64,000 bases of DNA from Hyphomicrobiales bacterium (GTDB lineage Bacteria; Pseudomonadota; Alphaproteobacteria; Rhizobiales; Rhizobiaceae), in assembly GCA_900467185.1 (NCBI GenBank), contig UBPA01000003.1, forward strand, positions 744,001 through 808,000, written 5' to 3'. Numbering within the stretch: the first letter of the stretch is position 1; the number at the start of each line of letters is the position of its first letter. The notes beneath the pieces were generated by a model, which was not told the origin of the DNA, did no database searches, and worked only from the letters and a program-made list of their open reading frames with translations. Both the position numbers and the translations under genes were made by a program. Below are positions 1-64,000 of this stretch, in pieces.

Positions 1-143
1 GGCGCGAAGATCCAGTTCGGCGGGTTGAACGGCGGCTTCTGCAGCGACTGGTACCATTCTCCGGGGATATTGTTGATCCCGATGAGAAGGCCGCAGGCGA
101 CAACGGCGACGATGAAGAGAGCATAAGTCAGGCTTGGGCGCAT
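1..143 (-). CDS. TspO/MBR family protein, N-terminal fragment
   Basis: The gene starts with ATG at 143 and runs off the left edge, so about 47 codons are visible. The translation opens with a hydrophobic helix of about 20 residues. It continues into GEWYQSLQKPPFNPPNWIF, the Trp/Pro-rich first-loop signature of the TspO/MBR (peripheral benzodiazepine receptor, CrtK) family. These are five-helix inner-membrane proteins that bind tetrapyrroles, and in Rhodobacter and Sinorhizobium they act in oxygen or stress responses. The ribosome binding site is weak. It points the same way as the iron cluster behind it but is separated from it by about 155 bases. Confidence 0.85.
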   Translation of the reverse strand, partial: MRPSLTYALFIVAVVACGLLIGINNIPGEWYQSLQKPPFNPPNWIFA

Positions 144-299
144 GAGGGTCCGATCGAGGGAATGTCCAGCCGGAGCGTGAAGGCTTCGGGACCGACCGGA
201 CAGCTGCGAAACTCGGCTGGGGATTCCGGCAAGCGAGGTCGAAGGAAAATTAGGGCAGAGCCCGGCGGTTTACAGGGAGATGCCGCGGCATAGAGTTTG

Positions 300-1409
300 T
301 CAGGTCGGGCGGGTGCGGACGATATGCTGGTCCCAGGCGATCGGGCTGGTCCTTCCCGCAAAGCTGCCGCCATAGGAGGAGACCGCAAAACCCGGGCCCT
401 GCGCCGGCGCGATGCCGGCGGCATCGGCAAGCCGGTCCAGCCGGACGACGGCGCCGGTGCGCGCGTCCACGGTGACGACCGCCCCGCCTTTCGGGGAGGC
501 GAGCCCGACCAGGCCCTGCCCGCGATGGACCGCGATGGCACCCACATAATTGGCGAGCGCCGCGGAGGCTTCGTCGGGCAGGTCGAGAAAGCGAATGTCC
601 TCGCCGGGCGCAAAGACGCCGGCGACAGGCGGGCGGTCATTGCGGGGCCCCTCATACTGGCAGGCAAACCAGATCCGGCCGGTCGCATCGATATCCACAT
701 GCCGGGTCGAGAGCTGCCGAAGATGCGGTGGCATGACGTGACGTTCGACCAGACGACCGGTCGCCGTTTCGATGAGCGCCAGTGACGGCTCCATGTGATC
801 GAGGTTCAGCTTGGTCCGCCCGAAGTCCGGATGCGTCTCGATGCCGCCATTGGCGACCACCAGCAGGCGCCCGTCCGGCGACAGTGTCATGTCGTGCGGG
901 CCGATGCCATGGGTCGGGAATTCGCCGATGCGGCGGAAGCCGTCCGTGCCGTCATAGACGCCGATCATGCCGCGATTGGCGGCGAAGTCGTTCTCCGTCG
1001 CATACAGCAGCCGGCCATCCGCCGAGAAGCAGCCATGCCCGAAGAAGTGCCGCCCCTCGCTGGCGGTGACGATGACGGGTCTGCCCGGCGCGGCTGCGTC
1101 GAGGATCATCGCGAAGGTCCCCGGGCGACGGGCAAAGGCGACGGTGCGGCCCGACACCGGCGAATGCGCCAGGCCATGGGCGCGATCCGGCAGGGCGTGA
1201 CGGTCGATGACCTCGCCTTCCTCGGAGACGGTGGCGATGCCGTAGGACCCATCACCGGCCCGGAAGGCGGAGGCGAACACGGCGTCCGTCCGGGAGAGGG
1301 CGGCGGCGGACGCAGGCGAGAGGGACGCCGCCCAGGCGGCGCCGACCATGGAGAGAAAGGCTCGCCTGTCGAGAAGATCCGCGCGCGCGCGTCTGCCGGA
1401 AAGCGTCAT
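300..1409 (-). CDS. DUF1513 domain protein, Tat-exported
   Basis: The 369-residue protein has a twin-arginine type signal (RRAFLSMVGAAWAASL near residues 15–30, then an Ala-rich cleavage region). The body is rich in WD/beta-propeller-like repeats such as FSADGRLLYATEND and LSPDGRLLVVANGG. This matches DUF1513, a periplasmic propeller family that in proteobacteria sits next to imelysin and DUF1111 genes. It is the last gene of a four-gene minus-strand cluster, 12 bases after the second imelysin gene. A role in periplasmic iron uptake or storage is inferred from the neighbours. The biochemical activity of the family is unknown. Confidence 0.85.
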   Translation of the reverse strand: MTLSGRRARADLLDRRAFLSMVGAAWAASLSPASAAALSRTDAVFASAFRAGDGSYGIATVSEEGEVIDRHALPDRAHGLAHSPVSGRTVAFARRPGTFAMILDAAAPGRPVIVTASEGRHFFGHGCFSADGRLLYATENDFAANRGMIGVYDGTDGFRRIGEFPTHGIGPHDMTLSPDGRLLVVANGGIETHPDFGRTKLNLDHMEPSLALIETATGRLVERHVMPPHLRQLSTRHVDIDATGRIWFACQYEGPRNDRPPVAGVFAPGEDIRFLDLPDEASAALANYVGAIAVHRGQGLVGLASPKGGAVVTVDARTGAVVRLDRLADAAGIAPAQGPGFAVSSYGGSFAGRTSPIAWDQHIVRTRPT

Positions 1410-1421
1410 GGCTCGGTCCCG

Positions 1422-2555
1422 TCAATCGCCATCGGCAAAGGAGAAACCGGCGCCGAGCCCGATCGCGGCACCGAAATCCATGTTCAGCCGTTGCAGCAGA
1501 TCGTTGGCGTTGCGCAGGACGAGAAGCAGTTTCGCGCGTTCGGCCGGGTCCATCAGCGCCGCGTCGATCGGCTGATCGACGGCATCGGCCGAGGCGATGA
1601 GATCGTTGAAGACGATGTCGATCGAGGCAGCGATCGACTGCTTGTCGGCCGGCAGAAGCGCCCGCATGCCGGCGGTATCGAACAGGGCCTTGAGGCCACG
1701 CGCATTGCCGGCAACGGACTCCATCGTTTCGCCGGAGCGCCAGTACACGGCAAGCCTAGGGTGGCCCGCTGACGGCACAGGGGTGATGGCGCCGGCAAAG
1801 ACCGGGCGCAGGCGCTGGTCGCGCAGGCTTTCCACGCCATGGACAAGGATGCCGAGAAGTTCGGTCGCGGCCTCTCCCTGCGTGCGGTAGAGCGGATTGT
1901 CCGGCCCCGGTGCCTTCCACGCGGCCTGTACCCCCTGCGGGTTTTCCCAGGCAGCACTCAGCTCCGCAGCGACGCTTGTCAGGTTCTCGGCGATAGCGCG
2001 GGCGTAGCGGCAACGAAAGCCGTCGGGCGCGTCGAGCAGCGCGTCGGCATCAGTGCCGTACAGCACGTATTCCAGCGCGCCGAGCCCCTGCACCGCGACG
2101 CTCTTGCCGCGCAGCGCGGTGGCGATCGTGGCGGTCTCGTCGCTCTCGGCGAGGATTCGCTGAACCTGCTTCAGGCCGGTGCTCTTGCGGTCGGGAAAGA
2201 ACAGGACGCGCTCGAAGCGGTTGTCCTCGAGAACGGGCCCGACACGGACGATCTCGATGCGCGACCAGGCGGCGGTGACCTCGGAGAACGCGCGCTTGAC
2301 ACGAGCAAGCGACTGCGGCGACGGCCGGTGGCAGAGCGGGCGGAGGTGATCGGCCAGCGCGCCGGTGCGCTCCACCAGATCGCGATAGCCGGGGCGGATG
2401 AAGCCATCGACGGCGCGGGCCATCGCGTTCGGCACAGCTTCGGCTACGAGGCCGCTCGACGGCGCCGCGCCGACATCGTCGTCCGCTTCCTGCGCAAAGG
2501 CCGGCGTGGCGGACACGAGCGCCGCGGTAAGCAGGAAGGCTGTCCATAGACGCAT
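1422..2555 (-). CDS. Imelysin family periplasmic protein (second copy)
   Basis: Starting at MRLWTAFLLTAALVS gives a clean Sec signal peptide ending AFAQ and a protein of 377 residues. An upstream in-frame extension would remove the signal from the N-terminus. The start ATG shares one base with the TGA of the preceding di-heme gene, so the two are translationally coupled. Imelysin (peptidase M75/ICMP/IrpA) proteins are two-bundle helical periplasmic proteins linked to iron acquisition. Here the family GxHxxE motif reads GLGALEYVLYG, with Gly in place of His, unlike the copy at 4177–5457 which keeps the His. The two imelysins are therefore probably not equivalent. Confidence 0.88.
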   Translation of the reverse strand: MRLWTAFLLTAALVSATPAFAQEADDDVGAAPSSGLVAEAVPNAMARAVDGFIRPGYRDLVERTGALADHLRPLCHRPSPQSLARVKRAFSEVTAAWSRIEIVRVGPVLEDNRFERVLFFPDRKSTGLKQVQRILAESDETATIATALRGKSVAVQGLGALEYVLYGTDADALLDAPDGFRCRYARAIAENLTSVAAELSAAWENPQGVQAAWKAPGPDNPLYRTQGEAATELLGILVHGVESLRDQRLRPVFAGAITPVPSAGHPRLAVYWRSGETMESVAGNARGLKALFDTAGMRALLPADKQSIAASIDIVFNDLIASADAVDQPIDAALMDPAERAKLLLVLRNANDLLQRLNMDFGAAIGLGAGFSFADGD

Positions 2556-4141
2556 CAGAGCGACTCCAGAAAGGCGAGCAACGCCCGGCGATCCGCGGCG
2601 TCGAGGGAAACAAAACGATCGCGCGCGGCCTGCGCCTCGCCGCCGTGCCACAGGATGGCCTCCGTCAGCGTCCGCGCGCGGCCGTCATGCAGGAAGCCCG
2701 CCCGCGCATCGACGGTTTGTGCAAGACCGATACCCCAAAGCGGCGGCGTGCGCCATTCCTCCGGCCGCGGCTTCGCCCCGTCCGCGCTTGCCGGATCGGA
2801 CGGCAAGACGGCATCGGACAGGCCCTCCCCCATGTCGTGCAGGAGCAGGTCGGAATAGGGCCAGATGAGCTGAAACGCCGTGGACGGCGACGTTGGATCG
2901 CGGCGGGTGACGAATTTCGGAACATGGCAGGAGGCGCAGCCCATATCGGAGAAGAGTTGCTTCCCCGCGAGGACAGCGGGTGCCGCGACGTTCCGCCGCG
3001 CCGGGACGGCGAGGTGGCGGGCGTAGAAGGCGACGAGTTCGAGAACCGGATCGGGCGCTTCGCTCGATCCTAGCCGGGCCTGCACGCCGTCCTCCAGGGC
3101 AAAGCATCGCGGCTGCCGGGCCGTGCAATCGCCATGGCTTCTCGGGTCGTCGGGCGTGGAGATCCCGATATCGGTCGCAAAGGCGTCCGCCCCCTGAGCG
3201 CGCACGGTCGCCGCCTGCGCCTTCCAGCCGAACCGGCCGAGCACGGGCGCGCCATCGGCGCTCGTCGTCAGCCAGGACGGCCGGCCGCTGATGCCGTCGC
3301 CGTCGCGATCGTCCGGGTCCGCATGGGCGAGGATATCGGCAGGGTCGATCGCCTCCAGCAGGCCGAGGCCGGTCATCGGCGGCGCGAGGCGCGGCGACAG
3401 GCGGGTGGCGCTGTCGAGCGGCCCATAGGCGAGTCCCTCGATACCGTAGACCGGGTGGCGCAGGCTGACGCGTTCGCCGCCGGCCAGCATGACCGACCGC
3501 TCGTCGTAGCGGAGCGCCAGATGCCCCTCGGCCGGCAGGCCGGGAACGCCGCTGTCCTGCAGCTGCCGGCCATAGACCGGGTCGCCCGCTGTCTGCACGC
3601 GGGAATCCGACGCATCGGGAAACAGAAACTTTAGAACCAGCGACGGGCTCCCCGCAGTGCCGGTGGGCGGGCGTCCCCGCCCGTCCCTGATATGGCAGGT
3701 TTCGCAGGAGCGGGCATTGTAAAGCGGGCCGAGGCCGTCCGAGGCCTGCGTCGAGGAAGGCGAGGAGACCCAGAGCTTTTCGAACAGGGCACTGCCGAGG
3801 CGGAAGCGTTCCTCGCCAGCGGCATCGAGATTGCCGGCGGGATGGGTGAGCCCGGCCCGGTCGGGCTTCGCGGTCGAGGTTCCCGCGCCGCCCGCCATGG
3901 TCTCGAAAGCCTCGGGGCGGGTGAAATCGCGCGTCGGTCGGGTCACATCCGCAACGCGGCGCCTATCCGTGTCCGACAGATCGGTTCGCTGCGCCGGTGT
4001 CTCGCCGCGCGCGACGGCCGGCACAGGTACGGGCCTATCCGCCGCCGAGGGTCGCCAGCCGATCCATGCCACGACGAAAGCCGCCGCGAGGATCGCGGCG
4101 GCAAGGGGCGTAACGAAACGCGGGGCGGTCCGGGCGGTCAT
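2555..4141 (-). CDS. Di-heme oxidoreductase family protein (DUF1111)
   Basis: This 528-residue protein has an N-terminal membrane anchor or signal (residues about 10–30) and two c-type heme attachment sites, CETCH at 146–150 and CASCH at 402–406. The second lies in KQLFSDMGCASCHVPKF, typical of the di-heme 'thiol oxidoreductase' DUF1111 family. It is predicted to act in the periplasm as an electron-transfer protein. It sits between two imelysin genes, 35 bases after the first and overlapping the start of the second. In such clusters it is thought to provide redox chemistry for iron handling, but the substrate is not established. Confidence 0.9.
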   Translation of the reverse strand: MTARTAPRFVTPLAAAILAAAFVVAWIGWRPSAADRPVPVPAVARGETPAQRTDLSDTDRRRVADVTRPTRDFTRPEAFETMAGGAGTSTAKPDRAGLTHPAGNLDAAGEERFRLGSALFEKLWVSSPSSTQASDGLGPLYNARSCETCHIRDGRGRPPTGTAGSPSLVLKFLFPDASDSRVQTAGDPVYGRQLQDSGVPGLPAEGHLALRYDERSVMLAGGERVSLRHPVYGIEGLAYGPLDSATRLSPRLAPPMTGLGLLEAIDPADILAHADPDDRDGDGISGRPSWLTTSADGAPVLGRFGWKAQAATVRAQGADAFATDIGISTPDDPRSHGDCTARQPRCFALEDGVQARLGSSEAPDPVLELVAFYARHLAVPARRNVAAPAVLAGKQLFSDMGCASCHVPKFVTRRDPTSPSTAFQLIWPYSDLLLHDMGEGLSDAVLPSDPASADGAKPRPEEWRTPPLWGIGLAQTVDARAGFLHDGRARTLTEAILWHGGEAQAARDRFVSLDAADRRALLAFLESL

Positions 4142-4176
4142 CGCGGATCAGGCTTTGCGGCGTCCGGACGCGGCTC

Positions 4177-5457
4177 TCATTTGAAGACGGCGTTCGGATT
4201 GTCGAGGCTGTCGGATCCTTCGAGCTCGATCTTGCCGAGATCGAGGGCGGTGAGCACGCGCTCGACGGTCTTCGACTGGGCGATGAGGCCGTCGATCGCC
4301 TTCTGGACGACGGCGTTGCCTTCGGTATTGCCTTCCGCGATCATCTGGTCGTAGGCCTCGACCGTCTGGCCGCGCTTGGCCATGGCCTGCATGGCCGAAA
4401 CCGTTGCGGCGAGCTTTTCCTTCATCTCCGCATCGACGGCCGGGTCCTTGGCCGCCACGAGTTCGGAGAGCGACGGGCCGGTGAGCTTCGTGCCGTCGGT
4501 GCGGGTATAGGTGCCGAGATAGGCCTGCTCGATGCCGATCGCGTCATGAAGGTGCGAGTTGTAGGTGTTGTCCGAGAAGCAGTCATGCTCTTCTTCCGGA
4601 TCGTGCAGCAGCAGGCCGAGCTTCATGCGCTCGCCGGCAAGTTCGCCATAGGACAGCGAACCCATGCCGGTCAGGATGGCGGTGAGGCCGGCCTTCGGAT
4701 CGGCTTCGACATGCTTGGTGGCGGCGCCGTCCGGCGTCCAGTTGGCGGTCATCTCCTTCAGGTCCGAAACGAGAAGATCGGTCGCGGCCTTGAGATAGGC
4801 GGCGCGGCGATCGCAATTGCCGTTGGTGCAGGCCTTGGTGTCGTAATCGGTATAGGGGCGATTGCCCGCGCCCGGACCGGTGCCGTTCAGGTCCTGGCCC
4901 CAGAGCAGGAATTCGATGGCGTGGTAGCCGGTCGCCACGTTCGCCTCGATGCCGTCGGCTTCCTGCAGCGTGCCCGACAGGAACTCCGGCGTGATCTTCG
5001 AGGCGTCGATCTCCTTGCCGTCGATCGAAATCGTCTTGTTGGCGATGACGTTGGCGGTGAAGAGCGCGTTCTCGTCGCTCTCGCTGCCATAGCTCGCATC
5101 GACATAGTCGATCAGCCCTTCGTCGAGCGGCCAGGCATTGACCTTGCCCTCCCACTCATCGACGATCGGGTTGCCGAAGCGGTAGACTTCGGTTTCCTGA
5201 TAGGGGTTGCGGGCAACGAGCCAGGCTTCGCGCGCGGCCTTGAGCGTCGCTTCGCTCGGCGTCGCGATCAGCGCATCCACGGCCTTGTCGAGCGCCTGCG
5301 CAGTCGTCAGGGCATCCTCGAACTTGGCATGGGCCACCTCGGAATAGTGCTTGAGCACGGCTGCGGCATCGGTCGCGGCATGGGCCGGCTGGATCGCCAG
5401 GGCGGAGGTGGCGGTCGCCAGCGCCAGAGCGGCGGTACGAAGGAATGATACGGTCAT
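4177..5457 (-). CDS. Imelysin family iron-regulated protein (IrpA-like)
   Basis: The 426-residue protein has a Sec signal peptide (hydrophobic residues about 5–20, cleavage near AHA). It carries the intact imelysin motif GxHxxE in TGYHAIEFLLWGQDL. The ATG at 5457 follows a good GAGGAGAGG ribosome binding site. Members are periplasmic or outer-membrane-associated iron-binding helical-bundle proteins induced by iron limitation. It is the first gene of the minus-strand cluster imelysin – DUF1111 – imelysin – DUF1513. The intergenic region upstream carries an Irr/ICE-like box (5604–5620) and a plausible promoter, consistent with iron control. Confidence 0.92.
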   Translation of the reverse strand: MTVSFLRTAALALATATSALAIQPAHAATDAAAVLKHYSEVAHAKFEDALTTAQALDKAVDALIATPSEATLKAAREAWLVARNPYQETEVYRFGNPIVDEWEGKVNAWPLDEGLIDYVDASYGSESDENALFTANVIANKTISIDGKEIDASKITPEFLSGTLQEADGIEANVATGYHAIEFLLWGQDLNGTGPGAGNRPYTDYDTKACTNGNCDRRAAYLKAATDLLVSDLKEMTANWTPDGAATKHVEADPKAGLTAILTGMGSLSYGELAGERMKLGLLLHDPEEEHDCFSDNTYNSHLHDAIGIEQAYLGTYTRTDGTKLTGPSLSELVAAKDPAVDAEMKEKLAATVSAMQAMAKRGQTVEAYDQMIAEGNTEGNAVVQKAIDGLIAQSKTVERVLTALDLGKIELEGSDSLDNPNAVFK

Positions 5458-5590
5458 GACCTCTCCTCGGCGGAGCCCGGCCGGGTTCCGGACAGGGGTA
5501 CCGCACGCGTGAAACGGATCCGGGATCCGGGCGCGCGCTCACGCACGGCCCCGTCCCGTTCGATCCTCATGAACCAAAAGTAAACTTGTG

Positions 5591-5620
5591 TCAAAGCGTA
5601 TAGTTTAGAACGCTTTGAAC
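5591..5620 (-). promoter_or_regulatory. Irr/ICE-like box and 8-bp inverted repeat upstream of the imelysin cluster
   Basis: TTTAGAA at 5604–5610, three bases, then TTTGAAC at 5614–5620 resembles the rhizobial Irr (ICE) consensus TTTAGAA-N3-TTCTAAA, with one perfect half. The same stretch contains a perfect 8-bp inverted repeat, TCAAAGCG (5591–5598) and CGCTTTGA (5611–5618). Read on the minus strand, TTGACA follows within a few bases as a possible -35. The site lies about 150 bases before the imelysin start and directly after the end of the RsmB-like gene. Iron regulation is inferred. Confidence 0.5.
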
Positions 5621-6913
5621 CTATTGCGCCTGCCGCTGCAGCATGGCGAAGAAGAAGCCGTCGGTGGCTGTGGAGGCCGGCGACAGCGTCAGCGTGCGGC
5701 CATCGCGCGTGACCGGGCGGTGACCGCTCTCACCGAACAGGGCGTTCCAGCTGTCGAGCGCCGCCATGGCCGTGAAGGCCGGGTTCTCGCCCAGAAAGCG
5801 CTCGACCTGCCGGTCGTTCTCTTCCGGCAGGACGGAACAGGTGACATAGACGAGCCGCCCGCCGGGGCGAACGTAGCGGGCCGCTTCCGCCAGCGCCTCG
5901 CGCTGCTGTCCCTGGCGCTCCTCGATATTGCGTTCGTTCAGGCGCCATTTCGTATCCGGACGCCGGCGCCATGTTCCGGTCCCCGTGCAGGGCGCATCCA
6001 CCAGCACGGCATCGCAACGGTCCGCGAGAGCGGCGAGCGCCTGTGGCCGGTCGTGAACCTGCACGTTGCGGGTGCCTGCGCGCTTCAGCCGCTCGATGAT
6101 CGGCGCCAGACGCTTGCGGTCGGTGTCGAAGGCGTGGACCTGGCCCTTGTTGTCCATGGTCGCGGACAGAGCCAGCGTCTTGCCGCCGCCCCCGGCGCAG
6201 TAATCGAGGATCTGCTCGCCGCCGGTCGCACCGACCAGATCGGCGACGATCTGCGAACCTTCGTCCTGAACCTCGAACCAGCCCTTTTGAAAGGAGAGCT
6301 CGGCGGTCACATTCGGAAGCCTCGAGGGGCCTTCGCCGGGCGCGACGCGCAGGCCCTGACGCGCGGTCTCCGTCGGCTGCACGCCGGCCTCGTCGAGGGC
6401 TTTGAGAACTTTCGCGCGATCGGCCTTCAGCGTGTTGACGCGCAGGTCAAGGGCCGGGCGCTCGGCCAGTGCTGCGGCTTCCTCCAGCCAGCGATCGCCG
6501 AAGACCGCCTGGAAGGACGGCACCACCCATTCGGGAATGTCCCCCTGAACATGCGCGGGCGCCTGCCCGAGATCGCGGCTGCGAAAGGCGGCCAGCGCGG
6601 CGTCCGGTAGCGGGGGCGGCGCAAAGCGGTCGCCCTCCAGGCTTGCGGCCAGCGTTTCCGGCGTCTGGCCCCACTGGCGCAGCATGACGGCGTAACCGAG
6701 CGCGGTCGCGCTGTCGTCGTCCATCAGGTAGGCGTGGGAGAGTTTCTGGCGGAGCGCGTCATAGACGATATTGCCGATCGCGGCACGGTCGCCGGATCCG
6801 GCGAACCGATGGGCAAGGCCCCAGTCCTTCAGCGCATCCGCGACCGGGCGCTTTCGCGTCTCGATGTCGGAGAGAACATCGATCGCACCGGCAAGCCGTC
6901 CACCCAGTCGCAT
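5621..6913 (-). CDS. RsmB/NOP family class I methyltransferase
   Basis: The 430-residue protein has an N-terminal NusB-like helical region and a C-terminal Rossmann methyltransferase. The SAM loop is ILDYCAGGGGKTLALSA, and both catalytic cysteines of m5C RNA methyltransferases are present (DAPCTGTGTWRRRPD and YVTCSVLPEEN). It probably methylates cytosine C5 in 16S rRNA (RsmB, position 967 in E. coli), though NOP/Sun homologues in alphaproteobacteria are only assigned to the family. It stands alone on the minus strand between the RlpA gene and the iron cluster. Confidence 0.9.
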   Translation of the reverse strand: MRLGGRLAGAIDVLSDIETRKRPVADALKDWGLAHRFAGSGDRAAIGNIVYDALRQKLSHAYLMDDDSATALGYAVMLRQWGQTPETLAASLEGDRFAPPPLPDAALAAFRSRDLGQAPAHVQGDIPEWVVPSFQAVFGDRWLEEAAALAERPALDLRVNTLKADRAKVLKALDEAGVQPTETARQGLRVAPGEGPSRLPNVTAELSFQKGWFEVQDEGSQIVADLVGATGGEQILDYCAGGGGKTLALSATMDNKGQVHAFDTDRKRLAPIIERLKRAGTRNVQVHDRPQALAALADRCDAVLVDAPCTGTGTWRRRPDTKWRLNERNIEERQGQQREALAEAARYVRPGGRLVYVTCSVLPEENDRQVERFLGENPAFTAMAALDSWNALFGESGHRPVTRDGRTLTLSPASTATDGFFFAMLQRQAQ

Positions 6914-7109
6914 CGGTCACACTCCATCGGCCTGCAGCACAAATCCATCGTCTATCGTGGCGCGTGTACCGGCGATGAAGGCGAAGAGCAAGCGGGAAGG
7001 CCTTTGCGGCCTTTGTTCTTCCCTCCACATTCCCGTGCCGTGCTCAGGCCGTGGAGGAGGTCTATTCATCGGCCCCGATCTTTTCCGGAACCATTTCCAG
7101 CGTCGGGCT

Positions 7110-7472
7110 TTAACCGACGACGCGATAACAGATGCTGGCGTGACCGGAGCTCACCATGCCCACCTGGGACGCGGCGGCCTTGGAGAGATCGAGGACGCGG
7201 CCGCGAATGAAGGGGCCGCGATCATTGATGCGGACGACGACGCTCTTGCCGTTGCGTTTGTTGGTGACTTCGACGCGGGTTCCGAACTTCAGGCTGCGAT
7301 GCGCGGCGGTAAGGTAGGAAGCATTCATTCTCTCGCCGGATGCCGTCCGGGATGAGAGGGCGTACCAGGAAGCCCCGCCGCAACCGGCACCGGCTGCCTG
7401 TGATGGTGTGATGGACGTCAATGTTGCCCCCAAAGCAACGCATGCCGCCAATGCGACATTGGCAAGTTTCAT
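7110..7472 (-). CDS. RlpA-like double-psi beta-barrel septal/cell-wall protein
   Basis: Starting at [18 protein letters not shown] gives a signal peptide and a 120-residue protein. The mature part is almost only the double-psi beta-barrel: [17 protein letters not shown], then FGTRVEVTN, then [20 protein letters not shown]. This is the RlpA lytic-transglycosylase-like fold that acts on denuded peptidoglycan. There is no SPOR domain, so it is a short RlpA of the kind common in rhizobia. The ATG has a weak ribosome binding site. A TTG four codons upstream, at 7484, has a better AAGGGG ahead of it and is an alternative start. Confidence 0.88.
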
Positions 7473-7830
7473 ACTCGTCAACAAGCTACCCCTTCGTCGT
7501 ATCGTCTTGCTTTTCAGCGAACGAGACGGCTTGTCCGGGGCAAAAATGGCGGAAACGTGCTTCAACCGTTAAGCAACGGTTAGGATTTACTGCTTCTGCC
7601 CTCCGTTGAATTTTCTTAAATTTTTGAAAAATTACCGATGGCTTGAAAAAAGCCCATGGAATCAAACTGATTCATAAAATACGGCTTTTTGTGGAATGAT
7701 TTTTCCACAGGCTGGATAAAATGAGATTAAAAGTTTGAAATCGCGAAAAAGAGGTCGATTTGTAGTATTCTCAAACTCGCATTCTCTCGACATGGTTGCA
7801 TTGCCGGCAAAAGGAAATTCAGCCCTTACA
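7473..7830. other. AT-rich intergenic island
   Basis: About 350 bases without a convincing gene lie between the RlpA start and the epimerase stop, both on the minus strand. From about 7560 to 7830 the composition is clearly AT-rich against the GC-rich surroundings. It holds small palindromes: AAATTTTT/AAAAATT near 7615–7632, GGCTT…AAGCC near 7643–7656, and GTGGAA (7691–7696) with TTCCAC (7703–7708). The short reading frames here (7662–7934 minus, 7735–7917 plus) show no recognisable protein. It probably carries the RlpA promoter and the end of the epimerase transcript. Confidence 0.5.
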
Positions 7831-8706
7831 TCAGGATTGCCAGCAATCCTCGTTCCACATCTGACGAAGAGACTGACGGTAATCGGGATGCAGGAAGGTA
7901 TATCCGGCGGCCCGTAGCTTTGCGTTCGAAACACGCTTGTTCTCGCCGTAGAAAGTGCGCGCCATCGGTGAGAGTTCGGCGGTCTCGAAAGCGATTTCCG
8001 GCGGGGGCGTCACGCCCATCAGGCGCGCGGCTTCCAGCACGACATCCTGCGGCGGGGCAGGCTCGTCATCCGTCACGTTGAAGATACCGCCTATGCCTTT
8101 CTCGCTCAGGAACGCGACGGAGCCTGCTATATCCTCGACGCGGATGCGGTTGAACACCTGCCCGGGCTTCACCAGTCGCCGCGCCGTGCCATTCGCGAGA
8201 TTGCAGAAGCCGTTGCGGCCGGGCCCGTAAATGCCCGACAGCCTGAGAACGGCGACAGGGATGTCTGCAACCTGTCCCAGCTCCAGCCATGCCTGCTCCG
8301 CCTCGACGCGCTCCTTGGACCGGTCTGAGACGGGTTCGAGCGGTGCATCCTCGGTCACCCATGCCCCTTTGTGATCGCCGTAAACGCCGACGGTCGAGAG
8401 ATAGGCGGCCCAACGGAGGTTCGGCATAAGGGTGGTGATATCGGGCATGCCGGTGCGCATCAGCGGATCGCCGGCCTTGCCGGGCGCGATGGACTGCACG
8501 AGATGGGTCGTCCGCTCCATCACGGCGCGAAGTGCGGGAGAGATCGTCTCCCCGTCATAGACGAGCGCATCGAGACCCCTGTCGGCAAGCGCCTGTCGCC
8601 GCTCCGGGGAGCGGGTGGTCCCGGACACCGAGCGCGCCTCCGGCAGAAGACGGCGCGCGATGGCTGCGCCGGAAAAGCCGGCACCCAGAATGAGAACGTC
8701 CATCAT
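7831..8706 (-). CDS. NAD(P)-dependent epimerase/dehydratase (extended SDR)
   Basis: The 291-residue protein begins with the Rossmann loop [19 protein letters not shown]. It has an SDR active-site region [18 protein letters not shown], a variant of the YxxxK arrangement of YeeZ-like 'SDR family NAD(P)-dependent oxidoreductases'. [13 protein letters not shown] and [11 protein letters not shown] are also typical. The substrate is unknown. ATG at 8706 overlaps the queG stop by four bases (ATGA), and a second ATG follows at 8703. It is the distal gene of the minus-strand group GST – queG – epimerase. Confidence 0.85.
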
Positions 8707-9878
8707 GCGGCTCCTGCTCGTCTCCATTCGTCCAAGACCTCGCTGTCATCGTCCAAAGATCGCTCCCGGGCAAGGTCCCTGAAAGCATCGGGCGACAGCA
8801 GCCGGGACAGCGCCCAGACGGCCATGCCGCGCACCACCGGTGCGGCATCCGCGAGGCGCGCGCGGCACGGGGCGACCAGCGCGGCATCGCCGGAATTGCC
8901 GGCGGCAATCAGGCAGTTGCGCACGAAACGGTCGCGCCCGATGCGCTTGACCGGGGAACCGGAGAACAGCGCGCGGAAACCGGCATCGTCCAGCGCGAGG
9001 AGAAGGGCGAGCGAGGGCGCCGCCAGATCGGCGCGGGCTTTCAGCTTCATCTCGCTCGCGACGGCCGCGAACTTGTTCCAGGGACAGGCCGAAAGACAGT
9101 CGTCGCAGCCATAGATGCGGTTGCCGATGGCCGGGCGCAGCGCGGGATCGATCGGCCCCTTGTGCTCGATCGTCAGATAAGAGATGCAGCGGCGCGCATC
9201 GATCTTGTAGGGCGCGGGGAAGGCATCCGTCGGGCACGCATCGAGGCAGGCGCGACAGGAGCCGCAGTGATCGCGCTCGGGCGCGTCGATCTCCAGTTCC
9301 TCCGTCGTGAACAGGCTGCCGAGAAACAGCCACGAGCCGAAGCTTCGGCTGACGAGATTGGTGTGCTTGCCCTGCCAGCCCAGGCCCGCCTGCTCGGCCA
9401 GCGGCTTTTCCATGATCGGCGCGGTATCCACGAACACCTTGACGTCGGCGCCGGCCCGCGCAGCAAAGCGCGTCGCGACCTCCTTCAGGCGCCCCTTGAT
9501 GACATCGTGATAGTCGCGGTTCTGGGCATAGACGGAGATCGCGCCGCGATCCTTCAGGTCGAGCACGGCGCGGGGGTCGTGGTCCGGCCCGTAATTCATG
9601 CCGAACATGACGACGGAGCGGACCTCGCTCCAGAGCGTGCGCGGGTCGCCGCGCCGCTCTGCGGTCTCGGCCATCCAGTCCATGGTGCCGTGATAGTCGT
9701 GTTCCAGAAAATCAGCGAGGCGGGCTGGCGCATCCGGGATCGTGTCGGGCGTCGTGACGCGACAGAGGTCGAAGCCCTTGTCGCGCGCTTCGGCCTTCAG
9801 GAAGGCCGTGAGGCTCGCGCGGCGGCGCAGGGTCGCGCCGTCCGCGCGGCCTTGCGGATCAGAAGTCGAGGTCCGCAT
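8703..9878 (-). CDS. queG: Epoxyqueuosine reductase QueG
   Basis: This enzyme reduces epoxyqueuosine to queuosine in tRNA, using cobalamin and two 4Fe-4S clusters. The 391-residue protein shows the N-terminal cobalamin-binding region with the conserved Asp ([22 protein letters not shown], Asp at about residue 151). The ferredoxin-like clusters are [12 protein letters not shown] (Cys 205, 208, 211, 215) and [13 protein letters not shown] (258, 261, 265) with Cys231. A HEAT-like C-terminal region follows. It overlaps the upstream GST gene by 20 bases and the downstream epimerase by four, so the three are probably one transcript. Confidence 0.96.
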
Positions 9879-10551
9879 AATGCGATACCGGGGTCAGGCC
9901 GCGCACGCGCTCGGCCAGGAGCGGGCGGAAGGAGGGGCGCGACTTCAGGCGCTGGTACCAGTCCTTGGCGGCCGGCGCCTCCGTCCAGTCGATCTCGCCC
10001 ATATAGTCGAGCACGGAAAGGGCTGCCGCCGCCGCGAGATCGGCATAGGACAGCCGGTCGCCCGCCAGATAGGTGCGCGACCCCGCAAGCCAGGACAGAT
10101 ACTTCATGTGCTGGCGGATATTGGCGCGCGACAGGCGCAGCATCTTCGAATCCGGGGCGCCGCCACCCTGCTCCGCGGTCATCTGCAGCTTGAAGATCCG
10201 CTCGCGCACCAGCGGACGCGTCACGTCCGCCTCCATTTTCACGAGGAACCACTCGGTCAGGCGGCGGATTTCCGCGCGCTGGAACGGATCTTCCGCCAGA
10301 AGCCGGCGCTCGCGCTTCAGCACGCCGTTGGTCTCGTCGAGATACTCGGAAATGACCGAGGCGCCGCTGAGGGCGCGCATGCTATCATCCACATAGACCG
10401 GCAGCGTGCCCGCGGGATTGAGCGCCAGAAAATCGCGCCGCTTCTCCCAGGGCTGCTCTTCCGTCAGATCCGTCTGGTAGCCGTATTCCGACAGGATGAG
10501 CCGGACGAAACGGGACGCTGTGGACATGGGGTGATGATAGAGTGTGGGCAT
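9859..10551 (-). CDS. Glutathione S-transferase family protein
   Basis: The 230-residue protein has a thioredoxin-fold N-terminal half ([20 protein letters not shown], with [16 protein letters not shown] as the glutathione-binding loop carrying the cis-Pro). The all-helical C-terminal half contains [20 protein letters not shown], the conserved N-capping and hydrophobic staple of GSTs. The substrate is not predictable. It is the first gene of the GST – queG – epimerase group, and its stop lies 20 bases inside queG. It is divergent from uppP. Confidence 0.9.
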
Positions 10552-10719
10552 CGATGCGTCTGTCTCGGAACAGGTTGTCTAGGTTGGATCGCGGGGCGCG
10601 GTTTCATCTGGCAATGGCAGAGAGAAGGCAGCTATAAGACAGCGCTCGTCGCAGCTATAGAAGCAAGCTTTCCCGAACTCAAGCGAATCGGCCCTCCCCC
10701 GGTTCGTAAACCCTTAAAC

Positions 10720-10735
10720 TCCTTTGCTTAAAGGA
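10720..10735 (+). promoter_or_regulatory. Small hairpin enclosing the uppP Shine-Dalgarno
   Basis: TCCTTT (10720–10725) and AAAGGA (10730–10735) form a perfect 6-bp stem with loop GCTT. AAAGGA is the only purine-rich candidate ribosome binding site before the uppP ATG at 10747, with an 11-base spacing. The hairpin could limit initiation. This is inference from sequence alone. Confidence 0.35.
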
Positions 10736-10746
10736 AACTTTACCTC

Positions 10747-11553
10747 ATGCCCGAACATTCGATCTTCAGTGCGCTCATTCTGGGCCTTATCGAAGGCCTG
10801 ACCGAGTTCATTCCCGTGTCCTCCACGGCGCATATCCTGCTGGCCGGCCATTTCCTGGGCTTCGAGTCGAAGGGAAAGACCTTCGAGATCATCATCCAGC
10901 TCGGTGCGATCCTTGCCATCCTCACCGTCTATTTCCAGCGGCTGTGGTCGATCCTCATCGCGCTGCCCAGCGATCCCCGGGCACGGCGCTTCGTGCTCCT
11001 CATCCTGCTCGCCTTCCTGCCGGCGGCGATCATCGGGTTCCTTGCCCATGACTTCATCAAGAACGTGCTGTTCGAGACGCCGAAGCTGATCTGCGTCATG
11101 CTGATCGTCGGCGGCATCATTCTCTACGCGATCGATCGCATGCCGATGACGCCGCGCTACCGTGACATGATGGACTATACGCCCGCCCTGGCGCTCAAAA
11201 TCGGCCTGTTCCAGTGCCTCGCCATGATCCCCGGCACGTCCCGCTCCGGCGCGACCATCGCCGGTTCGCTGCTCATGGGCACCGACAAGCGCTCGGCGGC
11301 GGAATTCTCCTTCTTCCTCGCCATTCCCACCATGCTGGGCGCGACGGTTCTCGATCTCTACAAGAACCGCAACGTGCTGGATTTCAACGATGCCTCGCTG
11401 ATCGCGGTCGGCTTCATCGCCGCCTTCGTCTCGGCGCTGCTCGTGGTGCGCTCGCTGCTCGCCTTCGTCTCCAGCCGCGGCTTCGCCCCGTTCGCCATCT
11501 GGCGCATCATCGTCGGCACGGTCGGCCTGATCGGCCTCACCGTTTTCGGCTGA
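10747..11553 (+). CDS. uppP: Undecaprenyl-diphosphatase UppP/BacA
   Basis: This integral membrane phosphatase converts undecaprenyl diphosphate to the monophosphate, recycling the lipid carrier of peptidoglycan and O-antigen synthesis. The 268-residue protein has the two family signatures: [17 protein letters not shown] near the N-terminus, with the catalytic Glu and Ser residues, and [17 protein letters not shown] in the second half. About eight hydrophobic helices are visible. It is monocistronic, divergent from the GST–queG group, and closed by a perfect 13-bp hairpin at 11568–11605. Confidence 0.97.
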
Positions 11554-11567
11554 CACTCGACAAGAAA

Positions 11568-11605
11568 AAACCGCATGCAGCCGGGTCACGGTCTGCATGC
11601 GGTTT
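11568..11605. terminator. Perfect 13-bp bidirectional terminator
   Basis: AAACCGCATGCAG (11568–11580) and CTGCATGCGGTTT (11593–11605) are perfectly complementary around a 12-base loop. On the minus strand the stem runs into TTTTTTCTTG, so it is a strong terminator for the small gene at 11677–11841. On the plus strand it can close uppP, with only a TTT tract. Confidence 0.85.
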
Positions 11606-11676
11606 CCTGGCCCCCGCCATAGCTTTGCGAAATTCGTGTCGGCAGCCGATCGAATATCACGGCTGCGACGACGACA

Positions 11677-11841
11677 TCAGCGACCGGAAACGAGACCGAT
11701 CGACGAGGTCGTGCAAGGATCGACGCCATAAGCCGGCGCACAGTTATCGTGGCTGCCTGCCACGGTCTTCGGCGCGGCGAACGAGCCTGCAACGATGACC
11801 AATGCCGCGCACGCAAAGAAGATTGCGATCGACTTACCCAT
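11677..11841 (-). CDS. Small secreted protein of unknown function (54 aa)
   Basis: The frame reads ATG at 11841 to TGA at 11679–11677. It begins MGKSIAIFFACAALVIVAGS, a typical signal peptide, and cleavage near SFAA would leave about 30 residues with two cysteines (DNCAPAYGVDPCTTSS) that could form a disulfide. A GGCTAGAGAG purine-rich stretch precedes the start, and a perfect terminator follows 72 bases after the stop. These flanking signals make it a real gene despite its size. I do not recognise the family. Confidence 0.65.
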   Translation of the reverse strand: MGKSIAIFFACAALVIVAGSFAAPKTVAGSHDNCAPAYGVDPCTTSSIGLVSGR

Positions 11842-12024
11842 TTACTCTCTAGCCTTTCGAGATGTCGGAATGGCGTGCCCTGACCCTGACAAAGGCACGC
11901 GGCTGCTGTCTATGCTCCAGCACCGGCACAAGCAATAACGCAACATGTTGAATCGCCGGTAAAGGCCGACGGCAAATGCGCAGTGCGGCAGAACTGCAAC
12001 GCCGCTGCGTCCGGACAAACGAAA

Positions 12025-12047
12025 GCCGCCGGTGGCAAGCCGGCGGC
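12025..12047 (-). terminator. GC-rich hairpin after the NDUFA9-like gene
   Basis: GCCGCCGG (12025–12032) pairs with CCGGCGGC (12040–12047) across a 7-base loop. On the minus strand the stem is followed by TTTCGTTTG. It lies about 30 bases beyond the stop of the gene at 12076–13056. Confidence 0.6.
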
Positions 12048-12075
12048 GGGTTCGTTCGGTCGCTCGTCCGTGAGC

Positions 12076-13056
12076 TCAGGCCGCCTTGCCGGAGCGCGTG
12101 TACTGACCCTGCGGCCGGTAGCGGACGAGGTAGCTCGGGATGATCGCCTCGACCAGCGTCGGCTCGATACCGAAGGCCTTGAAGGTGCGTCCCTCGGCTT
12201 CGGCTGCCGGCGAGACGACGTTGTCGCTCTTGAGCAGCGTCACCTGATCCGACGTCAGCGGAGGCGCGATGAGGGGCACCAGGGAGGCGATGCTGCCGAT
12301 CAGCGACGCGGCACCGAAGGGCAGCGTGACGAGCGCGCGCTTGCGGTCGATCGCCTTCAGCATGATTTCGAGACACTGGCGGAAGGTCAGCACTTCCGGA
12401 CCGCCGAGTTCGTAGATCCGGCCCTTCTCGACCTTGCCTTCGACCGCCTTGGCGACGGCTTCCGCGAGATCCGCGACATAGACCGGCTGGAACGCGGTCT
12501 TGCCGCCGCCAACCAGCGGCAGGGCCGGCGAGAAGCGCGACATCTGGGCGAACTTGTTGAAGAACCCGTCTTCCGGACCGAAGACGATCGAGGGGCGCAG
12601 GATGACGGCGGCCGGCTTGATATCCATCACCGCCTTCTCGGCCTTCGCCTTCGACTGGGCGTAGACGGATTCACTGCCGGCATCCGCACCGATCGCGGAG
12701 ATGTGGGTAAGCGATGCGCCAACGCTGCGGGCGGCCTCGGCCACGGCGCGCGCGCCAAAATCCTGCACGGCATCGAACGTGTTGCGACCAGCCTCGAACA
12801 GAATACCGACGCAATTGACCACGTGATCGCTGCCCTGAACGGCCGCATCGACCGACTGGCGATAGCGCAGGTTCGCCTGGACGAAGGAGATCTGGCCGAC
12901 ATTGCCGAGCGGCTGCAGGAAGCCCGCCAGATCCGGGCGGCGCACGGCGACCCGGATGCGGAAACCGCGCCGAGCAAGCGCGCGCACCACGTGCCTCCCG
13001 ACGAATCCCGATCCGCCGAAGACGGTGACGAGCGGGGGAAGATTGGACAGGGTCAT
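12076..13056 (-). CDS. Complex I NDUFA9 subunit family protein (atypical SDR)
   Basis: The 326-residue protein opens with the Rossmann loop LVTVFGGSGFVGRHVVRALA. It lacks the YxxxK active site, having VYAQSKAKAEKAV and VILRPSIVFGPEDGFFN instead, as in the atypical SDR_a5 group related to mitochondrial NDUFA9. In alphaproteobacteria these proteins bind NADPH and are presumed to associate with NADH dehydrogenase or act in quinone metabolism. No complex I genes are nearby. It is monocistronic and followed by a hairpin. Confidence 0.9.
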   Translation of the reverse strand: MTLSNLPPLVTVFGGSGFVGRHVVRALARRGFRIRVAVRRPDLAGFLQPLGNVGQISFVQANLRYRQSVDAAVQGSDHVVNCVGILFEAGRNTFDAVQDFGARAVAEAARSVGASLTHISAIGADAGSESVYAQSKAKAEKAVMDIKPAAVILRPSIVFGPEDGFFNKFAQMSRFSPALPLVGGGKTAFQPVYVADLAEAVAKAVEGKVEKGRIYELGGPEVLTFRQCLEIMLKAIDRKRALVTLPFGAASLIGSIASLVPLIAPPLTSDQVTLLKSDNVVSPAAEAEGRTFKAFGIEPTLVEAIIPSYLVRYRPQGQYTRSGKAA

Positions 13057-13167
13057 GGAACGGCGCTCCGGTGTTTTTCAGGCAGGATCAGACATGCGAT
13101 ATAGCTTACCTCGCCTCCTACGGGAAGGTATCCTGCGGCGCAACAGGCCGCAGACGGGAAGCACGGC

Positions 13168-13455
13168 TCAGACGCCTTCGACCACCAGCATGTCAGCATC
13201 GGCGACCTCCTGACGGATGGCTGCCGCGATCTGGTATTCCGGCGAATTGTAGCAGGCGACGGCGGCTTCCATCGACGGGAACTCGATGATCACGTTGCGC
13301 GCGCGGATATCGCCTTCGAGCTTTTCCACCGCTCCGCCGCGCGCGAGGAAGACGGCGCCATACGCTTCGAAGGCGGGCTTGGCCGCCGAAACGTAATCCT
13401 TGTAGCGTTCGGCATCGCGGACATCCACGCGGGCGATCCAGTATCCCTTGGCCAT
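13168..13455 (-). CDS. DUF1330 domain protein
   Basis: Starting at MAKGYWIARVDVRDAERYKD gives 95 residues, the usual size of DUF1330, a dimeric alpha/beta ferredoxin-like fold. Characteristic segments are YVSAAKPAFEAYGAVFLARGG and NVIIEFPSMEAAVACYNSPEYQ. The ATG at 13455 has GAAGGAGAG upstream. The function of the family is unknown. It lies 37 bases downstream of pyrF on the same strand and is probably cotranscribed. Confidence 0.92.
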   Translation of the reverse strand: MAKGYWIARVDVRDAERYKDYVSAAKPAFEAYGAVFLARGGAVEKLEGDIRARNVIIEFPSMEAAVACYNSPEYQIAAAIRQEVADADMLVVEGV

Positions 13456-13492
13456 CGCACTCTCCTTCTTCACGCGTTCGGTGTTGAAACGG

Positions 13493-14206
13493 TCAGTCGC
13501 TGCTGGGCCAACTCGCCCGGCGCATATCGTCGAGAATGGCGCGCGTTGCAGCCCGCGGGTCGTCCGCCTTGACGATCGGCCGCCCGACGACGAGGTGGCT
13601 CGCACCGGCCGAGATGGCATCGAACGGGGTCATCACCCGCTTCTGGTCGCCCTTGTCGGCCCCGGCCGGGCGAATGCCGGGCGTGACCACGGCGAGATCC
13701 GGACCGACGACCTCGCGGACGATCGCAGCCTCTTCGGCCGAACAGACGATTCCGCCCATTCCGGCGTGGCGAGCCTGCGCGGCCCGGCGCAGCACAAGCG
13801 CGCGGGGGTCGTCGGCATAACCGGCGGCCGCGAGATCGTCCGCGTCCATCGAGGTCAGCACGGTCACGCCGAGCAGGCAGAGGCCGGAACCCTTCGCCGC
13901 CTCGACGGCCGCCGCCATGGCTTTGGGATAGGCGTGCAGCGTCAGCATGGTCATGCCCATGCGCGCGATATTTTCCACACCCTTGGCGACGGTATTGTCG
14001 ATATCGAGAAGCTTCATGTCGAGGAAGATCTTCTTGCCCGACGCGGCGAGGTCTCGTGCAAAGTCGAGACCGCCGGCAAAGACCAGCTGGTAGCCGATCT
14101 TGTAGAACTGGCCGTCGTCGCCGATCGCATCGACGATGCCTTGCGCCTCGGCGATTGTGGGAACGTCGAGACCGATGATCAACCTGTCGCGCGCTGCCTC
14201 AGCCAT
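13493..14206 (-). CDS. pyrF: Orotidine 5'-phosphate decarboxylase
   Basis: This catalyses OMP to UMP, the last step of de novo pyrimidine synthesis. Starting at [17 protein letters not shown] gives 237 residues. The TIM-barrel catalytic motif is [18 protein letters not shown], with the Asp-Lys-Asp-Asp charge network. The phosphate-binding end is [17 protein letters not shown] and [16 protein letters not shown]. The start codon lies 8 bases inside the preceding phosphatase gene, so translation is coupled. It is part of a minus-strand group pmtA – phosphatase – pyrF – DUF1330. Confidence 0.96.
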
Positions 14207-14792
14207 CCGTCCACCCCTGCCAGTCCTCGATGCGGGTCCACTGGCACACCGGGCGCCCGCGGGCAAGGGGAAAAGCGAAGAGGTTGCCGCCGCCCGGACC
14301 CTGGTCGTGCGCCCGCGAAATGGGAATGCCGGAGAGATGACAATACAGCAAGGTGCCGACGCCGCCATGGCCGATGATGGCGATCGGAATCGACGGATCA
14401 TGCGCAGCGAGCAGAGCCGTGACCACGCGAACGATGCGAGCCTGCGCATCTTGCGCCGTCTCCCAGCCGCGGAAGCTCACGGCCGGGTCGGCGAAAAAAC
14501 GGTCCGCGGCCGCCTCGAACTCTGCCGGCGGCAGGAAGCCTGTCGCCGAACGGTCGTTCTCGCCGCTGTCCTCCAGAGCATCGACGGATGATCCCGACGC
14601 CTCGGCGAGAAGGCCTGCGGTCTCCAGCGCCTTGGTCTCGTCGGAGGAGACGATGCGGCAGAGGCGGCGCGCCCAGCCGGAGGCGGCTGCGATCCGGGCG
14701 CGCTCACGGCCCTTCTCGGAAAGCCCCCAGCGCGGGATCGGCACGTCCGGATCGATCGCGACCTCGGGGTGGCTGATATAGAGACCGAACAT
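14199..14792 (-). CDS. Histidine phosphatase family protein
   Basis: The 197-residue protein belongs to the phosphoglycerate-mutase-like superfamily. The N-terminal phosphohistidine site reads [10 protein letters not shown], keeping the His but with Ser in place of the usual Arg of [17 protein letters not shown] supplies the second catalytic His. [11 protein letters not shown] and [11 protein letters not shown] are the usual phosphate-pocket segments. The substrate is unknown. It sits six bases after pmtA and overlaps pyrF by eight bases. Confidence 0.88.
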
Positions 14793-14798
14793 GAGGCC

Positions 14799-15395
14799 TC
14801 AGTGCGTCTTGCGATAGATCCAGAGGCGCGCCGGCGGAATGTTGCGCATGATGAAGTCGAGCTGTTCCGTGCGGAACCGGTCCGGCATGTTGGCGACCGG
14901 CGAGCGCGGGCCGTAGGAAATCTGCACCACCGGACGGCCGACGGGCACCCGCGTCAGCAGATCCTCGATCAGCGCGACGCGTTGCTGCATCGGGATGGTG
15001 AGGAGCGGCACGGCGCAGATGACGCAATCGAACTGATCGTTGGAGCGGCGGCCGAGCGTCGTTCCCAGATTGAAGGCATCGCCGTTGATGAACTCCACCG
15101 TGGGAAAGCGCTTCAGGAGCTGATTGTAGAAATCGCTCGAATACTCGACCGAAACCAGCTGCTCGGGTGCCACGCCGTGATCGAGGATCGCCTTGGTGAT
15201 GACGCCCGTTCCGGGCCCGAGTTCGAGGACCGGAAGACCGGAACCCGTATCGATGACGCTCGCCATCCGCCGTGCCGCAATCGACGAAGTCGGCGTGATC
15301 GCACCGACGGCCTTCATGTTGCTGCGCCAGCCCTTGAAGAACCGGATTTCCTCATCGAATTTCTTGCCGAAACGCTCTTTCAAACGCAAATTCAT
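14799..15395 (-). CDS. pmtA: Phosphatidylethanolamine N-methyltransferase, Sinorhizobium type
   Basis: This would methylate phosphatidylethanolamine stepwise to phosphatidylcholine with SAM, a pathway typical of rhizobia. ATG at 15395 is preceded by GGAG seven bases away. A GTG four codons upstream is less likely. The 198-residue length matches the family. The start MNLRLKERFGKKFDEEIRFF and the SAM loop VLELGPGTGVITKAIL fit the soluble PmtA of Sinorhizobium meliloti as I remember it, as does VVQISYGPRSPVA near the C-terminus. A generic class I methyltransferase is the fallback call. Confidence 0.85.
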   Translation of the reverse strand: MNLRLKERFGKKFDEEIRFFKGWRSNMKAVGAITPTSSIAARRMASVIDTGSGLPVLELGPGTGVITKAILDHGVAPEQLVSVEYSSDFYNQLLKRFPTVEFINGDAFNLGTTLGRRSNDQFDCVICAVPLLTIPMQQRVALIEDLLTRVPVGRPVVQISYGPRSPVANMPDRFRTEQLDFIMRNIPPARLWIYRKTH

Positions 15396-15727
15396 ACTCG
15401 TCTCCACTGCGACTCGCTGCTTGAGCGTTTGCTGTCATACCGCATTCAAAAACCCTAGGCGACAAAAACCGTTCTCTTTGCGTCATTTCGTTGATCTTTG
15501 CACTGCAGAAGCCTTGCGCCGATCCGAGGTCAGGCGACCAGTGTCCAGAAGATGTGCAGGCCCTTGCTGGCGACGCCCTTCGGCGTTATTCTCGCTTCAA
15601 GGCTGCGCCCACGCCTCCTCCCTCCATCGGGAAGCATGACACATGCAGGGTTTTGAGATCGCCGAGCCATCTGTTCGAGCATCGCATGAGGAGGGATTGC
15701 GTATTTGCTCGGAATGGAGGTTCCCCG
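15396..15727. other. Divergent intergenic region with an isolated CCTCCTCCC
   Basis: This 332-base region separates pmtA (minus) from the DnaB-like gene (plus) and should hold both promoters. It contains a short stem GACGCC/GGCGTT around 15572–15587 followed by TATT. An exact CCTCCTCCC lies on the plus strand at 15614–15622, the same 9-mer found in the loops of the RNA at 57781–57937, but here I cannot draw a good hairpin around it. No convincing small gene was found. Confidence 0.4.
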
Positions 15728-16441
15728 ATGAAACTTTCGATGCCGATTCATTCGTTGAAAAGTCGCGCAAAAAACCTGGCGCGCCACGAGGATATTGCGC
15801 TGCATACAGCCCTCGACACGATTGCGCGTGAGGAGGGATTTCAAAGATGGAGCCTGCTCTCCGCTCGAATCGGCGCAAGCGGACCGGCCAGCAAAATACT
15901 GCCCGCCCTACGCGATGGCGATCTGCTTCTTCTCGGGGCTCGGCCCGGACAAGGCAAAACGAGCCTCGGACTTCAGCTCCTGCTCGAAGCATCCAAAGTT
16001 GACCGCAGAAGCGTGTTCTTTACGCTCGAATATACGGCTGGGGAAACCCGCGAACGCCTCGCATCTCTTCAAGCTCACGAGCCACAACCCCGGCAGGATG
16101 TTGACGTGGTGGCTTCGGACGACATCTGTGCCGATTTCATCATAGGTCATTTGAAAAACGCGGCATGCGGAACGATCGCTGTTATCGACTACCTTCAGAT
16201 CCTCGATCAGAACCGCAAAGCGCCCGATATCTCGACACAGATGCGTCTCTTGCAATCCTTTGCACGTGGCGCCGGGGTCACTTTGGCCTTCATCTCCCAG
16301 ATCGCCCGTTCTTACGATCCGAAGCTTAAGACCCTGCCGGACATGCGGGATATCCGCTTGCCGAATCCCTTCGATACCGGCGTCTTTTCCAAGACCTGCT
16401 TCCTTCACGGGGGACATGGGCTTTTCGGAGACAACATTTAG
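15728..16441 (+). CDS. DnaB/RecA-like ATPase, short
   Basis: Starting at MKLSMPIHSLKSRAKNLA (ATG at 15728, GGAGG just upstream) gives 237 residues. The Walker A motif is LLGARPGQGKTSLGLQLLL and Walker B is IAVIDYLQILDQ, as in the C-terminal helicase domain of DnaB. FFTLEYTAGETRERL and LAFISQIARSYDP are also helicase-like. It has no primase-binding N-terminal domain, so it is not the replicative helicase. Similar short 'DNA helicase' proteins occur in rhizobial genomes, perhaps from phage ancestors. The role is unknown. Confidence 0.75.
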   Translation: MKLSMPIHSLKSRAKNLARHEDIALHTALDTIAREEGFQRWSLLSARIGASGPASKILPALRDGDLLLLGARPGQGKTSLGLQLLLEASKVDRRSVFFTLEYTAGETRERLASLQAHEPQPRQDVDVVASDDICADFIIGHLKNAACGTIAVIDYLQILDQNRKAPDISTQMRLLQSFARGAGVTLAFISQIARSYDPKLKTLPDMRDIRLPNPFDTGVFSKTCFLHGGHGLFGDNI

Positions 16442-16621
16442 GGGAGCCTCCGGACTGCTCCGCCAAAAGGCACCGCGGGGCAGTCCGGCCTCCCAGGTGA
16501 CAAAGCCGTTCTCCTGCGTCATTTCATGACTGGTTCTAAAATGCCGGCTTTCTGGATAATCCGGCTGGGAGAAGATCCATGTCATCATGTAGACTCTCAC
16601 TCGAAACAACTGAGGCTGCAA

Positions 16622-17533
16622 ATGAACGCCATTCCGTCCTTCCTCGGCTTCCCGTCGGGCCTTCCCGAAGGCATCGAGCCCGTCGCCGCCGTCTTCGGTG
16701 CCGCATATGGAAGCACCTATACATGCAAGGATAGCAGCGGCTACGCGCTGGCCGCGGACGCCATTCGGGCCGCGAGCCAGGAGGACGCCGGACTGATCGA
16801 TCATTGGGATTTCGATCTCGGCGGCCCGCTGTTCGATGCCGGCACGCCCTGCTGTCTCGATCGCGGAAACGTGCCGACCCGGATGGAGGACAATGCGGGC
16901 AACCGAGCACGTATCGAGGCGACGACACGGGAGGTCCTCGCAACGGGTGCCGCACCGGTCCTTCTGGGTGGCGACGATTCCGTCGTGACCCCGTTCCTCG
17001 CGGGCTTCGGCGACGCGGGGCCGATCTGGATCGTCCAGATCGACGCGCATATCGACTGGCGAGACGCGCTGCACGGCGAGCGATACGGCTATTCGAGCCC
17101 CATGCGGCGGGCGAGCGAAATGCCCCATGTCGCCGGCATCGTTCAGGTGGGCATGCGCGGTATCGGCAGTGCGCGCCGTGCCGAGGTCGAGGATGCGGCG
17201 CGCTTCGGCAGCCATCTCGTTACCGCGCGGCAGGTTCATGCCGAGGGCGTTGCGGCCGCCCTTCGACATATTCCGGAGGGCGCAAGAGTCGTCATGACGG
17301 TGGATTGCGACGGGCTCGACCCGTGCATGATGCCGGGCGTGGCTGCGCCGTCGCCGGGCGGGCTCACCTATACGCAGGTGATCGACACCATCGCCGGCGT
17401 CGGCACGCGTGGCAGGCTCGTCGGGTTCGATCTGGTCGAGCTTTTTCCGCCGGCCGACATTGGGGGCATCTCGGCGTTGACGGCGTCACGCCTGGTCGTC
17501 AACGCCATCGGCACGATCATCCGCCAGCGGTAA
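16622..17533 (+). CDS. Agmatinase/arginase (ureohydrolase) family protein
   Basis: The 303-residue protein starts at MNAIPSFLGFPSG behind GAGG. It has the ureohydrolase manganese motifs: VLLGGDDSVVTPF, VQIDAHIDWRD (DAHxD) and VMTVDCDGLDPCMMPG (DxDxxDP). The first motif is normally GGDHS, and here the metal-ligand His is replaced by Asp. Agmatinase would give putrescine and urea, but guanidinobutyrase or another guanidino substrate is equally possible. It stands alone, convergent with dnaN. Confidence 0.85.
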   Translation: MNAIPSFLGFPSGLPEGIEPVAAVFGAAYGSTYTCKDSSGYALAADAIRAASQEDAGLIDHWDFDLGGPLFDAGTPCCLDRGNVPTRMEDNAGNRARIEATTREVLATGAAPVLLGGDDSVVTPFLAGFGDAGPIWIVQIDAHIDWRDALHGERYGYSSPMRRASEMPHVAGIVQVGMRGIGSARRAEVEDAARFGSHLVTARQVHAEGVAAALRHIPEGARVVMTVDCDGLDPCMMPGVAAPSPGGLTYTQVIDTIAGVGTRGRLVGFDLVELFPPADIGGISALTASRLVVNAIGTIIRQR

Positions 17534-17581
17534 ACGCCCCGGCTTTCGATGGAGACCTCGGCCCGCAGCAACAGGTGTGGA

Positions 17582-18700
17582 CTACACCCGCATCGGCATC
17601 AGCACATACAGCGCATCTTCACCGGCAAGGTCGCGCACGAGGGTGGGCGAGCCGGCATCCGCGAGCATGAAGACGGCTTCCGTGCCCGAAAGCTGAGCCG
17701 TGATGTCGAGGAGATATTTGGCGTTGAAGCCGATCTCGAGCGGGTCGTTGTCGTAGCCGACCGGCAGCTCTTCCGTCGCGCTGCCGCTGTCGGGATTGTT
17801 CACGGTCAGCGTCAGCTGCCCGTCGGCCAGCGCCAGCTTGACGGCGCGGCCGCGCTCGGAGGAAATCGTGGAGACGCGATCCACCGCCTGCGCGAAGGAC
17901 TGGCAGTCGATCCGCAGCTCCTTTTCGTTGTTGGCCGGGATGACGCGCTGGTAATCCGGGAAGGTGCCGTCGATCAGCTTCGACGTCATGACGATCGAGC
18001 CGATGCTCATGCGGATCTTGGCGTCGGAGATTTCCAGCGTCACCATCGCGTCCGGCTGGTCTACCAGCTTCTGCAGCTCGCCCACCGTCTTGCGGGGAAT
18101 GATGATGCCCGGCATGCCTTCCGAGCCGGACGGCGCTTCCAGGTCGGCGCGCGCGAGGCGGTGGCCGTCGGTCGCCACGGCGCGCAGCTTCAGGTCGCCC
18201 TTGCTCTCGATCGTGTGGATATAGATGCCGTTCAGATAATAGCGCGTCTCCTCCGTCGAGATCGCGAACTGGGTGCGATCGATCAACATCTTCAGATCGG
18301 TCGCCTTCATGGTGAACTTGTGCGTGAAGGTACCGGCGTTCAGATCCGGAAAATCCGACTGCGGCAGGCACTGGAGCGAGAATTTCGACCGGCCGGAGGC
18401 AACGGTCATGGCCGTGCCCTCGGCATTGGTCGAAAGCCGCACTTCCGAACCGTCCGAGAGCTTGCGCACGATATCGTAGAGAAGATGGGCCGGCACGGTG
18501 GTGGCGCCCGGCTGCTCGACCTGGGCGGGCGTCGCCTCGGTGATCTCGAGATCGAGGTCCGTCGCCTTCATGTCGAGGCTTTCGCCGTCGGCCCGCAGCA
18601 GCACGTTCGACAGGATCGGAATGGTGTTCCGGCGCTCGACGACCCGGTGGACATGGTTCAGCGATTTGAGAAGATTGGACCGCTCGATCGTAATGCGCAT
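17582..18700 (-). CDS. dnaN: DNA polymerase III beta sliding clamp
   Basis: This is the replication processivity clamp, 372 residues from MRITIERSNLLKSLNHVHRV, which is the correct conserved start. An in-frame upstream ATG at 18769 would add a non-conserved tail. Clamp segments include TIPILSNVLLRADG, RYYLNGIYIH and the C-terminal ALYVLMPMRV. There is no dnaA or recF nearby, so this is not an origin-type neighbourhood, as is usual in Rhizobiales. It is divergent from rsmI, with 230 bases between. Confidence 0.98.
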   Translation of the reverse strand: MRITIERSNLLKSLNHVHRVVERRNTIPILSNVLLRADGESLDMKATDLDLEITEATPAQVEQPGATTVPAHLLYDIVRKLSDGSEVRLSTNAEGTAMTVASGRSKFSLQCLPQSDFPDLNAGTFTHKFTMKATDLKMLIDRTQFAISTEETRYYLNGIYIHTIESKGDLKLRAVATDGHRLARADLEAPSGSEGMPGIIIPRKTVGELQKLVDQPDAMVTLEISDAKIRMSIGSIVMTSKLIDGTFPDYQRVIPANNEKELRIDCQSFAQAVDRVSTISSERGRAVKLALADGQLTLTVNNPDSGSATEELPVGYDNDPLEIGFNAKYLLDITAQLSGTEAVFMLADAGSPTLVRDLAGEDALYVLMPMRV

Positions 18701-18931
18701 GTGATGCTGTCGCTTTCCATCAGGACCGGAAGACGCCTCCCGGCTTGAACTCTTGAACGCCTCGGCCACCGGGCCGCGGGCGGCCGAAGGGCGGCGTGGA
18801 TATGGACGCGCAAAATGGCACTACACTGTGGCGAAGTGCAAGGCCCAAGCCTGCCCTGAAGCCGAACTACCCACCATTATCGTTCGGCGCACCGGCTTGC
18901 AGGCAGGAGCCGGCTCGCCCATAAAGACGGC

Positions 18932-19864
18932 ATGAAGGACAAGACAACAGAACGGGATGCCGCGCCGGACGCCGGCGCACGGCCGCGCAGCTACCGCGTC
19001 CACGACACGATCGTGGAGGCACGGCCGATCGAGCCGGCGCTCTATCTGGTGGCGACGCCCATCGGCAATCTCGGCGACATCACCCTGCGGGCGCTGGAAA
19101 CGCTCGCCGGCGCCGACGTGCTCGCCTGCGAGGACACCCGCGTTACCCGCGTTCTGCTGGATCGCTACGGCATCGCCAACCGGCCCTATGCCTATCACGA
19201 GCACAATGCCAACGAGGCAGGGCCCCGGCTGATCGCCGCGCTCGATGCCGGCCGTTCGGTCGCGCTCGTCTCGGATGCCGGCACGCCGCTCGTCTCGGAT
19301 CCCGGCTACCGCCTCGCGCAGACGGCCATTGCGGCCGGGCATCGGGTCGTGCCGCTCCCCGGCCCTTCCGCGCCGCTTGCCGCCCTCGTCGGCTCCGGAC
19401 TCTCCAACGACGCCTTCCTGTTCGCCGGCTTCCTACCCTCCAAGGACAAGGCGCGACGCGACAGGCTGGCGGAACTCGCCCGCGTGCCGGCGACGCTTAT
19501 CTTCTTCGAATCCCCCCACCGGATCGGCGCGACGCTGGTGGGCGCGGCGGACACGCTCGGGCGGGAGCGCCCCGCCGTCGTCTGTCGCGAACTGACCAAG
19601 ACCTACGAGGAATTCCGACGCGGGACGCTGGGGTCGCTGGCCGATCATTATGGTGGCGATATCGTCGTGAAGGGCGAGATCGTGCTGGTCATCGGTCCGC
19701 CGCCGGAAGAGGCGGCACCGGACGCGCGCGATGTCGATGCGCTGCTGACGCGACTGTCGGCCGAGATGCCGGCCGGCAAGGCGGCGACCGAGGCGGCGAA
19801 AGTGACGGGCCTCAACCGGCGCACGCTCTACGACCGGCTTTTGGCACTGAAGGATGCGCCGTGA
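18932..19864 (+). CDS. rsmI: 16S rRNA (cytidine-1402-2'-O)-methyltransferase
   Basis: The 310-residue tetrapyrrole-methylase-fold enzyme carries the RsmI signatures [45 protein letters not shown] and [12 protein letters not shown]. It 2'-O-methylates C1402 in the ribosomal decoding centre. The first 35 residues before the conserved core are charged and less conserved. The stop overlaps the start of yraN by four bases (GTGA), the usual rsmI–yraN pair. Confidence 0.97.
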
Positions 19865-20226
19865 CGGGAGCAACCGACCCGCTGCGCCTGAAAGCCGTGC
19901 GCCGGGGCGCCCTTGCGGAGTATCTCGCCGCCGTGGCGCTTATGCTGCGCGGCTACCGGATCGTTGCCTTTCGCCATCGCACGAAACTCGGGGAAATCGA
20001 CATCATCGCCCGGCGCGGCGACCTTGTCGCATGCGTCGAGGTAAAGGCCCGCGCAACGGTCGATGCCGCCGTCTTTGCAGTCAGCGACCATTCGAAGGCG
20101 CGCATTCGCCGGACGAGCGACCTCTGGCGTCAGAAGCAGGGCGACGCCGACCGGCTTTCCATCCGCTACGACATCATGGCCGTGCGGCCCTGGCGATGGC
20201 CGGTCCACATCGAGGATGCGTTCTAG
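19861..20226 (+). CDS. YraN/UPF0102 family endonuclease-like protein
   Basis: The 121-residue protein starts with GTG inside the rsmI stop. It has the restriction-endonuclease-like core of UPF0102: [42 protein letters not shown] (the D-ExK catalytic pattern) and [21 protein letters not shown]. The family function is not established, and a role in DNA processing is suggested by fold. Translational coupling with rsmI is conserved across bacteria. Confidence 0.93.
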
Positions 20227-20253
20227 CCGGGCCCTTTGAGTCTTGGGAAACGC

Positions 20254-20517
20254 TTAGTGATGCCGGATGGTTACGGTGTTTTCGACGAGATGGACGCCGA
20301 TGACGGACGCTGCCGCCTGCTCGACGCAGCCCACCTCCGCCTCGTTGGCAACGGAGCCGGAGAGAATGATGGTTCGCCCGATGGCCGTGACGTTGAGGTG
20401 CGTCGTATCCACAAGCGCGACATACTGGATATAGCGGGCAACCTTGCCCGCGAGGTCGTCGTCCCGCAGGTGCGGCTCGTCGTCGCGTCGGCAGAAGATC
20501 TGCTTGTCCATCGGCAT
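20254..20517 (-). CDS. BON domain protein
   Basis: Starting at MPMDKQIFCRRDDEPHLRDD (ATG at 20517 after GAGGGA) gives 87 residues. Most of it is one BON domain with the conserved glycine pattern: VALVDTTHLNVTAIGRTIIL, then SGSVANEAEVGCVEQAA and GVHLVENTVTI. BON domains are thought to bind phospholipid membranes. There is no signal peptide. It is convergent with yraN with only 27 bases between. A longer in-frame extension to 20919 crosses the intergenic region and is not supported. Confidence 0.8.
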   Translation of the reverse strand: MPMDKQIFCRRDDEPHLRDDDLAGKVARYIQYVALVDTTHLNVTAIGRTIILSGSVANEAEVGCVEQAAASVIGVHLVENTVTIRHH

Positions 20518-20713
20518 GCCTGCATCCCTCGTTGCTTGCCGGCCGCATGTCGCCTTTGGCCCTATAAGAGCCTCATGCCGATCAGCGTTCGGATCACGAG
20601 CAAACGCGGGGTCTTGCCGGAATGTTCCATCGGTGCGAACGCCTGCCGCCGACTGGGGCCCAAAGCATTTAGCGATCTGCTGCGCGCTTTTGCGCGACAT
20701 GCTCCAAGAGACC

Positions 20714-20986
20714 TCAAGAGACCGGTGGGCGGCTCTCATCGACGTGAATATAGGCCTCCACCGCAGCGGCGATGAAGTCCTCGCGGGCGTAGTCGGCGGG
20801 TTGCTCTCCGTTGAGAACATAGCGGCACATCCGGATGGCGGCCTTGTAGGCGGCGCCCTCATGGGTCGGCCATCTGTCGAGCAGAACTTCCGCCGCCTCC
20901 CGCGTGTTGCGAACGACACTGTAGTCCCCGATGCCGTCCAGTTCGAGCAGAACCGGTTGCCGCCACCATTTTTCGCTGACCGCCAT
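20714..20986 (-). CDS. DUF982 domain protein
   Basis: Starting at MAVSEKWWRQPVLLELDG (ATG at 20986 behind AGGGA) gives 90 residues. The pattern WPTHEGAAYKAAIRMCRYVL, followed by DFIAAAVEAYIHV, is the DUF982 signature found almost only in Rhizobiales, often in several copies per genome. The function is unknown. It is divergent from the AEC transporter. Confidence 0.88.
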   Translation of the reverse strand: MAVSEKWWRQPVLLELDGIGDYSVVRNTREAAEVLLDRWPTHEGAAYKAAIRMCRYVLNGEQPADYAREDFIAAAVEAYIHVDESRPPVS

Positions 20987-21117
20987 GTCCAATCCCTTCA
21001 TTGCGGGTGACCGGCCGGCAATATGACAGTCGAGGCTTACGCTAGCATTGCGTCGCAAACGGAAAGGTTGCGAAACGCGTGCAAAGCAGTCTATGCGATA
21101 GAGGCACGGAGTGTCTC

Positions 21118-22062
21118 ATGTCCGACGTCCTGATCAATGTCCTCCCCCTCTTCGTTCTGATCTTTGCCGGCTGGCTGATCGTGCGCACCGGCTATCTGAA
21201 GCCGGCCGTCGGCGATGCACTCGGCGACTTCGTCTTCAAGGTTTCCGTGCCCATCCTGCTGTTTCGCACCATCGCGACGGCGGATTTCACCGGGGGCTCG
21301 CCGTGGCCGCTGTGGGTCGCCTATTTCTCCGGCGTCGCGGTCGTCTGGACGCTCGGCCATCTCGTCGCCACGCTCGGCTTCGGGCGGGACCGGCGCATCG
21401 GCGTCCTCGCCGGGGTCTCCTCGGCCTTTGCCAACACGATCTTCATCGGCCTGCCGCTGGTCTCGCGCAATGTCGGCGATGCCGGTATCGTTGCGCTGTC
21501 CATCCTCATTTCGGTCCATCTTCCGGTGATGATGATCACCGGTACGATCCTCATGGAGCGGGCGGAGCGCAAGACCAATGGCGGCGTGGCGCAGAGCCCG
21601 CTGGCGCTCGCCCGCGGCATCCTGCGGAACCTCGTGCGCAACCCGCTGGTGATCGGGCTCGTCTGCGGCGCGCTGATGCATGTGGCCAACCTGCCGCTGT
21701 CGGGACCGCTCCGGATCGCCATCGACCAGACCGCCGCCGTCGCCGGCCCGGCCGCGCTGATCTCGATCGGGATGGCGCTCGACAAGTACGGCCTCTCGGG
21801 CAATCTCGGCCTTGCCGCCTTCACCAGCGCGCTGAAGCTCGTGGTGCTGCCCGCCTGTGTTTTCGCTGCCAGCCATCTGCTTGGGCTGGATCGCGACTGG
21901 ACGGCAGCGCTGGTGCTGACCTCCGCCGTCCCCACCGGGGTCAATGCCTGGCTGATCGCCAACCACTTCAATGTCGGCCACGGCCTTGCATCCTCGACCA
22001 TCACGCTGACCACGGCGTTCGGCGTCGTCACCGTCTCCGCCTGGGCCTACGTGCTTCTCTGA
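21118..22062 (+). CDS. AEC (auxin efflux carrier) family transporter
   Basis: The 314-residue membrane protein starts at MSDVLINVLPLFVLIFAGW behind CACGGAG. About ten hydrophobic helices in two halves fit the AEC/bile-acid–arsenite-like fold. VSVPILLFRTIATADF and FANTIFIGLPLV in the first half and GPAALISIGMALDKYGL and VPTGVNAWLIANHF in the second half are typical. Bacterial members export or import small organic acids such as malonate or malate, and the substrate cannot be predicted here. It ends at the hairpin 22097–22118. Confidence 0.9.
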   Translation: MSDVLINVLPLFVLIFAGWLIVRTGYLKPAVGDALGDFVFKVSVPILLFRTIATADFTGGSPWPLWVAYFSGVAVVWTLGHLVATLGFGRDRRIGVLAGVSSAFANTIFIGLPLVSRNVGDAGIVALSILISVHLPVMMITGTILMERAERKTNGGVAQSPLALARGILRNLVRNPLVIGLVCGALMHVANLPLSGPLRIAIDQTAAVAGPAALISIGMALDKYGLSGNLGLAAFTSALKLVVLPACVFAASHLLGLDRDWTAALVLTSAVPTGVNAWLIANHFNVGHGLASSTITLTTAFGVVTVSAWAYVLL

Positions 22063-22096
22063 CGCCACCGCAGACGCCTTCCTTCGCGACGTGAAA

Positions 22097-22118
22097 AAGC
22101 CCGGCGCGAGCCGGGCTT
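22097..22118. terminator. Bidirectional terminator between AEC transporter and cycM
   Basis: AAGCCCGGC (22097–22105) and GCCGGGCTT (22110–22118) pair perfectly around a GCGA tetraloop. On the minus strand the stem is followed by TTTTTCACG, which terminates cycM. On the plus strand it follows the transporter by 35 bases. Confidence 0.85.
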
Positions 22119-22148
22119 CGATAGGGGCTGCCTTTGGAAGGAACCGGC

Positions 22149-22805
22149 TTACTTCGCCGGTTCAGCAGGTGCCGGTGCAGTGGGTGCCGGTGCGGCAGGT
22201 GCGGCACCTTCCGCAGGGGCCGCCGGTGCGGCGCCCTCGGCCGGCGCGGCGGATGCGGAGGCGGCGGGAAGGGCGACCGGTGCATCGGCCTGGCCACGCA
22301 GCCAGGCGATGAGATTTGCGCGCTCATCCGGCTTCTTCACGCCGGCAAAACCCATGGCGGTGCCGGGCACATGCTTCTTCGGCGCCTCGACGAAATAGCT
22401 GAGGTGGTCGTAGGTCCAGGTCTTGTTGGCTTCGGCGAAGGTCTTCATGCCGGCCGAATAGGCGAAGCCCTCGTGCGAGGCGATCGGCCGTTCGACCACA
22501 CCCCAAAGATTGGGACCGACCTTGTTCGGCCCGCCCTTCTCGATGGTGTGACAGGCGGCACACTTCTTGAACACCGCTTCGCCGGCACTCGCATCGGCGC
22601 TGGCCAGCAGCGGCTTGATGTCGACCTCGACCTCGGCTGCAGCACCCGCTCCCGCTTCGCCCGTCGTCTCCTCGGCGATGATGGCGAAGCCCGGCTTTTC
22701 CGGCGCTTCCGAATGGAAAATGCCCTCGGAGGCGATCGATACGGACATCAGCACGAAGACCGTTCCGAGAAAGGCTCCCACGGCCATATTTACATGCGAG
22801 TTCAT
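22149..22805 (-). CDS. cycM: Membrane-anchored c-type cytochrome (CycM-like)
   Basis: ATG at 22805 follows a strong GGGGAGG site and gives 218 residues. An N-terminal uncleaved helix (residues 5–27) anchors it to the membrane. A class I cytochrome c domain follows, with the heme site [13 protein letters not shown] and axial Met in GTAMGFAGV. The C-terminus is an Ala/Pro-rich tail with the repeat PAEGAAPAA. CycM proteins carry electrons from the bc1 complex to terminal oxidases. Its position before kdsB and pheA matches Sinorhizobium. Confidence 0.9.
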
Positions 22806-22985
22806 CAACACACCTCCCCTTGCGTCCGGCTTCAAGCTTATGCGCGCGCCGCCGATATGAACAATCTGCCCCGGCACCTTGAAATCGCGCGGAAGCTATG
22901 TCTTTTGACCGAGCGTTGCAACAGCGATATCCGTGCCGGACGAACCACTTCTGGCACTTTTCGCGTGCGTTTTGAAGGGCTCGGC

Positions 22986-23750
22986 ATGAAAAGCGACAAT
23001 TTGGCCAGAACACTCGTGCTGATCCCGGCGCGAATGGCCTCCACGCGGCTTCCCGGCAAGCCGCTGGCCGACATTTGCGGGCTGCCGATGATCGTTCAGG
23101 TGGCGCTCCGCGCACGTGACGCGGCGGTCGGACGCATCGTCGTCGCCGTCGATCACCCCGACACGTTCGACGCCGTGACGGCTGCCGGTTTCGAGGCCGT
23201 GATGACGCGCACCGACCATCCGTCCGGCTCCGACCGCATCTACGAGGCCCTGACCCTGTGCGACCCCGACGGCCTGGTCGAGACCGTCATCAACGTGCAG
23301 GGCGACCTGCCGACGATCGAGCCGGAGACCATCCGCGCAGCCCTGCGGCCGCTCGACGATCCGGCCGTGGACATCGCGACGCTGACCGTCGAGATCGTGC
23401 ACGAGGCGGAGAAGACCAACCCCAACGTCGTCAAGGTCGTCGGTGCGCCGCTGTCGGACAGCCGCCTGCGGGCGCTCTATTTCACCCGCGCGACCGCGCC
23501 GCACGGGGCGGGGCCGCTCTATCACCATATCGGCCTTTACGCCTATCGCCGCGCCGCCCTCGAGCGGTTCGTCGCCCTGCCGCCCTCGACGCTCGAAAGG
23601 CGCGAATCGCTCGAACAGCTGCGGGCGCTGGAAGCGGGCATGCGCATCGACGTGGAAATCGTCAGCTCCATTCCGCTCGGCGTCGATACGCCTGAGGATC
23701 TGGAGGCCGCAAGGCGGCTGCTATCGACCCGCACCGGAGCCGCATCATGA
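22986..23750 (+). CDS. kdsB: 3-deoxy-manno-octulosonate cytidylyltransferase
   Basis: KdsB activates Kdo to CMP-Kdo for lipopolysaccharide core synthesis. Starting at [20 protein letters not shown] (ATG at 22986, AAGGG upstream) gives 254 residues. Signature segments are [44 protein letters not shown] and [12 protein letters not shown]. It overlaps pheA by four bases (ATGA) and is divergent from cycM. Confidence 0.97.
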
Positions 23751-24601
23751 TGCCCGTCACGAACCGCATCTCCTTCCAGGGCGATTACGGCGCCAATTCC
23801 GACATGGCCTGCCGGGACATGTTCCCGACGATGGATCCCCTGCCCTGCCAGACCTTCGAGGATGCGTTTCTCGCCGTCGAGAACGGCGAGGCGGATCTTG
23901 CGATGATCCCGATCGAAAACACGATCGCCGGCCGCGTCGCCGATATCCACCATCTCCTGCCCGAATCGCGCCTGCACATCATCGGCGAATATTTCATGCC
24001 GATCCGCTTCCAGCTGATGGTGCTGCCGGGCGTGTCGCGCAGCGAGATCCGCACGGTGCACAGCCACATCCATGCGCTCGGCCAATGCCGCAAGATCGTG
24101 CGCGCCAACGGCTGGAAGCCGGTCGTGGCCGGCGATACCGCAGGTGCCGCCAAGCTCGTGTCCGAGACCGGCGACCGCTCGATGGCCGCCCTTGCGCCAC
24201 GGCTGGCGGCAGACCTCTACACGCTCGACATCGTTGCCGAGAACGTCGAGGATACCGAAAACAACGTGACACGCTTCGTCGTGCTTTCGCGCGACGAGAA
24301 GCCGATCCGGCGCGATGCGGCGAGCGACCTCATCGTCACCACCTTCGTCTTCAATGTCCGCAACATCCCGGCCGCGCTCTACAAGGCGCTGGGCGGCTTT
24401 GCCACGAACGGCATCAACATGACGAAGCTGGAGAGCTACCAGATCGGCGGCAAGTTCATCGCGACGCAGTTCTACGCCGATATCGACGGGCATCCCGACG
24501 ACGCGAACGTCAAGCGGGCGCTGGAGGAGCTGCGGTTCTTTTCCGAGAAAGTCCGCATCCTCGGCTCCTACCCGGCGCACCCGATGCGGCGCGTGTTATA
24601 A
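23747..24601 (+). CDS. pheA: Prephenate dehydratase
   Basis: This converts prephenate to phenylpyruvate in phenylalanine synthesis. The 284-residue monofunctional enzyme has the two-lobed dehydratase domain starting [16 protein letters not shown], with the catalytic [10 protein letters not shown] (TRF motif). A C-terminal ACT domain ([20 protein letters not shown], then [10 protein letters not shown]) is for allosteric phenylalanine binding. It has no chorismate mutase domain. It is translationally coupled to kdsB. Confidence 0.97.
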
Positions 24602-24607
24602 AAGTCG

Positions 24608-24637
24608 CGCCCCTGCGAAATCCTTCGCGCAGGGGCG
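24608..24637 (+). terminator. GC-rich hairpin after pheA
   Basis: CGCCCCTGCG (24608–24617) pairs perfectly with CGCAGGGGCG (24628–24637) across a 10-base loop. It starts seven bases after the pheA stop. There is no T-tract, so termination may be weak or need Rho. Confidence 0.55.
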
Positions 24638-24775
24638 GACGGACCGAAAATGTGGGGTAGTGTTTATCGCGCGAAAGTGATTGCGTACGGCAAAGAGGTG
24701 ACTGATTTGCGGCGATGCCGCGCGCGCCTCTCGTTTCGACAGCCGCGGGACGGCGGCATCCGGAGGACGCCTACC

Positions 24776-25837
24776 ATGATCATCAGAACGCTTTTTCTTG
24801 CCTCGACGGCAGCTCTTTCCATCACCGCCGGCGCGAAGGCCGCCGATGCCATCGTGGCAGCAGAACCGGAAGCCATGGAATATGTCCGTGTCTGCGACGC
24901 CTTCGGCGAAGGCTTCTTCTACATTCCGGGTACGGAAACCTGCCTGAAAATCGGCGGTTACGTCCGCTTCGACAACAATGTCGGCGACAGCCCCTATGAC
25001 GGCGAAGATCAGGCCTGGTCGCCGTTTACGCGCGGGACCCTGACGCTCGATGCCCGCAGCGATACCGAATACGGCCAGCTGCGCTCCTTCATCGAGATGC
25101 GGTCGGAAGCCAGCGGCGGCGAGACGACGAGCTACATCAATTCCGGCTTCATCACGCTCGGCGGCTTCATGGCCGGCGTCAATGATTCGCGCTACGACCT
25201 GTTCCTCAATTCGGCCGGCAATATCATCAACGACGACGTCATCGACTATACCGGCAGCCGGACCAACCAGATCAGCTACCAGTGGGGCGGCGACAAGGGC
25301 TTCTCGGCCTTCATCGGCCTCGAGGAAGGCGGCGGCACCTACGACACCGGCTTCCTCGGCCGTCCGACCGAGGACTACAAGGGTGCCCATCCGCTGGCCG
25401 GCGCGCGCATCCAGGAAGACTGGGGCGGCCTGTTCGTCATCGGCGGCTATGATACGGAAGCCGATGCCTTCGGCGGCAAGATCCGCGCCGACGTCGTCTT
25501 CAACGACGTGTTCAAGATCTTCATCATGGCCGGCTACCAGTCCGACTGGGACAACGACAAGGGCATCGGCAACACCCGCCAGCGCAACTATTACGGTCCG
25601 TGGAACGGCGACTGGGCGGCCTGGGGCGGCTTCACCGCGACGGTCAACGACAAGACCTCCATCAATGGCCAGGTCGCCTATGAAGAGGACGGCACGCTCG
25701 CGACCGCCCTCAACATGGAGTACATGATCGTCGATAACTTCAAGGTGCAACCGGAATTCAACTACACCAAGTTCGACGGCGAGCGCGGCAATGGCGATGC
25801 CTTCGGCGGCACGATCCGCTTCCAGCGCGACTTCTGA
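24776..25837 (+). CDS. Alphaproteobacterial porin (Porin_2 family, Omp2b/RopA type)
   Basis: The 353-residue precursor has a signal peptide ending AGAKA, a charged stretch, then CDAFGEGFFYIPGTETCLK with two cysteines followed by IGGYVRFD, the hallmark of rhizobial and Brucella porins. The rest alternates polar and aromatic residues as amphipathic beta strands and ends in RFQRDF, with the terminal Phe needed for outer-membrane insertion. ATG at 24776 follows GGAGG. It is a trimeric general diffusion porin. It is monocistronic between hairpins at 24608 and 25869. Confidence 0.95.
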   Translation: MIIRTLFLASTAALSITAGAKAADAIVAAEPEAMEYVRVCDAFGEGFFYIPGTETCLKIGGYVRFDNNVGDSPYDGEDQAWSPFTRGTLTLDARSDTEYGQLRSFIEMRSEASGGETTSYINSGFITLGGFMAGVNDSRYDLFLNSAGNIINDDVIDYTGSRTNQISYQWGGDKGFSAFIGLEEGGGTYDTGFLGRPTEDYKGAHPLAGARIQEDWGGLFVIGGYDTEADAFGGKIRADVVFNDVFKIFIMAGYQSDWDNDKGIGNTRQRNYYGPWNGDWAAWGGFTATVNDKTSINGQVAYEEDGTLATALNMEYMIVDNFKVQPEFNYTKFDGERGNGDAFGGTIRFQRDF

Positions 25838-25868
25838 TCGCGATTTCTGACAACGGCACGACAGAAGA

Positions 25869-25890
25869 GAACCGGCGCCCGCGCCGGTTC
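25869..25890. terminator. Bidirectional terminator between porin and nudC
   Basis: GAACCGGCGC (25869–25878) pairs with GCGCCGGTTC (25881–25890) with a very tight loop. It is followed by CTATCGTTTC on the plus strand and TCTTCTG on the minus. It lies between convergent genes, 31 bases after the porin stop and 34 bases beyond the nudC stop. Confidence 0.75.
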
Positions 25891-25924
25891 CTATCGTTTC
25901 AGGCTCTTCGTTTTCGGGCGGCCG

Positions 25925-26893
25925 TCAGGCGGGCCAGTCCAGCCAGTCGCGCATCAGCTGGTGGGCGATCGCGCCCTTGGGCGGGGTGGAGGGGTGGCTC
26001 GCATCATGGCCCGTGTTGCGGGCGAGCATGGCGCGCGTTTCCTCGCGGGTGAACCAGCGGCAGTCTTCCAGTTCCAGATCGTCCATACGGATATCGCTCG
26101 ACTGCGCTTCCGCGTAGCAGCCGATCATCAGGCTGTGCGGCATGGGCCAGGGCTGCGAGGCATGGTAGCGCACGCGACCGGTGCGGATGCCGGATTCCTC
26201 CAGCGTCTCGCGGCGAACGGCATTCTCGATCGTCTCTCCCGGCTCCAGGAACCCGGCAAGGCAAGAATACATGCCTTCCGGGAAATGCGGACTGCGGCCG
26301 AGCAGGCAGAGATCGCGTGCGACGTCGATGGTCAGCATGATGACGACGGGGTCTGTGCGCGGGAACGCCAGATGGCCGCAGGCCGTGCACACCCGCCGAT
26401 ATCCGCCGCCCTTTGCGTCCATCGTGCTGCCGCACTTGCCGCAGAAGCGGTTGGAGGCGTTCCAGGCGATCAGGCTTGCCGCCTGCGCGAACTGTCCAAG
26501 AAGTTCGTCGGGCAGCATCGCCTGGCGATAGAGGCTGCGGCCGTCGGCGAGCTTGAAGGGCTCCTCCAGCGTCGCCTCCGTGCGGTTGACGGGAACGGCG
26601 ATCCGCGGCTCGCCCGACGGCAGCCGGCCGAGAAGGACGGCAGCGTCGAGATCGGGCTCGAGAGCGGCGATCTCATAGGGCGCAAACAGCGGGTCGATGA
26701 TGTTTTCGTCGTGCTTGACGACCAGCTTGCCCTCCGCGAAGGCGAAAAGATGCGCGCCTTCCGTCTTCAGCGCCTGTTCCAGGCAGTCGTCGCTTCGCTG
26801 TTCGCTCTCGCGCACGAGATGATTTTCGGCGAAGGCAACGAGCGAGCTCGGTTCGGGATGGGGTCCCTTGAGGTCGAAAATGGGATGGGTCAT
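25925..26893 (-). CDS. nudC: NAD+ diphosphatase NudC
   Basis: Nudix hydrolase that cleaves NAD(H) and removes NAD caps from RNA. Starting at MTHPIFDLKGPHPEPSS gives 322 residues, although the frame is open far upstream. A zinc ribbon (FCGKCGSTMDAK … RVCTACGHLAFPR) precedes the Nudix box GFLEPGETIENAVRRETLEE, followed by the SQPWPMPHSLM signature specific to NudC. The ATG overlaps the HIT gene's stop by four bases. Confidence 0.96.
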   Translation of the reverse strand: MTHPIFDLKGPHPEPSSLVAFAENHLVRESEQRSDDCLEQALKTEGAHLFAFAEGKLVVKHDENIIDPLFAPYEIAALEPDLDAAVLLGRLPSGEPRIAVPVNRTEATLEEPFKLADGRSLYRQAMLPDELLGQFAQAASLIAWNASNRFCGKCGSTMDAKGGGYRRVCTACGHLAFPRTDPVVIMLTIDVARDLCLLGRSPHFPEGMYSCLAGFLEPGETIENAVRRETLEESGIRTGRVRYHASQPWPMPHSLMIGCYAEAQSSDIRMDDLELEDCRWFTREETRAMLARNTGHDASHPSTPPKGAIAHQLMRDWLDWPA

Positions 26894-27297
26894 GTCAGGG
26901 ATTCCGTCAGACGGTGGATGAAATCGTCGCGCTCGGCCTTGTCCCAGGCCTCCGCCGTGCCAAAGCCCCAGATCGGGCCGGGCCAGTTCGCATCCCCTTC
27001 GGTGCGGCCGACGACATGGACGTGGAGCTGCCGGACGATATTGCCCAGGGCGCCGATATTGATCTTGGTCACCCCGGTCACCCGTTTCAGGGCCGCCGCG
27101 ACGCGGTTGGTTTCGTAGGACAGGGTCGCCTGCTCGTCGGGCGACAGATCGAACGTCTCGCTGACGGCGTTTCGCTCGGGGATCAGGATGAGCCAGGGCC
27201 AGCGGGCGTCCCGGCTCAGCCGGAGCTGGCAGAGATCGAGATGGGCCACGAGGTCGCTGTCGCGCGCCAGGCGCGGGTCGAGATCGAACGGGGTCAC
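26890..27297 (-). CDS. HIT domain protein
   Basis: The probable start is GTG at 27297, five bases after GGAGGA, giving about 135 residues. An ATG six codons upstream lacks such a site. The histidine-triad segment reads IVRQLHVHVVGR: the last two His of HxHxH are present and the first is Gln, as in several alphaproteobacterial HIT proteins. Nucleotide hydrolase or transferase activity is expected, with unknown substrate. It is coupled to nudC, and together they may handle dinucleotides. Confidence 0.88.
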   Translation of the reverse strand: MTPFDLDPRLARDSDLVAHLDLCQLRLSRDARWPWLILIPERNAVSETFDLSPDEQATLSYETNRVAAALKRVTGVTKINIGALGNIVRQLHVHVVGRTEGDANWPGPIWGFGTAEAWDKAERDDFIHRLTESLT

Positions 27298-27404
27298 GGT
27301 TCCTCCTTCCGGCATGCGTCGTCTTTTTCAGAGTTCTGACAGGGATGCCAGATTCTTCCAAGGGCCGACTTGCATTCCGGCGCGATATTGCCGATATGGA
27401 GGTC

Positions 27405-27500
27405 GGGAGGTTGGTGGTGGACGAGCCACTCGCCAACCGGGTCAGGTCCGGAAGGAAGCAGCCCCAACGAGCCCGGCACGGGTCATCGTGCCAGCCTCCC
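27405..27500 (+). ncRNA. ffs: Bacterial small SRP RNA (4.5S)
   Basis: The universally conserved SRP hairpin loop GTCAGGTCCGGAAGGAAGC lies at 27441–27459, followed by AGCCCCAACGA. The flanks pair over the length of the RNA, from GGGAGG at 27405–27410 to CCTCCC at 27495–27500. The location immediately upstream of dnaX is the usual one in alphaproteobacteria. Ends may extend a few bases on either side. Confidence 0.96.
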
Positions 27501-27619
27501 ACCCTCAGGGTCTTCGTGAGAGACCTTGAACCTTCAGACCAGCGCCGCCCGTTCGCAAGCTCGCTGCCGCGTCTAAAGCTTGCCGACTGTCCGGACAGAC
27601 GGAACCAGCGGCGGGGCGC

Positions 27620-29512
27620 ATGAACGACATCACCACCACATCTCCTGACGCAGCCTCGACCGAGAAGCCGGCCGCCTATCGCGTGCTGGCCCGCAAGTAC
27701 CGGCCGAAGGACTTCTCCGACCTGATGGTGGGGCAGGAACCGATGGTGCGGACGCTGACCAACGCGTTCGAGACCGGTCGCATCGCCCAGGCCTATATGC
27801 TGACCGGCGTGCGCGGCGTCGGCAAGACGACGACCGCCCGTATTCTCGCGCGCGCCCTCAACTACAAGACGGACGAGATCGACAAGCCGACGATCGACCT
27901 TCGCACGCCCGGCGAGCACTGCCAGGCGATCATGGAAGGCCGGCATGTCGATGTGATCGAGATGGACGCCGCGTCACACACCGGCATCGACGACATTCGC
28001 GAGATCATCGAGCAGGTGCGCTACCGGCCCGTTTCCGCGCGCTACAAAGTCTATATCATCGACGAAGTGCACATGCTCTCGACGCAGGCCTTCAACGGGC
28101 TGTTGAAGACGCTCGAAGAGCCGCCGGAGCATGTGAAGTTCATCTTCGCCACGACCGAAATCCGCAAGGTCCCGATCACCGTCCTGTCGCGCTGCCAGCG
28201 GTTCGACCTGCGGCGGATCGCGGCGACCGATCTGGTCGGCCTGTTTTCCACCATTCTCGGCAAGGAGGGCATCACGGCGCAGGCCGAGGCGCTGGCGATG
28301 ATCGCACGCGCCGCCGAAGGCTCGGCCCGCGATGGCCTGTCACTGCTCGACCAGGCGATCGCCCATGGCGGCGGCATCGTGGAAGCCGAGGCGGTGCGCA
28401 GCATGCTCGGCCTTGCCGATCGCGCCCGCATCGTCGATCTCTTCGGCCATGTGGTGCGCGGCGACGTGAAAGCGGCGCTGGAAGAGTTCGCCTGGCAGTA
28501 CGAAGCGGGCGCCAGCCCGGCCGTCGTGCTGACCGATCTCGCCGACTTCACCCATCTCGTGACCAAGCTCAAATTCTCCGCTGAAGCGGCCAACGACCAG
28601 TCGCTGAGCGAGGTCGAGCGGGTGCGTGGCGCGGAATTCTCCGCCGCCGTCGCCGTGTCCACCCTGTCGCGGATCTGGCAGATGCTCTTGAAGGGCATAC
28701 CGGAGACGGAGAATGCCGCACGTCCCGCGGGGGCCGCCGAAATGGTGCTGATCCGGCTGACGCATGCGGCCCACCTCCCCTCTCCGGAAGACGCCGCGCG
28801 CCGGCTGCTGGAGATGTCGGGCAGCGATGCCGGACGCCCTGCGCCCCGCGGGCCGGCCCCCGGCAATGGCAACGGCGCGGCCTCCTCCGCATCGCCGCAG
28901 GGCCAGAGCAGCATTCAGGCACGCGCCGGCGAACCGGTCACGCCCTCCCGGATGACGGCCAATGGCGCAGCCATGCTGCGCGCCGTGCCGGAAGCCGAGC
29001 TTCCCGCCGCGCAGGAGCGCGGAAACATCGACATCAAGCCGGCACCGGCCGAACCGGTTGTGCCGCTGCGCTCGGTCGCCGATATCGTCGATCTCTGCCA
29101 GAAGAACCGCGACATTCTCTTGAAGACGCTGGTGCGCAATTTCGTGCGTCTCGTGCGGCTCGAACCGGGCCGTCTGGAGATGAACGTTCCGGACGACGCG
29201 CCGAAAACGCTGGTGACCGATCTGCAGCGGCGGCTGGAAGAATGGACCGGCCTGCGCTGGATGGTGACGGTGAGCCGCGAGCCCGGCCAGCCGACGATGG
29301 TCGAGACCGAAGCGGCGGCGAAGGAGCAGCGCTTCAACGATGCGCGCCAGGACCCCGATGTCGCCGCTATCCTCGCCCGCTTTCCCGGATCGAAGATGGT
29401 CGATGTCCGCATCAAGGTGTCGGAGATCGAGCTGGACGAGACGCCCGAGGTCGCCGCTGTCGCCGAGTCCGAAGAGGGCGACATTCTTCCCGGCGACGAT
29501 ATCGAACATTAA
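27620..29512 (+). CDS. dnaX: DNA polymerase III gamma/tau subunit
   Basis: The 630-residue clamp-loader ATPase has [20 protein letters not shown], Walker [19 protein letters not shown], Walker [16 protein letters not shown] and an SRC motif [11 protein letters not shown]. The region that holds four zinc-binding Cys in E. coli has only one Cys (EHCQAIMEG), as I recall for rhizobial DnaX. The linker is Ala/Gly/Pro-rich and a C-terminal tau domain follows. I see no A-rich slippery site for gamma synthesis. It starts 119 bases after the SRP RNA and leads into ybaB. Confidence 0.97.
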
Positions 29513-29535
29513 GTGATCAGCAGAGGAGACGGACG

Positions 29536-29859
29536 ATGCGCGACATCATGGGAATGATGGGCAAGGTCAAGGAAATGCAGGCCAAGATGGAGAAGCTTCA
29601 GGAGGAAATCGCCCTCCTTGAGGTGGACGGCACCTCCGGCGGCGGCCTCGTCACCGTCCGGCTCGATGGCAAGGGCATGCTGAAAAGCATCAAGATCGAC
29701 CCATCCCTCTTCAAGGAGGACGACGTCGAGATCCTCGAGGATCTGATCGTTGCCGCGCACAAGGACGGCAAGGACAAGGCCGAGGCGATCACCGCGGAGA
29801 AGACCCGCGAACTGACCGCCGGCCTGCCGATCCCGCCCGGCATGAAGCTGCCGTTCTAG
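29536..29859 (+). CDS. YbaB/EbfC nucleoid-associated protein
   Basis: The 107-residue protein starts at [19 protein letters not shown] behind AGAGGAG. It shows the coiled-coil first helix and the conserved core [20 protein letters not shown], ending [14 protein letters not shown], as in the YbaB/EbfC family that binds DNA non-specifically as a dimer. The dnaX–ybaB–recR order is widely conserved. Here recR follows after two minus-strand genes. Confidence 0.95.
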
Positions 29860-29890
29860 CGTCCGTCACGTTCATTGCGAGGCGGTCCGC

Positions 29891-30757
29891 TCAGGGCTCC
29901 GGCAGAAATGCCGGGCCGACCATGCGCACCTTGCGCGGAAGTCTGGGAATGTCGGTCTTCGTGCCGCGCAGGCTGACATTCATGAAAAGTCCCGTCATCG
30001 GCTCGTTTTCAAGGGCCGCGAGGACCGTCGGCTCTCCTGTTGGACTTGCCTCCGCGGCCGCCTCCGTCACCGTGGGCGAAGCGATTGCGGCGGGTGCCGG
30101 TCGCGCAACCGTCGACGACAGCCGGCTCATGTCGCAGGCCTTGGCCTCGGCTGCCATGCGATAAAGGCCAGCGGTGGCGAGATCGCCATAGCGCTTGCCC
30201 GACGACAGCGAAATCATATCCTTCGGGTCGCCCTGTCCGACGTCTTGGCGAAAGACGTCCATATCCGCAGTGTCGCAGATGGCCTTGCACTGCGCGGCCA
30301 GAGTCTCGCTCGAGGCGGGTGTCGCCGCAAAGCCGGAATTGGGCGTCGGGAAATAGTAGCCGTCGGACAGCCGCACGCAGAGCGTCGCGGCGCGCGTTAC
30401 CGCGGATTCGGCCGCGACCTTGACCGGCTTGCGCACCACGGCGCGTTTCGGCTTCGGCTTGACCTCCTCCCGCACGGTGCGCATGACGGGCTTGCATGCG
30501 GATGGCAGGGCGGCCAGTTCGGCGCGCGCCTGCGCGATGCGGCCGGCGATTTCCCGGCAGGCAAAGCCGCCGCTTCCGATGGTGCAGGCGTGATTGCGTG
30601 CCATGGCCATGTTGGAGGCGATCTGGCGCTGGAGGCGCGACGCTTCGCTGCCCGACGGCGTACAGGTCTTCGCAAGGCTATGGCTTGCGGGTACCGCGAC
30701 GAGGAGAAGGAGCGCGAGCCATCCCGCCTGCCGTCTGATCCTGTCTGCCGAAGCCAT
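29891..30757 (-). CDS. DUF2865 domain protein, exported
   Basis: The 288-residue protein has a signal peptide (hydrophobic residues 12–28, then SLAKTC) and starts behind GGAGAGATGGG. The domain contains a helical stretch (EASRLQRQIASNMAMARNHAC) and the family core CVRLSDGYYFPTPNSGFA, then CKAICDTADMDVF. Several conserved cysteines suggest disulfides in the periplasm. DUF2865 is a Rhizobiales family of unknown function. The C-terminal third is Ala-rich and probably flexible. Confidence 0.85.
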   Translation of the reverse strand: MASADRIRRQAGWLALLLLVAVPASHSLAKTCTPSGSEASRLQRQIASNMAMARNHACTIGSGGFACREIAGRIAQARAELAALPSACKPVMRTVREEVKPKPKRAVVRKPVKVAAESAVTRAATLCVRLSDGYYFPTPNSGFAATPASSETLAAQCKAICDTADMDVFRQDVGQGDPKDMISLSSGKRYGDLATAGLYRMAAEAKACDMSRLSSTVARPAPAAIASPTVTEAAAEASPTGEPTVLAALENEPMTGLFMNVSLRGTKTDIPRLPRKVRMVGPAFLPEP

Positions 30758-30842
30758 CCCATCTCTCCATCGCCAGCCTCACGGGCATGCCGAGGACATA
30801 GCCGAGAGGACGGCGTGCGCGAAGCGGATCCTTAAGGAATGG

Positions 30843-31463
30843 TTAAGGCGCGCGGGCATCCAGCTGGGCGCGGACGCGCGCGCTGATCGGGGCTGCACGG
30901 TAGCGGGCCCGCTCCTCCTCCGACAGGTTCGTGACCGAGGCTCCGAGCATATCCGGCATCGTGATCCTCGGCCCCTGAAATGCGTGATAGGTAACGGCAT
31001 CGCCGATACCGAGCGTGCCCGGCCGCAGCACGCGGCAGTAGAAGCCGGGCCTTGCGACCCTGCGGAACCTGCGGGCGAAGCCGGGATCGTTCAGCCGCAG
31101 CGACAGCGTCGAGCAGGGGATGCGGGTGGAGGTAACCTCCAGGGTCACGCTCTCCGTCTCGAACCGGTCGCCGACGGCAATTATCCGACTATCGATCTGC
31201 GAAATCACGATGTTTTCGCCGAACAGGCCTGGCTCGATCCTGTGGCCGAGTTCGTCCGCCCATGCCGCCAGATCCAAAGAGCCGAGACCATAGACCGCCT
31301 GATCCGGTCCCCCGTGATATTTCCGATTGCAGACGGCATCGCCGGCGAGCCCCGCGGCATCGACGATGACGGTGCCGCCCTGCGGATGCTTGACGATGCC
31401 GGTCTTTGCCTTCTTGCCGTCGATGACGGCGGCAGGGCCGAGGCAGACGGCGTCGATCTTCAT
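30843..31463 (-). CDS. MOSC domain protein (YiiM-like)
   Basis: Starting at [16 protein letters not shown] (ATG at 31463 behind GGAGG) gives 206 residues. The MOSC beta-barrel contains [19 protein letters not shown] and the conserved Cys in [17 protein letters not shown] proteins carry sulfur or molybdenum cofactor chemistry. The YiiM/YuaD type detoxifies N-hydroxylated bases with Moco, which is a likely but unproved role. It lies between DUF2865 (same strand, 85 bases on) and recR (divergent). Confidence 0.88.
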
Positions 31464-31552
31464 GGGCCCCTTCTTTCCTCCGCCCTTGCGGATCGTGGCA
31501 GCGCGATGCAAAGCATTTTCACTCGCGCCGCATATGGGGTAGAACGCGCCTC

Positions 31553-32158
31553 ATGGCAAAGCGAGTCACCGGCCCCGAAATCGAAAAACTCATCCAGCTT
31601 CTGGCAAAGGTGCCGGGCCTCGGCCCGCGCTCGGCACGCAGGGCCGCGCTGCACCTCGTCAAGAAGAAGGACCAGCTGCTCGGACCGCTCGCCGATGCGA
31701 TGGTCGAGGCGCACCGCAAGGTGCGGATCTGCTCCTGCTGCGGCAATGTGGACACGAGCGATCCGTGCAGCGTCTGCACGGATGCGCGGCGCGACCATAG
31801 CTGCATCATCGTGGTCGAGGATGTCGCCGATCTTTGGGCGCTGGAACGCACAGGCGCCATGAACACGGCTTATCATGTGCTCGGCGGCACGCTGTCGCCG
31901 CTCGATGGCGTCGGGCCCGACGATCTCAACATCCGCGGCCTGGTGGATCGCGTCGTCAAGGGCGAGGTGCGCGAGCTGATCATCGCCGTCAACGCCACGG
32001 TCGAGGGCCAGACCACGGCACATTACATCACCGACCAGCTCGACGGGCTGGACGTTCGCATCACCCGGCTTGCCCATGGCGTTCCCGTCGGGGGCGAGCT
32101 CGATTATCTCGACGACGGCACACTGACCGCGGCTTTGCGGGCGAGAACGGTTATCTGA
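31553..32158 (+). CDS. recR: Recombination protein RecR
   Basis: The 201-residue RecFOR mediator has an N-terminal helix-hairpin-helix ([20 protein letters not shown]), a four-Cys zinc finger ([17 protein letters not shown]) and a Toprim domain ([17 protein letters not shown]). The C-terminal Walker B-like region is [20 protein letters not shown]. It promotes RecA loading at gaps. The mltB-like gene starts two bases after its stop. Confidence 0.97.
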
Positions 32159-32159
32159 C

Positions 32160-33413
32160 ATGACATTCCTAAAGCATCTCCGCCGTGCGGCACTCGCCGC
32201 CCTCCTCTGCGCTTCCACTGCCATTCCCGCGCTCGCCGCCTCCAGGACCGAGACCGAGGCCCAGTTCCGCCGCTGGCTGCAGACCGACCTCTGGCCGCAG
32301 GCACAGAAGGGCGGCATCTCCAAAAGCGCCTTCGACAAGGCCTTCGGGGACGTGAAGCTCGACTGGGACCTGCCGGACCTCGTGCCGCCCGGTTCCAGGC
32401 CGCAAGGCGAGCAGAAGCAGAGCCAGGCGGAATTCGCCTCGCCCGGCGCCTACTTCTCCGAAAAACGCCTGCAGGGGCTCGCCGCGACCGGCCGGAGCCT
32501 TGCCTCGACGCATGCCGCCACGCTGCGGCGGATCGAGAAGACCTATGGCGTGCCCGGGCCGATCGTGCTGGCGATCTGGGGCCGCGAATCGGGCTTTGGC
32601 CGGGCAAAGATCCCGCATCCGGTGCTCGATGTGCTGGCGACGAAGGCCTTCATGTCGACCCGCGGCGAGCTTTTCACCCGCGAGTTGATCTCCGCGCTGC
32701 ACATCCTGGAAAGCGGCGACGTCAACGAGGCCGACATGCGCGGCTCGTGGGCGGGTGCCATGGGCCAGCCGCAGTTCCTGCCCTCGAGCTTCCTGCAATA
32801 TGCCGTCGATTTCGACGGCGACGGGCGGCGCGACATCTGGAACTCGGTGCCGGACGTGCTCGGCTCCATCGCGCATTACCTGTCGGAAAAGGGTTGGCAG
32901 CGCGGGCGCGACTGGGGCTTCGAGGTCTCGATCCCGCAGAACGTTTCCTGCGCGCAGGAAGGGCCCGATCTCGCAAAGCCACTCGGGCAATGGGCCGCGA
33001 CCGGCATCACCCGCATCTCGGGCAAGGCATTTCCCCGGAGCGAAGCGAAGGCCAGCGGCATGATGCTGGTACCGGCCGGCCGCCACGGGCCGGAATTTCT
33101 GGTGACGCCGAATTTCTACGTGATCAAGGAATATAACAATTCCGACCTTTATGCCCTCTTCATCGGCAATCTCGCCGACCGGATCGGCGCGAATGGCGGG
33201 GCCTTCCAGGGCAGCTGGGGCGATGTCGGCAAGATGCTGCGCTCGGACGTGCTGACCATGCAGAAGCGGCTGGAGGCGCAGGGCTACGACATCGGCAAGG
33301 CCGACGGGCTGGCCGGGTACAAGACCCGCCGCTCGCTCGGCCAGTGGCAGGAGAAGAATGGCCTTGCGGCGACCTGCTTCCCGGATGCGGGGCTGAAAGC
33401 GAAACTGCGATAG
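32160..33413 (+). CDS. Lytic murein transglycosylase, MltB family
   Basis: The 417-residue precursor has a signal peptide (residues 1–26, ending ALAAS). The SLT catalytic domain has the Glu in AIWGRESGFGRAKIP and the family segment SWAGAMGQPQFLPSSFLQYA. The C-terminal peptidoglycan-binding domain is LTMQKRLEAQGYDIGKADGL. It cleaves MurNAc–GlcNAc bonds to give anhydro-muropeptides. It follows recR by one base and converges on the MFS gene with a 10-base gap. Confidence 0.94.
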   Translation: MTFLKHLRRAALAALLCASTAIPALAASRTETEAQFRRWLQTDLWPQAQKGGISKSAFDKAFGDVKLDWDLPDLVPPGSRPQGEQKQSQAEFASPGAYFSEKRLQGLAATGRSLASTHAATLRRIEKTYGVPGPIVLAIWGRESGFGRAKIPHPVLDVLATKAFMSTRGELFTRELISALHILESGDVNEADMRGSWAGAMGQPQFLPSSFLQYAVDFDGDGRRDIWNSVPDVLGSIAHYLSEKGWQRGRDWGFEVSIPQNVSCAQEGPDLAKPLGQWAATGITRISGKAFPRSEAKASGMMLVPAGRHGPEFLVTPNFYVIKEYNNSDLYALFIGNLADRIGANGGAFQGSWGDVGKMLRSDVLTMQKRLEAQGYDIGKADGLAGYKTRRSLGQWQEKNGLAATCFPDAGLKAKLR

Positions 33414-33423
33414 ATCACACGGG

Positions 33424-35055
33424 TCAGTGGCCGATATCGACCTGCCGTTTGAACTGCTCGTATTCGTGCGGCAGGATGGTCTGGCGCTCGATCATGCGGT
33501 GAACATACGGTGCGTTTTCGCCGCGATGGAGTGCGCGGAGCTGTTCGTGGATCGCCGCGTCGTCCTGGGTGCGCCGCTGGTTGTGGCGGACATACTCGAT
33601 CCATGTCGGCACGTGGTAGGTCTCCGTCCAGATCTCCGGCCGCTCCAGATCGCGCATCAGCGTCCATTGGCCGGCACCGTCGCGGATGCGGACGCGGCGG
33701 CGCTCCGTCATGATCGACAGGAACGCCTCGACGTCGGCCAGATCGATCTCGTAGTCGATCATCACGACGATCGGTCCGCTTCTCGGCTTCAGATCGAGCT
33801 TCAGCATCGGTTCGGTGAAACGCCCGAGCGGATCGAGATTGAGCGCCTTGAACTCCGGCAGGGCGAAACGCAGGCCCACAGCCGCGCCGAACAGCATGAC
33901 GACCGCCGAGGCGACGAGAGCCGTCGAAGGGCCGTAGGCCTCCGCCGCCGCTCCCCAGACCCAGCTGCCGAGCGCCATGCCGCCGAACGTCGTGGTCTGG
34001 TAGAGCGACAGTGCCCGGGCAACCACCCAGCGCGGCGTGGAGAGCTGCACTGTCGTGTTGAACAGCGACAGGGCCAACACCCAGCCGGCACCCGACATGA
34101 GCATGGCCAGGCCCGTCACGATCTCCGACCGGCTGAGCGCGGCCATGACGGCGGACAGCGCAAAGCCGAGGAACGCGATGCGCACGATCGCTTCGCCGGC
34201 CAGACGCTCGCGCAGCCGGGCGCTGAGCAGCGCGCCGCCGATGGCCCCGATGCCGAAGGCGCCGAGCAGGACGCCATAGGTGAGCGGCCCGCCGGCCACG
34301 AGATCGCGGGCGACGAGCGGCAGGAGAGCGAGGATGGCGCTCGCGGAAAGGCCGAAGAGAAAGCCGCGCAGCATGACCTTGAGGATGTTCGGCGACATCG
34401 CGACGTAGCGCAGGCCCGCCCCCACGGCACGCGCCAGCGGCTCGCGCGGCAGCGCGTTCGGCGCCGGCGTCCGCTTCCAGCGCAGCAACGCCGTGATCAG
34501 CGCGAAATAGGTGAGCGTGTTCACAGCAAACGCTGCCGCCGCACCGGCTGCCGCCACGATGACGCCGCCGATGGCCGGGCCAACGCTGCGCGTCATGTTG
34601 AAGCCCATGCTGTTCAGCGACACGGCGCCCGGCAGGTCCTCGCGCGGCACCATGTCGCCGACGGAGGCCTGCCAGGCCGGGTTGTTCAGCGCCGTGCCGC
34701 AGCCGATGAGGAAAGTGAACATCAGCAGCAGCCACGGCGTGATGAGCCCGAACCAGGCGAACGCCGTCAGCAGCGCCGACACGACGAGCATGAAGACCTG
34801 CGCGACCAGCATGATCCGCCGCCGGTCGAAACTGTCGGCCAGTGCGCCGGAGATCAGCGAAAACAGCATGATGGGCAGCGTCACGGACGCCTGCACCAGG
34901 GCGACCATGTTCACCGAGGTGGAGATCGAGGTCATCATCCACGCCGCGCCGACGGACTGGATGAGGCCGCCGAAATTGGAGGCGAGGCTTGCGATCCAGA
35001 TGATGCGGAACGTGTCGTGGCGGAAGGGTGCCAAGGGCGATGTTCGATCTGGCAC
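33424..35055 (-). CDS. MFS transporter, MFS_3 (EntS-like) with C-terminal soluble domain
   Basis: The start is taken as GTG at 35055, placed after AAGGAG, giving 543 residues. The first 400 residues form about 12 helices, with the family loop SGALADSFDRRRIMLVAQVF and TALNNPAWQASVGDMVPRE. The last 130 residues are a soluble ferredoxin-like region (VVMIDYEIDLADVEAFLSIM … YVRHNQRRTQDDA) seen in many 'MFS transporter' proteins of this type in rhizobia. Substrate unknown; efflux of a small molecule or siderophore is possible. Confidence 0.9.
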   Translation of the reverse strand: MPDRTSPLAPFRHDTFRIIWIASLASNFGGLIQSVGAAWMMTSISTSVNMVALVQASVTLPIMLFSLISGALADSFDRRRIMLVAQVFMLVVSALLTAFAWFGLITPWLLLMFTFLIGCGTALNNPAWQASVGDMVPREDLPGAVSLNSMGFNMTRSVGPAIGGVIVAAAGAAAAFAVNTLTYFALITALLRWKRTPAPNALPREPLARAVGAGLRYVAMSPNILKVMLRGFLFGLSASAILALLPLVARDLVAGGPLTYGVLLGAFGIGAIGGALLSARLRERLAGEAIVRIAFLGFALSAVMAALSRSEIVTGLAMLMSGAGWVLALSLFNTTVQLSTPRWVVARALSLYQTTTFGGMALGSWVWGAAAEAYGPSTALVASAVVMLFGAAVGLRFALPEFKALNLDPLGRFTEPMLKLDLKPRSGPIVVMIDYEIDLADVEAFLSIMTERRRVRIRDGAGQWTLMRDLERPEIWTETYHVPTWIEYVRHNQRRTQDDAAIHEQLRALHRGENAPYVHRMIERQTILPHEYEQFKRQVDIGH

Positions 35056-35248
35056 GTCGGTCTCCTTCTTCACGCACGGTCCTGGCCGCAGATAGCCTTG
35101 CCGCACCCTGCGGGGGCACGACCGCAGTTCGGGGAACGGCATCGTCAGGCGGCTTGAGGTCCTCGAAGGCAATGTAGCCCGAAGGCCGCGGGCGGCAACC
35201 CGCACCGGCGGTCGAAATTCAGCAGTCGGTCCGCATCCGGCGCGGCGC

Positions 35249-35277
35249 TTGCAATTGCGGCGGATGCGGCGTATATG
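35249..35277 (+). promoter_or_regulatory. Candidate promoter of the rimP–nusA–infB operon
   Basis: TTGCAA (35249–35254) and TATATG (35272–35277) are separated by 17 bases and resemble -35 and -10 elements. Initiation near 35284 would place the hairpin at 35305–35335 inside the leader of rimP. Confidence 0.4.
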
Positions 35278-35304
35278 ACGCTCAAATTCTTGATCGGTTG
35301 ATGA

Positions 35305-35335
35305 AGAGTGGGCCCGCAAGGACCCGCTCTTTTTT
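35305..35335 (+). terminator. Terminator-like hairpin in the rimP leader
   Basis: AGAGTGGG (35305–35312) pairs with CCCGCTCT (35323–35330), with one G·T pair, and is followed by six T (35330–35335). It has the form of an intrinsic terminator lying about 40 bases before the rimP start. It either stops upstream transcription or acts as an attenuator for the operon. Confidence 0.75.
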
Positions 35336-35375
35336 ATTACCATCATGACAGAACATGCATGACGGGAGACATCGC

Positions 35376-36011
35376 TTGTCCGACATCGACACGGCAGACA
35401 TCCAGCAGGAACCGCGCCTGATCACCGAGACCGGGATCGATCGCCGCGTTGCCGACATCATCGAACCCGTGCTGATCCCGATGGGCTACCAGCTGGTGCG
35501 CGTTCGGCTTTCGGCCCAGAACGGCGCGACGCTGCAGATCATGGCCGAGCGCACCGACGGCACCATGACCGTGGAAGACTGCGAATCCGTCTCCACGGCG
35601 ATCTCGCCGGTGCTCGACGTGGACGATCCGATCGGCAAGGCGTATCATCTGGAAGTATCCTCGCCGGGTATCGACCGGCCGATGGTGCGCAAGGGTGATT
35701 TCGTGCGGTGGACCGGCCATCTCGTCAAGTGCGAGACCTCGGTTCTCGTGGAGAACCGCAAGCGCTTCCGCGGCGTCATCCTCGGTGCGGACGCGGACGG
35801 CTTCACCATCGAGCGCGACCAGCCGGGTCCGGACGAGGCGCCGACCATCGTCGTGCCGTTTTCGGCACTGGCCGAAGCCAAGCTGATCCTGACGGACGAG
35901 CTGATCCGCGATGCGCTGACGGCCGACAAGAAGGCCAAGGCCGCACGCGAGGCGGCAAACGAGAATTTCGAAGAGCTCGACGGCGACGACGAGACCCCTT
36001 CGCAGGAATGA
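35376..36011 (+). CDS. rimP: Ribosome maturation factor RimP
   Basis: The 211-residue protein is needed for 30S subunit maturation. The likely start is TTG at 35376, eight bases after GGAG, which matches the N-terminal length of rhizobial RimP. A longer frame begins at 35355. Conserved parts are [39 protein letters not shown] and [14 protein letters not shown]. It is the first gene of rimP–nusA–ylxR–infB. Confidence 0.95.
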
Positions 36012-36093
36012 TACGCGCCCGACCGGCGCTTCTCCACTGAAGCGCCGGCCGAGAGGCACCACCCGGACTATTCGACCTACGGAGACCTACCCC

Positions 36094-37716
36094 ATGGCAG
36101 TCAGTGCTAACCGGCTCGAACTTCTGCAGATCGCGGATGCCGTCGCGCGCGAAAAGGTGATCGACCGCGAAATCGTGCTGGCCGCCATGGCCGACGCGAT
36201 CCAGAAGGCGGCGCGCTCGCGCTACGGCTCGGAAAGCAACATCCGCGCCGACATCAACTCCAAGACCGGCGAGATCCGCCTGCAGCGTCTTCTGGAAGTG
36301 GTCGAGGTTGCCGAAGACTACGGCACGCAGATCCCGCTGGAACTGGCGCGCGACCGCAACCCGGACGCCAAGCTCGGCGACTTCATCGCCGATCCGCTGC
36401 CGCCGATGGATTTCGGCCGTATCGCCGCCCAGTCCGCCAAGCAGGTCATCGTCCAGAAGGTTCGCGAAGCCGAGCGTGACCGCCAGTTCGACGAATACAA
36501 GGACCGCATCGGCGAGATCGTCAACGGGACCGTCAAGCGCGTCGAATACGGCAACGTCATCGTGGACCTCGGCCGCGGCGAAGGCATCATCCGTCGCGAC
36601 GAGATGATCCCGCGCGAAAACATGCGCTATGGCGACCGCGTCCGGTCCTATGTCTACGACGTGCGCCGCGAACAGCGCGGTCCGCAGATCTTCCTCTCGC
36701 GCACGCATCCGCAGTTCATGGTCAAGCTCTTCACCATGGAAGTGCCGGAGATCTACGACGGCATCATCCAGATCCGCTCGGTTGCCCGTGATCCGGGTTC
36801 GCGCGCCAAGATCGCCGTCATTTCCAATGACTCGTCGATCGATCCGGTCGGCGCCTGCGTCGGTATGCGCGGCAGCCGCGTCCAGGCCGTCGTCGGCGAG
36901 CTTCAGGGCGAGAAGATCGACATCATTCCGTGGAGCCAGGATCCGGCCTCCTTCATCGTCAATGCCCTGCAGCCGGCGGAAGTCGCCAAGGTCGTTCTGG
37001 ACGAGGATGCAGAGCGCATCGAAGTCGTCGTGCCGGACGAGCAGCTGTCGCTGGCCATCGGCCGTCGCGGCCAGAACGTCCGTCTGGCATCGCAGCTGAC
37101 CGGCTGGGACATCGACATCATGACGGAAGCCGAAGAGTCCGAGCGTCGCCAGAAGGAATTCAACGAGCGCACGAACCTCTTCATGGAATCGCTCGACGTG
37201 GACGAAATGGTTGGCCAGGTGCTGGCGTCGGAAGGCTTCGCGCAGGTCGAGGAACTCGCCTATGCCGAACTCGACGAGATCGCCTCGATCGAGGGCTTCG
37301 ACGAGGAGACCGCCAGCGAGATCCAGACGCGTGCCCGCGAATATCTCGACAAGCTGGAAGCCGAGATGGACGAGAAGCGCAAGGCGCTGGGCGTCGAGGA
37401 CGAGCTGCGCACGATCAACGGCATGACCGGGCAGATGCTGGTGGCGCTCGGCCAGGACGGCATCAAGACCATGGAAGACTTCGCAGGCTGTGCAGCCGAC
37501 GACCTCGTCGGCTGGTCGGAGCGCAAGGACGGCGAGACCAAGCGTTTCGAAGGCCTCTTCTCCAAGCTGGAAATTTCGCGCACGGAAGCGGAAACCATGA
37601 TCCTCCAGGCGCGCCTCGCTGCGGGCTGGATTACGGAGGAAGACCTTGCACGCGAGACCGAGGCACTCCAGATAACGGAAGGTGCCGAGGAGGACGAGGC
37701 GGAAGCCGCGTCCTGA
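36094..37716 (+). CDS. nusA: Transcription termination/antitermination factor NusA
   Basis: The 540-residue protein has the N-terminal RNA polymerase-binding domain (residues 1–130), S1 domain ([20 protein letters not shown]), two KH domains ([19 protein letters not shown] and [20 protein letters not shown]) and C-terminal acidic repeat-like helix-hairpin-helix region. It controls pausing and termination and may regulate its own operon at the leader hairpin upstream. Confidence 0.98.
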
Positions 37717-37721
37717 TCCCC

Positions 37722-38435
37722 ATGAATTCCGTACCCAACCCGCCAGACATGGCACCGGACGATGTGAACGTCCCCGTGGAGGACGACGACCTGCCGCTCA
37801 ACGGGCGCATGTGCATCGTCACCCGCACGAGCGGCCCGGCCGATGACGGCCTGATCCGCTTCGTCGCGGGGCCGGACGGCCGGGTGGTTGCGGACCTGAA
37901 ACGCCAGCTGCCGGGTCGCGGCTGCTGGGTCACCGCCGAGCGGGCGGTTCTGGAGACGGCGATCAAGCGCAAGCTTTTTGCGCGGGCGCTGAAGACGGCG
38001 GAGGCCAAGCCCGGCCCCGAGCTTCTGGACGAGGTCGACAGGCTTCTCGTCCAACAGCTCGTCGGCATGATGAACATGGCGCGCAAGGCCGCGCAGTTCA
38101 TCACCGGGTCTTCGAAGGTGGAACAGGCGGTTCGCGGCATGGCGGCCCTCGCCACGTTCCACGCCACCACGGCCGCACCCGACGGCGTGCGGAAAATCGA
38201 CCAGGCGCGCAAGGCCATGAGCTTTGTCGCCGATGACGGCGAGCAGATACCCACCTTCCGCTTCTTCACCGGAGAGGAATTGGATACGTTGCTCGGAAGT
38301 AATTCTTTTATCCATGCCGCAGCGCTTGCAGGGCAGGCGGGTGAGGGTGTAGTGAAGCGCGCAAACATGCTGGAAAGATACCGGGGCGACGTGTCCCCCC
38401 GTGCCTTCGGCGACGCTTCCCAGCCGACATTATGA
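37722..38435 (+). CDS. YlxR-type RNA-binding protein (DUF448 plus L7Ae-like)
   Basis: The 237-residue protein follows nusA by five bases. The N-terminal YlxR domain reads CIVTRTSGPADDGLIRFV and RQLPGRGCWVTAERAVLETA. The C-terminal half is L7Ae-like (LVGMMNMARKAAQFITGSSK), and together they make the rhizobial 'RNA-binding protein' found between nusA and infB. It is presumed to bind rRNA or tRNA. The role is not established. Confidence 0.93.
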   Translation: MNSVPNPPDMAPDDVNVPVEDDDLPLNGRMCIVTRTSGPADDGLIRFVAGPDGRVVADLKRQLPGRGCWVTAERAVLETAIKRKLFARALKTAEAKPGPELLDEVDRLLVQQLVGMMNMARKAAQFITGSSKVEQAVRGMAALATFHATTAAPDGVRKIDQARKAMSFVADDGEQIPTFRFFTGEELDTLLGSNSFIHAAALAGQAGEGVVKRANMLERYRGDVSPRAFGDASQPTL

Positions 38436-38541
38436 CGCGGGACACCGGCCACGGCCGTGACGACCGCAATACGGTAAGACGACAATCGAACGACGGGGTC
38501 TGGTGATACGCATCCGGCTTCGATCTTAGGAACGGAACGGA

Positions 38542-41202
38542 ATGACCGATAACAACGACGACAAGACCCTGAGCGGAGCCGGCAAGAAGACTCTGACGCT
38601 GCGCCCCTCCGGCGTGAGCCAGGGCACGGTCCGCCAGGACATGGGCCGCGGCCGCACGAAGGCTGTCGTGGTCGAAACCCGCAAGCGCCGCCCCACACGG
38701 CCGGAAGACGAGAAGCCGGTCGCACCGATCGCCTCGGCTCCCGTTCGTGCGCCGCAGCCGCGCCCGCCGGAAACGCGCCCCATGCAGCAGACCACGGTTC
38801 GCCCGCAGCCCCAGGCGCCGCGGCCCGATCCGGCACGTCCACGCACCGGCGTCGTCCTGAACCAGCTGTCTGCCGGTGAAATCGATGCGCGCCGCCGCGC
38901 ACTCGCCGAAGCGCAGATCCGCGATGCCGAGGAAGCCAAGGCGCGCGCCGCTGCCGAAGAGAAGCGCAAGATCGAGGAAGCCGAGCGCCTGAAGCGCGAA
39001 GCCGAGGAAGCCGCCCGCCGCGAAGCGGAAGAGGCTGCCCGTCCCGCCGCCGAGCGCGAAGCCGAGAAGGTAGCGCTGGCCGCTGCCGCCGAAGCCGAAA
39101 AGGCAGCGGCCGCCGCAGCTGCGGCTGCGCCGCCGGTCGTCGAACGCCCGGCGCCCGTCATCACGACGGACGCGAACGGCGTGCGCACGCGCCGCACCAA
39201 CGAGGCCGAGGAAACCCGCCCTGCCCGTCCGGGCGCGGTGCCGGTTCGCGGCAAGCCCGTGCGTCCCGAGCCTGCCAAGGCTCCCGCACGTCCGAAGACC
39301 GAGGAAGAGCGCCGCAAGGGCAAGCTGACGCTGACGGCAGCGCTGGATGACGACGGCAATGCCCGTGGTCGCTCGCTCGCGGCCATGCGTCGCCGGCAGG
39401 AGAAGTTCCGCCGCAGCCAGATGCAGGAAACGCGCGAGAAGGTCATGCGCGAGGTCATCCTGCCGGAAACCATCACCATTCAGGAACTGTCGCAGCGCAT
39501 GTCCGAACGTGCCGTCGACGTCATCAAGTACCTGATGAAGGACGGCCAGATGATGAAGCCCGGCGACGTCATCGACGCCGATCTCGCCGAGATCATCGCC
39601 GCCGAATTCGGCCACACCGTCAAGCGCGTGTCGGAATCCGACGTTGAAGAAGGCATCTTCAACCAGGCCGACGACGCCGGCGAAATGGTGTCGCGTCCTC
39701 CGGTCGTGACCATCATGGGCCATGTCGACCACGGCAAGACCTCGCTGCTCGACGCCATCCGCCAGACGAGCGTCGTCTCGGGTGAAGCCGGCGGCATCAC
39801 GCAGCATATCGGTGCCTATCAGGTCGAACAGAACGGCCAGAAGATCACCTTCATCGACACGCCCGGCCACGCCGCCTTCACGGCCATGCGTGCCCGTGGT
39901 GCGCAGGCAACCGACATCGCGATCCTCGTGGTCGCGGCCGACGACAGCGTTATGCCGCAGACGATCGAGTCCATCAGCCACGCCAAGGCTGCCGACGTTC
40001 CGATCATCGTGGCGATCAACAAGATCGACAAGCACGAAGCCAACCCGGACAAGGTGCGCCAGCAGCTGCTGCAGCACGAAGTGTTCGTGGAATCGCTCGG
40101 CGGTGAAGTTCTCGACGTCGAAGTGTCGGCCAAGAACAAGGTCAACCTCGACAAGCTGCTCGAGGCGATCCTGCTGCAGGCCGAAATCCTCGACCTCAAG
40201 GCCGATCCGAGCCGGACGGCCGAAGGTATCGTCATCGAAGCCCAGCTCGATCGCGGTCGTGGCTCGGTCGCCACCGTCCTCGTCCAGAAGGGCACGCTGA
40301 AGCCCGGCCAGATCATCGTTGCCGGCGACCAGTGGGGCCGCGTGCGCGCGCTCGTCACGGACAAGGGCGACCATGTCAAGGAAGCCGGTCCGGCGACCCC
40401 GGTCGAAGTCCTCGGCCTCTCGGGAACGCCGGCTGCCGGCGATCGCTTCGCCGTCGTCGAGAACGAAGGCCGTGCCCGCGAGATCTCCGAGTACCGCCAG
40501 CGCCTGACGCGCGACAAGGCAGTCGCCCGCCAGTCCGGCCAGCGCGGTTCGCTCGAGCAGATGATGAGCAAGCTGCAGAACACCGGGTTCAAGGAGTTCC
40601 CGCTGGTCATCAAGGGCGACGTGCAGGGTTCGGTCGAAGCCATTATCGGCGCGCTCGATCGTCTGGGCACCGACGAAGTTCGCGCCCGCATCGTTCATTC
40701 GGGCGCCGGTGCGATCACCGAGTCGGATATCGCGCTGGCGGAATCGTCGGATGCCGCGATCATCGGCTTCAACGTTCGTGCCAACGTCCAGGCACGCCAG
40801 GCGTCCGAGCGTTCGGGCATCGAGATCCGCTACTACAACATCATCTACGACCTGGTGGATGACGTGAAGGCAGCGATGTCGGGCCTGCTCTCGCCGGAGC
40901 GCCGCGAAACCTTCCTCGGCAATGCCGAAATCCTGGAAGTGTTCAACATCACCAAGACCGGCAAGGTCGCGGGTTGCCGCGTGGTCGAGGGCAAGGTCGA
41001 GCGTGGTGCGGGCGTCCGCCTCGTGCGCGACAACGTCGTCATCCACGAAGGCAAGCTCAAGACGCTCAAGCGCTTCAAGGACGAAGTGTCCGAAGTGCCG
41101 GTCGGTCAGGAATGCGGCATGGCCTTCGAGAACTACGAGGACATCCGCGCCGGCGACACCATCGAGTGCTTCCGCGTGGAGCACATCACCCGCACGCTGT
41201 AA
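38542..41202 (+). CDS. infB: Translation initiation factor IF-2
   Basis: The 886-residue GTPase has a long charged Ala/Glu-rich N-terminal region (residues about 40–270, with repeats such as [13 protein letters not shown]). The IF2_N helix-bundle follows, then the G domain from [19 protein letters not shown] near residue 392 with DTPGHAAF and NKIDKHEA. C-terminal domains bind fMet-tRNA ([20 protein letters not shown]). The operon ends here with a perfect hairpin instead of continuing to rbfA. Confidence 0.98.
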
Positions 41203-41224
41203 GGCGCGGGTGGATCGCAGATTT

Positions 41225-41252
41225 GAAAATGGCGGCTTCGGCCGCCATTTTC
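41225..41252. terminator. Perfect 12-bp TTCG-loop bidirectional terminator after infB
   Basis: GAAAATGGCGGC (41225–41236) and GCCGCCATTTTC (41241–41252) pair perfectly around a TTCG tetraloop. A/T ends on both sides make it work in both directions, for infB (plus) and the DoxX gene (minus, stop at 41266). Confidence 0.9.
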
Positions 41253-41265
41253 GTGTCCGGTCGCC

Positions 41266-41715
41266 TCAGATCTGGCGGCCGAGCTTCGCATCGACCGACT
41301 GGGCGTTCGAGCCGCGGATGGCGAAATAGAGGAAGATCGCCGCCCACAAAATCGATTTCTCGGCACCGGCCAGCCCCTCGGCCTTGACGATGCCGTGGAA
41401 ATAGACGGTGACGAGAAGAACGATCATCGAGGCGAAGGCCGCAGGCCGCGTAAAGAGGCCGATGGCGACGAGAATGCCGCCGAAGAACTCGGTGGCGGCG
41501 AGCAGCGGCGACCAGAAGACGCCGGGATAGAAGCCCAGACCCTCGACCATGCCGACGGCGCCGAAGGGGTTGGTGATCTTGCCGAAGCCGTGGGTGACGA
41601 GAAGAGCGCCGGCGGCGACGCGCAGGACGGTTTCCGCCGTCGTATCGAAGGGACGATAGAGGCGCTGGAGGGACGGGAAGATCGGCCGCGGGCGGCCGGT
41701 AACGAGATCGGTCAT
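41266..41715 (-). CDS. DoxX family membrane protein
   Basis: Starting at MTDLVTGRPRPIFPSLQRLY (ATG at 41715 behind AGGAG) gives 149 residues. Four hydrophobic helices carry the DoxX pattern: ETVLRVAAGALLVTHGFGKI, LAATEFFGGILVAIGLFTRP and a final ILWAAIFLYFAIRG. DoxX proteins are small membrane proteins linked to oxidative stress or respiratory redox systems. The substrate is unknown. It is divergent from the SelT/W/H-like gene. Confidence 0.9.
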   Translation of the reverse strand: MTDLVTGRPRPIFPSLQRLYRPFDTTAETVLRVAAGALLVTHGFGKITNPFGAVGMVEGLGFYPGVFWSPLLAATEFFGGILVAIGLFTRPAAFASMIVLLVTVYFHGIVKAEGLAGAEKSILWAAIFLYFAIRGSNAQSVDAKLGRQI

Positions 41716-41933
41716 AAAACGGGCTCCTGGGTTCGGGGCAAACGACGTGCCCTCCCCCTCTTCCCGCAGTTGATCGTCACCGCAAGCCATGCCGTCGAAA
41801 AACCTGAGACTTCAGGTTAACATTTGCGTGAAAGTTCCGGTCGAAAACCGGGCGGACCCTGCGCGAACCGTTTCGGTCCGCCCGGGAATGCAGTAAGCCT
41901 CGTCCGCAACCACACCGCCCAAGGAGCCGGGTC

Positions 41934-42224
41934 ATGAGCCAGGGAAAACCCCGTGTCAGCATTCTCTATTGCACGCAGTGCAACTGGCTTCTGCGCTCCG
42001 GCTGGATGGCGCAGGAGTTGCTGCAGACCTTTCCGGACGCGCTGGGCGAAGTCGCACTTGTCCCGGGTACCGGTGGAAACTTCGAAATCCATGTCGATGA
42101 GACTCTGATCTGGGAGCGCAAGCGCGATGGCGGCTTCCCCGGCCCCAAGGAACTGAAGCAGCGGGTGCGGGACATTATCGCGCCCGAGCGCGATCTCGGA
42201 CATACGGATCGGCCTGCCTCTTGA
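41934..42224 (+). CDS. SelT/SelW/SelH family (Rdx) redox protein, Cys form
   Basis: The 96-residue thioredoxin-like protein starts behind GGAGC. The redox motif CTQC in VSILYCTQCNWLLRSGW replaces the CxxU of the selenoprotein forms, so no selenocysteine is used. FPDALGEVALVPGTGGNFEI, then WERKRDGGFPGPKELKQ, complete the Rdx family pattern. It overlaps the next gene by four bases (TTGA). Confidence 0.92.
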   Translation: MSQGKPRVSILYCTQCNWLLRSGWMAQELLQTFPDALGEVALVPGTGGNFEIHVDETLIWERKRDGGFPGPKELKQRVRDIIAPERDLGHTDRPAS

Positions 42225-42646
42225 GCCTCGCAGCCCTCACCGGCGTCTTTGCCGCCGCCTTCCTGTCGGCCACGCTTCTGTTCGGCCTTTCCGAAGCCGC
42301 CGTCATCGCCGCCCTTCAGGATCCGAACCTGCCACGCGGCTTTGTTTTTCTGGTCGCAACGGCCGGCAATGTGCTGGGTGCCGTCGTCAACTTCGTCCTC
42401 GGCCGCTTCTTCCTGCGGTTCGAGGGGCGACGATGGTTTCCGGTGTCGCAGAAAGGTCGCGCGCGGGCGGAGGCCATCTTCCGAAGATACGGCCAGCCGG
42501 TGCTGCTTCTCTCCTGGATGCCCGTCATCGGCGACCCGCTGACGCTGGCAGCCGGCCTGCTGCGCATGCCGTGGCTGCCGTTCCTGATCTATGTCGCCCT
42601 CGGCAAGGCGGCGCGCTATGCCGTGCTGGTCTGGGCATTCGGATAA
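42221..42646 (+). CDS. YqaA/VTT (DedA-related) membrane protein
   Basis: The 141-residue protein starts with TTG overlapping the preceding stop. Hydrophobic helices flank VATAGNVLGAVVNFVLGRFF and LLLSWMPVIGDPLTLAAGLL, the VTT (SNARE-associated/DedA-like) signature of YqaA. These proteins are thought to move lipids between membrane leaflets. Coupling with the Rdx-type gene is visible. A functional link is only suggested. Confidence 0.88.
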   Translation: MSLAALTGVFAAAFLSATLLFGLSEAAVIAALQDPNLPRGFVFLVATAGNVLGAVVNFVLGRFFLRFEGRRWFPVSQKGRARAEAIFRRYGQPVLLLSWMPVIGDPLTLAAGLLRMPWLPFLIYVALGKAARYAVLVWAFG

Positions 42647-42765
42647 GGCGGCCCCTTTAACCGCCTCGCGCTTTTTCCGCCGCGCCCCGCGCGTATGCCT
42701 GTGATACGGCACGGCTTTGCGATATTCCTGCCTGCAACACATCGCAGACGCAGGAGAGCCGCGAC

Positions 42766-44235
42766 ATGAGCCTGAAATTCGGAACCAGCGGACTGCGTGG
42801 TCTGTCCGTCGATCTCGAGGGTCCGGCCGCCGCGCTCTATGCCACGGCCTTTGCGCATTATCTGCTCTCCACCGGCCAGGCGAGGCCCGGCGATACCGTC
42901 CTCATCGCCCGGGATTTCCGCGCGTCCAGCCCGGCGATCTCGGCGATTGCCGCGGGCGCGCTTCTGCGCTCCGGCCTGACCGTTCTCGACTGCGGCACCG
43001 TGCCGACGCCGGCGCTGGCGCTGCAGGCGCTCGCCACGCGGTCCGCGGCCCTGATGGTCACCGGCTCGCATATCCCCGCCGACCGCAACGGCATCAAGTT
43101 CTACCGCCCGGACGGCGAGATCGCCAAGGCGGACGAAGAGGCGATCACCGCGGCGGCGGATCGGCTTCGCGCCAGCCAGACCGTGATCGATGTCACGCCG
43201 GCAGACGTGCCGACCATCGCGGCCACGGTGCGCGATCTCTTCGTCGCCCGCAATGTGCGCCTCCTGCCCGATCGCGCGCTCTCCGGTCTGCGGGTCGGCG
43301 TCTACCAGCACTCCACGGTCGCGCGCGACCTCTTCGTCGAGGTTCTCGCACATTACGGCGCCGACGTCGTGCCGCTCGGACGCTCGGAGACCTTCATTCC
43401 GGTGGATACCGAAGCGGTCTCCCCGGAGACCGTCACGGCCTTGCGCGGCTGGGCGCGCGAACATCGGCTCGACGCGATCGTTTCTGCGGATGGGGACGGC
43501 GACCGCCCTCTCGTCGGCAACGAGGCCGGCGAGCCGATCCGGGGGGATCTTCTCGGTCTGATCGCCGCCGAATTCCTCGGCGCCACCGTCGCGGTCACGC
43601 CGGTCACCTCGAATTCCGGGCTGGAGCGCCGCGGGACGACCGAGATCCTGCGGACGCGCGTCGGCTCTCCCTTCGTCATCGCGGGCATGCAGGACGCGGC
43701 GAAGGCCGGACATGCGCGTGTGGTCGGCTTCGAGGCCAATGGCGGAACGCTGACGGGAAGCACCGTGACGGTGAACGGCACCACGCTTGCCGCCCTTCCA
43801 ACCCGCGACTGCTTCCTGCCGGTGCTGGCGATCCTCTCCGAGGCTGCGGAGCGCCGTCAGCCGCTGTCGGCCATCGTCGGCCGCTACAACCTTCCCATCG
43901 CCCTCAGCGACCGTCTGGAGCGGTTTCCGGTGGAAACCAGTCAGGCTTTGATGGCACATCTCCGGAGCAGCCCTGCAGCGCTTGCGGCCTTCCTGGAGCC
44001 GCTCGGCGTGCCCACGTCCGTCAGCGATATCGACGGTCTGCGCGTGACGCTTGGGGACGAAAGCATCGTCCATCTCCGCCCCTCCGGCAATGCGCCGGAA
44101 ATGCGCTGCTACGTCGAAGCGGAGACGGAAGCCAAGGCTGTCGCCTTGCTAACCGCCGGCCTTGCCCGCATTCGCGCCTGGGCCGACCAGGCAGGCTCAG
44201 GACGGGCGATGGAGCCCGGTAAAGCCACAGAATGA
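42766..44235 (+). CDS. Phosphomannomutase (alpha-D-phosphohexomutase)
   Basis: The 489-residue enzyme begins MSLKFGTSGLRGLSVDLEG. It shows the four phosphohexomutase loops: catalytic Ser loop MVTGSHIPADRNGIKFY, metal loop SADGDGDRPLVGNE, sugar loop VVGFEANGGTLTGS and phosphate-binding HLRPSGNAPEMRCY. It interconverts mannose- or glucose-6-phosphate and 1-phosphate for surface polysaccharide precursors. The Ser loop has His and Ile where PMM/PGM usually has TGSHNP, a slight variation. It is upstream of tRNA-Leu. Confidence 0.92.
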   Translation: MSLKFGTSGLRGLSVDLEGPAAALYATAFAHYLLSTGQARPGDTVLIARDFRASSPAISAIAAGALLRSGLTVLDCGTVPTPALALQALATRSAALMVTGSHIPADRNGIKFYRPDGEIAKADEEAITAAADRLRASQTVIDVTPADVPTIAATVRDLFVARNVRLLPDRALSGLRVGVYQHSTVARDLFVEVLAHYGADVVPLGRSETFIPVDTEAVSPETVTALRGWAREHRLDAIVSADGDGDRPLVGNEAGEPIRGDLLGLIAAEFLGATVAVTPVTSNSGLERRGTTEILRTRVGSPFVIAGMQDAAKAGHARVVGFEANGGTLTGSTVTVNGTTLAALPTRDCFLPVLAILSEAAERRQPLSAIVGRYNLPIALSDRLERFPVETSQALMAHLRSSPAALAAFLEPLGVPTSVSDIDGLRVTLGDESIVHLRPSGNAPEMRCYVEAETEAKAVALLTAGLARIRAWADQAGSGRAMEPGKATE

Positions 44236-44291
44236 AAAGATAGCGAATACAGCACCTTAGCCGAGGTGTCGTGAATTCTTCAAAATCGCTG

Positions 44292-44320
44292 TTGACACTT
44301 GACGCCCGGCCTTTTACATC
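44292..44320 (+). promoter_or_regulatory. Candidate promoter of tRNA-Leu
   Basis: TTGACA (44292–44297), 17 bases, then TACATC (44315–44320). The -35 is perfect and the -10 weak. It ends 10 bases before the tRNA. Confidence 0.5.
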
Positions 44321-44330
44321 CCCGCTCGTC

Positions 44331-44417
44331 GCCCAGATGGCGGAATTGGTAGACGCGCCAGCTTCAGGTGCTGGTACCCGAAAGGGTGTGGAGGTTCGAG
44401 TCCTCTTCTGGGCACCA
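44331..44417 (+). tRNA. tRNA-Leu (CAG)
   Basis: The 87-nt class II tRNA has acceptor stem GCCCAGA/TCTGGGC and an encoded CCA end. The anticodon arm is CCAGC-TTCAGGT-GCTGG with anticodon CAG. It has a long variable arm (ACCCGAAAGGGTG) and T loop GTTCGAGTC. No integrase gene or direct repeat of the 3' end is seen downstream. Confidence 0.97.
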
Positions 44418-44437
44418 AATTCCCGAAAACTACCCAT

Positions 44438-44462
44438 AAAGCCCTGCTCGCGCAGGGCTTTT
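44438..44462 (+). terminator. Intrinsic terminator after tRNA-Leu
   Basis: GCCCTGC (44441–44447) and GCAGGGC (44452–44458) pair around TCGC and are followed by TTTT. AAA before the stem extends the pairing. Confidence 0.9.
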
Positions 44463-44724
44463 GGCGTTTCGGGACATGGATGGACGAGAATACGGATGTC
44501 GACGGGCCGTGCCTGCGTCGGGGTCCTACGGGCTATGAACCACGTGCGCGCGCCCTGCCGCACGGCATGTCACAAAACTCTTACTTTTCATCGTGCAGAA
44601 GTCACGCTTCTCAGCCGGCGAGATTTCGCATCTTCTTGAACATGTTTCCATGATTCGCGGCGCGACCGTTTGCACCTCGGAGGGAACGCGTCGAGCTTCA
44701 TGATCAAGCGAAGGGGGTGTCGTG

Positions 44725-44949
44725 ATGGGGAAAAACGATAACGTTGAAAACTGGGCCGTGCTGCGGGCGCAGCAGATCCTGATGCGGGAGGGCATGGACC
44801 TTGCCGTGTCGGCCCGCGATGCGAATACGGGGGCGGTTCGCGCCAAGGGAAAGCTTCTGGCCATGGCGATCGCCGCATCGCTGATGGAGGCATCCGCCTC
44901 CTCCCTGCGAGCCGAGGGGACCTCCCAGGGCGCCGTTCGCCATATGTAA
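44725..44949 (+). CDS. Small hypothetical protein (74 aa)
   Basis: A purine-rich AAGGGGG lies about eight bases before ATG 44725, and a GTG one codon earlier is also possible. The product is helical and soluble: NWAVLRAQQILMREGMDLAV, then GKLLAMAIAASLMEASASSL. I do not recognise the family. It follows a 262-base stretch after the tRNA terminator in which I see no gene. The good ribosome binding site and the amphipathic protein support a real gene. Confidence 0.55.
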   Translation: MGKNDNVENWAVLRAQQILMREGMDLAVSARDANTGAVRAKGKLLAMAIAASLMEASASSLRAEGTSQGAVRHM

Positions 44950-45098
44950 CGCCCGGCATCGCGTCCGGGCGCCACCGCTGCGGTAGCGCGTCGTTCTGAC
45001 GTCGCGTCGATACGCGGCTATCGGGCCACAGATCTAGCGATGTCGAGACGGGCACGACACAGCTACAGTTCGCCTTCCTGCAGAGGGAGGGAGCCTTC

Positions 45099-45326
45099 AT
45101 GTCGTTTCTATCGGATATGGCGCTCGAGCAAACGGAGATCGATATCGTCTATCGGGCGCTCGATCTCTGGTGTCGGGAGATCGGCGTGCCCATCGACAGC
45201 ACGGACGGCCGCGATGTCGCGACCGTGCTGCTCGCTCTCTACAAGACGGGCCATACGACCGAGACGGCGCTTCTGGCGGCGATGCGCAGGATCGATCCCG
45301 ATGGGCCGATCCCCGCATCTCCTTAA
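45099..45326 (+). CDS. Small hypothetical protein (75 aa)
   Basis: ATG at 45099 follows GGGAGGGAG. The protein is mainly helical: LEQTEIDIVYRALDLWCREI, then VATVLLALYKTGHTTETALL and AAMRRIDPDGPIP. Similar short proteins exist in rhizobia as far as I recall, without an assigned function. No signal peptide or membrane helix is present. It converges on the 2-hydroxyacid dehydrogenase gene, 46 bases away. Confidence 0.65.
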   Translation: MSFLSDMALEQTEIDIVYRALDLWCREIGVPIDSTDGRDVATVLLALYKTGHTTETALLAAMRRIDPDGPIPASP

Positions 45327-45372
45327 AGCATGCCCGACTCCCGAAGCCGCGTTACAGTTCGGTCGACAGGTC

Positions 45373-46404
45373 TCAGTTGTTGGTGACGGGCTTGGAGCGC
45401 ATGCGCGACACGGTCTCGCGTTCCGCGCGCTTGCAGCGCATGGGCGGCAGTCCGCGATCCATCAGGTCCATATCCTCCAGCACCATGTCGCCCATCTTCT
45501 TGAAGGCGCTGTCGAGGGCCCCTGCCCGGTGCGCGGACCGCAGGAAACCAGGCAGGCTGCGGACCTTGTGGTCGAGCGGCAGCGGCTCTTCGGGAAAGAC
45601 ATCGCTGGCCGCGACGATATGGCCCGCTTCGACGGCGGCCATCAGATCGTCGAAATCCACCACATTGGCGCGGCTCAGCAGAATGAAGGCGGCGCCCTTC
45701 CTCATCCTTGCGAAGGCCTGCGCATTCAGGAAATTCTCATTCTCGCTGGTCACGGCCGCCACGACGAAGATGAAATCGCTTTCGGACAGCACGGTGTCGA
45801 GATCTGCCGGAATGACGCCGTTGTCCTTGAGAATCGAGGCGGGCAGCCAGGGATCGAACACACGCGTGACCGTCCGGAAGCCGGTGAGCACCCGGTTCAG
45901 CGCCTTGCCGAGATCGCCGAAGCCGATGATACCGACGTTGGAACCGCTCAAAAGCCGTGCCGTCCGGTTGCCGTCTCCGCCCCAGAGCTCGCGCCCTTCC
46001 CGGAAGTCGAGATCGGCATCGACCAAGCCGCGCGCAATGCCGAGCGCCATCGCAAGGCCCAGTTCCGCGACCGGCTCGGCAAAGACCTGCCCGGTGGTGA
46101 CGACATGAATGCCGCGCTCGAACAGCACGTCATAGGGCATATTGTTGATCAGGTTGCTTTCCACATTGAGGACGCAGCGCAGCTGCGGCATCCGCGCGAG
46201 CGTCGCGGCATCGAGCGGCGGCTGGCCGAGCACGTAGCGCGCCGCTCCCAGAATATCGCCATCGAGGCTCGCCACCGTATCGGCCTCCACCTCCACGATC
46301 CGATATCGGTCGTGGAGAACGCCGAGGGCTTCCGGCGTGAAAATCAGATCGAGCGTTCGCGGCTCGGGCGCGCTGATCACCAGCGGCTTTTCGTTCTTGG
46401 ACAT
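45373..46404 (-). CDS. D-isomer-specific 2-hydroxyacid dehydrogenase family protein
   Basis: ATG at 46404 lies seven bases after GGAGGA, and an ATG two codons upstream is too close to that site. The 343-residue protein has the NAD-binding loop VGIIGFGDLGKALNRVL. The catalytic triad is Arg in LLSRANVVDFDDLMAAV, Glu in ASDVFPEEPLPLD and His in FLRSAHRAGALDSAF. The likely substrate is a 2-keto or 2-hydroxy acid (phosphoglycerate, glyoxylate or similar), not determinable here. Confidence 0.9.
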   Translation of the reverse strand: MSKNEKPLVISAPEPRTLDLIFTPEALGVLHDRYRIVEVEADTVASLDGDILGAARYVLGQPPLDAATLARMPQLRCVLNVESNLINNMPYDVLFERGIHVVTTGQVFAEPVAELGLAMALGIARGLVDADLDFREGRELWGGDGNRTARLLSGSNVGIIGFGDLGKALNRVLTGFRTVTRVFDPWLPASILKDNGVIPADLDTVLSESDFIFVVAAVTSENENFLNAQAFARMRKGAAFILLSRANVVDFDDLMAAVEAGHIVAASDVFPEEPLPLDHKVRSLPGFLRSAHRAGALDSAFKKMGDMVLEDMDLMDRGLPPMRCKRAERETVSRMRSKPVTNN

Positions 46405-46548
46405 TCGCATTCCTCCCGCATCATTCCGGCCCTGTCTCCTCGCGGTCCAGCCTCACAGGGCAGAGGTCGGACAGTCGCTCAAACCTCCCGCGGTTGACGA
46501 CGACCCTGCGTATCAGACGAAAAGCGTGGAGGACATCGGGGGATTGCG

Positions 46549-46881
46549 TCAATAATTGAAGCCGCGAAGCTGCCGGTAGTTCGACGGCGGCAGGCGGGGA
46601 GAGACAAACTCCGGGCCGCCATCGCGGCTGCAGACGTTGACCGTGTGACAACGCGGCCCCCGACTGGGCAGGATATTGCCCTGCGCGCGATCGATCAGGG
46701 CCTGCTCGCAGCGCAGATTGCTGGTCGTGCCGATCGGATCGAGTGGCTCGACGCCGGGCAGGCTGTCGAAGGTGACGACCGGCTGTTGCGATTGTGCGGC
46801 AACCGGCATCGCCATCGCGCCCAGCGCGGCCAGGAGGCCGACAAGAACGATGGATCCGTTTCGCATGCCTGCTCGTTCCAT
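46549..46881 (-). CDS. Hypothetical secreted protein (about 105–110 aa)
   Basis: The frame has starts at 46881 and 46866. The second gives a standard signal peptide (MRNGSIVLVGLLAALGAMAM, cleavage near VAAQ). The mature part has three cysteines (NLRCEQALID, GPRCHTVNVCSRDGG) and ends in an aromatic segment YRQLRGFNY. It is probably periplasmic or disulfide-bonded. I do not recognise the family. It is divergent from the RNase D-like gene. Confidence 0.65.
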   Translation of the reverse strand: MERAGMRNGSIVLVGLLAALGAMAMPVAAQSQQPVVTFDSLPGVEPLDPIGTTSNLRCEQALIDRAQGNILPSRGPRCHTVNVCSRDGGPEFVSPRLPPSNYRQLRGFNY

Positions 46882-47060
46882 GGCTCACGCCCCTTTCGCC
46901 CATCATCTGGCAGCCAAGCGAACGCTATCGCATCGGGGCCGGTTCCGCGTTATACCGCCTGCGCATTCCACCGGTTGCGGCACCACCTCGGTGACAGCCC
47001 CGACCGTCGATAATGGCCGGCAGCCTGCCCATCGGGCAGGATGATGATGTGGGGAATTTC

Positions 47061-47687
47061 ATGCCGAATACAATACGGTTTCACGAAGGTGATATCGCCG
47101 CCGAGGACGCCGCCCGCTACAAGGGCGCGATCGCGGTGGATACCGAGACGCTCGGCCTCGTGCCGCGTCGCGATCGTCTCTGCCTCGTGCAGCTTTCGCC
47201 GGGCGACGGAACGGCCGATATCGTGCAGATCGCGCCGGGCCAGACGACAGCGCCCCACCTTGTGCACATGCTGGCCGATCCGGCGCGGCAGAAGATCTTT
47301 CATTATGGCCGTTTCGATATCGCCGTGCTCTTCCACACCTTCGGGGTCACCACGACGCCGGTGTTCTGCACGAAGATCGCCTCACGCCTCGCGCGCACCT
47401 ATACGGACCGACACGGCCTGAAGGACAATCTGAAGGAAATGCTGGAGGTCGATATCTCCAAGCAGCAGCAATCGTCCGACTGGGCCGCCGCGACGCTGAC
47501 GCCAGCACAGCTGGACTATGCCGCCTCCGACGTGCTGCACCTGCATGCGCTCCGCGACAAGCTGAACCAGCGGCTGATGCGCGACGGGCGGATCGACCAT
47601 GCGGAGGCATGTTTCGCCTTCCTGCCCACCCGCGCAAAGCTCGACCTCATCGGCTGGGAGGCCACGGATATCTTCGCGCACAGCTGA
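47061..47687 (+). CDS. RNase D-type 3'-5' exonuclease (DEDDy)
   Basis: The 208-residue protein contains only the exonuclease domain. Its DEDDy motifs are AIAVDTETLGLVPRRD (Asp27, Glu29), IFHYGRFDIAVL and LDYAASDVLHLHAL with the Tyr. The HRDC domains of E. coli RNase D are absent, as in other short rhizobial homologues. It is likely to trim stable RNA precursors. ATG at 47061 follows GGGGA. Confidence 0.92.
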   Translation: MPNTIRFHEGDIAAEDAARYKGAIAVDTETLGLVPRRDRLCLVQLSPGDGTADIVQIAPGQTTAPHLVHMLADPARQKIFHYGRFDIAVLFHTFGVTTTPVFCTKIASRLARTYTDRHGLKDNLKEMLEVDISKQQQSSDWAAATLTPAQLDYAASDVLHLHALRDKLNQRLMRDGRIDHAEACFAFLPTRAKLDLIGWEATDIFAHS

Positions 47688-47698
47688 AGCGGCCATCG

Positions 47699-48043
47699 CT
47701 ACGTTTGTGAGGGCTTGCGCACCACGCCGAGGCGGGCGACGACCTCCTTGGGGATGCCGTAGCGCTCAATGGCATCGCGGTTGGAGCGCAGGCCGCAGAT
47801 TTCGCGCTGAATGAAGAAGGACCAGACGGGGTCGGCCGCCGCATCCAGCAGCGCCTCGCGGCCCTCCGGCGTCGTTTCCGGGTCGCCGAGGCCCTGCAGC
47901 GCGGCGATCGCCTTTTCCACCCTTAACCCATGACGACCGAGCGCATCGGCGCGTTCGGCCATCAGCTCGTATTCGAGGATATCGAGGCCGCCCTGACCGG
48001 CGCCCCCGGGATTGCCGAACGATTGTGGCGGCCTGACCGACAT
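47699..48043 (-). CDS. Hypothetical protein, possibly DUF6665
   Basis: The 114-residue protein starts behind AGGAGG. It is helical: LDILEYELMAERADALGRHG and KAIAALQGLGDPETTPEGRE, then PVWSFFIQREICGLRSNRDA. The LEYELMAERA…LGR pattern recalls DUF6665, which I hold from memory without checking. The C-terminal half (AIERYGIPKEVVARLG) is also conserved in style. Function unknown. It converges on the RNase D-like gene with 11 bases between and may share a transcript with nothing else. Confidence 0.75.
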   Translation of the reverse strand: MSVRPPQSFGNPGGAGQGGLDILEYELMAERADALGRHGLRVEKAIAALQGLGDPETTPEGREALLDAAADPVWSFFIQREICGLRSNRDAIERYGIPKEVVARLGVVRKPSQT

Positions 48044-48156
48044 TTCGGACCTCCTGCTTGCGTCTCGCCGTGCGGCCGGGCAGCCGTCATGCCTCCGCTG
48101 TCATTCCGGATCTGGGGATCGCGCCCCTGACCTGCAAGAGGTGCGGTACGCTCATC

Positions 48157-49539
48157 TCACCGGGCCTGCGCGCGAACCTCCTCGAACGACCAGTCCTTCA
48201 GCAGGCGACCGTCCTGCCAGACGGGCCGCAAATGGTTCTCGCGGCCGGCCAGCGCATCGAGCCGCACGGCCTCAAGGCCCGCCATGCCGGACACGACAGC
48301 CTGCCGGCCGGCTTTCGAGGCCTTGACGTTCATCGTGGCCGGGCGCTTCCAGACATCGTGCCAGCGGCCGCTCGTGTCCTGGCGCGCATTCGCCTTCATG
48401 GCGAAGGCATAGCTATCGCGGTTGACCTTCTGGAGAATGCCGCCCCCCATGGCGAAGGTCATGTTCTCCGCCGAATAGCCGAAGGCCTCCAGCCGGTTCA
48501 GGATCTGGTTCATGTCGGCGAGCGTGATGCCGTCGCCCTGGATCACCCGGACGCAACGGTCGAGAACCTTGAAGCCCTTGCGGTTCTGCGTCGTGCCGAA
48601 ACGGTAGTCGAGTTGCTGCACCACCTGCACCGGGGTCTCGATCGGGTCGCCGCTGTCCGGCCGGATATAGACGGTGGCGCCGCTGGCCTTGACCGTGTCG
48701 CGCAGCTGCTTGCCCCAGATGAAGGATACGGCCTGATTGATGTCGTAGCTGTCGGACACAACGGCGAAAGCGCCGGAGGGCGCAAAGCGCGAGACCATGT
48801 TGGCATAGGCATCCGCCTCGCGGTCGCCGCCCCAGGCGGTCATGGTCGAGTGCTCGGAGGCGGGCATGGAACGCCCGGCCATGACGGCGCCATAGCAGCG
48901 GCGTGCGGTGAGGACGCCGGACAGCGTGTCCGTGCCGGTGAAGTGAACGAGATGGGCGGCACCGCCGATGCCGGCCTGCTCGAACGCGCCGACGCCGCGG
49001 GCACCGTAATCCAGCAGGCGCGAGGGCAGCAGAAGCTCGGGTTCGTCGGCCGTGCGCTCCAGCGCGTCGCGCAGCGCAAGCTTGACCTTGCGGACGTTGC
49101 TGGCAACGGTCGAGGGATACCAGACGGCGCGCAGCAGGGCCGTCTCGATATGCGAGGTCAGCCACCAGCAGGCAGGGTCCGTGTTGACGACCTGAACCAG
49201 CGGCACGCCCCGTCGCGTCAGGGTGCCCTCCGGCAGCGCCTCGATCCTCAGCGGCAGGTAACCGCCATGCGCGTTGACGATATGCGTCCAGCCGGCGCGG
49301 TCGAACGGCAGGCCGTGCGCCTGCGCCACCTCCTCGGCCTCGGCAACGTCGCTCATGGTCACCGGGCGGCTCAGCACATCCTTCAGGAAGATCTGGAGAC
49401 CGAAGAACACCACGTCGATCAGATCGCTCCCGCCGCGTGTTTCGATATAGGAGGAGATCGCGGCTGTTTCCGGCGGATATTGCAGGAAATGGCTGAGCTT
49501 GTAGCTGTCGGTGTTGAGGATGAGATTCGCCCAGTTCAT
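48157..49539 (-). CDS. Nicotinamide/nicotinate phosphoribosyltransferase (NadV/NAMPT type)
   Basis: The 460-residue enzyme makes NMN from nicotinamide and PRPP, a salvage route to NAD. ATG at 49539 follows GGAAGG, and another in-frame ATG lies at 49560. NAMPT-type motifs are LNTDSYKLSHFLQYPPET, LVHFTGTDTLSGVLTARR, VYIRPDSGDPIETP and MGGGILQKVNRDSYAFAMK. No NAD synthesis or Nudix partner is adjacent, unlike many NadV operons. It is divergent from the large low-complexity gene. Confidence 0.92.
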   Translation of the reverse strand: MNWANLILNTDSYKLSHFLQYPPETAAISSYIETRGGSDLIDVVFFGLQIFLKDVLSRPVTMSDVAEAEEVAQAHGLPFDRAGWTHIVNAHGGYLPLRIEALPEGTLTRRGVPLVQVVNTDPACWWLTSHIETALLRAVWYPSTVASNVRKVKLALRDALERTADEPELLLPSRLLDYGARGVGAFEQAGIGGAAHLVHFTGTDTLSGVLTARRCYGAVMAGRSMPASEHSTMTAWGGDREADAYANMVSRFAPSGAFAVVSDSYDINQAVSFIWGKQLRDTVKASGATVYIRPDSGDPIETPVQVVQQLDYRFGTTQNRKGFKVLDRCVRVIQGDGITLADMNQILNRLEAFGYSAENMTFAMGGGILQKVNRDSYAFAMKANARQDTSGRWHDVWKRPATMNVKASKAGRQAVVSGMAGLEAVRLDALAGRENHLRPVWQDGRLLKDWSFEEVRAQAR

Positions 49540-49825
49540 GTCGTTCGGCCTTCCGTCCATCGCGCGGCACGTGATCCGCAGTCCGGTAACGATATCGTAA
49601 CCATATTGCGCTAATCTGGAGACATTCATGCCAAGCCGGCTCTTTTTCCGGCACGTGCTGCCTCCAGGTGTATCCTGTCGGGCATGCGCATGACGCGCCC
49701 ATCGACATCGTGACACCGGCATGTTTGCCGCGCCTGAACCCGCCGGCCGGCAGGGCACATCCGTTCCCTGCGTCGCTTTTCAGCAATCGCACCCGGCCGA
49801 AGCCGGTTTATGGACGGAGACTGCC

Positions 49826-52210
49826 ATGCAGACATCGACCGCCATCTCCCGGAGTGCAGCCGCAGCCTTGACCGATGGCGGGACGGCGAAGGACCGGCAC
49901 GTGCTGCCGGCAGCGGCGACGAAGCGGTTCGATGCCATCCTCCATGTTATCGAGATCGTGCTGCGCGACATGGCGAATGCCGACCCGCCAACGCGCGTCG
50001 CGCTGGCACGCCTGACCGAAGCGCTGGCCCGCATCGTCGATTTCCCGCCGCAGCCGCAGGAAAGCCTGCGCGACTTCACCCGCCGGCTGGCCGCCCATAT
50101 GGACGTTCTGCCGCCCGCCGCCCGCGCGCTGATCGAGAAGCAGCTGAACCAGCAGCCGCTGCTCGCGGCCTTGAAGATGCTGGTGGAAACGCTGCGCCCG
50201 GCGCTGACGCTCGATCTGCGGATCGACCTGCCGCTCACGCGCGACGGCCTCTGGCACCCGGATGCCGTTTCCGCCCTTTTTCCCGACGAGGACGAGCGAC
50301 CCGCCTTTCGCCAGCCGACGATCCAGGCGCCGCTTCCCACCCGCATGGCCTTTTCGCAGGCGCCCGGCGTGGCACCCGGTGCGCCGCATCTGCAGCAGGC
50401 TCTGGGACAGGCCTTCTCGCCCGAGACGACGGCGCGGGCGCCCGCTGCAACAGGCAATCCGCCGCAGACCGCGGACGAACCCCTGCCGCCCCTGCGGGAG
50501 GCCACAGCGTTCCTCGCCTCCGACGCCCACGCGCTCGCGCAGGCCGTGGCCATCGCCCGGGGGCATGCCGCCGATGTCCTGATCGGCCTCGTCACGGACC
50601 GTCCGCCCGCCGACCTCGATCCGACCGGTGCAGGTATGGCCCAGCCCGACGTCGAGACGGCCGCTGCGGGAAGCTCGCCTGAAACTGGCACCGACGAGCC
50701 TTCCGACGCGCATCTCGCGAGCGTCGCAAGCCCGGACCAGCCGATCACGCCCCTGGCGGAGCCTCATTCTGCGTCACCGGAGCTCGTCGCCGCCGAAGGC
50801 CTTCAGCCTGCAACGGAGGAACAACCGCTTCGTTCTGGGCCTATGGCGTCCAAGCCAAGCGAGACGATCTCCAAAGGTGAGATCCCGGTCCTCGCACGGC
50901 CGTCCGACAATGTCGCCCGCCAGATACCGACCGGGGCGGAAACCGCAAGCGCCCTCCTGCAGCCGGAGGAAGAGGCAACAGGCCAGCCCATCGCGTCACC
51001 GTCGCTGCGTCCGACGCCCCGAACCGATGCATCGACCCGCGGCTTCGCAGCGGCGCCGGCCGTATCGACCACCGGCGCCGGCGAAGGGCGCGCGGTGGCA
51101 CAGCCGGTCGCCGAAGAGCCTGCGACCGTCTCCGATCATCCGAATCCGAGACGATCCGAGAGGGCTCCTTCGACGAACAGCCAGTTATCGTTCGAACCGC
51201 AACAGACACCGCGCAGCGCCACGCCGATGCAGATGGACCGGACCGCTGCCGCCGGACCCTCCCCCTTGCAGGCGGGTGAAGCTGCGCGCAAGACCGCGAC
51301 AGCTTCGGCCACAATGGCAAACCGCCTTGCCCCGCACGTGGCAGAAGGCCTGCCGCTTGCCACAGGCGAGCATCCGATCGAAGAGACGATCACGTTTCGC
51401 GTTCGCCCGATCCTGTCCGACCTGCCTGCCGCGCGATCGAGACAGGAGCAGGCGCCAACGCCACCGGCGGGAGACGTCACGGCGCGGTCCGCCGCGGCGG
51501 AGCATGATGGACAACGCGCGCGGCGGCCCGGTCTATCGCTGCTCGACGCAGATCGCAGCGGGGATGCGCATCGCTCGCGCGAACCGGGCGCCGCCGGGCT
51601 CGATCACCTCCTGCCCAAGGTGGAGATCGCCCTGATGACGACGGGTGCGCGCGAGGTCGCCAACACGATCGGCCAGCTCAATGAATGGGAGACGCTGTTC
51701 TACATGCTGTCCGGCAGCCTCGGCGAAACCTCCGAAGCGCCTGCGCCGCAGGAGGCCTCTCTCGCGCCCGAGCGACAGGATGAGACGGGCGGTGCGCGTC
51801 CGCCGATAGGCCATGGCGTCGAGAAGGACCTGCTGTCGGTCATCGACGAGGATCGCACGCCGCATGCGGCCGCTCCGCAGCCATCCGCCGAAGACGCACT
51901 TCCCGTGCCGCTTCTGCCGCGCGGTCTGGAGGCCGTCATCGCCCGTGAGACGATCGGTTATCCGTTCGTGCCCTACCTCCCCGTCGCCGATACCGGCAGC
52001 GTCGAGGTCGAAGAAGACGAGCCTCGCCGCCAGCGCCGCGAGAACGAGGCCGGCTTTTCCGAAGGCGAGGAGGACGGGAGCGGTGGACGCGAATCCGGCG
52101 CATCTTCGAAGCACGACGAGACACCCGGCGCCGAACCGTCCGAAGACAACGAGGACGGCGAGCGTCATGACGCCTACGATCTCTACCAGCGCCTTTCGGA
52201 CCTGCCCTGA
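49826..52210 (+). CDS. Large low-complexity hypothetical protein (794 aa)
   Basis: ATG at 49826 lies after GGACGGAG, and an upstream in-frame start at 49721 has no site. The N-terminal 130 residues form a helical, conserved-looking domain (FDAILHVIEIVLRDMANAD … LIEKQLNQQPLLAALKMLVE). Residues about 150–600 are Ala/Pro/Glu-rich and likely disordered. A second ordered segment (DHLLPKVEIALMTTGAREVA, then WETLFYMLSGSL) precedes an acidic C-terminus ending DAYDLYQRLSDLP. There is no signal peptide. The length and domain spacing recall FliK-like hook-length proteins, but I see no FliK C-terminal motif. Family not recognised. Confidence 0.7.
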   Translation: MQTSTAISRSAAAALTDGGTAKDRHVLPAAATKRFDAILHVIEIVLRDMANADPPTRVALARLTEALARIVDFPPQPQESLRDFTRRLAAHMDVLPPAARALIEKQLNQQPLLAALKMLVETLRPALTLDLRIDLPLTRDGLWHPDAVSALFPDEDERPAFRQPTIQAPLPTRMAFSQAPGVAPGAPHLQQALGQAFSPETTARAPAATGNPPQTADEPLPPLREATAFLASDAHALAQAVAIARGHAADVLIGLVTDRPPADLDPTGAGMAQPDVETAAAGSSPETGTDEPSDAHLASVASPDQPITPLAEPHSASPELVAAEGLQPATEEQPLRSGPMASKPSETISKGEIPVLARPSDNVARQIPTGAETASALLQPEEEATGQPIASPSLRPTPRTDASTRGFAAAPAVSTTGAGEGRAVAQPVAEEPATVSDHPNPRRSERAPSTNSQLSFEPQQTPRSATPMQMDRTAAAGPSPLQAGEAARKTATASATMANRLAPHVAEGLPLATGEHPIEETITFRVRPILSDLPAARSRQEQAPTPPAGDVTARSAAAEHDGQRARRPGLSLLDADRSGDAHRSREPGAAGLDHLLPKVEIALMTTGAREVANTIGQLNEWETLFYMLSGSLGETSEAPAPQEASLAPERQDETGGARPPIGHGVEKDLLSVIDEDRTPHAAAPQPSAEDALPVPLLPRGLEAVIARETIGYPFVPYLPVADTGSVEVEEDEPRRQRRENEAGFSEGEEDGSGGRESGASSKHDETPGAEPSEDNEDGERHDAYDLYQRLSDLP

Positions 52211-52247
52211 TCGGCACAGACCGTCCGCTCCGTCACGACCCAACGTA

Positions 52248-52281
52248 AAAGGCCCGCGGCGATGTCTCGCCGCGGGCCTTT
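52248..52281. terminator. Perfect 14-bp bidirectional terminator
   Basis: AAAGGCCCGCGGCG (52248–52261) pairs with CGCCGCGGGCCTTT (52268–52281) around a 6-base loop. It lies between the large hypothetical gene (plus) and rpsA (minus, stop at 52325), serving both. Confidence 0.9.
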
Positions 52282-52324
52282 CGTTTCAAACCATGTTCGA
52301 CGGAACCGTCGAACGGAGCAAGGA

Positions 52325-54031
52325 TTACTCGTTGCCGCCGCGGTTCTTGAGGGCTGCACCCAGGATGTCGCCGAGCGACGCGCCGCTGTCGGACGAACCG
52401 AACTGTGCGACGGCTTCCTTCTCTTCGGCGATTTCCAGCGCCTTGATCGAAAGCATGACCTTGCGGTCCTTCTTGGAGAAGTTCGTGACGCGGGCGTCTA
52501 CGGTCTGGCCGACCGAGAAACGCTCCGGACGCTGCTCGTCACGGTCGCGCGACAGGTCGGCACGACGGATGAACGAGGTGATGTCCTCGTGGTTGACGAG
52601 ACGAACTTCGAGGCCACCGTCGTTGACGGCGATGACTTCGCACGAGACGACGGCGTTCTTGCGCAGTTCGCCGGACGTGGCGGCTTCGCCGACAGCATCC
52701 TTGCCGAGCTGCTTGATGCCGAGCGAGATGCGCTCCTTGTCGACGTCCACATCGAGAACGACGGCCTTGACCATGTCGCCCTTGTTATATTCCTCGATGA
52801 CCTGCTCGCCCGGACGGTTCCAGTCGAGATCCGACAGGTGCACCATGCCATCGACGTCGCCGTCGAGACCGATGAACAGGCCGAATTCGGTCTTGTTCTT
52901 GACTTCGCCTTCAACTTCCGTGCCAGCCGGATGGCTGTGCGCGAAGGCCTGCCACGGATTCTCGAGCGTCTGCTTGAGGCCGAGCGAGATGCGGCGCTTG
53001 GTCGGATCGACTTCGAGAACGACAACGTCGACTTCCTGCGTCGTGGACAGGATCTTGCCGGGATGGACGTTCTTCTTGGTCCAGGACATTTCCGAGATGT
53101 GGATCAGGCCTTCGATGCCCGGCTCCAGCTCGACGAATGCACCGTAGTCGGTGATGTTGGTGACGGTACCGGAGATCTTCTTGCCGACCGGGTACTTCGC
53201 ACCGATGCCATCCCACGGATCCGACTCAAGCTGCTTCATGCCGAGCGAGATACGGTGGGTTTCCTGGTTGATGCGGATGATCTGAACCTTGACCTGCTGG
53301 CCGATGTTCAGGATTTCCGACGGATGGTTGACGCGGCGCCATGCCATGTCGGTCACGTGCAGCAGACCATCGATGCCGCCGAGGTCGACGAACGCACCGT
53401 AATCGGTGATGTTCTTGACGACGCCGTCAACGACCTGGCCTTCTTCGAGGTTCTGAACGATTTCAGAACGCTGCTCGGCACGGGACTCTTCGAGAACCGT
53501 ACGACGCGAAACCACGATGTTGCCGCGGCGCTTGTCCATCTTGAGGATTTCGAAGGGCTGCGGATTGTGCATGAGCGGGGTGACGTCGCGGATCGGGCGG
53601 ATATCGACCTGGCTGCGCGGCAGGAAGGCAACGGCACCGTCCAGATCGACGGTGAAACCGCCCTTGACCTGGTTGAAGATGACGCCTTCGACGCGTTCGC
53701 CGGCTTCGAACTTCACTTCCAGGCGCATCCAGCTTTCTTCGCGGCGAGCCTTCTCGCGCGACAGAACGGCTTCGCCCAGAGCGTTTTCGATGCGCTCGAC
53801 ATAGACTTCGACTTCATCGCCGACCTTCAGCGTGCCGTCCTTGGCCTTCGCGCCGAATTCCTTCAGGGCGACGCGGCCTTCGACCTTGAGACCGACGTCG
53901 ACGATCGCGACGTCCTTCTCGATGGCCGTGATCACACCCTTTGTGACGTAGCCTTCGGCCAGATCCTGCTGGGCGAAGGATTCCTGCAGCAACGCTGCGA
54001 AATCGTCGCGGGTGGGTTGTGCTTGAGACAT
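52325..54031 (-). CDS. rpsA: 30S ribosomal protein S1
   Basis: The 568-residue protein starts at MSQAQPTRDDFAALLQESFA behind AGGAGT. It contains six S1 repeats, for example VVKNITDYGAFVDLGGIDGL, TVTNITDYGAFVELEPGIEG and VKNKTEFGLFIGLDGDVDGM. S1 brings mRNA to the 30S subunit. It is preceded on the same strand by cmk, 137 bases upstream, the usual pair. Confidence 0.98.
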   Translation of the reverse strand: MSQAQPTRDDFAALLQESFAQQDLAEGYVTKGVITAIEKDVAIVDVGLKVEGRVALKEFGAKAKDGTLKVGDEVEVYVERIENALGEAVLSREKARREESWMRLEVKFEAGERVEGVIFNQVKGGFTVDLDGAVAFLPRSQVDIRPIRDVTPLMHNPQPFEILKMDKRRGNIVVSRRTVLEESRAEQRSEIVQNLEEGQVVDGVVKNITDYGAFVDLGGIDGLLHVTDMAWRRVNHPSEILNIGQQVKVQIIRINQETHRISLGMKQLESDPWDGIGAKYPVGKKISGTVTNITDYGAFVELEPGIEGLIHISEMSWTKKNVHPGKILSTTQEVDVVVLEVDPTKRRISLGLKQTLENPWQAFAHSHPAGTEVEGEVKNKTEFGLFIGLDGDVDGMVHLSDLDWNRPGEQVIEEYNKGDMVKAVVLDVDVDKERISLGIKQLGKDAVGEAATSGELRKNAVVSCEVIAVNDGGLEVRLVNHEDITSFIRRADLSRDRDEQRPERFSVGQTVDARVTNFSKKDRKVMLSIKALEIAEEKEAVAQFGSSDSGASLGDILGAALKNRGGNE

Positions 54032-54168
54032 GAATACTCCTGGTCGTGCCATGTGGCACGGGCGCCGGGGGTTTGCGTTGATCATATCCGATGACCCTCC
54101 GCTCCCGATCGCCACATAGGGCATCGTATCGGGAACAATTCCGGCGCGGGGACGGTCGGTTCGGACTG

Positions 54169-54801
54169 CTAGTGCGCTAACGCGGCGTCGATCACTGACT
54201 TCGCCGCTGAAAACGCCGCCTCTATACCCATTTCCGAGGTATCGATCAAGTGCGCGTCTTCGGCGGGGCGCAAGGGGCTGTCGGCGCGGCCCATGTCGCG
54301 CTCGTCGCGCTTGAGAATATCGGCGAGCACCGCAAGATAATCGGCGGGCACGCCGTGTCCCGTCATCTCGTCGAAGCGGCGCCGCGCACGCACCTCGGGC
54401 GAGGCCGTGACGAACAGTTTCACCTGCGCCTGCGGGCAAACGACGGTGCCGATATCGCGCCCGTCGAGCACCGTGCCGGGGATACGGCCGGAAAATGCCT
54501 TCTGCGCCTCGACCAGCGCGCGCCGGACCGCCGGCATCACCGCGATCTTCGAGGCGGCTTCGCCGATCTCGTGCGCCGCGAGGACGGAGCGATCGAGCCC
54601 GGCCAGGTCCACCTTGAACGCCATGGCCTCCGCCACCGCCTCGTCGTCGAGCGACAGGCCGGCATCGAGCAGCGCCTTGGCGGTCGCGCGATAGGTCAGC
54701 CCGGTATCCAGATGGTGAAAGCCGTAGGTTTCGGCGACCCGGCGCGAAAGCGTGCCCTTGCCCGCCGCAGCCGGTCCGTCGATCGCGATAATGAATGTCA
54801 T
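54169..54801 (-). CDS. cmk: (d)CMP kinase
   Basis: The 210-residue nucleoside monophosphate kinase starts at [20 protein letters not shown], which contains the P-loop. [34 protein letters not shown] and [20 protein letters not shown] are typical. It phosphorylates CMP and dCMP. The start overlaps the stop of the LAS-type gene by four bases (ATGA), where aroA would usually stand. Confidence 0.96.
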
Positions 54802-55607
54802 GGTCTCACCTGAAAATGAATATGGTCGTCGTGACGCGCTGCGCGGCATCCCTGAAATCGAACGGCGTCATCCTCGACGCCGAGCCTTCTGGCAAGATGG
54901 GGCTCGATGAAGATCTTTTCCACACCGAGATCGGTCCCGCGCGTCGAAAGCCAGGAAACGGCGGCAGCGGTCCGGTCCTCGTCGAGCGGCAGACGCGCGA
55001 ACATCGGCTGCAGCACATCGAGATCCCACCGGAAGCTCAACAGGTCGTGCCGCCCGGCGCAGGGAAGCACATCGCCGGGCTGCGGCGGCTCGAACGCGAA
55101 ATATCCGAGCGGTGAGCGCGTGACCCCGTTCAAGGGCTCGCCGTCGGGTGCCCGATAGTAGAAGGCGACATCGAGCTTTCTGCCGTCGTTGTGGGAGAGA
55201 TGCGGCAGAAGCGGGAAACCGCGAAAAAATGGAAAATTCGCATCCAGCGCCAGCGTGACGGTGCCGGGATACGTCGTCTCCATGTGGCGGGCGAGCGCGA
55301 TCGCAGCCGTCTTCATGGCCGGCGTCACATAGTTGCGGTTGAGCGCGCAGAAGAGCGGCGACCGGACCGCCAGCGGCATATCCGCCTGCCCGCAGGACAG
55401 CGGCACCCGCCCGAAGAGCGGCGCGACCGACCATGTGAGGACGGTCGCCCCGGCATAGACGACGAGGAACATACAGAAGGTCACGACGCCCTTGCGTCTC
55501 CCGGCAAGACGCGCCAGCCCGAGCGAGACGAGATAGGCAAGGCCTCCGATCTGCGTCAGGGCGGTGAGGATAAGAACCATGAGGAAGCGCCAGAGAAAGA
55601 TCATCAT
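54798..55607 (-). CDS. Membrane-anchored LAS-family metallopeptidase-like protein
   Basis: From ATG 55607 the protein has 269 residues, with two N-terminal membrane helices (about residues 4–30 and 41–62) and a probable periplasmic domain. The domain carries His139-x6-Asp146 in [15 protein letters not shown] and His262-x-His264 in [12 protein letters not shown]. This is the zinc-ligand pattern of LAS peptidases (MepA, VanX/DacB-type, peptidase M15/M74), which cleave peptidoglycan cross-links. Substrate and true family are inferred. It is translationally coupled to cmk. Confidence 0.7.
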
Positions 55608-55823
55608 GGTTCCATCGTGAGGATATCGTGCGGTGTCCGACGCGCAGTCCGCCGTCCGGCACCGCCTTACAACCCCTTCCCGCGCAGGGAAACGGTCTCC
55701 ATTCACGTTTTGGCTTTGACAGTTTCCGCCCTTACGATTAAGGGGACCGGCTAATTCATCTTAGGTTTACCGCCGGCATTCCGGCTGACGCCGGTTCGTC
55801 CGGCCGTTCAAGAGGCATTGACA

Positions 55824-56216
55824 GTGGCAAAAGCGGAACTCGGAACCAAGCGCATCGACCCGGAAACGGGACGCAAGTTCTATGACCTGAACAAGGACCC
55901 GATCGTGTCGCCGTACACCGGCAAGTCCTACCCGCTCTCCTTCTTCGAGGAGACTTCGGTCGCCAAGGTCATGGAAAAGGCTGCAGCCGAGGAAGAGGAC
56001 GTCGCCGAAGTCGATACCGAGAACCCGGAGGTCGAACTCGTCTCCCTGGAAGAGGCCGACGAGGGCGCGAATGGCGACGACATCCCGGATCTGGGCGACG
56101 ACGAAGTCGAGATCGACAATGACGACGACGATACCTTCCTCGAGGAAGACGAAGACGATGACAATGACGGCCTGTCCGACCTGATCGGCGTCAACGACGA
56201 CGACGACGAAGTCTGA
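55824..56216 (+). CDS. TIGR02300 family protein
   Basis: The likely start is GTG at 55824, eight bases after AAGAGG, giving about 130 residues. A TTG two codons earlier is also possible. The N-terminal half is the conserved TIGR02300 core (AELGTKRIDPETGRKFYDL, DPIVSPYTGKSYPLSFFE). The C-terminal half is almost only Asp/Glu (for example EIDNDDDDTFLEEDEDDD). The function is unknown. In rhizobia it usually lies near aroA, cmk and rpsA, as here without aroA. It ends at a strong terminator. Confidence 0.93.
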   Translation: MAKAELGTKRIDPETGRKFYDLNKDPIVSPYTGKSYPLSFFEETSVAKVMEKAAAEEEDVAEVDTENPEVELVSLEEADEGANGDDIPDLGDDEVEIDNDDDDTFLEEDEDDDNDGLSDLIGVNDDDDEV

Positions 56217-56241
56217 TCGTTTCCACCATCGCACGCTTCGA

Positions 56242-56280
56242 GGCCTGCCTTTCCCCGCGAAAGGCAGGCCTTTTCTTTTT
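56242..56280 (+). terminator. Strong intrinsic terminator after the TIGR02300 gene
   Basis: GGCCTGCCTTTC (56242–56253) pairs perfectly with GAAAGGCAGGCC (56259–56270) around CCCGC and is followed by TTTTCTTTTT (56271–56280). Confidence 0.95.
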
Positions 56281-56433
56281 GGCCCGGACAGCGCTTTTCG
56301 ACGCTATTTCAACAAAATGTCGATGCCACCGATTTTATGGCTTGCCATCTCCGGGAAGCGGAAGTAATAAGCCGCACCTGCCCGGCACGAAGCGCCTGGC
56401 GGCACCCGGAACCGGCCTTGCCGGACCCTTTAT

Positions 56434-56509
<76 letters not shown>

Positions 56510-56566
56510 AATCCTCTCCGATCAGAAAAATCATTGACGATTTCGCCTGGTCGCAGATGAGTGTCC

Positions 56567-57340
56567 CTAAAGCGATAGCTCGACCCAGACCGGCGCGTGG
56601 TCGCTGGTCTTGTCCCATCCCCTCACATGACGATCGACGCCGCAGGCGGTGAGATGGAGGGCGAGGTCGGGGCTGAGCAGGCAATGGTCGATGCGAAGGC
56701 CGGCGTTGCGGGCGAAGGCGTTGCGCAGATATTTCCAGAAGGTGAAAATCTGCTCGTCCGGATGCAGCGCGCGGACGGCGTCCGTCCAGCCGGTCGCGAC
56801 GAGGTCTCGATAGGCCTTGCGGATCTCGGGGCGGAAAAGCGCATCGTCCTGCCATCGCGCGGGATTGTAGACGTCCAGATCCGTGGGCATGACGTTAAAG
56901 TCGCCGATGAGCGCGGCCGGCATGCCGAACTCCAGAAGCGTTTCGCCATAGCGCGTCAGGGAGCGGAACCAGTCGAGCTTCCGGGCGAATTTGGGTCCTG
57001 GATACGGATTGCCGTTCGGGGCATAGAGGCAGCCGACGATGACGCCGCCGGCGATGGCCTCGATATAGCGGCTTTCTGCGTCGTCGCCTCGGTCCGGCAG
57101 GCCGCGGCGGGCGAGAACGGGGATGGAACCGCGCGCGAGGATTGCCACACCGTTCCAGGCCTTCTGCCCATGCCAGACGGCACCATAGCCCGCCCTCTCC
57201 AGAGCCTTCTCCGGAAACCGGGCTTGCGGCGCTTTCAGCTCCTGCAGGCAGACGATATCTGGCCGGCTTTCCTTCAGCCAGCGAAGGAGAATGTCGAGCC
57301 GCCCGTTGATGCCGTTGACGTTATACGTCGCGATGCGCAT
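56567..57340 (-). CDS. xthA: Exodeoxyribonuclease III
   Basis: The 257-residue AP endonuclease/3'-5' exonuclease starts at MRIATYNVNGINGRLDILLR. Active-site segments are IVCLQELKAPQ (catalytic Glu), IGDFNVMPTDLDVYNP (Asp-Asn) and GWDKTSDHAPVWVELSL (Asp-His). It acts in base-excision repair. It converges on tRNA-Ala, and the stop lies 58 bases beyond the tRNA end. The longer open frame upstream of 57340 overlaps the broken small gene and is not used. Confidence 0.95.
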   Translation of the reverse strand: MRIATYNVNGINGRLDILLRWLKESRPDIVCLQELKAPQARFPEKALERAGYGAVWHGQKAWNGVAILARGSIPVLARRGLPDRGDDAESRYIEAIAGGVIVGCLYAPNGNPYPGPKFARKLDWFRSLTRYGETLLEFGMPAALIGDFNVMPTDLDVYNPARWQDDALFRPEIRKAYRDLVATGWTDAVRALHPDEQIFTFWKYLRNAFARNAGLRIDHCLLSPDLALHLTACGVDRHVRGWDKTSDHAPVWVELSL

Positions 57341-57398
57341 GTGCTGTCGGGCTCCGATGTGGCTCGTTTCTGAAAATGCCGGCTGTCGCGCCGAGGCG

Positions 57399-57579
57399 TC
57401 AGTCGCCGTGGCGGTCGCCCTGGTCGCCCTCTCCGGGCCTTGCCGTCGTCTTCGCATCGTGGCGTGCGTCGGCCGATAGCGAGCGGCTGACATCGACACT
57501 TTCCGTGAAACGGCCTTGCGCAATCGCGACGGACATAGCGCTTGTCCGTGCCCGTATCGATCCATTCCCGGCCGGCCAT
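57399..57579 (-). pseudogene. Small rhizobial-type protein gene broken by a +1 frameshift
   Basis: ATG at 57579 follows a good AAGGGGAGAAGG site and reads MAGREWIDTGTDKRYVRRD. One base later, at 57522 (an extra T on the minus strand), the frame must shift to continue AQGRFTESVDVSRSLSADAR and HDAKTTARPGEGDQGDRHGD to a TGA at 57401–57399. Removing the one base restores a 59-residue basic, hydrophilic protein without a break. I recall short rhizobial proteins with this WIDTGTDKR … ESVDVGRSLS layout, but have not checked. It could be a true pseudogene, a sequencing error or programmed frameshifting. Confidence 0.6.
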
Positions 57580-57780
57580 GCCTTCTCCCCTTGGCGAACG
57601 ATACCGGAGAACGCGATATCGGCCAAAAGGATGCGCGTCGCGGGCTCTTGCGCGAGATACGCATCACCATCGCTCCGCATCGGACGTGGCGTGATGCCAG
57701 ACAGACATGCCGAGACACCACGCGGACGAACGGCCTAGACGAAGAGAGATCGGAAATACAGGCTTGGAAAGCTCCTCCAG

Positions 57781-57937
57781 AAACTGAAAAGCCTGCCGCG
57801 GGAGGAGGTGCGGCAGGCTTTCCAAAAGAACCGAACAGCGGCTGGGAGGAGGAGTGCCGCTATTCCTACAGGGGTCCGGGGAGGAGGATCGGAGCCCTGA
57901 AACTCGAAGGACGCGGGAGGAGGTGCGTGCTTCGATG
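57781..57937 (-). ncRNA. Candidate small RNA with four anti-Shine-Dalgarno hairpin loops
   Basis: Four hairpins follow one another, each with CCTCCTCCC in its loop on the minus strand. In transcript order the stems are TCGAAG plus inner CGC (57904–57935), CAGGG plus inner CCG (57869–57899), AGCGGC (57837–57861) and a 12-bp AAAGCCTGCCGC stem (57788–57821). The last stem runs into TTTTC and looks like an intrinsic terminator. A -10-like TATGAT lies at 57949–57944, so the transcript would be about 150–157 nt. The motif matches the alphaproteobacterial aSD-type RNAs known as αr14 and CcsR/cuckoo RNAs. Four loops in one unit is more than I remember for either. Confidence 0.75.
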
Positions 57938-58326
57938 AGGCTGATCATACGCGAAAACGGAAGATCCGAAAGTTGTTATATTGCAGTGCAGCTATGCGAC
58001 GGAAGCATACCTCGTGCGATGAGGACGACGATAACGGCTAAATCTTCATCGTTTCCTATCACGACCTCCGCACATTTGGAGGTATCGGCCGAAAGGCGGG
58101 ACCATTTCGAACAGTCTCTGCCGAAATGCGCGTCTCCCTCCTCGACCATCCCGATCTGCTTGCGACCAAAAAGGGTGGCGGAACGGGGCGGAAAACGTTA
58201 TCGCTTGCTAACCAGAAGTGCCATGAGCCCGCGGTCGCAACCCCGCAGGAAATTCATTGCTCTTTCTGAAAAATCATACATTCTCGCGCAAACGAGAATT
58301 CAGCCGGTATTTCTGCAGGAGCGACT
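57938..58326. other. Divergent intergenic region between the aSD RNA and the XRE gene
   Basis: About 390 bases without a supported gene. It holds the likely sRNA promoter (TATGAT at 57949–57944 on the minus strand) and a hairpin ACCTCC (58064–58069)/GGAGGT (58078–58083). CTCCCTCCTC lies on the plus strand near 58135, and there is a 7-bp inverted repeat at 58280–58299. Reading both strands I found no DUF1127 gene, which accompanies the Rhodobacter CcsR RNAs. Confidence 0.45.
58280..58299. promoter_or_regulatory. Inverted repeat before the XRE gene, possible operator
   Basis: ATTCTCG (58280–58286) and CGAGAAT (58293–58299) form a perfect 7-bp inverted repeat with 6 bases between. It ends 27 bases before the ATG of the XRE-family gene and could be its autoregulatory operator. 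This is inferred from position only. Confidence 0.45.
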
Positions 58327-58776
58327 ATGAACGCGAAGGCCCCCCATGCGATCGATATTTACGTTGGAGGTCGTGTTCGTGCGCGCCGGCTGATCCTCGG
58401 GATGAGCCAGACGGCGCTGGGCGACAGGCTGGGCATCACCTTCCAGCAGATCCAGAAGTACGAAAAGGGCGTGAACCGGATGGGCGCGAGCCGGCTGCAG
58501 GCCGCCGCCGATATTCTGAGCGTGCCGATCAGCTACTTCTTCCAGGACAATCCGAGCGACCAGACCCGCCCTGAGGCCGCCGATTTCGACGCGGTCAATG
58601 CGTTTCTGTCCACGCGCGAGGGCCTGTCGCTCAACAAGGCGTTCTCCTCCATCAAGAGCCCCGACATCCGCAAGACGGTCGTCGCCCTCGTGACCTCGCT
58701 GGCGCAGGGCGAAGAGGCTGCCGCCCGGCAGCCGGCGGATGCTTCCGCCGTGCAGGCGTCCGCCAACGCCTCCTGA
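58327..58776 (+). CDS. XRE-family transcriptional regulator (PraR-like)
   Basis: The 149-residue protein starts behind GCAGGAG. An XRE helix-turn-helix occupies residues 10–70: VGGRVRARRLILGMSQTALG, then GITFQQIQKYEKGVNRMGAS. A rhizobial-type C-terminal segment follows (FLSTREGLSLNKAFSSIKSP). The layout resembles PraR and related repressors. Its TGA shares a base with the ATG of the SARP-like gene, so the two regulators are made together. It probably controls the downstream YcaO–TfuA genes and itself. Confidence 0.9.
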   Translation: MNAKAPHAIDIYVGGRVRARRLILGMSQTALGDRLGITFQQIQKYEKGVNRMGASRLQAAADILSVPISYFFQDNPSDQTRPEAADFDAVNAFLSTREGLSLNKAFSSIKSPDIRKTVVALVTSLAQGEEAAARQPADASAVQASANAS

Positions 58777-60650
58777 TGTGCCCGCTGCGGCTGCAGACCT
58801 TCGGCAATCTGGCGCTCAAGAGCCGGAGTGGCGAGGACCTCGCCTTTCCGCAGAAGGCCCTGTTGCTCGTCTGCATGCTGCGCCTGGGCGAACGTCCCGT
58901 GCTGCGACGGGACGAAGCCTCGGCCCTGCTCTGGCCGGAGGCGGACCGGGAGGCGCAGCAGATCAATCTGCGCAAGATGGTTTCGCGCATCCGCAAGGCG
59001 CAGCTTGCCTATCACAGCGTGATTCTCGATATCGACGATACGTCCATCACGCTGGGCGATGACGGGCAGCGGCTGGTCGTGGACGCCGCCTGCTTCCGGC
59101 AAGACGACACGTCGCTCGACACCATGCTGGCCCTGCTGCGGGAGCGCTTCCTCGGCGGCAAGCTGCCGGACGGCCCGTTGCGTCGCTGGGCCGATTTGCA
59201 GGTCGATACGCAATATCACCTTCTACGCGCGCGCCTGCTCGCCTCGCCTGGCGCGACGGCTGCCGGCCCGGATATCGCGGCGATGCGGGAGGCGGCCTTT
59301 CTGCTCCTCGAACACAACGTTCATGACGAGCCGGTGCGGTCGCTTCTGGAGGCCGACGCTCCGTCGTCACAGCCGGCGATGCGCGCGACCGCCGACGGGC
59401 AGGCCCCGCGATCGGCAGCCACGCCGAGAAGCACGGCAGTGGACACGCGCCGGCCCGTCTATGCCGAGGTCATGCCGCGCGTGCAGCGCGCGCTGACGGT
59501 GACGGCATCGCTACCGCGGCTGGCGCTGCTGCCACCGGCCTTGCGGGCCGGCGCGTCGCGAACGCTGACCGGCACGGTCGCCGCCCTCATCGACGACATC
59601 GCCATCAGCCTCTGCACCCTGCGCGACATCTCGATCGTCGCGCCCCACACCGCCAAACGGATCCAGGAAAGCAACGACAAGATCGCTATGCTGGAAACGC
59701 ATGCCGTCTCCTATCTCGTGGATACGACCCTCTGCGCGGAAGGCCTGATGGTGCAGATCATCTTCGTGCCGCTCGATCGGGTCATCTGGGCGGAGCGCTT
59801 CGCCCTCGACGTTCCGTTTTCCTCGCATCGCAAGGTGATCGCCCGGATCATCGCGGACAGCATTGCCGCGGAGCTCAAGCGCAATCAGAACCCGCTGGTC
59901 GAGTACGAACACCATCCCGATGCCTATCGCGCCTATCTCTCCGGCGCCCGCCAGACGAAAGATCTCTCCCTGCCCTCCATTCGCGGTGCGCGGCGCGGCT
60001 TTCGCGAGGCGCTCCAGTATCGGCGGGACTTCGCACCGAGCTTCATCGGGCTCGCGCGCACCTATTCGCTGGAGTGGGTGCTGACGGCACGCGGCGACAA
60101 GAGCCTTCTCTTCAAGGCGGCGGATCATGCCCGGCTCGCCATCGCGCAGGATCCGGATGGCGCTGCCGGCTATAAGGAACTCGGCGTTGCCAAGCTGTAT
60201 CTCGGCGATCTCGACGAAAGCCTCGAGGCCCTGGCGCGCGCGGAAGCGCTCAGCCCGCATTATGCCGATGCGATCTACAGCTATGCCGACTCGCTCGTTC
60301 ATGCCTCGCGGCCCGACGAGGGGCTGCGCAAGATCCAGCGGGCGATCGAGCTCAATCCGCTCAGCCCCGACGATTATTTCTGGAGTGCGGCGGGCGCGAG
60401 CTACTTCGTCGGCCATTATCAGGATGCCATCGACTATATCGGCAGAATGTCCCACCCGTCCTCGGCCGACCGCCTGAGAGCGGCGGCCTTCGCCATGCTC
60501 GGCGACATCGCGATGGCGCGGCGCTACCGGCGCAAGGATCGTGAAGCCAACCCGCATTTCGACCTCGACCGCTGGCTCTCCGTTCTACCCATACGAGAAA
60601 CCTGGCAGAAAGAGCTTTACCGTGAAGGCCTTTCACGGGCAGGATATTAA
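58776..60650 (+). CDS. SARP-like regulator with TolB-like and TPR domains
   Basis: The 624-residue protein starts at ATG 58776, inside the preceding stop. Residues 1–80 resemble the SARP winged-helix (PLRLQTFGNLALKSRSGEDL, then SALLWPEADREAQQINLRKM). A TolB-like/CadC-type middle follows (AALIDDIAISLCTLRDISIV, FVPLDRVIWAERFALDVPF). The last third has TPR repeats (KELGVAKLYLGDLDESLEAL, AIELNPLSPDDYFWSAAGAS). SARP proteins activate biosynthetic clusters in actinomycetes. Here it precedes a precursor–YcaO–TfuA set. The effector is unknown. Confidence 0.85.
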   Translation: MCPLRLQTFGNLALKSRSGEDLAFPQKALLLVCMLRLGERPVLRRDEASALLWPEADREAQQINLRKMVSRIRKAQLAYHSVILDIDDTSITLGDDGQRLVVDAACFRQDDTSLDTMLALLRERFLGGKLPDGPLRRWADLQVDTQYHLLRARLLASPGATAAGPDIAAMREAAFLLLEHNVHDEPVRSLLEADAPSSQPAMRATADGQAPRSAATPRSTAVDTRRPVYAEVMPRVQRALTVTASLPRLALLPPALRAGASRTLTGTVAALIDDIAISLCTLRDISIVAPHTAKRIQESNDKIAMLETHAVSYLVDTTLCAEGLMVQIIFVPLDRVIWAERFALDVPFSSHRKVIARIIADSIAAELKRNQNPLVEYEHHPDAYRAYLSGARQTKDLSLPSIRGARRGFREALQYRRDFAPSFIGLARTYSLEWVLTARGDKSLLFKAADHARLAIAQDPDGAAGYKELGVAKLYLGDLDESLEALARAEALSPHYADAIYSYADSLVHASRPDEGLRKIQRAIELNPLSPDDYFWSAAGASYFVGHYQDAIDYIGRMSHPSSADRLRAAAFAMLGDIAMARRYRRKDREANPHFDLDRWLSVLPIRETWQKELYREGLSRAGY

Positions 60651-60677
60651 CGGCAGAATCGCTTGTCGATCCTGCCG
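60651..60677 (+). other. Imperfect hairpin between the regulator and the precursor gene
   Basis: CGGCAG (60651–60656) pairs with CTGCCG (60672–60677), with inner ATCG/CGAT after one mismatch. It starts directly after the regulator's stop and has no T-tract. It may be an RNA processing or stability element setting the level of the precursor mRNA. Confidence 0.4.
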
Positions 60678-60749
60678 GGACAGCCACTTCCGTCCTCAAC
60701 CAGAGGCGGCAATCGGTTGTCTTTTCATTCTCGCCATGAAGGAAATCGC

Positions 60750-60953
60750 ATGTCCAAAACTGTTGTTTTCGGCTTCCCCGGGGATAGCCAGCTCTATGTC
60801 GCCGATGTCGAGGCGGGCACCGTCAAGCCGCTCGAGGACACGGATGGTCGAGCCGGCGAACTGCGTTCGTCGCGCGCGCCGTTCATCCGCGGCGTCGATA
60901 TCGCCGTCGCACTCGATCCGGCCGACAAGGCCTTCTCCGGCCTCTTCGACTGA
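60750..60953 (+). CDS. Candidate RiPP precursor peptide (67 aa)
   Basis: ATG at 60750 follows AAGGAAATCGC. The 67-residue peptide starts MSKTVVFGFPGDSQLYVADV and ends DIAVALDPADKAFSGLFD. It is acidic, has no Cys and no signal peptide. It lies just before a ycaO gene whose TTG start is five bases after this stop, the usual place of a substrate peptide. A core cannot be defined by eye: thioamidation does not need Cys or Ser. It could also be a partner protein rather than the substrate. Confidence 0.6.
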   Translation: MSKTVVFGFPGDSQLYVADVEAGTVKPLEDTDGRAGELRSSRAPFIRGVDIAVALDPADKAFSGLFD

Positions 60954-60958
60954 CGCCA

Positions 60959-62134
60959 TTGCGCCTTCAGAGCTTCAACAGACAGTGCACCGCGGCCGAG
61001 ACCTTCGACCGCGTTGCACCTTTTCTTGCCGGTTACGGCATTACCCGGGTCGCCCGGCATACCGCGCTCGACCGGATCGGCATTCCCGTCTGGTGCGCCT
61101 ACACGCCGAACGCCCGATCCATCGTCGTGGCGCAGGGCAAGGGCGCGACCGATGCGGATGCGCGGACCTCCGCCGTCATGGAAGCGCTGGAACGGGCGAT
61201 CGGCTGCGATCCCGCCGTGGCGGTGACCAGAGCGAGCATGGCGGAGCTGACGCGGCGCGGACGGGCCTTGCATGCGCTGCCGGGATTGATCGCCTCCGGC
61301 CATGATCCGCTTTCGGCGGAAGACGAGACGGACTGGGTCGAGGGGCGGGATCTCGTCAGCGGCGAAACGGTCCTCGTGCCCTGGCAGGCCGTCGTCCTCG
61401 ACCGGACGATCCACGACAGCCGCTACTGGCAATCCTCCGACGGGCTCGCCTCCGGCAACACGCATGAGGAGGCGATCCTGCATGGGCTGATGGAGCGCGT
61501 GGAACGCGATGCGCATGCCCTCTGGCAGTTGCGCCCGCAGGCGGCCCGGCAGGCGCGCTGCGTGGCGCCGTCCTGTTTCGACGATCCCACCATCTTAGAC
61601 GCGGAACGCCGGATCGGCGATGCGGGGCTGACGCTGCGCCTGTTCGATGTCACGAGCGATCTCGGTCTTCCCTGCTTTGCCGCGTTTCTCGGGCCGGATG
61701 CGGCGCGTCTCGCGGGAAAGCGGCTGCGGCACGTCGATGTGACCTTCGGATGCGGCGCGCACCCCCTGCCCCGGCAGGCAGCCCTGCGGGCCATCACCGA
61801 ATGCGCCCAGTCGCGCCTGACCTATATCAGCGGCGCGCGCGATGACGTGTTTCCCGCCGACTACGACCGACCCTTGGCGGAAAGCATCTGGCACGCGATG
61901 ATGGCGGCACCCGTCACCCGCGCCTTTGCCAAGCGACCTGTGTGCACGCCCGAAACCCTGATCGGCCATCTCCACGGGCGGCGTGCCGGCTCGATGATCG
62001 CGGTGCGGCTCTCCCCTCCCGAGCTTCCCTTCGCCGTCGTCAAGGTTCTGGCGCCCGCGCTCGAAAATCCGGAGGGGAAGCGCCGGCAGCGATACGGGAC
62101 GCGCGCGCTCCGCCAGACACTGGTGCAAGGATGA
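60959..62134 (+). CDS. YcaO-family ATP-dependent cyclodehydratase/thioamide synthase
   Basis: The 391-residue YcaO protein starts with TTG at 60959, five bases after the peptide stop. YcaO ATP-binding residues are visible: TSAVMEALERAIGCD (Glu75, Glu78), EAILHGLMERVERDAHALW (Glu179, Glu182) and RAITECAQSRLTYISGARDD (Glu281, Gln284, Arg286). The C-terminus lacks the PxPxP tail of azoline-forming YcaO and there is no E1/ocin-ThiF partner. With TfuA next door, backbone thioamide formation is the likely chemistry. Confidence 0.93.
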   Translation: MRLQSFNRQCTAAETFDRVAPFLAGYGITRVARHTALDRIGIPVWCAYTPNARSIVVAQGKGATDADARTSAVMEALERAIGCDPAVAVTRASMAELTRRGRALHALPGLIASGHDPLSAEDETDWVEGRDLVSGETVLVPWQAVVLDRTIHDSRYWQSSDGLASGNTHEEAILHGLMERVERDAHALWQLRPQAARQARCVAPSCFDDPTILDAERRIGDAGLTLRLFDVTSDLGLPCFAAFLGPDAARLAGKRLRHVDVTFGCGAHPLPRQAALRAITECAQSRLTYISGARDDVFPADYDRPLAESIWHAMMAAPVTRAFAKRPVCTPETLIGHLHGRRAGSMIAVRLSPPELPFAVVKVLAPALENPEGKRRQRYGTRALRQTLVQG

Positions 62135-62141
62135 GACGAGC

Positions 62142-62873
62142 ATGAAAGTTCTGTTTGTCGGGCCAACGCTGCCGGACGCCGCGCGATGCGCGCCCGGCCT
62201 CGACATCCGGCCGCCCGCCATCCAGGGCGATCTCTATCGCGCGGTGCGCGATGGCGCCGTCGTGATCGGGCTGGTCGATGGCGGGTTCGAATACACCGCC
62301 CCTGTCTGGCACAAGGAGATCCTCTACGCCTTGTCCGAGGGCGTCGCGGTTCTGGGTGCCGCCAGCATGGGCGCGCTGCGGGCGGCCGAGTGCCGGGCCT
62401 TCGGCATGGTCGGCATCGGAACAATCGCGCAGGCCTATGCCGACGGCACGCTGGTGGACGATGCCGATGTGGCGCAGCTTCACGCACCGGCCGAACTCGG
62501 CTGGGCGAGCCTGACCGAGCCTCTGGTCAATATCGTCGCCACGCTGCAGCAGCCCCATCTGCCGGCCGGCTTCACGCCGGACCTGTGCGACCGGATCGAA
62601 GCGGCCGCGCGCCAGCTGCATTTCAAGGAGCGGACCTGGGCGGCCATCGCCGATCGCATCGACTTTCCGGACGCAGGACTTCGCACGAAGCTCGAAAAGG
62701 ACCTGAAGGCCAGCGCCTGCAACCGCAAGCGGGAGGATGCCCTGCTTCTGGTCGCAGCGATGACGGCGCATGCCGGCGAACGGTCGCCCGACCGGCCCGC
62801 TTGGGTCTTTCAGGAGACGACGCTCTGGCGCGACCTTCTGGACCGGGAAAATGCGAAACTGCTTATGTTTTGA
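62142..62873 (+). CDS. TfuA-like protein
   Basis: The 243-residue protein starts MKVLFVGPTLPDAARCAPGL, the FVGPTL hallmark of TfuA. PPAIQGDLYRAVRDGAVVIG, then FEYTAPVWHKEILYALSEG and VLGAASMGALRAAECRAFGM, are conserved. TfuA recruits or supplies sulfide to YcaO for peptide thioamidation (established for archaeal McrA and for thioviridamide-like and trifolitoxin systems). It follows ycaO by seven bases and ends the core operon. Confidence 0.95.
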   Translation: MKVLFVGPTLPDAARCAPGLDIRPPAIQGDLYRAVRDGAVVIGLVDGGFEYTAPVWHKEILYALSEGVAVLGAASMGALRAAECRAFGMVGIGTIAQAYADGTLVDDADVAQLHAPAELGWASLTEPLVNIVATLQQPHLPAGFTPDLCDRIEAAARQLHFKERTWAAIADRIDFPDAGLRTKLEKDLKASACNRKREDALLLVAAMTAHAGERSPDRPAWVFQETTLWRDLLDRENAKLLMF

Positions 62874-62985
62874 AGGACCTCTACCCGCTCGTGACAAGTC
62901 ACGCTTTGCATGTCACGGCAATGTCACGCGCGATTTCCTCCGTCAGCGTCTACAGTCATTCCGGGACAACGGAACGGCTTGGAAC

Positions 62986-63228
62986 ATGACACTCAGCAAC
63001 CCGCACGCGGAACAGATCGACGTCGCTCACGCAGAGCGAGACCCTCAGGAAGTCCGGGCCCTCGCCCGGTTGATCGTGTTCGCCCGGCAGAATGCGATCG
63101 ATCTCAATATGGAACATGCGGTGCATTGCCTCGATCTCGCTCTGCGATCGGTTCTGCAGGAAGGCGACAGCACCTTCGATGGTCTCGCCTTCCCCGATTC
63201 GAGCCTGCAGAGGCTGCGCGCACATTAA
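62986..63228 (+). CDS. Small hypothetical protein (80 aa) at the end of the RiPP cluster
   Basis: ATG at 62986 has only a weak GGAA upstream. The 80-residue product is helical and soluble: AERDPQEVRALARLIVFARQ, then MEHAVHCLDLALRSVLQEGD. I do not recognise it. It lies 112 bases after tfuA on the same strand and before a terminator at 63275, so it may be cotranscribed with the cluster. It could equally be an unrelated gene. Confidence 0.55.
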   Translation: MTLSNPHAEQIDVAHAERDPQEVRALARLIVFARQNAIDLNMEHAVHCLDLALRSVLQEGDSTFDGLAFPDSSLQRLRAH

Positions 63229-63274
63229 TTGCCGTCGCGGCTTCGCCGTCGGGCAGGTACGAACGGACACTCTC

Positions 63275-63302
63275 GCCTCGGCCTCCGGCCGGGGCTTTCT
63301 TG
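63275..63302 (+). terminator. Intrinsic terminator closing the RiPP cluster
   Basis: GCCTCGGCC (63275–63283) pairs with GGCCGGGGC (63287–63295), one T·G pair, 3-base loop, then TTTCTTGT. It separates the plus-strand cluster from the minus-strand ABC permease. Confidence 0.75.
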
Positions 63303-63327
63303 TCTCTGGAGATCGGATATCGGTAAT

Positions 63328-64000
63328 TCAGAGCCCCGCGCGGCGGCGCAGGCGGGCTTCCAACGCCGAGAGACCGTCGTAGATGAGAACGGCGAGCGCC
63401 CCGACGATCAGGCCGCCCTGGAGGATGAAGGCGAGGTTGTTGGACTGGAGGCCGGCGATGATGACCTCGCCCAGCGTCCGCGCCGCAACCGTGGAGCCGA
63501 TCGTCGCCGTGGCGAGGCTGACGGTGATCGACAGCCGGATTCCGGCGAGAATGACGGGGGCTGCGAGCGGCAGCTCTACCCGGAACAGGCGCTGCCTGTC
63601 CGTCATGCCGGCGCCCTTTGCGGCCTCCATCACGGCTGGCGGCAGGGTGGTCAGCGCCGTCAGGGTGTTTTCGAAAATCGGCAGCAAACCATAGAGAAAA
63701 AGCGCCACCAGCGTCGGCTTCTCCCCGAAGCCGAGAGCGGGCACCGAAAGCGCGAGGACGGCGACCGGGGGAAAGGTCTGCCCGACATTGACAAGGCTGC
63801 GCGACAGGGGAAGGAACTCCGCCCCGAACGGCCGCGTCACGAGAATGGCGAGGGTGACCGCGACCAGAATGGCCGCCGTCGTGGCGATCGCGACGATGCG
63901 CAGGTGCAGCAGCGTCAAGGTGAAGAGGCTCCCCTGATTGTAGATCGCCGGCGCATTGTCTTGCACCAGCGGCCTCAGGATCGGTTCGAAGACCGCCGGC
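63328..64000 (-). CDS. Osmoprotectant-type ABC transporter permease, cut at the window edge
   Basis: The frame is open through the right edge, so the true start is outside. At least 224 residues are visible. It has six or so hydrophobic helices and the BPD permease loop VMEAAKGAGMTDRQRLFRVELPL shortened here to its key part EAAKGAGM. The pattern VNVGQTFPPVAVLALSVPAL and IGSTVAARTLGEVIIAGL fits the OpuCB/YehW (glycine betaine/choline) subfamily. Partner genes would lie beyond the edge on this strand. Confidence 0.9.
   Translation of the reverse strand, partial: PAVFEPILRPLVQDNAPAIYNQGSLFTLTLLHLRIVAIATTAAILVAVTLAILVTRPFGAEFLPLSRSLVNVGQTFPPVAVLALSVPALGFGEKPTLVALFLYGLLPIFENTLTALTTLPPAVMEAAKGAGMTDRQRLFRVELPLAAPVILAGIRLSITVSLATATIGSTVAARTLGEVIIAGLQSNNLAFILQGGLIVGALAVLIYDGLSALEARLRRRAGL

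Follow-up and report, generated by a model that had tools for sequence, protein, structure and literature searches.

The TfuA-YcaO clusters of Rhizobium have already been catalogued by genome mining, and the thioamidated RiPPs known from a TfuA-YcaO pair are reported to come from Actinobacteria (PMC8120280). According to PMC13063428, TfuA is a hydrolase that assists in the delivery of sulfide. A literature search by titles and abstracts returned no paper that describes a thioamidated product from the rhizobial clusters. We know of no product of this type of TfuA-YcaO locus. The locus described here lies in a 64,000-nt stretch of a Rhizobiaceae genome, hereafter the window.

Clusters of the thiovarsolin/thioviridamide group share with this locus adjacent YcaO and TfuA genes and a short precursor with a leader and a C-terminal core, repeated in some relatives as in VarA. 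The present locus differs in the precursor sequence, in a winged-helix/TPR regulator beside the precursor gene, in the frequent separation of peptide and enzymes at different loci, and in that no other tailoring enzyme is found repeatedly across lineages. In archaeal McrA-glycine thioamidation, the thioglycine of McrA sits in LGFFGFDLQ (PMC5589413). The best curated YcaO and TfuA families are those of the archaeal system and the candidate substrate also has a glycine near F and D, but scores are under the equivalog cut-offs and the candidate is a short peptide, not McrA. The core glycine near F and D recalls the McrA site; the motif is short and the likeness could be due to chance.

In the RRNPP pairs of Firmicutes, as here, a TPR regulator gene adjoins the gene of a short propeptide whose active part is C-terminal; tandem duplication of pheromone propeptides is reported among RRNPP systems (PMC11343458). 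RRNPP receptors are given as 250–500 aa (PMC10075063), whereas the regulator here has 624 aa. Further differences are the lack of an evident secretion signal, another receptor architecture, the predicted thioamidation and the Gram-negative host. Trifolitoxin of Rhizobium has a gene set different from this locus. TfuA is involved in its production, likewise in a rhizobial host (PMC4603692), but the product is azol(in)e-modified (PMC9670871). SARPs such as AfsR resemble the regulator, by its model, in having a winged helix, a helical domain and C-terminal TPR; the sequence match is weak, and the place of the NOD domain of AfsR (PMC10936776) is taken by a TolB-like domain.

Description of the locus

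The locus consists of genes for an XRE regulator, a winged-helix/TolB-like/TPR regulator ("SARP"), a 67-aa peptide, YcaO, TfuA and an 80-aa protein (Table 1). An ORF scan and re-reading of the junctions bore out the gene order of the preliminary description, from the overlapping regulators to TfuA, with all reading frames present. The 80-aa ORF downstream of TfuA was omitted from that description. The XRE gene end and the regulator start share one base (TGATG at 58776). The peptide ATG is preceded by AAGGAA. Coupling of peptide and YcaO is tight, as had been claimed, with 5 nt between the peptide stop and the YcaO TTG; ATG stands at the equivalent place in loci L040 and L070. A genome search found a single YcaO and a single TfuA. 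In the genome, the XRE regulator has a paralog of 55% identity and a further, partial match of 45%. The 80-aa protein matches no family in Pfam or NCBIfam at E ≤ 0.01.

Table 1. Features of the locus, with positions in the window.
Feature	Position	Strand	Basis
XRE-family HTH regulator, 149 aa	58327..58776	+	HTH_3, E 1.5e-10
SARP-like regulator, 624 aa, candidate receptor	58776..60650	+	AlphaFold; Foldseek; position upstream of peptide
Precursor-like peptide, 67 aa (leader + C-terminal core)	60750..60953	+	conservation; dN/dS ~0.05 in genus
Predicted core AFSGLFD, peptide residues 61–67	60930..60950	+	conserved glycine; tandem motif repeats in relatives
Conserved glycine of predicted core	60939–60941	+	invariant in 35-row peptide alignment
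YcaO, 391 aa, TTG start, predicted thioamide-forming ATP-dependent enzyme	60959..62134	+	PF02624, 222 bits, 2e-65
TfuA, 243 aa, predicted sulfur-delivery partner of YcaO	62142..62873	+	PF07812, 129 bits, 7.8e-38; NF033432, 148 bits
80-aa conserved protein, missing from preliminary description	62986..63228	+	relatives in 51/80 named loci

The best curated family of YcaO is TIGR03266 (archaeal McrA-glycine thioamidation; 179 bits) and that of TfuA is NF033432, both under the equivalog cut-off. E75, E78, E179, E182 and other YcaO residues are invariant in an 18-row alignment. No E1-like or ThiF-like family was found among the window genes scanned with Pfam and curated profiles. The assignment of a stand-alone YcaO with TfuA to the thioamidation type is upheld by the resemblance of both proteins to the archaeal pair. 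As in TfuA-YcaO thioamidated RiPPs, YcaO and TfuA are encoded together, and with a conserved short precursor of leader and core. The predicted core contains one Ser, no Cys and no Thr, in contrast to the Cys/Ser/Thr-rich core expected of azol(in)e (TOMM/LAP) products.

Description of the precursor-like peptide

In the peptide family, a conserved leader precedes a C-terminal core of about FSGx(F/V/M)(D/E). Three or four tandem core copies occur in some relatives; L041 has four FSGKL(E/D) units, with DNA differences synonymous except for the last E/D. Among six genus members (15 pairs) the core is identical and the peptide has a mean dN of 0.021 against a mean dS of 0.40, so that the ORF is not a chance one. 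Calculated from means in the same six members, dN/dS is about 0.05 for the peptide, 0.04 for XRE, 0.14 for the regulator, 0.16 for the 80-aa protein, 0.20 for TfuA and 0.21 for YcaO; purifying selection is stronger on the peptide than on either enzyme. By inspection and hydropathy, no secretion signal and no basic-hydrophobic start are evident: the best 15-residue hydropathy within the first 35 residues is 0.77 (family median 1.35, n = 92), in contrast to the N-terminal signal of RRNPP propeptides. The structure model of the peptide has a pLDDT of 64.9, too low for interpretation. No match to the window peptide came from phage records.

Distribution and linkage

The peptide family is present in 77 of 394 genomes of Rhizobiaceae, the family of the window, whereas a sample of 384 further genomes of the class had no member; divergent relatives exist in other families of the same order. 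TfuA is present in all 77 peptide-positive genomes versus 122 of 394 overall (hypergeometric P 3e-50, kinship ignored). The peptide occurs in a strain of Sinorhizobium meliloti (L105) and in many species of Rhizobium.

Homologous YcaO-TfuA pairs might have consistently lacked the peptide. They do not, since it adjoins YcaO in 71 of 80 named YcaO loci and is encoded elsewhere in the genome in the other nine (9/9), of which one, L142, appears to be the same genome as G035. This outcome holds for the present YcaO subfamily; among wider TfuA relatives the peptide family is found at ≥40 bits in 21 of 52 loci, and at 31–32 bits in two further ones, L078 and L083. XRE relatives are present in 73 of the 80 named loci.

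Description of the regulator

The AlphaFold model of the regulator (mean pLDDT 85.9) contains a winged helix (~1–93), a helical domain (95–193), a disordered linker (197–243), a mixed alpha/beta domain (~246–368) and a TPR superhelix (371–622). The mixed domain, which has no database match, we take to be TolB-like. Foldseek gives TPR matches, and no peptide-pheromone receptor is among the 50 matches listed. Pfam matches to TPR are weak (best E 8e-6).

The preliminary description had called the protein SARP-like with TPR. The TPR superhelix stands in the model; the SARP label is weakly founded. The features of that class, an OmpR-type winged helix and a BTA domain, have weak Pfam and PDB matches, and the model is compatible with them. 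No SARP or Trans_reg_C Pfam match was obtained for the window regulator, and the SARP AfsR (8hvr) matches at E 0.74. Trans_reg_C matches 12 of 34 aligned members at E ≤ 1 (best 8e-4). Sequence support for the winged helix is weak. No paralog was found in the same genome at E ≤ 0.001.

The regulators had also been described as unusual in alphaproteobacteria. This one is no oddity: in every one of 107 rows of ≥40 bits it lies directly upstream of the peptide, at ≤600 nt (72 named, 22 relatives and 13 picked for having no nearby TfuA, 7 of these also without YcaO). The adjacency of TPR receptor and propeptide typical of RRNPP systems is found in all 107 rows, with TPR by model. In a further set it is upstream of 10 of 12 peptides; two multi-core peptides, the second of L198 and that of L200, have none directly upstream. 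The regulator-peptide pair mostly stays together where YcaO or TfuA sit elsewhere. At L168, L177 and L199, peptide loci without YcaO, the regulator seems to lack the DNA-binding part, since its alignment begins only at residue 201–247. A regulator beside the precursor gene is also expected of a cluster-specific activator.

Covariation was estimated by partial Mantel tests on 81 unique loci (rows of ≥60 bits, 11 rows left out), which guard only partly against shared ancestry. The core gives 0.33 with TPR (p 0.001), 0.26 with YcaO, 0.04 with the TolB-like domain and 0.01 with the DNA-binding domain. The leader gives 0.21 with the TolB-like domain. When TfuA or XRE is taken as control target, TPR does not come out as the best domain in any of six runs (partials 0.02–0.14). 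With 23 representatives, core-TPR drops to 0.16 (p 0.019) and core-YcaO is 0.15; in subsets having TfuA or XRE, core-TolB-like rises to 0.09–0.18. These sequence comparisons suggest that core variation tracks the TPR rather than the DNA-binding domain of the regulator.

Description of the neighbourhood

Among 100 loci surveyed (ORFs ≥90 aa, within about 6 kb), no exporter, protease, immunity or target gene recurs across lineages. Recurring neighbours are single-lineage genes, or cluster genes and overlapping frames. The earlier claim that exporter, protease and immunity genes are absent is borne out across lineages; in one Rhizobium lineage, 11 loci have an ABC-transporter-like gene some kb downstream on the opposite strand (L123:11933-13123). 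Genes following the pair of regulator and peptide in L192, L195 and L197 encode a class-V aminotransferase resembling SufS (139 bits; cut-off 475), a protein that matches Blh, a sulfur transferase/dioxygenase, in its dioxygenase part (551–559 bits; cut-off 625), and a TauE/SafE exporter, these sulfur-gene families having been checked in L192 and L195 only; L196 has the aminotransferase and the exporter. Of the neighbours tested beside the window locus, one is a protein of exonuclease type and one an ABC permease; they are not sulfur genes.

Proposed function and alternatives

Gene content, conservation, selection, linkage, co-occurrence and covariation are the basis of the following reading. 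The 67-aa peptide very probably serves YcaO-TfuA as substrate, in cis or in trans, and would carry a backbone thioamide at or beside the core glycine. The paired regulator may be its dedicated receptor, at an even chance or slightly under: TPR would bind the core, the TolB-like domain perhaps the leader, and the winged helix of full-length forms would alter transcription. A peptide modification-and-sensing system centred on Rhizobiaceae, with the precursor thioamidated by YcaO-TfuA and sensed by the paired TPR regulator, has evenly balanced chances of being correct. More tentatively, and somewhat short of that balance, the thioamidated peptide may be the cognate ligand of an alphaproteobacterial TPR regulator, forming an RRNPP-like peptide-signal or sulfur-sensing switch, possibly wholly intracellular, with several regulator-peptide modules sharing one YcaO-TfuA pair in trans. 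Speculatively, the peptide may remain intracellular or use housekeeping export, since no dedicated exporter, protease or immunity gene is present; equally speculatively, its sulfur state could act as a switch reporting sulfide or ATP supply.

An ordinary thioamidated RiPP, acting outside the cell after housekeeping cleavage and export, with regulators that only switch the cluster on as Streptomyces SARPs do, is possible although doubtful. The low peptide dN/dS and the core identical in six genus members are unlike an arms race; the regulator keeps with the peptide and not with the enzymes; the core covaries with TPR and not with the DNA-binding domain; and no recurrent exporter or immunity gene was seen across lineages, even if the ABC-transporter-like gene of the 11 Rhizobium loci would suit such a product. 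TfuA-YcaO clusters are reported as common in Rhizobium (PMC8120280), SARPs as activators of antibiotic clusters (PMC10936776), and the thiovarsolin precursor VarA is similar in its leader plus core and in its tandem cores, its cluster likewise being described without a specific protease (PMC6511847).

Improbable is an intracellular sulfur-status switch, with thioamidation as the readout of sulfide or persulfide supply and with sulfur detoxification under the control of the regulator. The sulfur genes after the regulator-peptide pair in L192, L195, L197 and partly L196 and the sulfide-delivering role reported for TfuA (PMC13063428) agree with it, but these four loci look like one clade, the tested neighbours in the window are not sulfur genes, and no neighbour is common to the lineages. 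Modification of another protein, with the peptide as an unrelated small protein, is very improbable in view of the 77/77 and 9/9 co-occurrence, although other YcaO enzymes are reported to modify McrA or ribosomal uL16 (PMC5589413, PMC13063428). As a target, uL16 was rejected: the E. coli-type YcaO model scores only 16.7 bits against the window YcaO, and YcaO genes suspected of uL16 modification reportedly have no TfuA gene nearby (PMC13063428).

Significance

For rhizobial TfuA-YcaO clusters, a likely substrate family, its core, a likely modification site and a candidate receptor are named. If the regulator is the receptor, a modified-peptide regulatory circuit would be added to Gram-negative bacteria. 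If the peptide is its cognate ligand, RRNPP-like logic would occur outside Firmicutes, with a backbone-modified ligand.

Cluster and its genes

All genes that the preliminary description had placed at 58327-63302 are present as stated, with ORFs and junctions re-read. An 80-aa ORF (table) is additional to its gene list. The 80-aa protein matches no family in Pfam or NCBIfam; its gene stays behind YcaO even with TfuA elsewhere (loci L131, L132, L139, L150, L152 of other genomes). YcaO and TfuA are single-copy in the source genome, where no second regulator copy is found at E≤0.001; XRE has one paralog of 55% identity and one partial match of 45%. The AlphaFold model of the regulator (42 sequences, pLDDT 85.9) predicts a winged helix, a helical domain, a disordered linker, a mixed alpha/beta domain here termed TolB-like, and TPR; TPR superhelices are the top Foldseek matches. 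For the SARP label given to this protein, kinship is suggested but not established. Mean dN and dS within the genus are 0.021 and 0.40 for the peptide, 0.103 and 0.48 for YcaO, 0.111 and 0.56 for TfuA, 0.063 and 0.45 for the regulator, 0.060 and 0.37 for the 80-aa protein, 0.010 and 0.27 for XRE; by these means XRE alone is more constrained than the peptide.

Features located in the window and in related loci
Feature	Coordinates	Remarks
80-aa ORF	window, 62986-63228	relatives in 51 of 80 named loci
SufS-like aminotransferase, Blh-like dioxygenase, TauE/SafE exporter	L192:5202-8449	matching genes in L195-L197 (dioxygenase not called in L196)
SAM methyltransferase, upstream of cluster	L123:2525-3223	also in 13 other loci, one Rhizobium lineage
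Glycosyltransferase and ABC-transporter-like gene, downstream	L123:10812-13123	same lineage, about 10 others
Highly repetitive candidate precursor	L083:4728-5441 (TfuA-oriented strand)	many units with ASHHYFPNRG
Single-core and multi-core-like precursors within about 6 kb	L201:8001-13603	Rhizobium rhizogenes plasmid; also two YcaO genes, one 80-aa-type protein, one TfuA

Linkage of regulator and peptide

The order XRE-regulator-peptide-YcaO-TfuA is kept at 59 of 81 loci (the window plus 80 named loci), with the 80-aa gene also present in 46 of the 59. Of the 253 relatives scanned, the best 80 were kept, most of them from Rhizobium, Sinorhizobium/Ensifer and Neorhizobium. The window's flanks recur in five other genus members; at L038, a diverged copy in a sixth, none of the three flank proteins is found. 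Parts of the cluster also occur split between sites. Many Sinorhizobium loci hold regulator, peptide and YcaO together with no TfuA behind; in L192 and L194-L197 TfuA is divergent and precedes the regulator. YcaO is also missing at 7 of the 13 loci L165-L177, selected for a peptide without nearby TfuA (on the other strand in L176).

The regulator is the near-constant neighbour. All 107 rows that score 40 bits or more (72 named loci, 22 relatives, 13 picked loci) have it on the upstream side of the peptide at ≤600 nt, and it was never a selection criterion for any of them. YcaO follows within 600 nt in 99 rows and TfuA close downstream in 81, counts biased upward because YcaO served to find the named loci and TfuA the relatives. 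At nine named loci YcaO occurs without the peptide; all nine genomes carry the peptide elsewhere (one known before), with the regulator directly upstream in 10 of 12 peptides (L183 repeats L166), the two exceptions being multi-core. Beside the peptide in L168, L177 and L199, regulators align only from residues 243, 247 and 201 of the window protein, respectively: TolB-like and TPR parts without the DNA-binding part.

Peptide family

Distinct peptides at ≥30 bits number 94. Most share the leader MAKVVVIGxPGExxLWxADLxAGTV... and a C-terminal pattern (F/S/L)(S/A/G)G(H/L/V/F)(F/V/M)(D/E), often followed by G. In the 88 that fit the search pattern, position +3 holds D (74), E (12) or V (2), and position +1 holds H in 45; since the search pattern selected them, the glycine count among them is not an independent one. 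The core glycine is invariant in the 35 rows of A4, an alignment made without the pattern. Ends diverge in L054, L066, L078, L080 and L083. Three or four core motifs occur in L041, L042, L198 (second peptide) and L200, a count that 5000 shuffles per tail never reached; in L060 three cores are seen by eye and two by the pattern, the latter count being reached in 306 of 5000 shuffles. The L041 units read FSGKLE with synonymous differences, except D for E in the last.

In L046 and L068 a different short ORF (42-47 aa, C-terminus HALRFR or HAVRFR) sits between YcaO-TfuA and a related TPR regulator and may represent a further precursor family. ORFs of 142-158 aa lie between a related regulator and YcaO in L056, L064, L069 and L072, with N-termini reminiscent of the leader. 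L078 has a highly repetitive candidate precursor with several copies of SSHNWGEPVRGGD.

Distribution

TfuA (PF07812) is present in 48 of 201 genomes, the window's own counted, and in 122 of 394 genomes of the family, taken here to be Rhizobiaceae in the GTDB delimitation. Profile A1, built from 19 peptide sequences, is positive in 77 of the 394, all among the 122 with TfuA; against 385 genomes of the class, the window's own is the sole match. Other families within the order have divergent peptides: that of L080 scores 63 bits and is one of the A1 rows, those of L078 and L083 score 31-32 bits. Peptide relatives match 49 plasmid records, all of Rhizobium-type genera, 6 typed conjugative; in two inspected, regulator and peptide are both annotated "hypothetical protein". 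Phage records gave no match to the peptide.

Covariation with regulator domains

Partial rank Mantel correlations, conditioned on the other proteins, were computed for 81 unique loci from 97 rows of ≥60 bits, with 11 further rows left out. The core correlates with TPR (0.328, p 0.001) and YcaO (0.263, p 0.001), not detectably with the TolB-like (0.042, p 0.18) or DNA-binding domain (0.009, p 0.42), in tests that remove shared ancestry incompletely. Leader partials are 0.251 for YcaO, 0.205 for TolB-like, 0.147 for TPR (p 0.008) and 0.006 for the DNA-binding domain. Thinning the set to 47, 34 and 23 representatives gives core-TPR values of 0.267, 0.216 and 0.161 (p 0.001, 0.005, 0.019) and core-YcaO values of 0.223, 0.236 and 0.146 (p 0.001, 0.005, 0.056). 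With TfuA as control target, TPR partials are 0.122, 0.069 and 0.015 and the DNA-binding domain is best in 3/3 runs; with XRE, 0.040, 0.091 and 0.144, the TolB-like domain best in 3/3. In these control subsets the core gives 0.20-0.32 with TPR and 0.09-0.18 with TolB-like. The DNA-binding domain may give a weaker signal through saturation. More weight falls on the contrast between domains within a single protein.

Proposed function

Most likely, YcaO-TfuA places a thioamide at the core glycine or an adjacent residue. The McrA thioglycine sits within LGFFGFDLQ (PMC5589413), loosely resembling FSGLFD of the window core. The thiovarsolin precursor has repeated cores without a dedicated protease (PMC6511847), a precedent for those seen here. 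PMC8120280 catalogues over 500 Rhizobium TfuA clusters, perhaps already including this precursor family, and places the known products of the TfuA-YcaO pair in Actinobacteria. Among the papers listed by a literature search, with most subscription journals outside its range, none deals with the regulator-peptide pair.

Two observations, the near-constant pairing of the peptide with the TPR regulator and the covariation of core with TPR, suggest at sequence level that the regulator senses the peptide. RRNPP pairs (PMC10075063) follow a like peptide-regulator logic; secretion signal and receptor size set them apart from the present pair. In one clade the regulator-peptide pair is followed by the aminotransferase, dioxygenase and exporter genes of L192 (table), neighbours that hint at sulfur sensing.
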